Origin: Lachnospiraceae bacterium
GTDB lineage: Bacteria; Bacillota; Clostridia; Lachnospirales; Lachnospiraceae
DNA length: 32,843 bases
Reading direction: 5' to 3'
Assembly: GCA_016280465.1 (NCBI GenBank)
Contig: JAEEGT010000118.1
Span: 1-32,843 of the forward strand
Below are positions 1 through 32,843 of this stretch, piece by piece. Made by a program: the position numbers and the translations under genes. Numbering within the stretch: the stretch's first letter is position 1; every line of letters starts with the position of its first letter. Below the pieces are notes generated by a model, which saw only the letters and a program-made list of their open reading frames with translations, was not told the DNA's origin and searched no databases.

Positions 1-635
1 GGAAAAATTTCAACATGGTGGGGGCTTTTTCCGACGCACTTAAGGTTCCCGTGGGCTTTGATACCGATGTTAACGGTTCGGCCCTGGGGGAAGCCACCTT
101 CGGATGCGCAAAGAACCTTTCCAATGTGCTTTATCTTACTGTCGGCACCGGTATCGGTGCCGGTATTATCGTTGAGGGCAATATACTTCACGGAAGTCTG
201 CATCCCGAGGCGGGACACATTACCTTAAGGCGCCACGCCGACGATATATTTGAGGGTATCTGCCCTTATCATCTTGACTGCTTTGAGGGACTGGCATCGG
301 GACCTGCCATAGAGGCCAGATGGGGTAAACCTGCGGCAGAACTTAAAGATGACCGGATAGTCTGGGAGATGGAAAGCTATTACATCGCTCAGGCTTTGGT
401 GAATTATATTCTTACAATTGCACCCCAGAGGATCATCCTTGGGGGCGGGGTCATGCATCAGATCCAGCTGTTCCCTCTCATCAGACGCTATGTGAGGGAG
501 ATGCTGGCAGGGTACATTCAGACATCGGAGATCGCCGATATCGATAATTACATCGTACCGGCAGGTCTTGGGGACGACCAGGGGATCATCGGATGCCTGT
601 GTTTGGGGAAGGAGGCTTATGGAGCCCATAATTAA
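1..635 (+). CDS. ROK family sugar kinase (fructokinase-like), 5'-truncated by window edge
   Basis: Frame is open to base 1 (KNFNMVGAFSDALKVPVGFDTDVNGSALGEATFG). ROK motifs LTVGTGIGAGIIVEG, GxxHPEAGH, CPYHLDCFEGLASGPAIEARWG and IILGGGV. Confidence 0.9.
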   Translation, partial: KNFNMVGAFSDALKVPVGFDTDVNGSALGEATFGCAKNLSNVLYLTVGTGIGAGIIVEGNILHGSLHPEAGHITLRRHADDIFEGICPYHLDCFEGLASGPAIEARWGKPAAELKDDRIVWEMESYYIAQALVNYILTIAPQRIILGGGVMHQIQLFPLIRRYVREMLAGYIQTSEIADIDNYIVPAGLGDDQGIIGCLCLGKEAYGAHN

Positions 636-3600
636 CAAGTGCAAAGGTTATCTTCGTACCATCGAAGAGCAGATCTACGGGGATGATTATCCCGCAGACA
701 GGATACTTTGCAAAAAAATAGGTTACAACCAGCGAAATACCGTTCTTGAGGACACATCAAATCCCGGCTGGGAGCCCTTTGAGAACGGTTCACGTTTCGG
801 CGGACGTGATACCCATGTCTGCTTCAGGACCGTATTTCACGTAAGCGAAGAATGCGAAGGCCGTGAGATACATTTTCTTTTGCGTACCGGTGTTACAGAC
901 ATGTGGAATTCGGACAACCCCCAGTTCCTTATCTACGTTAACGGCGAGATAAAGTGCGGTATGGACATGAATCACTACGATCTGTGTCTCACAAAGTCCG
1001 CGGTTCCCGGTGAGAATTTTGACATCGGTATCTATGCTTATTCCAACAGCATCAATATTTCCGACTATTTTAAGATCATATTCAGGTCAAAGAACCCTGA
1101 TGTGGTGAAACTTTACTACGATTACAAGATCCCGCTGGATGCCTGCCTGGAGCTCAGGCCCGACGACACCCGCCGCATCGCCATGCTTAAGGTCCTGGAT
1201 GAAGCGGTTAACCGTACATATCTTGTGAAGGTTCCGGGGGAGGAGTTCTTTGACAGCGTGCGTAAGGTGGATGAGTGGCTTTGCGATGAACTTTACGGTA
1301 AGCTTTGCAGCACCGAGAACAGCTTTGCCACGGTACACAGCATCGGACACACTCATATAGACGTTGCCTGGAAATGGCCCGTGCGTCAGACCAGAGAGAA
1401 GGCTTTAAGGAGCTTTTCCACGGTCCTTCGCAACATGGAGGAGTATCCCGGATACCGTTTTATGTCCAGTCAGCCACAGCTCTATAAATTTGTCAAAGAA
1501 GATGCTCCCGAGGTCTATGACAGGATAAAGAAAAGAGTCAATGAAGGCCGCTGGGAGACGGAAGGCGCCATGTGGCTCGAGGCGGACTGCAATCTTACAA
1601 GCGGCGAGTCTTTGGTGCGTCAGATCTTAAAGGGCAAGGAATTCTTCAACAGTGAATTCGGTACCGGAGACAAAAACAAAGTACTCTGGCTTCCCGATGT
1701 TTTCGGATACAGTGCGGCTCTTCCCCAGATACTCAAAAAATCCGGGGTGGATTATTTCATGACCACCAAGATCGGATGGAACGAATTCAACAAGATGCCT
1801 CACGACGTCATGAACTGGCGCGGAATAGACGGTTCCGAGGTGCTTACCTACTTTATCACCACCACGGAATACAAAACTTATCCGGAACTTACAGTAAATC
1901 CCAGACACGAGACCACCTACAACGGCCGCCACAGCGTGTCCCAGATAATGGGTACCTGGCAGCGCTTCAGCGATAAAGAACTGACAGACGAGGTCCTTAC
2001 CTGCTACGGTCACGGCGACGGCGGCGGCGGACCTACCGCCGAGATGCTTGAGACAGACATGCGTACAGCCAAGGGACTTCCCGGAGTGCCTGTTACAAAG
2101 CAGACCTTTTCCAAGGAATTCTTTGAACTCCTTTCAAAGAAGCTTGAAGGTAAGAAAGTGCCCAGGTGGAGCGGAGAACTTTATCTTGAGTATCACCGCG
2201 GCACCTACACATCCATGGCAAAGAACAAGAAATTTAACCGCCGCATGGAGTTCTTGAATACCCAGGCCGAGGCCTTGTCGGTTCTTGCCTGCGTGCAGGA
2301 CGAAAACTTTGCTTACCCCGCAACGGCGCTTAACGAGATCTGGGAGACCACTCTCCTTAACCAGTTCCATGATATCCTGCCCGGTTCCTCCATCAAGGAA
2401 GTTTATGAGGTTACGGAAAAAGAATATCTTGAACTCATTGAGCGCGACAGCAGGCTCATAGATGCTGCAACAGACCGTATAACCGGAGAGGCCGGCAGCA
2501 ATCTGGCAGTCTACAACACTCTTTCTTTTGCAAGAGATGCCCTTGTGGAGACACCCAACGGACCTCTTTACGTGGAAAATATCCCTGCCATGGGATATCT
2601 GGTAATAGACGGTGGGCTGTGCCCGCCCGCAGAGCCTTCCTTTACCTTCGATGACCAGGAAAGAGTACTCCAGACTCCCTTCTATCAGGTTTCTTTTGAC
2701 AAAGAAGGCAATATCGACAGCCTGTTTGACAAGCAGGCCGGCAGGGAAACGGTGAAACCCGGCGAAGCCTTTAACAAACTTATCGCCTTTGAGGACAGAC
2801 CCTGGGAGTATGATTGCTGGAATATCGATACCTTCTACGAAGATAAGCCCATGGATACGATCCTTACGGGCTTTAAGGCAGAAGAAAACACTCACGAGCG
2901 CTTTACGATCCTGGTGACCAGGACCTTTGAAAATTCGGAGATAACCCAGAGGATCTCCTTCTACAAAAATTCACGAAGGATCGATTTCAAGACCCATATC
3001 GACTGGAAGGAGCAGCAGATCCTTCTCAAGGCCGCATTCCCTGTGGATGTGGTCACCGATAAGTGTACCTGCGATATCCAGTTCGGTAACGTGGAACGCC
3101 CTACTCACAGAAATACCTCCTGGGACGAGGCAAGATTTGAGATCTGCTCCCACAAATGGGTGGATGTGGCCGAAAACGGCTACGGCGTGGCGATCCTCAA
3201 TGACTGCAAGTACGGTTCCGACGTGAAAGAGAGCACCATAAGGCTAACCCTCCTTAAATCCGGTATCTTCCCCAATCCCGATGCGGACAAGGGCGAGCAT
3301 GAGTTTGTTTACTCCATCTACCCTCACATAGGTGACTTCAGGGAGTCCGGAGTTGAAGATGAAGCCTTTAAGTTAAACGTTCCCGTGATCCTTAAGTCCG
3401 CTTGGCTTGAAGCAGGCAGCTCAAGATCCTTTGTTTCTGTAAGCGAACCCGGTGTATATCTTGACGCACTGAAGGAAGCGGAAGATAAGAGAGGCATCAT
3501 CCTTCGCGTACACGAAGCCTTCGGCAGCAGACGCACCGTCAGGATCGATGTATCGGGCCTTGATATAAAGAAAGCAGATCTTTGCGACTTGATGGAGCGG

Positions 3601-3690
3601 GAACTTGGATCCGAGATCCTTAAGTTTTCGGAGGGTGTCATCACCGTCACCATAAAGCCCTATGAGATATTGACATTCAGGCTGAGATAG
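619..3690 (+). CDS. Alpha-mannosidase, GH38 family
   Basis: HTHIDVAWKWPVRQTREKALRSF, WLPDVFGYSAALPQILKKSG, NQFHDILPGSSIKEVY motifs. Start moved to ATG 619 behind AAGGAGG (608-615). Overlaps the ROK stop. No signal peptide. Confidence 0.93.
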   Translation: MEPIINKCKGYLRTIEEQIYGDDYPADRILCKKIGYNQRNTVLEDTSNPGWEPFENGSRFGGRDTHVCFRTVFHVSEECEGREIHFLLRTGVTDMWNSDNPQFLIYVNGEIKCGMDMNHYDLCLTKSAVPGENFDIGIYAYSNSINISDYFKIIFRSKNPDVVKLYYDYKIPLDACLELRPDDTRRIAMLKVLDEAVNRTYLVKVPGEEFFDSVRKVDEWLCDELYGKLCSTENSFATVHSIGHTHIDVAWKWPVRQTREKALRSFSTVLRNMEEYPGYRFMSSQPQLYKFVKEDAPEVYDRIKKRVNEGRWETEGAMWLEADCNLTSGESLVRQILKGKEFFNSEFGTGDKNKVLWLPDVFGYSAALPQILKKSGVDYFMTTKIGWNEFNKMPHDVMNWRGIDGSEVLTYFITTTEYKTYPELTVNPRHETTYNGRHSVSQIMGTWQRFSDKELTDEVLTCYGHGDGGGGPTAEMLETDMRTAKGLPGVPVTKQTFSKEFFELLSKKLEGKKVPRWSGELYLEYHRGTYTSMAKNKKFNRRMEFLNTQAEALSVLACVQDENFAYPATALNEIWETTLLNQFHDILPGSSIKEVYEVTEKEYLELIERDSRLIDAATDRITGEAGSNLAVYNTLSFARDALVETPNGPLYVENIPAMGYLVIDGGLCPPAEPSFTFDDQERVLQTPFYQVSFDKEGNIDSLFDKQAGRETVKPGEAFNKLIAFEDRPWEYDCWNIDTFYEDKPMDTILTGFKAEENTHERFTILVTRTFENSEITQRISFYKNSRRIDFKTHIDWKEQQILLKAAFPVDVVTDKCTCDIQFGNVERPTHRNTSWDEARFEICSHKWVDVAENGYGVAILNDCKYGSDVKESTIRLTLLKSGIFPNPDADKGEHEFVYSIYPHIGDFRESGVEDEAFKLNVPVILKSAWLEAGSSRSFVSVSEPGVYLDALKEAEDKRGIILRVHEAFGSRRTVRIDVSGLDIKKADLCDLMERELGSEILKFSEGVITVTIKPYEILTFRLR

Positions 3691-3714
3691 GATTATTGAT
3701 AATACAGAACAAAG

Positions 3715-3745
3715 AAAAAGGGCTTCGTTACAGAAGCCCTTTTTT
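3715..3745. terminator. Bidirectional Rho-independent terminator
   Basis: A-tract + GGGCTTC-GTTACA-GAAGCCC + T-tract between convergent GH38 and DeoR genes. Confidence 0.85.
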
Positions 3746-3760
3746 AACGGTCATTTATAA

Positions 3761-4522
3761 TCAGCATATTATCCGCACTTTTCTTTCGGACAAATATTTT
3801 ATCATCCCCTCCGAGGGTTCCGCATCCGTGATGATACAGCTGAAATCCTCGGGATCCGCATAGCGCATCATGGAGGTGACTCCGAACTTAAAACTGTCCG
3901 CCAGCAGGTACGCCTCGTCGCAGAGGGCCATGGCGGCTTTTTTAATTTCATATTCTTCAAAAGAAGCGTTGCACACACCCTGATCCATGGATATGCCGGT
4001 GCAGGCCATGATGGCCTTCTTTACATGGAAATTGTTAAGGCTTTCAAGGGTAGCGGCTCCCACCAGTGAATCCGTGGCACGGTTAAGGGTGCCGGGAAGG
4101 GCTATGACCTTGAGGTTCGGGTGGGAAAGAGCATTGTAGATAAAGGGTATGCTGTTTGTAACAACAGTAAGGTTATTGAACTTATCCAGGAGATTAACAA
4201 GGGGCAAAGTGCTGGAGCCCGTATCGATAAAGAGGGTGTCCCCGTCCTTGATGAGCCCTGCCATCTTCTCCGCAATGGAAAGTTTTAAGTCAAGATGTAT
4301 GGTATTTCTTTCCTGGAAGGTACGAAGGCCCACTGCCTTGTTCTTTTCAACGGCAACAACTCCGCCGTAAACCTTTTTGACGCTGCCACGCTCCGTGAGT
4401 GTGTCGATATCCCGCCTTAAGGTGTTTTTGGACACATTAAAGTATTCACAGAGTTTGTCCAAAGAAACGGATTTGTTTTTAAGTATATAATTTTCAAGTT
4501 TATCTATTCTGTCTACGCGCAT
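3761..4522 (-). CDS. DeoR/GlpR family transcriptional regulator
   Basis: N-terminal HTH (LDKLCEYFNVSKNTLRRDIDTLTERGSVKKVYGGVV) and DeoR C-terminal sensor (DGDTLFIDTGSSTLPLVNLL, LPGTLNRATDSLVG). Confidence 0.92.
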   Translation of the reverse strand: MRVDRIDKLENYILKNKSVSLDKLCEYFNVSKNTLRRDIDTLTERGSVKKVYGGVVAVEKNKAVGLRTFQERNTIHLDLKLSIAEKMAGLIKDGDTLFIDTGSSTLPLVNLLDKFNNLTVVTNSIPFIYNALSHPNLKVIALPGTLNRATDSLVGAATLESLNNFHVKKAIMACTGISMDQGVCNASFEEYEIKKAAMALCDEAYLLADSFKFGVTSMMRYADPEDFSCIITDAEPSEGMIKYLSERKVRIIC

Positions 4523-4570
4523 TTTGCTTTCTCCCCTCTACATATGTCACACCGTTGTACCCACATTCAA

Positions 4571-4623
4571 CCTTACCAAACCTTATCAAAAAATGCAATA
4601 AACTTTACCAAAAGATAACCAAA
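4571..4623. promoter_or_regulatory. Tandem YTTAYCAAA-type direct repeats, candidate operator of the divergent DeoR/iol promoter
   Basis: CCTTACCAAA (4571), CCTTATCAAA (4581), CTTTACCAAA (4603), and related GATAACCAAA (4614), upstream of the -10 at 4653. Confidence 0.5.
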
Positions 4624-4652
4624 TATGCATAGATTTCTTTCTCCAAAGAATA

Positions 4653-4658
4653 TATAAT
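4653..4658 (+). promoter_or_regulatory. Candidate -10 box (TATAAT) of the iol operon
   Basis: TATAAT 44 nt upstream of the Fe-ADH ATG; no good -35 at 16-18 nt. Confidence 0.5.
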
Positions 4659-4696
4659 CCTTTGTAAAGTGAAGGATTGTGTTCACAGGAGGTCAT

Positions 4697-5851
4697 ATGT
4701 CAAATTCATTTATAATGCCAAAACAGATTGTTAGCGGCAGTGATGCCCTGAATCAGGCAAAGTCCCTTTTCAATAAACTTGGCAGAAAAGCCCTTGTGGT
4801 GACCGATGAATCCATGATAAAGCTTGGTAATCTGTCCCATGTGGAATCTGCACTCAAAGACTGCGGTCTTGAATATGCGGTCTTTTCGGGGATCACCGGA
4901 GAGCCCACCGACAAGATGATCGAGGAAGGCCTTAAGGTCTATAAGAGCGAAAACTGCGATTTTCTTATTGCTCTTGGCGGCGGAAGCCCCATAGATTCCA
5001 TGAAGGCTATCGGTGCAATTGTGGGTAACGGCGGAAAGATCACCGATTATCTCGGCAAAGTCATTGAGAAAGAAACACCTCCCATGGTGGCTGTTCCCAC
5101 CACAGCCGGCACCGGTTCCGAGGCAACACAGTTTACCATCATCACGGATACTGAGCGGGACATCAAGATGCTTTTAAAGGGTGCCGTTCTTATGCCCGAT
5201 CTTGCAGTAATAGATCCGAGATTCACCCTTACGGCACCTAAGAAGATCACCGCTTCCACGGGACTTGATGCCCTGTGCCATGCAAGCGAGGCCTTCACAT
5301 CCAGAAAGGCACAGCCCCTGTCCGATGTGTTTGCGGTTTCCGCGGTTAAGAGAATTTTCAAGTATCTTCCAATTGCATATACAGACGGAAGTAACGTGAA
5401 AGCCAGAGAGGAGATGTCCCTTGCGGCTTTGGAAGCGGGTATTGCTTTTAACAACTCTTCCGTAACCATAATTCACGGTATGAGCCGTCCCATCGGCGCA
5501 CTGTTCCATGTGCCCCACGGTGTGAGCAATGCCATGCTTATTGAAAAGTGTTTCGGCTATGTGCTTGACGGAGCCTATGACAGATTCGGCCGCCTGGGTC
5601 GTGAGATCGGCGTAGCAACGGAATCTGATTCAGATGAGGATGCGGCTAAGAAGTTCTTAAAAGCCACCGTGGATCTTGTAAAGCTTTGCGAGATCCCCTC
5701 AATTGAAGGCTACGGAATAGACAAAGAAAAATTCAAGTCTGTCATCGACAAGATGAGCGAGGATGCGGTATTCAGCGGAAGCCCTGCCAATACCGCCAAG
5801 GAAATAGGTATCGAAGACGTTAAGAAGATCTACTTAAGTCTTTGCGAATAG
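4697..5851 (+). CDS. Iron-containing alcohol dehydrogenase
   Basis: GGGSPIDSMKAIGAI, PTTAGTGSEATQFTII, GLDALCHASEAF, HGMSRPIGALFHVPHGVSNA. Start at ATG 4697 behind AGGAGG. Confidence 0.92.
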   Translation: MSNSFIMPKQIVSGSDALNQAKSLFNKLGRKALVVTDESMIKLGNLSHVESALKDCGLEYAVFSGITGEPTDKMIEEGLKVYKSENCDFLIALGGGSPIDSMKAIGAIVGNGGKITDYLGKVIEKETPPMVAVPTTAGTGSEATQFTIITDTERDIKMLLKGAVLMPDLAVIDPRFTLTAPKKITASTGLDALCHASEAFTSRKAQPLSDVFAVSAVKRIFKYLPIAYTDGSNVKAREEMSLAALEAGIAFNNSSVTIIHGMSRPIGALFHVPHGVSNAMLIEKCFGYVLDGAYDRFGRLGREIGVATESDSDEDAAKKFLKATVDLVKLCEIPSIEGYGIDKEKFKSVIDKMSEDAVFSGSPANTAKEIGIEDVKKIYLSLCE

Positions 5852-5864
5852 GAGAATTCTAGAA

Positions 5865-6701
5865 ATGTCACTTATAACCATGAAGGAGCTCATAAAGCGG
5901 GCCGAAGAAAAGAATATAGCCGTGGGCGCCTTTAACGTTGCCAATATGGAGATGCTCATCGGTGCCGTGACCGCGGCCGAGAAGCTCAACACTCCCATAA
6001 TAATCCAGATAGCGGAGTCAAGGCTTGCTTATTCTCCTCTTTACATGATAGCACCCATGATGGTGGAGGCTGCGAAAAAAGCAAGCGTTCCCATAGCCGT
6101 GAATTTCGATCACGGCAAGACCCGTGAAAATATTCTCAAAGCTCTGGAGTACGGCTTTACTTCCGTTATGTTTGACGGTTCATCTTTGTCTCTTGATGAA
6201 AATATCAGGGAGACCAACGCGGTAGCGGCTGTGGCAAGGAACTTCGGAGCCACCGTTGAAGCAGAACTGGGAGTATTATCCGGTAACGAAGGAGAGGGCG
6301 ATGTGGCAAAGAGCCTGTACACCAAGCCCGGCGATGCCGTTCTTTTTGCTGATAAGACCGATATTGACTGCCTGGCCGTTGCCATAGGCAATGCCCACGG
6401 AAAATATGTAAAGACTCCCAATCTTCAATTTGATATACTTAAGGAAATACACGAAAGAGTGGATCTTCCACTGGTACTTCACGGGGGTACGGGCATTAGC
6501 CCCGAGGATTTTCAGAAGTGCATTTCTCTCGGAATCCGCAAGATAAACATTGCCACCGCCAATTTCGAAGCCTGCATGACCGGCGCCTTCAATCTCTTTG
6601 AAGGGGAGGGCCCCAGGAACTATTTCACCATGAACGAAGCCATGGTGGAAAGCGTGAGAGAGACGGTGGAAAACCATATAAAAATCTTCAGTTTCATGTA
6701 G
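5865..6701 (+). CDS. iolJ: Class II aldolase, likely 6-phospho-5-dehydro-2-deoxy-D-gluconate aldolase
   Basis: Fba/GatY-type motifs AVGAFNVANMEM, VNFDHG, VEAELGVLSG, AIGNAHGKY, LVLHGGTGI. Functional call from iol context. Confidence 0.8.
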   Translation: MSLITMKELIKRAEEKNIAVGAFNVANMEMLIGAVTAAEKLNTPIIIQIAESRLAYSPLYMIAPMMVEAAKKASVPIAVNFDHGKTRENILKALEYGFTSVMFDGSSLSLDENIRETNAVAAVARNFGATVEAELGVLSGNEGEGDVAKSLYTKPGDAVLFADKTDIDCLAVAIGNAHGKYVKTPNLQFDILKEIHERVDLPLVLHGGTGISPEDFQKCISLGIRKINIATANFEACMTGAFNLFEGEGPRNYFTMNEAMVESVRETVENHIKIFSFM

Positions 6702-6718
6702 ATAAAACAGGAGCGCAT

Positions 6719-7735
6719 ATGGAATACGTTAAATTTGACAGCAAAAGACCCATGGATCTGGTACTTCTGGGGCGTATCGCGGTGGATTTCAATCCCGTGG
6801 ACTATTTTAAGCCCCTTGAAGAGTGCACCACCTTCAAAAAATACCTGGGAGGATCCCCTGCCAACATAGCGGTGGGAATTTCCCGTCACGGCATGAAGGC
6901 CGGTTTCTTTGCAAGGGTTTCCGACGATCAGCTGGGGGACTTTGTAACTCATTATTTTGAAAAAGAAGGGGTAGATACGTCAAGGATCCGTCGCTGCCAG
7001 CACGGAGAGAAGATAGGACTTACCTTTACGGAGATCCTTTCACCAAATGAATCTTCCATCCTTATGTACAGAAACTGCATCGCCGATCTTCAGCTTTGCG
7101 TTGACGATATCGATGAGGAATATATAAAGAACAGCAAGGCACTCCTTATTTCCGGCACAAGTCTTGCCGCAAGTCCCTCGAGAGAGGCTGCCATCAAGGC
7201 CTGCATGCTGGCACGAAGGACCGACACACCAATAATCTTTGATATCGACTATCGGTCCTACACCTGGAAGAACGAGGATGAGATCTCCATCTACTATTCC
7301 ATGGTGGCAGGATTTGCCGACATAATCATGGGTTCAAGGGAAGAGTTCGATCTGACCCAGAAACTCATCAAACCCGGCATGAATGACGAAGAGACCGCGG
7401 CTTACTGGTTTAAGAAAAATGCAAAGATCGTGGTCATCAAGCACGGCAAGGAAGGCTCCACCGCCCACACCTGTGACGGCGGAAAGTTTTCCATCAAGCC
7501 TTTCCCTGTGGACTGCTTAAAGAGTTTCGGAGGCGGAGACGGCTACGCATCCGGCTTCCTCTACGGCCTCTTTAACGGCTGGGAGATCATCGACTGTCTG
7601 GAATTCGGCAGTGCCGAAGCTTCCATGATGGTTGCCAGCCACTCCTGCTCCGACGACCTGCCCAATGCTGATGCGGTTCGCAAGTTCATAGCAGATGAGA
7701 AAGCAAAATACGGTGAGATGATTGCAAGAGGATAA
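6719..7735 (+). CDS. iolC: 5-dehydro-2-deoxygluconokinase (PfkB family)
   Basis: LLGRIAVDFNP, YLGGSPANIAVGISRHG, FDIDYRSYTWKN, FGGGDGYASGFLYGL. Confidence 0.9.
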   Translation: MEYVKFDSKRPMDLVLLGRIAVDFNPVDYFKPLEECTTFKKYLGGSPANIAVGISRHGMKAGFFARVSDDQLGDFVTHYFEKEGVDTSRIRRCQHGEKIGLTFTEILSPNESSILMYRNCIADLQLCVDDIDEEYIKNSKALLISGTSLAASPSREAAIKACMLARRTDTPIIFDIDYRSYTWKNEDEISIYYSMVAGFADIIMGSREEFDLTQKLIKPGMNDEETAAYWFKKNAKIVVIKHGKEGSTAHTCDGGKFSIKPFPVDCLKSFGGGDGYASGFLYGLFNGWEIIDCLEFGSAEASMMVASHSCSDDLPNADAVRKFIADEKAKYGEMIARG

Positions 7736-7947
7736 TACCTTGAGCGAACGCAAACATCGAAAAGTTACTCGCGAACCGGCTCCACTACGCTCGACTAATC
7801 GCTAACTCCGGCTATGTGTCATGGCACGTTCGCCTATGGGGCCTCTCGCGCCAGACACCAAGCCTGCGTAAGCGCTGGATTCTCGCTTCGGTTCCCGCCT
7901 AACTTTCGCTCATAATCTTTTCGAGTTTGCCGTTCGATGATGGTATT
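7734..7947. repeat. Intergenic structured repeat, copy 1 (iolC-iolD gap)
   Basis: 7767-7902 matches 12024-12159 at 134/136 (7776-7902 identical). Flanked by imperfect complementary arms 7745-7764/7917-7936 and 7734-7739/7942-7947. Confidence 0.9.
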
Positions 7948-7976
7948 CCATGCAGAGTATTTAGGAGGTATTTAAT

Positions 7977-9902
7977 TTGAAAACAATAAGAATGACAACC
8001 GCTCAGGCGTTGGTAAAGTTTTTGGACGCTCAGTACGTGGAGCGTGACGGCGTTGAGACCAAATTCGTGGAGGGCGTGTTTACCATCTTCGGCCATGGCA
8101 TCGTGCTTGGCCTCGGTCAGGCTCTCGATGAAAATCCCGGAAGCCTTAAGGTATTCCAGGGCCGTAATGAGCAGGGCATGGCCCACGTGGCAGCAGCCTT
8201 TGCCAAGCAGAATAACAGGAAAAAGATCATCGCATGTTCTTCTTCCATAGGCCCCGGTGCCGCAAATATGGTCACAGCCGCTGCCTGCGCAACGGTGAAT
8301 AACGTACCCCTTCTTATGCTTCCTGGTGACACCTATGCAACGAGACAGCCCGACCCCGTGCTTCAGCAGGTGGAGCAGCCCACGAGCCTCGGCACCACTA
8401 CCAACGATGCTTTCAGGGCCGTTACCAAATACTTTGACCGTATCGTGCGCCCGGAACAATTGATGAACGCCATGATCAATGCCATGCGTGTTCTCACGGA
8501 CCCTGCGGAAACAGGCGCTGTATGCATCGCTCTCAGCCAGGACGTTGAAGGCGAAGCCTACGATTATCCCGAATATTTCTTTGAAAAACGTGTCCACAGG
8601 ATAGTCCGCACCGTTCCTTCCGAGGCGGAACTTTCCGATGCGGTTGAGATCATAAAGAAAGCAAAGAAACCCCTTGTGATTTGCGGAGGCGGCGTGCGCT
8701 ACTCCGAAGCCGGCGATGTTCTCATGAAATTCTGCCGCGAGTTCAATATCCCCTATGCGGAGACTCAGGCCGGAAAGAGCGCCACAAAATCTTCCTGCGA
8801 ATATAATCTGGGCGGTATCGGTGTTACCGGTAACAGTGCCGCCAATACAATAGCAAGAAAGGCCGATGTGGTCATAGCCGTGGGCTCCCGCCTTACGGAC
8901 TTTACCACCGGCTCCAAGTCCCAGTACTCGGACAAAGCAAAATTTGTAAACATTAACGTTTCCCGCTTCCATGCTTACAAGATGGATGCACTGAGCGTGG
9001 TGGGCGATGCCAAGGAAACCCTTAAGCGCCTGGCTTCAAAACTCAGAACCTCAGGATATAAGAGTTCCTATACCACCGAGATAGAAAAAGCAAGAACGGA
9101 CTGGGCCAAAGAAATGAAGCGCCTGGCGAACTACTCCTACGGCAAGGGCTTTAAGACCCTTATCCCCGCTCAGAACCCGGGCTCCGTGGAGGAATTTGTT
9201 AAGCTCTACGGCACGGAAGTTACTCAGGTTGCGGCTATCTGCGCCATCCGTGAGAATATCCCCAAGGATGCGGTAATTACCGGCGCTTCCGGTTCTCTTC
9301 CAGGAGACCTTCAGCGCATGTGGACCACGGACACTAAGGACGCATACCACATGGAGTACGGTTATTCCTGCATGGGTTACGAGGTTTCTTCTGCCCTTGG
9401 CTGCAAACTGGCGGACCCTTCCAAAGAAGTGTACGCAATGCTTGGAGACGGAAGCTTCCTGATGCTTCACAGCGAACTCATTACCTCCCTTCAGGAAGGA
9501 AAGAAGATCAATGTGCTTCTTTTTGATAACTGCGGATTCGGATGCATCAATAATCTGCAGATGTCAAACGGAGTGGGAAATCTTGCGACGGAATTCAGAT
9601 ACCGCGATGAAAAGGGCGGTCTGAACGGAAGCCTGATCCCCATCGATTATGCCAAGGTGGCTGCGGGCTACGGCTGCAAGACCTATACCGTTCACACCAT
9701 AGAGGAACTTAAAAAAGCTCTTCGAGGAGCACGTCGCAGCAAGGTTTCGACCCTCATCGACATCAAGGCCCTTCCCAAGACCATGACCGACGGCTACGAT
9801 TCCTGGTGGAATGTGGGTGCTGCCGAAGTTACCTCCAAACCCGCCGGCCGCGAAGCCTACGAGCGAGTGATCGACAACCGTAAGAAAGCAAGACAATACT
9901 AA
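7977..9902 (+). CDS. iolD: 3D-(3,5/4)-trihydroxycyclohexane-1,2-dione acylhydrolase (ThDP-dependent)
   Basis: [33 protein letters not shown], ThDP-binding [39 protein letters not shown]. Confidence 0.95.
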
Positions 9903-9907
9903 AGGAG

Positions 9908-9968
9908 ATGAACAGTCTGGTGGACTGTTCATGGGAGCGCCTTGACTCGCTGAGCGAGTCAGCGACCC
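9908..9968. repeat. Tandem hairpin element in iolD-iolE gap
   Basis: ATGAACAGTC-TGGTG-GACTGTTCAT (9908-9932) followed by TGACTCGC-TGA-GCGAGTCA (9943-9961) enclosed by GGG/CCC; no U-tract. Confidence 0.75.
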
Positions 9969-10010
9969 GTGGCTTGGAGTGAAAAGAATCAGTTAAAGGA
10001 GACAATACAT

Positions 10011-10907
10011 ATGCTAAATCAAGAAAACGTTCACCTGGGCATTGCGCCCATTGCCTGGACCAACGACGACATGCCGGATCTGGGCGCTGAAAACACCTTC
10101 GAACAGTGCGTCAGCGAAATGGCCCTTGCGGGCTACGAAGGCTGTGAGATCGGAAACAAATACCCTCAGGATGTGGAAACCCTTAAGAAGGCCCTTGCTC
10201 TTCGCAATCTGCAGATCTGCAACTGCTGGTTCTCCACCTTCCTGATCTCAAAGCCCTACGAAGAGACCGAGAAAGAATTCATCAAAAAAGTTGAATTCCT
10301 TAAGGCCATGGGAGCCAAGGTCATCGGTGTGTCCGAGCAGTCCTACTCCGTTCAGGGTCAGATGAACACTCCCGTGTTCGGTCACAAGCACATCATGGAT
10401 CAGGATGAGTGGAAGCTTCTTTGCGACGGTCTTAATAAGCTGGGACGTGTAGCCAAAGAACGGGGTATCGATCTTACCTTCCACCATCACATGGGCACCG
10501 TTGTCCAGACCGAAGCAGAGGTTGACTACATGATGGAGCACACAGACCCCGAGTACTTTTCCCTTCTTTTTGACAGCGGACACTTTGCTTATTGCGGAGT
10601 GGACCCCGTAAAGATGGTAAAGAGATACGCGGACCGCATCAAACACGTGCATCTTAAGGACATCCGTCCCGAGGTGGTAGAGAAGGTTAAGCGCGAAAAC
10701 TTAAGCTTCCTTCAGGGCGTGAGAGAGGGTGCTTTTACCGTACCCGGAGACGGCTGCGTGGACTTTGATTCCATCTTCAAGGTACTTGAGGATACAGGCT
10801 ACAAGGGCTACATGCTGGTAGAAGCGGAGCAGGATCCCGCCAAGGCCAATCCCCTTGAGTATGCCATTAAGGCACGTAAGTTCATTAAAGAGCACGCAGG
10901 AATCTAA
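10011..10907 (+). CDS. iolE: Myo-inosose-2 dehydratase (TIM-barrel)
   Basis: LGIAPIAWTNDDMPDLGAENTFEQCVSEMALAGYEGCEIGNKYP, TFHHHMGTVVQTEAEVD, LLFDSGHFAYCG, HVHLKDIRP. ATG 10011 behind AAAGGAG. Confidence 0.95.
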   Translation: MLNQENVHLGIAPIAWTNDDMPDLGAENTFEQCVSEMALAGYEGCEIGNKYPQDVETLKKALALRNLQICNCWFSTFLISKPYEETEKEFIKKVEFLKAMGAKVIGVSEQSYSVQGQMNTPVFGHKHIMDQDEWKLLCDGLNKLGRVAKERGIDLTFHHHMGTVVQTEAEVDYMMEHTDPEYFSLLFDSGHFAYCGVDPVKMVKRYADRIKHVHLKDIRPEVVEKVKRENLSFLQGVREGAFTVPGDGCVDFDSIFKVLEDTGYKGYMLVEAEQDPAKANPLEYAIKARKFIKEHAGI

Positions 10908-10976
10908 GAAAGTCAATTAAGTCCGTAACGGGCCTGACAGGGCGCCGCGGCGGTGAACATTATAAGGAGAAAAAAT

Positions 10977-11990
10977 ATGGTAACATTCGGCGTAATCGGT
11001 GCAGGACGCATCGGTAAAGTACACACAGAAAGCATTTGCCTTCACGTTAAAGGCGCAAAGATTAAAACTCTTGCAGATCCCTTCATGAGCGATGAGGTTG
11101 CTGCATGGGCCAAGGACCTTGGAGTTGAGAACACCACCAAGGATTATCACGAGATTCTTAACGATCCCGAGATTGATGCTGTAATGATCTGTTCTTCCAC
11201 CAACACTCATTCCCCCATCTCCATCGAAGCCATCAAAGCGGGAAAGCACGTGTTCTGTGAAAAGCCCATCGACCATGATCTTGCCAAGATCAAAGAGGTG
11301 GTTGAAGCTTTAAAGGGCACCAAGATCAAATATCAGGTAGGCTTCAACAGAAGATTCGACCACAACTTCGAGGCAGTTCGCAATGCGGTTGCTTCCGGCA
11401 AAATCGGCGAGCCCCACATCATCAAGATCACATCCCGCGATCCCGAGCCTCCGTCAGCAGAGTATGCTGCAGTTTCCGGCGGTATGTTCCTTGACATGAC
11501 CATTCACGATTTTGATATGGTACGGTACCTTGCAGGCTGTGATGCGGAAGAGATCTATGTTCAGTCCGCAGTCCTTGTGGATCCCGCCATCGGACAGGCA
11601 GGGGACGTTGATACCGCACTTATTACCCTTAAGATGGCTAACGGAGCCCTTGCAATGATCGACAACTCCCGTAAGGCAGTTTACGGCTACGATCAGAGGG
11701 CCGAAGTATTCGGTTCCAAGGGCATGGTACAGACTGCCAACGATACCGAATCTACCATGGTATTCAGCGGAGATCAGGGTATCGTAGCAGAGAAGCCCCT
11801 TTACTTCTTCCTTGAAAGATACATGGAGTCCTTCTCAAGAGAAGTCCGTCTCTTTGTCAAAGCCATCGAGGAAGACACCGACACTCCTCTCGGAGTTATG
11901 GACGGCTTAAAGCCTGTTCTTATGGGCATCGCAGCCAAGAAGTCCGTGGAAGAGCACAGACCTGTAAAACTTTCTGAGATTCAGTTTTAA
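10977..11990 (+). CDS. iolG: Inositol 2-dehydrogenase (Gfo/Idh/MocA family)
   Basis: GVIGAGRIGKVH, HVFCEKPID, GFNRRFDHNF, GGMFLDMTIHDFDMVRYL. Confidence 0.93.
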   Translation: MVTFGVIGAGRIGKVHTESICLHVKGAKIKTLADPFMSDEVAAWAKDLGVENTTKDYHEILNDPEIDAVMICSSTNTHSPISIEAIKAGKHVFCEKPIDHDLAKIKEVVEALKGTKIKYQVGFNRRFDHNFEAVRNAVASGKIGEPHIIKITSRDPEPPSAEYAAVSGGMFLDMTIHDFDMVRYLAGCDAEEIYVQSAVLVDPAIGQAGDVDTALITLKMANGALAMIDNSRKAVYGYDQRAEVFGSKGMVQTANDTESTMVFSGDQGIVAEKPLYFFLERYMESFSREVRLFVKAIEEDTDTPLGVMDGLKPVLMGIAAKKSVEEHRPVKLSEIQF

Positions 11991-12209
11991 GATCATAATA
12001 CGCGATTGTAAACTCGACAATTCACTCGCAACCCGGCTCCACTACGCTCGACTAATCGCTAACTCCGGCTATGTGTCATGGCACGTTCGCCTATGGGGCC
12101 TCTCGCGCCAGACACCAAGCCTGCGTAAGCGCTGGATTCTCGCTTCGGTTCCCGCCTAATTGTTGCTCGTTGAATTTCGAGCTTTACCAATCGCTTGTAT
12201 ATTCTAAAA
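11988..12209. repeat. Intergenic structured repeat, copy 2 (iolG-iolB gap)
   Basis: Core 12024-12159 matches copy 1. Arms 12002-12017 and 12177-12194 pair with two single-nt bulges; inner stem 12017-12022/12158-12163. Confidence 0.88.
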
Positions 12210-12223
12210 CTATAGGAGCATAT

Positions 12224-12994
12224 ATGTTCACAGAATTTGTATATCCCGAGTTCGACGCGTCGGGTAAGAAGCAGCTTTGTACATACGGTGCCGAGAATGA
12301 CATGATGATGGACATTGCCGTGTATCGCATGAAGAAAGGTGATACAAAAACATTCCTTTCAAACACCGAGGAAACCGCGGTGCTGGTGGTTCTCGGTAAG
12401 GTTTCTTTTGAATGGAACGGAGAGAAGAAAGAAGGCTTCAGACACGATTTCATCAATGAAGGCCCTTATTGCCTCCATGCCTGCAAGGGCGTTGAAATAA
12501 AGATTGTGGCTTTGGAAGATTCCGAAGTGCTGGTGCAGAAAACAGATAACGAGCGCGATTTCACTCCCGTATTCTACACTCCCGAAACCTGCACCAACGA
12601 TACCTTCGGTAAGGGCCTGTGCGAGGACCGCATGGAGCGCACCGTTCGCACCATCTTTGATTACAGCAACGCACCTTACTCCAACATGGTTAACGGTGAA
12701 GTTATAAATCATCAGGGCAGCTGGTCAAGCTACACGCCTCACAGCCATCCCCAGCCTGAAGTGTATTATTACCGCTATGAGCGCCCCGAAGGCTTCGGAG
12801 CCTGCTTTATAGGTGAAAGTGCCTTCAAGATCGCTGACGGAAGCGCAGCCCACATCACACCCGGCAAGAATCACCCCCAGTGCACCGCACCGGGCTTTCC
12901 CATGTACTATTGCTGGATGATCCGCCATCTTCCCGGCAACCCTTGGACCACCAGAGACGATGATCCCAGATATCTCTGGATCAAAGAATTATAG
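12224..12994 (+). CDS. iolB: 5-deoxy-glucuronate isomerase
   Basis: SSYTPHSHPQPEVYYYRYERPEGFGACF, TPGKNHPQCTAPGFPMYYCWMIRHLPG. Start ATG 12224 (TAGGAG upstream) rather than the ATG inside the repeat. Confidence 0.93.
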   Translation: MFTEFVYPEFDASGKKQLCTYGAENDMMMDIAVYRMKKGDTKTFLSNTEETAVLVVLGKVSFEWNGEKKEGFRHDFINEGPYCLHACKGVEIKIVALEDSEVLVQKTDNERDFTPVFYTPETCTNDTFGKGLCEDRMERTVRTIFDYSNAPYSNMVNGEVINHQGSWSSYTPHSHPQPEVYYYRYERPEGFGACFIGESAFKIADGSAAHITPGKNHPQCTAPGFPMYYCWMIRHLPGNPWTTRDDDPRYLWIKEL

Positions 12995-13005
12995 TTTGGA
13001 TTATT

Positions 13006-13038
13006 AAAACAGCCCCTCAAATGAGGGGCTGTCTTTTA
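13006..13038. terminator. Bidirectional Rho-independent terminator
   Basis: AAAACAGCCCCTCA-AA-TGAGGGGCTGTCTTTT between convergent iolB and GH29. Confidence 0.85.
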
Positions 13039-14544
13039 TTTTAGCGTTATCTTAAAGCACTGCGGCATTCTGCTTTCAGGTGCTTCCTTAAGGGTGATCC
13101 GCAGCCCTTCGTGGTCGCAGATCCAGGCGGCGACAGAGTTGTGACAGACAGGGGAATCTCCGCCGGAACGGCCTGTGTCCCCGATCAACAGTTCCACGTG
13201 TTCAACGCAGGTCCCGTACCTTGCGGTGTTCAGGGACTTAATGTGTATTTCTTTGGAGGGCTTCATCTGGAAGGCGTAAAGTACTCCTTCTTTGTAGGTG
13301 AATCTGAAATCACCTTCATCATAGGCTATTTCGCCCTCTGCGAAGGTGCCTGCCTTGATCTGATGATCTCCTTCTTTGTAGAACCTGTAAGGTCCGGTCT
13401 CGTAGATCCCTTCACCGTTAATTCTAAGCCACTCACCGATCTCGGAAAGCACGCGGGTTTCTTCTTCCGTAAAGGTACCGTCGGGCTTGGGACCGATGTT
13501 AAGAAGGAGCATTCCGTTTTTGGATACCACGTCGATGAGTGTTGTTATACATTCATAGGAAGACTTGAAGGTGTTGTCTTTGGTGTAGCCCCAGGAGCGG
13601 TTTCCGATGGCGGTGTCCGTCTGCCAGGGGTAGGGGAAGATATCCCCGAGGGATCCCCGTTCCACATCCAGGGTGGCGGTTCCCAAGGGGAAAGCGTTGT
13701 GCTTAAAATCGATGGTCACTTCCGTGCCCCATTCCTCGGCCCTGTTATAGTAGTAAGCCGCCAGTTTTTTGAGCCAGGGCTTGAAGTTTTCATGCTGGAT
13801 CCACCAGTCAAAGTAAAGAAGCCCCGGACGGTATCTGTCTATGAGCTCGCAGGTGCGCACCAGCCAGTCTTCGCACCACTCGTCGGTAGGGCCTGCCTCG
13901 TCCACTGTGTCGGTGGTAGCGATCATGTCTCTGCCCAGCTTTTCTTCGTAGTGGGCGGGAGCGTAGAAATCAAACCATTCTTTGGAAGGGTCGATGTCAC
14001 TTTCGAAGGTCCGGCCCATGTTCATAAAGAAATAGTGCTCCGCTCTGTGGGAAGAAGCACAGAACTTAAGTCCCTGTTTCTCGCATTCTTCCTTTAATTC
14101 CCCGGCCACGTTACGCTTAGGCCCCATCTTTGCCGCATTCCAGCGGTTAAAGTCCGTATCGTACATGGCAAAGCCGTCATGGTGCTCCAGTACCGGTACC
14201 ACAAATCTTGCACCCGCATTCTTAAAGGTTTCGATCCAGCGGTGAGCATCAAACCCGGAACCGGTAAAGCTCGGGATAAAATCCTTGTATCCGAAATCCT
14301 TCTGAGACCCGTAGGTCTTTACGTGGTGTTCAAATTCTTTGGTACCTTCCTGATACATGTTCCTTGAGTACCATTCGTTGGAAAAGCCGGGAACGGAGTA
14401 GATCCCCCAATGGATAAAGATGCCGAACTTCCCGCCGTAGTACCAGTCGGGAGTTTTCCTGCCCGAAAGGGACTTCCAGTCCGCTTTGTATCTGCCTGCG
14501 GCAATTGTCTTGTCTATTAGCGAAAGATATTCACTTTTTGTCAT
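13036..14544 (-). CDS. Alpha-L-fucosidase, GH29 family
   Basis: WYYGGKFGIFIHWGIYSVPGFSNEWYSRNMY, FVVPVLEHHDGFAMYDT, RPGLLYFDWWIQ, NGMLLLNIGPKPDGTF. No signal peptide. Start MTKSEYLSL. Confidence 0.93.
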   Translation of the reverse strand: MTKSEYLSLIDKTIAAGRYKADWKSLSGRKTPDWYYGGKFGIFIHWGIYSVPGFSNEWYSRNMYQEGTKEFEHHVKTYGSQKDFGYKDFIPSFTGSGFDAHRWIETFKNAGARFVVPVLEHHDGFAMYDTDFNRWNAAKMGPKRNVAGELKEECEKQGLKFCASSHRAEHYFFMNMGRTFESDIDPSKEWFDFYAPAHYEEKLGRDMIATTDTVDEAGPTDEWCEDWLVRTCELIDRYRPGLLYFDWWIQHENFKPWLKKLAAYYYNRAEEWGTEVTIDFKHNAFPLGTATLDVERGSLGDIFPYPWQTDTAIGNRSWGYTKDNTFKSSYECITTLIDVVSKNGMLLLNIGPKPDGTFTEEETRVLSEIGEWLRINGEGIYETGPYRFYKEGDHQIKAGTFAEGEIAYDEGDFRFTYKEGVLYAFQMKPSKEIHIKSLNTARYGTCVEHVELLIGDTGRSGGDSPVCHNSVAAWICDHEGLRITLKEAPESRMPQCFKITLK

Positions 14545-14645
14545 GATAACCCCCGAAAAAGAAATGTATATGCATAACATATCATTGTTTCGTTAATTTT
14601 ACTATGCAAAATTTGCTTTTAGACCAAGATATACCCACCTAATGA

Positions 14646-14680
14646 CAAAAAATGCACATAAATTACCCAAAAGTTACAAA
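14646..14680. promoter_or_regulatory. Regulatory module similar to 4587-4620 upstream of the ABC transporter operon
   Basis: CAAAAAATGCACATAAATTACCCAAAAGTTACAAA aligns with CAAAAAATGCAATAAACTTTACCAAAAGATAACC. Confidence 0.5.
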
Positions 14681-14711
14681 AAAGTGAATAGAAATCACCA
14701 AAGAAAAACTG

Positions 14712-14717
14712 TATGAT
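14712..14717 (+). promoter_or_regulatory. Candidate -10 box (TATGAT) of the SBP gene
   Basis: 66 nt downstream of the shared module start, the same offset as in the iol promoter. Confidence 0.4.
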
Positions 14718-14788
14718 GTACTCAACAGTTGTAAATAAGTCGCGACCACTGTGCCGTGACTCACAACCATAATCATTGGAGGTTAACT

Positions 14789-16843
14789 ATGAAAAAGACA
14801 AGCAACAAAATCGCAGCTTTGGTTCTTTCGGCTGCAATGTGCGTTACCTTGTTGGCAGGCTGTGGCAAGACCACGACCGCAAGTGACAGCACACCCGCTT
14901 CGACTTCCAAGGCTTCAGTAAGCGCTTCTGTTGAAGAAAAGCAGCCTGAAGTTAAGGGCTATTCCGAAGCACCCATGCTCGCAGATCAGGTTGCGGCAGG
15001 TACTCTTCCCAAGGTTGAGGACAGAGTTCCCGATGCTGACAACGTATTTGTAGAGACCAAGGACGCCAACGGCGATCCCATTGCCATCGGAACCTACGGC
15101 GGCAAGATCACCATGACAGGTGTTTCCGGATGGGGACTTTCCAGACCTATCAACGAATCCATCATCCGTTTCAACTGTGACGGAACCTGGTATCCAAATG
15201 TTATGAAGTCCATCGAGCACAACGCTGACTCCACAGTATGGACCTTCCATTTAAGAGAAGGTATGAAGTGGTCCGACGGTGACGACTTCAACGCTGACGA
15301 TATCACATTCTGGTACTATATGTGCCACCGCAACAACTTCGACGGTAAGAAGAACGGCTGGAAATGCCTCCTTGATCAGAAGGTTGATGACGTTCAGACT
15401 TATCCCGAACTTGCCAAGGTTGATGATTACACCGTAACCTGGACATTCACTCAGCCCAAGTACGAATCAGACTTCATCCTTGACGGTGACTTCAAGTGGT
15501 GCTGGGCTCCTTCTCACTACCTTAAGGACCTCATCCCCAACTACGAAGGTTACGAATATGTTGAGAACCCTTACTGGCCCAACCCCGGTGAGCGTAACGA
15601 AGAAGCCGTTCTTGCAGCAGCAAAGACTCTCGGCATCGAAGGTTCTTCCACCAAGGACGTTGGTAAGGTTGCAACCTACAACTGGTGGAACTGCTCCGGA
15701 CTTCCTACTCTTTGCGCATTTACCCTTCCCGCAAACAGCTCCATTAAGGATCCTCTTTGCGTAGCAGTCAGAAACCCTTACTACTGGAAGGTTGATGCTG
15801 AAGGCAAGCAGCTTCCTTACCTTGACGAACTTAACTTCTACACCTGCGAAGATGAGCAGAGACTCCTTCTTTTCCGTGACGGAACCCTTGATATCATTGA
15901 TATCGGTGTCGGCGACATCGCTTCCACCCTTTCCGACATGGGCGGCGCTGCTTCCCTTAAAACCTTCGCAAGCGTTGAATGGGGCGATACCCAGATCACC
16001 TTTAACTACACCATCGCTGATGAGAACTATGCAAAGCTCTTTGCTAACCCTGATTTCCGTCAGGCAATGTCCATCTGCGTAGACAGGACCAAGGTTTCCG
16101 AACTCCTTTCCGAAGGCTTCCTTGAGCCCGGTCAGTGCGCCCCCGGTGTCGGCAACTTCGGTTACGATCCCGAATGGACCAACAAGTGGACCGAGTACGA
16201 TGTAGCTAAGGCTAAGAAGCTCCTTGAAGGCTGCGGACTTGTAATGGGCAGCGACGGCTTCTACACATTTGCTGACGGAACTCCCCTTCGTATAGACTTC
16301 TATACCTATGACAACCCTGAATCCGATACCAACAACTTCGCTGTTCTTGCTCAGTACTTCAAGGCAGCAGGTATCAACTGTGCACAGAAGAACATGGAAC
16401 TTTCCGCATACGACCAGGCTATCGACAACAACGACTGGTGCGCATGTATCGGACCTCACACCTCCATCGGTGGACTTGGTCTTAACGACAGACCCGCTCC
16501 CTTCGTTCCCATCGCTCAGGCAGCTGAGTGGTACGGCGAATACGGTACCTACTACGGAACAAACGGCGCTCAGGGTGTTAAGCCCGAAGGCGACATGGCT
16601 AAGCTTGTTGAACTCTACGAACAGTGGAAAGCAACAGACGGTGATGCTGCAAGAGAAGCTATCGCTCTTCAAATCTACGAGATCCACAAGAACAACCTTT
16701 GGACCATCGCTTACATGAAGAACGGCAACGGCTATGTTCTTGCAAACTCCAAGATCCAGAACTACGCAGACACCCTTGTTTATGCCGACAAGTACCAGAA
16801 CGCCAACATCGTTCACTATGCAACACTCTTTATAGCCGAATAA
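14789..16843 (+). CDS. ABC transporter substrate-binding lipoprotein, family 5 (Opp/Dpp type)
   Basis: MKKTSNKIAALVLSAAMCVTLLAGC lipobox. SBP_bac_5 features (WTFHLREGMKWSDGDDFNADDITFWY, FRQAMSICVDRTKVSELL). Confidence 0.93.
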   Translation: MKKTSNKIAALVLSAAMCVTLLAGCGKTTTASDSTPASTSKASVSASVEEKQPEVKGYSEAPMLADQVAAGTLPKVEDRVPDADNVFVETKDANGDPIAIGTYGGKITMTGVSGWGLSRPINESIIRFNCDGTWYPNVMKSIEHNADSTVWTFHLREGMKWSDGDDFNADDITFWYYMCHRNNFDGKKNGWKCLLDQKVDDVQTYPELAKVDDYTVTWTFTQPKYESDFILDGDFKWCWAPSHYLKDLIPNYEGYEYVENPYWPNPGERNEEAVLAAAKTLGIEGSSTKDVGKVATYNWWNCSGLPTLCAFTLPANSSIKDPLCVAVRNPYYWKVDAEGKQLPYLDELNFYTCEDEQRLLLFRDGTLDIIDIGVGDIASTLSDMGGAASLKTFASVEWGDTQITFNYTIADENYAKLFANPDFRQAMSICVDRTKVSELLSEGFLEPGQCAPGVGNFGYDPEWTNKWTEYDVAKAKKLLEGCGLVMGSDGFYTFADGTPLRIDFYTYDNPESDTNNFAVLAQYFKAAGINCAQKNMELSAYDQAIDNNDWCACIGPHTSIGGLGLNDRPAPFVPIAQAAEWYGEYGTYYGTNGAQGVKPEGDMAKLVELYEQWKATDGDAAREAIALQIYEIHKNNLWTIAYMKNGNGYVLANSKIQNYADTLVYADKYQNANIVHYATLFIAE

Positions 16844-16883
16844 GTTTTGACTTCTTTGCCAAACTTATAAGTCTAACTTAACC

Positions 16884-16923
16884 CCGGAGACGTGGGAACA
16901 GGTTTCCACGTCTCCGGTTTTTT
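16884..16923 (+). terminator. Rho-independent terminator between SBP and permease genes
   Basis: CCGGAGACGTGG-(10 nt)-CCACGTCTCCGG-TTTTTT. Preceded by ATAAGTTT/AAACTTAT hairpin (16840-16868). Confidence 0.88.
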
Positions 16924-16948
16924 AAAAAGTAAGAAAGGGACACTTCTC

Positions 16949-18019
16949 ATGGAAGCGTTGAAAGACTTTTTCAGGAAAGATCTGGTTCAATACATCATAA
17001 AGAGAATACTGATGTTCATTCCCACCCTTCTCCTGATATCTGTATTGGTTTTTTTCGTTATACAGCTTCCTCCCGGAGACTATGTTTCCGCGCAGATCTC
17101 TGCGCTGGCTTCCGAGGGTGAGCTTGTGGATGCGGACTATGCCGCAGCAATGAGGGCCGATTACGGCCTGGACCTGCCTGTATGGCAGCAGTATGTCAAG
17201 TGGATCAAGGATATCATCTGGACTCCCACCGATTCACCTTACTACAGACTTTATCACTCACATCACAACTGGAAGTATTCTTTTGCTTACGGTCGTGACG
17301 TCTGGAGCGTTGTTAACGAACGTCTCGGACTCACCATTGCCGTAACCGGTATCATAATGATCTTCCAGTACCTGGTTTCTATCCCTATTGCGGTCTATGC
17401 AAGTACCCACCAGTATTCCGCGGGCGACTACATATCCTCCATCATAGGATTTTTAGGAACCGCCATTCCGAACTTTATTTTGGCAATTGTGCTGATGTAT
17501 CTCTCTTACAAATGGACAGGCAGCGCCAACGTGGGTCTGTTCTCACAGGAGATGCTGAAAAACGGCGTTCACTTATATAATTTCGGCGAATTCATGAAGC
17601 GCATGATCATCCCCATCATCGTTATCGGTACCAGCGGAACCTGCGGTATCATCCGTTCCGTCCGTGCCCAGATGCTTGATGAGGTTGCAAGACAGTACAC
17701 CCTCACGGCCCGTGCCAAGGGCGTATCCGAAGGCAAGATCGTCATGAAATACTGTTTCCGTGCCGCAATGAACCCTACGGTTTCGGGCCTCGGCGGAGTG
17801 CTTTCAAGCCTCTTCTCCGGATCCACGGTAACCGCCATGGTTCTTAACATGCAGATCCAGGGCCCCGTTCTTTTTAAGGCTTTACAGTCTCAGGACATGT
17901 ACCTTGCGGGTGCCATCGTTATGGTCCAGGCTGTGCTGGTCGTTATCGGTATCCTTCTTTCCGATATTGCCCTTGCCTTCCTTGATCCCAGGATCCGCTA
18001 CTCAGGAGGTGGAAGATAA
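16949..18019 (+). CDS. ABC transporter permease (DppB/OppB type)
   Basis: Hydrophobic permease; EAA-like loop DEVARQYTLTARAKGVSEGKIVMKYCFRAAMNP; IDPR-like C-terminus. Confidence 0.9.
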   Translation: MEALKDFFRKDLVQYIIKRILMFIPTLLLISVLVFFVIQLPPGDYVSAQISALASEGELVDADYAAAMRADYGLDLPVWQQYVKWIKDIIWTPTDSPYYRLYHSHHNWKYSFAYGRDVWSVVNERLGLTIAVTGIIMIFQYLVSIPIAVYASTHQYSAGDYISSIIGFLGTAIPNFILAIVLMYLSYKWTGSANVGLFSQEMLKNGVHLYNFGEFMKRMIIPIIVIGTSGTCGIIRSVRAQMLDEVARQYTLTARAKGVSEGKIVMKYCFRAAMNPTVSGLGGVLSSLFSGSTVTAMVLNMQIQGPVLFKALQSQDMYLAGAIVMVQAVLVVIGILLSDIALAFLDPRIRYSGGGR

Positions 18020-19134
18020 TGGCTAAGAAGAAAACTAAAGAAGATTATTATCTTGCCTCCCAATGGACACTGATGGCGAGAAAACTGAAAAAGCACAAAC
18101 TTGCCAAAGTATCCTTTATAATCCTTGCAATACTTTATATCGCAGCTTTGTTTGCGGATTTCCTTGCTCCTTACGGACTGGAGGACTTCGACGGCCTTTA
18201 TAAGAACAGTGCTCCCGTACAGATCCACACGGTCTATGAAGGCGAGAATGTAGGCCCTTACATCTACAAGCTTACAAAGACCATCAACAAGACCGATTTC
18301 ACCATCACCATGAGTGAGGATACTTCCGAGTACTATAAGATCAAATTCTTTGTACACGGCGTTCCTTACAAGATCTTCGGACTCCTTCCCTGCGACCTTC
18401 ACCTTTTCGGTGTTTCGGACGGATCCAAGGGCGGCACCGGAGCCAAGATATTCCTTTTTGGTGCGGATTCCCTGGGGCGTGACATATTCTCCCGTGTGCT
18501 GCTCGGAGCGAGAATTTCCCTGACGATCCCCTTTGCCAGTGCCATCATTTCCTTCTTCCTCGGCATTGCCATCGGTTCCGTTTCCGGTTACTTCGGCGGC
18601 GTCATCGATATCGTTATCCAGCGTATCATCGAGGTTATAGGTGCGGTTCCCCAGATCCCTTTGTGGATGGCTCTTTCCGCAGCGATCCCTCCCGGAATCT
18701 CCACCATCAAGATGTACTTTTACATGACATTGATACTGTCCTTCATAAACTGGACGGGTATGGCCAGAGTCGTGCGAGGCAAGTTCTTATCCCTTAAGAA
18801 CGAAGATTATGTCATGGCAGCACGTCTTTCAGGCGTATCCACCTGGAAGATCATCTGGAAGCACCTGGTACCCGGTTTCATGAGTTACCTTATCGTATCC
18901 ATGACCCTTGGTATCCCCGGATCCATCGTAGGTGAAACATCCATGTCCTACCTGGGCCTCGGTATCAAGTCTCCCGCCACCAGCTGGGGTGTTCTTTTAC
19001 AGGAAGCAAGCTCCGTTACCGACGTAGCCAGCCGCCCTCACAAGCTCATCCCCATTATCTTCGTAACCATCACCGTATTGGCATTCAACTTCCTTGGTGA
19101 CGGACTTCGCGACGCAGCGGATCCTTACAAGTAA
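18019..19134 (+). CDS. ABC transporter permease (DppC/OppC type)
   Basis: FGADSLGRDIFSRVLLGARISL, MAARLSGVSTWKIIWKHLVPG, LSYLGLGIKSPATSWGVLLQEA. Overlaps the preceding stop. Confidence 0.93.
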   Translation: MAKKKTKEDYYLASQWTLMARKLKKHKLAKVSFIILAILYIAALFADFLAPYGLEDFDGLYKNSAPVQIHTVYEGENVGPYIYKLTKTINKTDFTITMSEDTSEYYKIKFFVHGVPYKIFGLLPCDLHLFGVSDGSKGGTGAKIFLFGADSLGRDIFSRVLLGARISLTIPFASAIISFFLGIAIGSVSGYFGGVIDIVIQRIIEVIGAVPQIPLWMALSAAIPPGISTIKMYFYMTLILSFINWTGMARVVRGKFLSLKNEDYVMAARLSGVSTWKIIWKHLVPGFMSYLIVSMTLGIPGSIVGETSMSYLGLGIKSPATSWGVLLQEASSVTDVASRPHKLIPIIFVTITVLAFNFLGDGLRDAADPYK

Positions 19135-19147
19135 GCAGGAGGAATTT

Positions 19148-20257
19148 ATGGAAAAAGAAAACATTATTGAAGTAAAAGACCTCCATGTGGACATAAAGAT
19201 GCTGGAGGGTCTCCTTACCCCCGTGCGCGGTGTGAATTTCGAGATAAAGAAGGGTGAGACTCTTGGACTCGTAGGTGAATCCGGATGCGGTAAATCCATC
19301 ACCTGTAAAGCGATCCTCGGTATCAACGACAAGAAATGCGTGCCTCACGGCAAGATAGATTTTAGGACCGTTGACGACAAGGAGATCGACCTTCTTTCCC
19401 TTGATCCAAAGGGCAAAGAGATCCGCGATATCCGCGGCAAGCAGATTTCAATGATCTTCCAGGAGCCCATGGTTGCTTTTTCACCCATGTACACCATCGG
19501 AAATCAGATCAACGAGGCAACACTCCTTCACATAACCAAGGATAAAAAGAAAGCAAAAGAGATCTCCATGGAAGTTATGCGCAAGGTTGGTATCGCCAAT
19601 GTGGAGAAGCGTTACAACCAGTACCCCCACGAGTTTTCCGGCGGTATGCTGCAGCGTGCCCTTATCGCCATGGCTCTTGTGTGCAATCCAAAACTCCTTA
19701 TCGCCGATGAGCCCACCACGGCATTGGACGTTACCATCCAGGCTCAGATCCTTGAGCTCATGAAGGAATTACAGAAAGAATTTAACATGGCCATCCTCTT
19801 TATCACTCACGACCTTGGCGTAGTTGCCAAGATGTGTGACAGAGTGGCCGTTATGTACTTAGGGCGTATCGTGGAATCCGGCGATGCCGAGACCATCTAC
19901 GCAAATCCCCAGCACCCCTACACCAGAGGTCTTATGGGTTCCGTACACAAGATCGGCGGTAAAAAGGACGAGCGTCTTTTCTCCATCGAAGGAACCGTTC
20001 CCCTGGCAATGAACCTTCCCAAGGCCTGCGGCTTTTACGATCGCTGTGATGCCCGCATTGAAGGACTTTGCGACAAGGCAGAGCCCGACCTTGTGGAGAT
20101 CGAACCCGGTCACCAGATTGCGTGCTTTAATTGCCCCAATGCCGCCTGTCAGGCACAACGTGCCGCTGCGGAAGCAAGGATAAAGGAAGAAGAAGCCAGG
20201 GCAGCTGCGGAAGAGACGGAAGATAAGAAGGGAGGAAAGAAACGTGGAAAAAGATAA
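19148..20257 (+). CDS. ABC transporter ATP-binding protein (DppD/OppD type)
   Basis: Walker A GESGCGKS, signature FSGGMLQR, Walker [13 protein letters not shown], Cys-rich oligopeptide_HPY C-terminus. Confidence 0.94.
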
Positions 20258-21251
20258 CATTCTGGAAGTAAAAAACGTCCACAAGCGCTTTACCTCCAAG
20301 GGTATCACCGTACGTGCCGTAAGCGATGTTTCTTTTACCGTTAAAAAGGGCGAGACCATCGGTATCGTAGGAGAGTCGGGCTGCGGCAAGACAACTCTGG
20401 GACGTTGTATCGTCCGGGCATACGATGCTTCCGAAGGAGAAGTTTTCTATCGCACCGAAGCGGGCGAGGAACTTGATTTCCTTAAGGCAGACCGCAAGAA
20501 AATGAAAGAGATCCGAAAAGAGATCCAGATGATCTTCCAGGATCCTTATTCATCTCTCGATCCCCGTATGACGGTCCTTGATATCATCAAGGAACCTTTG
20601 AAGGCAAACTATCCCAAGATGTCCAAGGCCGAAATGGACAATAAGGCCAAGGAGATGGCGGCCCGTGTAGGACTTAATCCTTCCTACCTTATGCGTTATC
20701 CCCATGCTTTTTCCGGCGGCCAGAGACAGCGTATCGGTATCGCAAGAGCCCTTGTTTTAAACCCTTCCATCATTGTATGCGACGAAGCGGTGTCGGCTCT
20801 TGACGTATCCATTCAGGCTCAGGTCATTAACCTTCTTAAGGACCTTCAGAAGGAATTTAAACTTACATACCTGTTTATTTCCCACGATCTGTCGGTGGTT
20901 GAACATATCTCCGACAAGGTGGGTGTAATGTATCTTGGAAAGATGGTGGAGTACGGCTCCACGGAGCAGATCTTCGCTCATCCCAGGCACCCTTACACAG
21001 AGGCATTGATGTCTGCGGTTCCCGTGGCGGATCCCAAATACAGACAGGAACGTATCCCTCTTAAGGGTGAGATCCCCAATCCCGCAAATCCTCCGTCAGG
21101 CTGCTACTTCCACACAAGATGCCAGTATTGCACGGAGAAATGCAGTGAGAACACTCCCGAATATATCGAGGTTGAGCCCGGTCACTTTGTTGCTTGCTCA
21201 CGCTGCGACGAACTGAACCTCAGAGGATTCGATTACAGTCAGCTTCAGTAG
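20244..21251 (+). CDS. ABC transporter ATP-binding protein (DppF/OppF type)
   Basis: GESGCGKTT, FSGGQRQRIGIARAL, IVCDEAVSALDVS, C-terminal CYFHTRCQYCTEKC. Confidence 0.94.
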   Translation: MEKDNILEVKNVHKRFTSKGITVRAVSDVSFTVKKGETIGIVGESGCGKTTLGRCIVRAYDASEGEVFYRTEAGEELDFLKADRKKMKEIRKEIQMIFQDPYSSLDPRMTVLDIIKEPLKANYPKMSKAEMDNKAKEMAARVGLNPSYLMRYPHAFSGGQRQRIGIARALVLNPSIIVCDEAVSALDVSIQAQVINLLKDLQKEFKLTYLFISHDLSVVEHISDKVGVMYLGKMVEYGSTEQIFAHPRHPYTEALMSAVPVADPKYRQERIPLKGEIPNPANPPSGCYFHTRCQYCTEKCSENTPEYIEVEPGHFVACSRCDELNLRGFDYSQLQ

Positions 21252-21287
21252 TACCAAGAGCCGGCTTTGGACCGGCAGGAGATCGAT

Positions 21288-22976
21288 ATGTCAAAACTTA
21301 CAAAGTTTCTTTCCCTTGGAACGGATATGCTCAAGGCTGTTCCGGATACGGATCCGGCAGCATCGGCATCCTGGTTTTCCTATCGAAAGTACATAACCGC
21401 CCAGAAACTGGAAAAAGCACTCAATGCCCTTAAAGAAAGCCTTAAGGAATCGGGAGAGGAATTTGTTTATCCCGTCGCAGAAGGCTTAGGCAGGGTGAAG
21501 GTCTCGGTCAGCGAAAAGAACGCTCCCATCCTTTGCGAAGTGAGATTTTTCGAAGAGACCAAAGAGTCGCCCCTTGTAAGCGAATATGTGCCAAGCGGCA
21601 GGATAGGACTTATCCGGAAGATCACCGGCGAGGATGGTGTGCTTGAAACCGATATCCCGGCAGGTTTTTACCTTGTGAAGGTTTCAAAGGGCCCGGAATA
21701 CAGCAGGGAATACCGTCACATCGAGGTAAAGACGGGAGAGAACCTTGAAATCTCATTTGAACTTCAAAGACTTATGGATCTTCCGGGTGAAGGCTTCTTT
21801 GCGGGAGACATACATCACCACAGCATTTACTCAAGTCCAGTGTGGGGCGGAACCGATGACGTTATCGAATCGGCCAAAGAAGTGGCGGATTCCATGCGCG
21901 CTATGGGCCTGACCTACGGAGCCCTCAGCGATCACCACAATATCTTTAATCACAAAGACTGGAAGGCCTGTGAGACAGGGGATTTTCTCCCCATACCTTC
22001 CAAGGAAATATCAACCAGCAACGGTCACGTGCTTTCTCTTGGGGTTGATGAGTACGATGTAATCTACAAGATCCCTGAAGCCAAGGACCGTACCGAAGAT
22101 TACCTTCGTAAGGAGTTTGTCCGCATCACCGACGAGATACGCGAAAAGGGCGGACTTCCCCAGCTTAATCATCCCAGAGACCTTCAGATCTCCATTTCCT
22201 GGAACAGGGATTTCTACGACATGACGGAGATCTTTGAGACCGTGGAGATATGGAACGGATCAAACCCCATGTACTTTGGCTCCACCGATGCTCTGGCTGC
22301 ACAATTTTGGAGAGACCTCCTGGAAGAAGGTCGTTACATTCCCGCTACCACCGGAAGTGATACCCATAATACAAGAGCCGACGATTATCACGTAATGTAC
22401 GCGGAAGCAAAGTGGCTCTTTGACAGACTGGGACATATGCAGGAAGCTGAGTTCTCCAAACTTTCGGAGTATTCAAGGGAACTGAATGCCTTTCGCTTTA
22501 TCTGCGGAAGATTCCTTCCCATGCTGGAAGTCTGGGCCAAGACAAGCCTTACCAGCGGCTGTGTCCGCACCTATGTTAAGCTTCCTGCCGGTGAGAGACC
22601 GGGGAGAAGCAATGTGCTCAGTGCCTTAAGATCGGGACACTCCTTCCTTACAAACGGCCCTGTTCTTACCATAAGCGTTAACGGTAAGTCCATGGGTGAA
22701 ACGGCGGAAGTAAAGGACGGTAAGGCTAAGATAAAGATCTCGCTTCGAAGTAACCGCCCTCTTGAGAAGATCCTTCTTTATACAGGCAAAAAAAGAGAGA
22801 CCGTTCTTACTCTTCCCAAGAAAGAACAGGCTCCCCTGTATGTTTACGATTGTGATATTACCGATATGGATCTGTCGGAAACGGGTTATGTGTTTGCCGT
22901 AGCTAAGGGCATGGAAGAAGAGGTTCCCATTACGAATCTTGCCATAACAAACCCCGTGCTCATAAAGCACATTTGA
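21288..22976 (+). CDS. CehA/McbA family PHP-type metallohydrolase
   Basis: GDIHHHSIYSSPVWGGTDDVIESA, ALSDHHNIFNH, LPQLNHPRD, TTGSDTHNTRADDYHVMY. N-terminal beta-rich extension. No signal peptide. 36 nt after the DppF-like gene. Confidence 0.8.
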   Translation: MSKLTKFLSLGTDMLKAVPDTDPAASASWFSYRKYITAQKLEKALNALKESLKESGEEFVYPVAEGLGRVKVSVSEKNAPILCEVRFFEETKESPLVSEYVPSGRIGLIRKITGEDGVLETDIPAGFYLVKVSKGPEYSREYRHIEVKTGENLEISFELQRLMDLPGEGFFAGDIHHHSIYSSPVWGGTDDVIESAKEVADSMRAMGLTYGALSDHHNIFNHKDWKACETGDFLPIPSKEISTSNGHVLSLGVDEYDVIYKIPEAKDRTEDYLRKEFVRITDEIREKGGLPQLNHPRDLQISISWNRDFYDMTEIFETVEIWNGSNPMYFGSTDALAAQFWRDLLEEGRYIPATTGSDTHNTRADDYHVMYAEAKWLFDRLGHMQEAEFSKLSEYSRELNAFRFICGRFLPMLEVWAKTSLTSGCVRTYVKLPAGERPGRSNVLSALRSGHSFLTNGPVLTISVNGKSMGETAEVKDGKAKIKISLRSNRPLEKILLYTGKKRETVLTLPKKEQAPLYVYDCDITDMDLSETGYVFAVAKGMEEEVPITNLAITNPVLIKHI

Positions 22977-22982
22977 TAACGG

Positions 22983-23891
22983 TCATCCCTTTTTCCTGGC
23001 TCCGCCCGACTTCCTGAAGTCGCTGGGTGACATACCGCTTATCTTCTTAAAGATACGGTTGAACTGGGAAAAGCTGGTAAAACCGCAACTTTCGGCAATG
23101 TCACTGATGCGGTTGTCGGTGGTGATGAGACGGTATTCCACGTTGCGGATCCTGGTCATCTGGATATAGGTCATGAGATTAAAGTGAGTTATGGCTTTAA
23201 ACTGGTGAGACAGATAGCAGGAACTTATAAAGAACATGTCCGCCAGCATCTCCAGGGACAGATCCTCAGTGTAATGCGCGTGGATATAAGCTGTTATATC
23301 GTAGATCTTTCGCTCAATGGAGTTAAAACTTGCATCGTCCTTGTAGGTGTTCTTGTCAGCCAGTGTATACAGGGCGTGAAGAAACTCCTGAAACTTCATG
23401 TGGATATAGAAGGTATCGGTTTCGGAGCCCGTGTAAGAAGGGCTGTCGGAAAAAGAATAGATCTCGTTGAGGATACCGAAGAGTTTGCCCCGTTCCGTAC
23501 CGTCGAACCTGTAAATGGGAACATCGGCACCAAAGGGCGAAAGGATCTTTTTGTAGGTTTCGGGGATTCCGTATTTATCCTCCGGGAACATGAAACTGAT
23601 GACCAGACGCCTTGAGGGATCGCCCTTGGGATACGAGGATTTATGCAGTCTTGAGGGCTGCAGGAGCACTATATCATTCTGCCTGATATGGTATGGATGA
23701 CCTTCGATGAAATGCTCGGCTTCTTCACTTAAGAGTATCAGCATTTCGTAGAAAGAGTGGTAATGCTCGAATTCCATGTTGATGGCATAATCTCTTTCAT
23801 CGTAATCAAAATAGTAAAAGGTGTTGTTGTTTAGGTCATTGATTATGATGAAATGCTTGTTTTCGTAAAGCAGGGATTCGTCTGACTGCAT
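22983..23891 (-). CDS. AraC family transcriptional regulator (cupin sensor + HTH)
   Basis: N-terminal cupin (MEFEHYHSFYEMLILLS) and C-terminal HTH (LSLEMLADMFFISSCYLSHQFKAITHFN; ISDIAESCGFTSFSQFNRIFKKISGMSPSDFRK). Confidence 0.92.
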   Translation of the reverse strand: MQSDESLLYENKHFIIINDLNNNTFYYFDYDERDYAINMEFEHYHSFYEMLILLSEEAEHFIEGHPYHIRQNDIVLLQPSRLHKSSYPKGDPSRRLVISFMFPEDKYGIPETYKKILSPFGADVPIYRFDGTERGKLFGILNEIYSFSDSPSYTGSETDTFYIHMKFQEFLHALYTLADKNTYKDDASFNSIERKIYDITAYIHAHYTEDLSLEMLADMFFISSCYLSHQFKAITHFNLMTYIQMTRIRNVEYRLITTDNRISDIAESCGFTSFSQFNRIFKKISGMSPSDFRKSGGARKKG

Positions 23892-24036
23892 GTATGTTCC
23901 TTTCGATAAAGGGATTGAAGGAAATTTGATAAAAATTATAGCGTACAATTTTTGAAATAGCAACAAATCAGCGCAAATTTTGCGTTTTCTTTGCCGGATC
24001 ACTTGGATCCGGACTATACAAACGGAGATGTTTTAT

Positions 24037-25128
24037 ATGTTTTCTGAAGCTGAGATCAAAACTAAACTAAATCTGCTGGCGGAAAGCTTCACAAGTGTCC
24101 TTTACGAGGAGGATGAGACCTTCCTTAAGAACATGGAGAAGAATAACCTGGCCGGCGATGACATCGCAAAATACAGGTTCTGGGAATGGACCCAGGGCGT
24201 AGGTCTTTTCGGCTTCTGGAAACTGTTTAAGGAGACCGGAAACAGGCAGTACCTGGATATCCTCATAAAATACTATGACAGACAGATGGAAGTGGGCTTT
24301 CCCGCAAAGAACGTTAACACCGTGACTCCGCTGCTTGCCATGTGCCTTGTGGGAGAGCATGAGAACCGCAGGGACTACCTTGAGGTCTGCGACGAGTGGG
24401 CCAGCTGGATCTACGAATCCTTCCCCCGTACCAGGGAAGGGGGCTTCCAGCACATCACTTCGGATACGCTTAACGATTCCGAACTCTGGGATGATACCCT
24501 TTACATGACGGTGCTTTTCCTTGCCATGTACGGTGTCATGACAAAGAACGATGACTACATTGAAGAAGCAACCTATCAGTTTCTTCTTCACATAAAATAT
24601 CTGACGGACCGTAGGACGGGTCTTTGGTTCCACGGCTGGAGCTTCAATGAAAAGGGCAATTTCGCCGAGGCTCTCTGGGGCAGAGGCAATTGCTGGATCA
24701 CCATGGCGATACCTGAATTTCTGTCTCTCGTTAAGATCGGAGGGGCCGATAAGAGATTCCTGACCCAGGCACTTTTGCGCCAGGCCGAGGCTCTGAAGGA
24801 ATTTCAGAGTGATAGCGGCATGTGGCACACTCTTGTGGACGACCCCAAATCCTATGTTGAGTCCAGTGCCACCTGCGGCTTTGCCTATGGTTTGCTAAAG
24901 AGCGTAAATATGGGACTTTTGCCTGAAGAGTACAGGGCTGTTGCCATGAAGGCCCTTGAGCCTATAATGGGATATATCAACGATAAGGGTGTGGTGGAGC
25001 AGGTTTCCTACGGTACACCCATGGGTCGAAAGACTAAGGATTTCTACAAGGAGATCCCCATAAAATCAATGCCTTACGGACAGGCGCTGGCCATGCTTTT
25101 CCTGATGGAAGCGGCGGGGAAAGAATGA
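24037..25128 (+). CDS. GH105/GH88-family glycoside hydrolase (unsaturated uronyl hydrolase-like)
   Basis: YRFWEWTQGVGLFGFWKLF, GGFQHITSDTLNDSELWDDTLYMTVLFLAMYG, LWFHGW, ALWGRGNCWITMAIPEFL. No signal peptide. Confidence 0.85.
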   Translation: MFSEAEIKTKLNLLAESFTSVLYEEDETFLKNMEKNNLAGDDIAKYRFWEWTQGVGLFGFWKLFKETGNRQYLDILIKYYDRQMEVGFPAKNVNTVTPLLAMCLVGEHENRRDYLEVCDEWASWIYESFPRTREGGFQHITSDTLNDSELWDDTLYMTVLFLAMYGVMTKNDDYIEEATYQFLLHIKYLTDRRTGLWFHGWSFNEKGNFAEALWGRGNCWITMAIPEFLSLVKIGGADKRFLTQALLRQAEALKEFQSDSGMWHTLVDDPKSYVESSATCGFAYGLLKSVNMGLLPEEYRAVAMKALEPIMGYINDKGVVEQVSYGTPMGRKTKDFYKEIPIKSMPYGQALAMLFLMEAAGKE

Positions 25129-25172
25129 AAACCGGCATTGCTTAACGGAAGCAGTCGGGAAAGAGTGAGACG

Positions 25173-26111
25173 ATGAAAAAGTACGGACTGGGAATCGATA
25201 TGGGAGGCACCCATACGGCTGTGGGTCTTACGGACGACCTTCGTATCCTTGACAGGATCGAGTTTGCCACAAAGATCGGCGAGGGGATCCCAAACTATGT
25301 TGACAGGCTAAAGGAATACACAGAGGAACTTCTTTCCAGGAACGGCCTTGGTATTTCCGATATAGGCTCTGCGGGTATGGGGGTTCCCGGCAATGTGAAC
25401 CTTGAGACCGGCATGGTTGAGTATGCCAATAACTTAGGCTTTAACAATGTGCCCTTCAGGGACATGGTGTCCAATGCTCTCGGTATCCCGGTAAACCTTG
25501 ACAATGACGCAAATCTTGCGGCCATGGGAGAATATCTTCTGGGTAAGAGCAGCAAGTCCTCTTTTATCCTGGTGACTCTCGGCACGGGCGTGGGCTGCGG
25601 CATCATACTTAACGGAAAGATCTATCGAGGCATCAACTTTGCGGAAGGCGAAGTGGGCCACATGACCATAAAATACGACGGCATCACCTGTAACTGCGGA
25701 AGAAAGGGCTGCTTTGAAGCCTATGCTTCAGCCAAGGCCCTTGTGAAGATGGCCTGCGATGCCATGCAAAGCCATCCTGAATGTGCTTTGTGGAAATATT
25801 CGACTATTAACGGCAAGGCGGTCTTTGATGCGGCCGAGTCCGGAGATGAGATAATAAAGAACGTTATCTCGGAATACACAACCCTTCTTTCCGAAGGGCT
25901 CCTCAATGTGATAAACTTACTACAGCCCCAGGAGATCGCCATCGGAGGCGGCATCAGCGCAAGAGCGGATCTGTTCCTGCCCGAGGTGATCGACAAGGTC
26001 AGGGCTAAGGTATATTCCCGCAATTCGGCGAAGAACACGGTGATCCGCGCGGCAGAATTTGGTAATGATGCCGGGATTGTCGGCGCAGCCTGCGGCGATC
26101 GTCTGCATTAG
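25173..26111 (+). CDS. ROK family sugar kinase
   Basis: GIDMGGTHTAVGLTD, VNLDNDANLAAMGEYLLG, LVTLGTGVGCGIILNGKIYRG, GEVGHMTI, CNCGRKGCFEAYAS. Confidence 0.93.
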   Translation: MKKYGLGIDMGGTHTAVGLTDDLRILDRIEFATKIGEGIPNYVDRLKEYTEELLSRNGLGISDIGSAGMGVPGNVNLETGMVEYANNLGFNNVPFRDMVSNALGIPVNLDNDANLAAMGEYLLGKSSKSSFILVTLGTGVGCGIILNGKIYRGINFAEGEVGHMTIKYDGITCNCGRKGCFEAYASAKALVKMACDAMQSHPECALWKYSTINGKAVFDAAESGDEIIKNVISEYTTLLSEGLLNVINLLQPQEIAIGGGISARADLFLPEVIDKVRAKVYSRNSAKNTVIRAAEFGNDAGIVGAACGDRLH

Positions 26112-26172
26112 GGCAGACAGCCCGAGTGGCACTTGAACGGACATGGACAGCGAATAACTTAAGGAGACACAA

Positions 26173-27837
26173 ATGGAATCTCATTACAGAAAGATCCTTC
26201 ACGATACCGAAGAATGGGTCATCCGTTCTTTGAGGACTCAGGAAACGGACAGTGAAAGCAAGGTATACGGTGCTTTTTACGACCGTAACCGTATGGTTCA
26301 GGCAAAGCACGCCCTGTACTGCGTGAATTATGAGATCGCCTGCTACTGTAACCAAGACAGTAGATTCCACGGCGATGTAAAGATCTATGACAGCATAATG
26401 GCCGCCCTTCGTTATGTACGCTCCGTACAGCACGAAAACGGTCTTTTTGACTATATTACCTGCAATTTCTTTTCAGCTCCCGATACTGCCTTCTGTATCG
26501 GGATCATCCTGCCTCACCTGCAGTTTTTGAGGATCAAAGAAAACCGCACGGAAAAAGAAACCGATATCTTCCATGCCCTGGATCTTATCTTCCACGCAGG
26601 AGTTTACGGACTTTTGGAAGGGGGCTTCCACACCCCCAATCACCGCTGGGCTATTTCGGCTCTTCTTTGCAAGGGCTATGAGTTTTACGGTGATGATAAG
26701 TTAAAAGAAGCTGCTTTTGAGTACCTTAAAGAGGGCATCGACTGCAACGAGGACGGCGAGTATTCGGAGAAGAGTGCCGGCAACTATAACGGCGTTAACA
26801 ATCATGCAATGATCCTGCTCTCACAGGCTTTAAAGGATGATTCCTACGAAGCCAATGCGGTACGCAATTTACGGCTCATGCTTATGTACTGGGAGCCGGA
26901 CGATTCCATATTCACCGCCAATTCCACAAGATTTGACAAGGACAGACTTGTATATCCCACCCAGTATTACCTTCACTATCTCATGATGGGACTTAAATGC
27001 AATGTTCCGGAATTCTTGTCCATGTGCAACCGTATCATGGAAATCGTCGATGAAAAACGGGTGGCTGCTCCGGATATTCTTATCTGGTTCATGCTTTATC
27101 CCGAGTTCAGGGCAGCAGACCTTAAGGGTTCCTACAGACAGCCGGATTTTGAGCGTTACTGCAAATGGTCGGGAATATACCGCGCAAGAAAGGGTAATTA
27201 CTCCTACACCGTTATGAACGGGAAGTCAAATTTCCTGTATTTCCATGACGGAACCATTAAACTTGCGGTAAAGCTGGCAGGTTCTTTCTGCGAACATCGT
27301 GCTTTTATCAGTGAAGATATGGAAGTGCTTCCCGATGGCAGGATCCACTTAAGCCAGGTCATGCACGGCTGGTATTATCTGCCCTTCCCGGAAGATAAAC
27401 TTCCCAATACTTCCGACTGGTGGCAGATGGAAAACACCACAAAGCGCCCTAAGAAATTCGGACCCGACATGCAAATTGATGTATGGATCAAAGAAGCAAA
27501 GGGCGGCGTGGACGTAACCTTTAAGACAAGGGGAGTGGAAGGCGCTCCCTGGAGGATAGAGATCGCCTTTAACGGCGTTGAGTTCATGCAGAACGATCAT
27601 CTCGCCATGCCCGTTACCGGAAGTGAGATCCTGGTGGTCAAGGATGGATACCTTGAAGCCTACAACGAAGGGGACAGCATCACCGTGGGGCCTTGCTTCG
27701 GTGAGCACCGCTTCACCGAGGGCAAGGAGGATTCCGAAGCTAAGACGGCAGGTGCCGCAACTCTTTACCTTACGGATTACACCGAATTCGAACATACAAT
27801 TCAGATCAGGAACAAGAGAGATCTGGAAGGATTCTAG
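26173..27837 (+). CDS. Uncharacterised ~554-aa cytoplasmic protein, possible alpha-toroid + beta-sandwich carbohydrate-active enzyme
   Basis: Long ORF with RBS (AAGGAGA). Helical N-terminal half with GGFHTPNHRWAISALLCKGY and GNYNGVNNHAMILLSQAL; beta-rich C-terminal half. No specific family recognised. Confidence 0.8.
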   Translation: MESHYRKILHDTEEWVIRSLRTQETDSESKVYGAFYDRNRMVQAKHALYCVNYEIACYCNQDSRFHGDVKIYDSIMAALRYVRSVQHENGLFDYITCNFFSAPDTAFCIGIILPHLQFLRIKENRTEKETDIFHALDLIFHAGVYGLLEGGFHTPNHRWAISALLCKGYEFYGDDKLKEAAFEYLKEGIDCNEDGEYSEKSAGNYNGVNNHAMILLSQALKDDSYEANAVRNLRLMLMYWEPDDSIFTANSTRFDKDRLVYPTQYYLHYLMMGLKCNVPEFLSMCNRIMEIVDEKRVAAPDILIWFMLYPEFRAADLKGSYRQPDFERYCKWSGIYRARKGNYSYTVMNGKSNFLYFHDGTIKLAVKLAGSFCEHRAFISEDMEVLPDGRIHLSQVMHGWYYLPFPEDKLPNTSDWWQMENTTKRPKKFGPDMQIDVWIKEAKGGVDVTFKTRGVEGAPWRIEIAFNGVEFMQNDHLAMPVTGSEILVVKDGYLEAYNEGDSITVGPCFGEHRFTEGKEDSEAKTAGAATLYLTDYTEFEHTIQIRNKRDLEGF

Positions 27838-27855
27838 AAAGTTTCGTGAGTTTAC

Positions 27856-27901
27856 ATCCCGCGGAAAAGACCTTTATTAAGGGTCTGTCCGCGGGATTTT
27901 T
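27856..27901 (+). terminator. Rho-independent terminator
   Basis: ATCCCGCGGA...AGACC...GGTCT...TCCGCGGGAT followed by TTTTT. Confidence 0.88.
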
Positions 27902-28020
27902 GCGTAATACGGGGATTTTTCCCGGAAAACCGGTTTCGTTGTTTCATAATCCAAAATCGCAACAACTCGTAACTTTGCCGCAAGACTTAAAGAGAAAAAA
28001 ATCTGACACGTGTTTACAAT

Positions 28021-28068
28021 CGAATAAAGACATGTTTCTCTGCCCTATGGGCGGAGGGAGTTTATTCG
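28021..28068 (+). promoter_or_regulatory. Nested 5'-UTR hairpin upstream of the SGNH gene
   Basis: Outer CGAATAAA/TTTATTCG and inner CTCTGCCC-TAT-GGGCGGAG, abutting the GGGGGG Shine-Dalgarno. Confidence 0.5.
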
Positions 28069-28078
28069 GGGGGATAAT

Positions 28079-29821
28079 ATGTCAGACAATACATTCAGAG
28101 GTCCCGCTGCGCCCAAGGATCCTACCATGAAGCGCCCTTTCTATTACATCATGAAGGGCAAGAAGGTTTTGGGGTCTCCTCAGAGTGACGGCAGGGGCAT
28201 TCAGTTTATCTATGAAAGCGACGGCAGGCTCAAGACCAGTGCCAAGCTCGTGGGTAATCTTACCGACGAGACCATGATCGAAGAGCTTACCACCGTTTCG
28301 GGTCTTAAAAAACAGGTTCACGGCGTAGGTGTCATCGTGGAAAGGGCAGGGGAGCCTATCCCCGTTCGTTTTGCTTTCCAGATGTACGGTAAAAAGGACC
28401 CTTACGCATCGGGGACCACTCTCACCATGGACGTTCTTTCCGACGGAATGGAGCGTGTCCTTGATTTCCACGATGCAGACTGGTACGGCGACGATGTGGT
28501 ACCGGGACAGATACGTTTCGAATTCGAAAAGCCCGGTCTCGAAGCCGACGTTACCGTTTGCTTTTATCTTAATGACGGCTATACCGCGCCCCCTCAGCTT
28601 GAGGATAAGCCCCTTGATTTTTCGGGGGAGTCTTACAGCGCCATGATCGACAAGTCTGTCCTTAACAAGGGCAATGTCCACAGACTTAAGAAAGCCATGG
28701 AAAAAGCAAGAGCGGGCCAAGAGGTTACACTTGGCTTTATCGGCGGTTCCATCACTCAGGGTGCGGGAGCAATTCCCATCAACACCGAGTGCTATGCCTA
28801 CAATATCTTCAAGGGCTTCTGCGACCTTACGGGCCGTAAATACGATGACAACGTTAAATACGTCAAGGCAGGCGTGGGGGGAACTCCTTCGGAGCTTGGG
28901 ATGTTGCGTTATGAGCGTGATGTCCTTGACGGCGGCAAAGTCACTCCCGACGTGGTGGTCGTTGAATTTGCCGTTAACGATGAGGGAGATGAGACCAAGG
29001 GAGACTGCTACGATTCCCTGGTCCGTAAGATTTATAACGGTCCCGGACATCCGGCAGTTATCCTTCTTTTTGCCGTATTTGCCGAAGACTGGAATCTGGA
29101 AGACAGGCTTAAGTGCGTGGGTGAGGCTTATAACCTTCCCATGTCCAGCACCAAGCAGGCTGTGGTGGAGCAGTTCTACAAGACTCCCGACACGGGACGT
29201 ATAATTGCCAAGAGCCAGTTCTTTTACGATATGTATCACCCCACCAATGCGGGTCACAGGATCATGGCGGACGGAGTGGTGAAGCTCTTTAAGCTTGCCG
29301 ATGAAAGTGCCGATGAGACGGACCTTGACATTACAGGTATCAAGCCACCCAAGAGTGCCGATTTTGAGCAGGTTTACTTTGTGGGCAGGAGCGATATTGA
29401 CAAAGCACAGGCGGTTGTTTCCTTTGATGCCGGAGCTTTTACGGACACCGACAACAATACCCAGTATGTTGAAAGAAATCTGGATCTTTTCGGTACCAGG
29501 GAGTTTCAGGACAACTGGATGTACAACGGCACCAAGGCCGATACGGACAAAGACAAAGCGGTATTTACCCTTGATGTTAAGTGCAGGAGATTGCTGGTGG
29601 CCTATATGGATTCCGCATCCCCCGAGGTGGGATGTGCGGAGGTCTTAGTGGACGGAGTTAAGAAACTCTCCATAGATCCCCACATCGTGGGCTGGACCCA
29701 TTGCAACGCCTACATCGCGATCCGCGAGGATGAATCAAAGCCTCACAAAGTGGAGGTAAAGATACCGGCCGGGGACAGAGACAAGATGTTCACTCTCCTT
29801 GGCTTCGGAATAGTAGATTGA
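28079..29821 (+). CDS. SGNH/GDSL-type hydrolase (possible carbohydrate esterase) with flanking beta domains
   Basis: VTLGFIGGSITQGAGAI (block I), VVEFAVNDEGDE (block III-like), YHPTNAGHRIMADGV (block V). Confidence 0.85.
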   Translation: MSDNTFRGPAAPKDPTMKRPFYYIMKGKKVLGSPQSDGRGIQFIYESDGRLKTSAKLVGNLTDETMIEELTTVSGLKKQVHGVGVIVERAGEPIPVRFAFQMYGKKDPYASGTTLTMDVLSDGMERVLDFHDADWYGDDVVPGQIRFEFEKPGLEADVTVCFYLNDGYTAPPQLEDKPLDFSGESYSAMIDKSVLNKGNVHRLKKAMEKARAGQEVTLGFIGGSITQGAGAIPINTECYAYNIFKGFCDLTGRKYDDNVKYVKAGVGGTPSELGMLRYERDVLDGGKVTPDVVVVEFAVNDEGDETKGDCYDSLVRKIYNGPGHPAVILLFAVFAEDWNLEDRLKCVGEAYNLPMSSTKQAVVEQFYKTPDTGRIIAKSQFFYDMYHPTNAGHRIMADGVVKLFKLADESADETDLDITGIKPPKSADFEQVYFVGRSDIDKAQAVVSFDAGAFTDTDNNTQYVERNLDLFGTREFQDNWMYNGTKADTDKDKAVFTLDVKCRRLLVAYMDSASPEVGCAEVLVDGVKKLSIDPHIVGWTHCNAYIAIREDESKPHKVEVKIPAGDRDKMFTLLGFGIVD

Positions 29822-29832
29822 CGGAAGAACAG

Positions 29833-31365
29833 ATGGCTAAAGATATAAATCCTATAATAAAAATGGACTATCCCGATCCCGATGTCATAAGGGTCGGAGA
29901 TACCTACTATATGGTCAGCACCACCATGTATTTCATGCCGGGCGGTGCCCTCCTTCGCTCTTACGATCTTGCCAATTGGGAACTCATAGGGTATCTGTTC
30001 GATACTCTTGACGACACTCCCGGAGAGCGCATGGAGCAGGAGCAGACGGAATATGCCGGCGGCATGTGGGCGCCCTCCATCAGATACCATGAGGGTATGT
30101 TCTATGTTTTCTTTTTAAGTCACAGCGGGAAAAAGAACTATCTCTTCAGATCGAAAAAGATCGAAGGTCCCTGGGAGAAAACGGTGGTAGAGGGAAACTA
30201 CCACGATGCATCCCTGCTCTTTGACGGCGGGAAGGCCTATATAGTATACGGAAATACAGAAATATACATAACCGAGCTTAATGAAGAACTTACGGGTCCC
30301 GGGGAAGGAGGTCTTCACAGACTCCTTGTTAAGGACGAGGCACACGGAGGTCTTGGCTATGAGGGGGCTCATATCCAGAAGATCGGAGACTGGTTCTACC
30401 TGTTTCTCATTAACTGGCCTAAGGGTGACGTGAGGACCGAAAGCTGCTTCAGGGCAAAGAAACTGACGGATGAATTTACCGGCGGTGTGGTCCTTAACGA
30501 CTGCCGAGGGATTCCCGGACGGGGCGTTGCCCAGGGCGGAATAGTTGAGACCGGAGAGGGCAAGTGGTACGCTGTTCTTTTTCAGGATATGGGGGCTGCG
30601 GGGCGTATGCCGATCCTCATTCCCGTAACCTGGAAGGATGAGTTTCCGGTATTCGGTGTCGACGGAAAGATCCCCGAAAAGATCGATGTAAAAGAACGGG
30701 CGGGGTACAATTACAATCCGCTCTACACCTCCGATGATTTCTATCCCAAGGCGGGGCTTCCCAAAAACAGGCAGTTATCCCCTCAATGGCAGTGGAATCA
30801 TCAGCCCGATAACAAGCTTTGGAATCTGCTTCCGGGGGGCGGCCTTGAGATAAAGACCGGTAAGCTTTGCATCAACCTGACACATGCAAGGAACACTCTT
30901 ACCCAGCGTATGCTGTGGCCCAAATGCGAAGCCAGGGTCAATATCGATTCCTCCAAACTCAATGACGGAGACTATGCGGGTCTTTGCGCACTTCAAAGCA
31001 GATACGCCTTTGTAGGAATTAAAAAAGAACTTGGAACCGCCTTTTTGGTGGTTATCGTAAACAATGCCGAGGAAAAGCCCGGAATGGGCGCCGCGGATTA
31101 CATGCCGGGAGACCTGGTTGAAAAGATCCGGCTTGACTCGGTATCCGCCACGGTGGGGATCAGGGCAAGCTTCAAGGACGGAGTCGATACGGTGGACTTT
31201 TACTTCATGGACAAGAAAGGGGTACCAGTCAGCGTGGGGACAAAGCACAGACTTTCTTTTTCCCTGGCACACTTTACGGGAAACCGTTTCGGACTTTGCT
31301 GTTTTTCCACCCGAAAGATGGGCGGCACCGCAACCTTCAGGAATTTTGAATATATTACGGATTAA
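29833..31365 (+). CDS. Glycoside hydrolase family 43 (beta-xylosidase/arabinofuranosidase-like)
   Basis: MDYPDPDVIRVGDTYYMVSTTMYFMPGGALLRSYDLANWELIGY, GGMWAPSIRYHEGMFYVFF, beta-sandwich C-terminal domain. Alternative TTG start at 29818 overlapping the previous stop. Confidence 0.9.
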   Translation: MAKDINPIIKMDYPDPDVIRVGDTYYMVSTTMYFMPGGALLRSYDLANWELIGYLFDTLDDTPGERMEQEQTEYAGGMWAPSIRYHEGMFYVFFLSHSGKKNYLFRSKKIEGPWEKTVVEGNYHDASLLFDGGKAYIVYGNTEIYITELNEELTGPGEGGLHRLLVKDEAHGGLGYEGAHIQKIGDWFYLFLINWPKGDVRTESCFRAKKLTDEFTGGVVLNDCRGIPGRGVAQGGIVETGEGKWYAVLFQDMGAAGRMPILIPVTWKDEFPVFGVDGKIPEKIDVKERAGYNYNPLYTSDDFYPKAGLPKNRQLSPQWQWNHQPDNKLWNLLPGGGLEIKTGKLCINLTHARNTLTQRMLWPKCEARVNIDSSKLNDGDYAGLCALQSRYAFVGIKKELGTAFLVVIVNNAEEKPGMGAADYMPGDLVEKIRLDSVSATVGIRASFKDGVDTVDFYFMDKKGVPVSVGTKHRLSFSLAHFTGNRFGLCCFSTRKMGGTATFRNFEYITD

Positions 31366-31377
31366 TTTGACGTTAAG

Positions 31378-31425
31378 CACCTCCTCATACAATGCCATTG
31401 TGTATAATGGACATATGAGGAGGTG
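31378..31425 (+). promoter_or_regulatory. 12-bp perfect inverted repeat overlapping the Shine-Dalgarno of the lipoprotein gene
   Basis: CACCTCCTCATA (31378-31389) and TATGAGGAGGTG (31414-31425); loop contains TATAAT (31403-31408). Confidence 0.7.
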
Positions 31426-31432
31426 TTTTCTC

Positions 31433-32512
31433 GTGAAAAGCTTTAAGATATTATTTGCTGTTTTGTTAAGTGTATGCATGATCACGGCATTGACCGCATG
31501 TGAGGCTCCCGCCGGGGGCGGCGATTCCAAAAGCCCGGATACGGGTGCGTCGTCGGAACCTGCCGAAGTAAAGGCTCCCTTTAACAACAAGGTTGAGGTT
31601 ACGTTTGCAAAGATCGGAACCGATACCCTTGGCATAGCTGTTATCGGCAATCCGTGTAAGAATCTGGTAAAGAAGAGTACTTTCGAAGATTCAGGCAAAG
31701 AATTTGCCGTTATCATCGGTGAGGAAAAGACCATAACCGTTCCCAGAGAACAGTTTGCGGATTACGGCATCGAGGAGGAAGACGAGGAAGTAGTTTCCTA
31801 CGATATAGATGTTTATGAGCCTTATACCCAGATGTATCTTTATTCTCTGGATTCAAACCTTATGGTATTAAAGAGCGGGGATGACTGGGAAAGCTACAGA
31901 TGCGAGTTCAACGATGCCAATACCGGTGCGGGTGCCGCGGCTTACTTTACCAAGATCACGGCTCCGGGCCTTTGCGATAAGGTTAAACTCGAAGGAACCT
32001 ACAGAGTCTTTCTTTTTGATAAGGACAAAGAAGACCTTACGGAAGAATATATGATAGCCGAGGGCGATGCAGCGGGGGCAGTTAAGACCATGGATGCCAA
32101 AGAGTTTGAGGATAAATATGAGAATCCCGCATATACGTCCATGACTCCCAAGCATGAGGCTACCGCACCCTGGGTAGGCGAATGGGTTGCCATGGAGGGA
32201 AGCGAGATTCCCGATGCTACCCTCAAAGTTGAGATGTCCTATACGGGAGTTCTTATCTGGACTGCGGTTATCAACGGTGAAACCAGACGCTGGTATGGAG
32301 AAGAAAACGAATATACCGAAACTCAGGTGGATTTCTATGTAAAGACCAAGGGTGGTGCAGAAGTTTACAATATCAGAAACGGTGTTGAGTCCATTATCAT
32401 CACCTATATCACATCCACCCACGAACTTGATGTTGAACACATTGAATACAGATATGATATATACGGTGACAATGCCGTAAGACACCATATCGATTTCGTC
32501 AGAAAACCCTAA
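31433..32512 (+). CDS. Putative lipoprotein of unknown function
   Basis: VKSFKILFAVLLSVCMITALTAC signal/lipobox, GTG start 8 nt after AGGAGGT. Alternative ATG at 31415. Confidence 0.8.
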   Translation: MKSFKILFAVLLSVCMITALTACEAPAGGGDSKSPDTGASSEPAEVKAPFNNKVEVTFAKIGTDTLGIAVIGNPCKNLVKKSTFEDSGKEFAVIIGEEKTITVPREQFADYGIEEEDEEVVSYDIDVYEPYTQMYLYSLDSNLMVLKSGDDWESYRCEFNDANTGAGAAAYFTKITAPGLCDKVKLEGTYRVFLFDKDKEDLTEEYMIAEGDAAGAVKTMDAKEFEDKYENPAYTSMTPKHEATAPWVGEWVAMEGSEIPDATLKVEMSYTGVLIWTAVINGETRRWYGEENEYTETQVDFYVKTKGGAEVYNIRNGVESIIITYITSTHELDVEHIEYRYDIYGDNAVRHHIDFVRKP

Positions 32513-32526
32513 TAACAGGTAAAAGA

Positions 32527-32557
32527 AAGGGCTCCCGCAGAGGAGCCCTTATTTTTA
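32527..32557. terminator. Bidirectional Rho-independent terminator
   Basis: AAGGGCTCC-CGCAGA-GGAGCCCTT + T-tract between convergent genes. Confidence 0.85.
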
Positions 32558-32843
32558 TGCCTGCTGTTTTCTTTTGATATCGGAATTCTGTTTCCTGTAC
32601 TGGCTGGGAGTACAGCCCTTCTGCTGCTTAAAAAGCCGGTTGAAGGTGGAGATACTGGAAAAGCCGGAGCGTATGGCCACATCGGTGATGGAGGCTCCGG
32701 GGAGTCCCAAAAGTTCTTCGGCTGCCTTGATCCGTCTGAAGCACAGGTAATCGGTGAAGTTGTAGTTGGTATACTGCTTGAACAGTCTCGAAAAATGAAA
32801 CTTGGAAAAGCCTGTGTTGGCGGCGATATCCGACAAAGAGATA
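32555..32843 (-). CDS. AraC-type regulator C-terminal HTH, truncated by window edge
   Basis: SDIAANTGFSKFHFSRLFKQYTNYNFTDYL...ITDVAIRSGFSSISTFNRLFKQQKGCTPSQYRK. Confidence 0.88.
   Translation of the reverse strand, partial: ISLSDIAANTGFSKFHFSRLFKQYTNYNFTDYLCFRRIKAAEELLGLPGASITDVAIRSGFSSISTFNRLFKQQKGCTPSQYRKQNSDIKRKQQA

Follow-up and report, generated by a model that had tools for sequence, protein, structure and literature searches.

A dispersed hairpin repeat family of Lachnospiraceae with locus-bound arms and exchanged cores

The repeats of the CGTC-tagged REP super-family are 20–40 bp long with stems of 8–9 bp, have been reported mainly from Proteobacteria, and carry an unpaired CGTC at one end and a CCA tail at the other (Di Nocera 2013, PMC3733652). 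The bcr1-bcr18 repeats of Bacillus cereus are intergenic, structured and non-coding sequences of 100–400 bp, found in tens of copies and variably present; they are often part of operon mRNAs, and their mobility has been linked to TTTAT motifs (PMC6542083, PMC3446304). The window analyzed here, a stretch of 32,843 nucleotides from Lachnospiraceae bacterium, contains in its iol operon two copies of a large hairpin, copy 1 and copy 2, which are members of a dispersed, intergenic, non-coding repeat family of Lachnospiraceae. The family is apparently undescribed: no Rfam entry matched the element at gathering score, with relaxed thresholds giving chance-level matches only, and the open-access literature searched held no description, which does not prove the absence of one.

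Copy 1 is preceded directly by a gene for a PfkB-family kinase in the iolC position (6719–7735, plus strand) and followed by one for a TPP enzyme in the iolD position (7977–9902, plus strand). Its left arm (7735–7775) starts from the iolC stop codon and comprises the outer helix AATACC, the variable arm CGAACGCAAACATCGAAAAG and the inner helix GCGAA (7771–7775); next come a core of 127 nt (7776–7902, minus strand; R-strand model; R2, 79.3 bits) and the right arm (7903–7945), which includes the inner helix TTCGC (7905–7909), the variable arm CTTTTCGAGTTTGCCGTTCG and the outer helix GGTATT. Copy 2 is located between the genes for a GFO/IDH/MocA oxidoreductase (iolG-like; 10953–11990, plus strand), on its 5′ side, and for a KduI/IolB family protein (12224–12994, plus strand), on its 3′ side. 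The left arm (11997–12032) contains ATAC, GCGATTGTAAACTCGA and the inner helix GCAAC (12028–12032), the core occupies 12033–12159 (minus strand; R2, 78.4 bits), and the right arm (12160–12203) contains the inner helix GTTGC (12162–12166), TCGAGCTTTACCAATCGC and GTAT. The exact identity of the two copies covers 127 nt, 7776–7902 being the same as 12033–12159, and the identity of the flanking arms is only 27/43 and 29/49 (about 60%). According to the minus-strand model, the shared core forms a rod, built up from short helices and conserved internal loops. No TTTAT motif was seen at the ends of either copy.

The sequence-only reading had proposed that the diverged arms still pair within each copy, and all the strings it quoted for the two copies are present at their positions. 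Its proposal is borne out by the duplex energies: the arms of copy 1 pair with −24/−25 kcal/mol, where shuffled arms average −11.7 and the best of 2000 gives −27.5, those of copy 2 pair with −26/−30 kcal/mol, where the shuffled average is −10.3 and the best of 2000 gives −24.8, and arms swapped between the copies pair far more weakly (−13 and −16 kcal/mol). Taken alone, the energy of copy 1 lies inside its shuffle extreme, a few shuffles being equal, and that of copy 2 lies past it, with 0 of 2000 on the better strand. The inner stem suggested in the same reading, AAAGTT/AACTTT in copy 1 and ACAATT/AATTGT in copy 2, uses the same strand as the outer stem, so that it is a competing structure, and neither version was found in the other family copies inspected. 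The helix that recurs throughout the family is GCAAAC/GTTTGC, represented by GCGAA/TTCGC in copy 1 and by GCAAC/GTTGC in copy 2, with the differences compensated.

A search of the genome of origin revealed diverged copies besides the two of the window. The covariance model R1, built from the core in the R orientation (corresponding to the window's minus strand), detected seven copies in this genome; it detected 10–11 and seven in two congeners and none in the 15 other congeners, so that 3 of 18 genomes of the genus carry the element. In a relative, G143, one near-complete chromosome bears 33 copies. Of 397 Lachnospiraceae genomes sampled, 32 carry the family, representing 30 of 334 genera; many of the genomes were assembled from metagenomes and are moderately complete, and the E-values of the covariance model are rough. 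A pattern scan of named genomes gave at least 120 stretches, which share the motif of the scan by construction; the matches listed are titled Lachnospiraceae, its genera, or unresolved Clostridia/Eubacteriales, and include at least about twenty stretches of Blautia schinkii DSM 10518. Outside Lachnospiraceae, there was no match in an order-wide draw of 295 genomes, whose non-family share is not stated; the IMG/VR viral contigs gave 0 pattern matches, and plasmid and phage records gave no blastn match with copy 2 as query.

The element is about 200–300 nt long and forms a single long rod. On the R strand, it is composed, from the outside inwards, of an outer helix (e.g., ATAC/GTAT), an internal loop, the arm duplex, the GCAAAC/GTTTGC helix and the core; the arms are usually bounded by a conserved internal loop, with (A/C)CA at the left end and GTCC at the right start, most borders reading CA|G...C|GTCC. 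The arm duplexes are near-perfect, about 18–130 bp long and mostly copy-specific in sequence. In 92 copies the arm score was at least 15, the shuffled maximum being 10, which places the pairing of the arms in the family past any doubt; these duplexes have a median of 32 pairs and up to 127, with 3422 Watson-Crick, 66 G-U, 37 A-C and 99 other pairs. Arms are related between copies in the congener G015, B. schinkii and JAUNHC, and mostly unrelated in G143, G067 and others. Recognizably related paralogous arms occur at L051, L206 and L215. Neighboring copies no more than 1.2 kb apart are oriented head to head on the R strand in 18 of 18 cases.

In homologues, the core shows covariation well beyond that of both controls, shuffled and slid. 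In 112 copies (110 distinct sequences) 93.1% of the cells are paired, versus 70.9% with partners shuffled and at most 39% with partners slid; there are 761 both-side changes versus 218 in the shuffled control, and the covariation score is 0.408 versus 0.121. The alignment was fitted to a model obtained from eight of its own copies, hence these counts lean towards that structure, while the analysis of the arms is independent of this model. The internal loops of the core are also conserved, as in the case of TTACG.AGACT opposite AGTCG.AGTTA.

Some copies display additional features. In B. schinkii, the apical stem of the elements at L072:5840–5995 and L074 (minus strand, about 5122–5240) encloses another hairpin element, distinct from the first and with a conserved core of its own, CGGCTGAATGAGTCGATGCGGTGG.ATCGGCGATTGAAG; it belongs to a second family with the same architecture, and its arms of about 30 bp in L072 are unlike those of L074. 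In the genome of origin, a long palindromic repeat of yet another, third kind, with outer arms ATGCAAATTAAA.../...TTTAATTTGCAT, adjoins an element copy at L003:1314–1460. At L049:1368–1750, in G067, the arms are about 130 nt long, 97% complementary, and do not occur elsewhere in that genome. The palindrome around one copy at L119:320–610 extends into the final codons of an ABC transporter gene, and an inverted copy of about 15 nt of this coding end lies beside a convergent gene. An origin of the arms as inverted copies of the host flanks was considered for L119 and L067; the resemblance is suggestive at the outer ends alone and is not general. No arms copied from elsewhere in the genome were found, the 129-nt arm of L049 having no second match in its genome.

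The comparison of orthologous loci of G143 and G434, two genomes of one genus, different from that of the window, with flanking DNA about 90% identical, revealed a different behavior of arms and cores. At L265/L211, L269/L040 and L271/L286, there is hardly any change in the arms and the core is of a different subfamily, with an identity of 0.64–0.71 to the ortholog versus 0.89–0.96 to the core at another locus; L266/L289 has the same appearance. When the two copies of L268 (a and b) are included, core identities to the ortholog at L265, L269, L271 and L268 a/b are 0.64, 0.71, 0.65, 0.74 and 0.83, and those to the best paralog are 0.89–0.99. Cores have been exchanged also at L268/L045, where one arm pair differs and seems to have been replaced whole (L268a), which suggests that entire copies, arms included, can also be replaced; L267 and L272 have kept their cores. 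In L045, 5′ of the first copy, G143 retains a remnant resembling the ancestral left arm (compare L268 of G434), which immediately borders the current arm on its outer side; it looks as though the former copy had been displaced in situ by a new one. The arms thus belong to the locus, and the cores are exchanged between loci, most of them swapped for another subfamily. For this reason, copies 1 and 2 need not be recent sisters with paired mutations in their arms. The pattern of an identical core between co-varying arms, which had been taken as a sign of selection on base-pairing, is present; its cause is a different one, the core identity most likely being due to core homogenization, which adds no evidence for selection on the arms. 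On the simplest reading, carried over from another genus, the two copies would consist of a recently homogenized core on two older sets of arms.

In the congener G015, which carries the element elsewhere and whose iolC protein is 88% identical to that of the window, iolC and iolD are separated by about 16 nt, versus about 240 nt with copy 1 in the window, where the insertion abuts the iolC stop codon directly. The comparison shows that a given site may be occupied by the element or empty, and from this single relative we infer a gain, rather than a loss, at the iolC site. No clear target-site duplication was recognized, the iolC empty site included. A RAYT (Y1) transposase was considered as a partner and rejected, as it does not co-occur with the element: PF01797 is absent from the element-bearing genomes G098, G101 and G150 (98–100% complete), and also from G000, G012, G015 and G208. 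No other mobilizing enzyme was found, nor any autonomous form of the element, as would be shown by an ORF inside the loop or in the stretch separating paired copies, and the replication-strand distribution in G143 (12 versus 21) is not significantly biased.

Selection on base-pairing, as advanced in the sequence-only reading, fits well with the strong covariation in homologues, and a folded strand under selection is well supported, RNA and single-stranded DNA, and either strand, being compatible with the data. It is possible, although rather unlikely, that the complementarity of the arms derives mainly from a mutational process at DNA hairpins, i.e., template switching and palindrome correction, with little selection on folding. 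Wobble pairs in the arms are indeed very few (66 of about 3620), and where paralogous arms differ in a pair, the change is in many cases compensated in full, transversions too, a result partly inflated by chance cross-genome alignments; moreover, L217 of G143, in the region orthologous to L272:1080–1250, has collapsed to a short palindrome made of half a core and its inverted copy, likely a trace of template switching, and in L266/L289 the two arms have changed in length by 1 nt in concert. These three observations on wobble pairs, L217 and L266/L289 suggest that template switching contributes. However, orthologous arms include both compensated and uncompensated changes, and in G143/G434 as well as in G000/G012 many single changes are uncompensated, therefore correction is not immediate; also, the internal loops are conserved and mismatches persist, rather than being corrected to perfect palindromes. 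The changes in the arms are those expected from slow drift under a pairing constraint. An explanation that we consider unlikely is that of a structured RNA, either trans-acting or part of a UTR (an ncRNA, or a determinant of mRNA stability or processing), whose copies are kept for that function. The strong covariation, the conserved internal loops of the GNA/GNA type, the location of hairpins near stop codons within operons and the excess of G-U over A-C on the R strand (core, 277 versus 38; arms, 66 versus 37) speak for it; most of the G-U excess of the core, however, comes from a few near-fixed positions, and the opposite-strand covariance model scores equally well or slightly better (4897 versus 4841 bits on 92 held-out copies, p = 0.007), contradicting the G-U argument for the R strand. 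The presence of the element is patchy, in 3 of 18 congeners, and copies between co-directional genes show no preferred orientation (31 versus 30, on a crude ORF call), which speaks against a fixed UTR function; with unrelated neighboring genes around the copies, whose contexts were derived from ORF length only, this leaves a fixed regulatory function within the iol mRNA unsupported. A reading as intrinsic terminators was rejected, none being predicted at copy 1 or copy 2, and the R-strand arm is usually followed by GTCC and not by a T run. Within the mRNA that contains it, a copy may nevertheless function as a strong hairpin and, if the iol copies have any role, it would probably be that of strong intergenic mRNA hairpins altering segmental stability.

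The exchange of cores bears also on what moves. The core alone could be the mobile part, hopping into the middle of resident hairpins, with the arms representing old host hairpins; at no fewer than three orthologous loci the core was replaced while the arms stayed unchanged, which agrees with this, as do the locus-unique arms, including the unmatched one of L049. We regard it as very improbable: the conserved ACA/GTCC loop outside the arms is part of the element, some paralogous arms are recognizably related, and gene conversion accounts for the same data. Scarcely less improbable is the related view of complementary arms proper to each locus and a shared folded core moved by a dedicated process, through a folded single-stranded DNA or an RNA copy. 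The reading that we favor, and hold to be quite probable, is that of a dispersed hairpin repeat with locus-bound arms and an exchanged core of about 100 nt, spread like a non-autonomous REP/BIME- or bcr-type repeat. The earlier suggestion of a mobile element recognized by its folded ends fits well with the covariation, the dispersed and patchy distribution and the empty site in a relative. In the mechanism envisaged, the folded single strand would be recognized by a putative trans-acting enzyme; cores would be homogenized by recombination (gene conversion) via their conserved ends, while the arms, too diverged for conversion, would drift with pairing maintained.

These findings add a large, apparently undescribed family of structured repeats to the genomes of common gut and rumen bacteria. 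The family also offers a natural system in which, with arms and core of one molecule evolving separately, selection on base pairs can be told apart from palindrome correction, and it calls for caution, since an identical core with covarying arms between paralogs can stem from core exchange. Dedicated core hopping, if true, would represent a form of concerted evolution or mobility undescribed for REP-like repeats.

In comparison with the known systems, the family resembles REP/BIME sequences in being intergenic, high-copy and palindromic, with variable stems and no dedicated transposase known (PMC3733652), and in its head-to-head pairing, neighbors within 1.2 kb being here always in the same order; the GTCC and (C/A)CA borders may recall the CGTC tag and the CCA tail of REPs. 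Unlike CGTC-REPs, however, the tag is situated on the 3′ side of the hairpin when CCA is on the 5′ side, an order apparently reversed with respect to the published description, and the elements of 200–300 nt, with a conserved covarying core and arms of about 18–130 bp, were seen in Lachnospiraceae only. Unlike GTAG-REPs and REPtrons, they showed no linked or co-occurring RAYT transposase in several carrier genomes. Like MITEs, they are short, non-coding, patchy and foldable, but sequence-conserved terminal inverted repeats were not seen, the inverted arms differing between copies. With the bcr repeats they share size class, intergenic location, tens of copies, structure, absence of coding capacity and variable presence; they differ in the bacterial family and in the combination of locus-fixed arms and exchanging cores, which did not appear in the descriptions consulted. 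While size and stems fall outside the definition of CGTC-REPs, the nearest known kinds are the REP/BIME and the bcr-type repeats.
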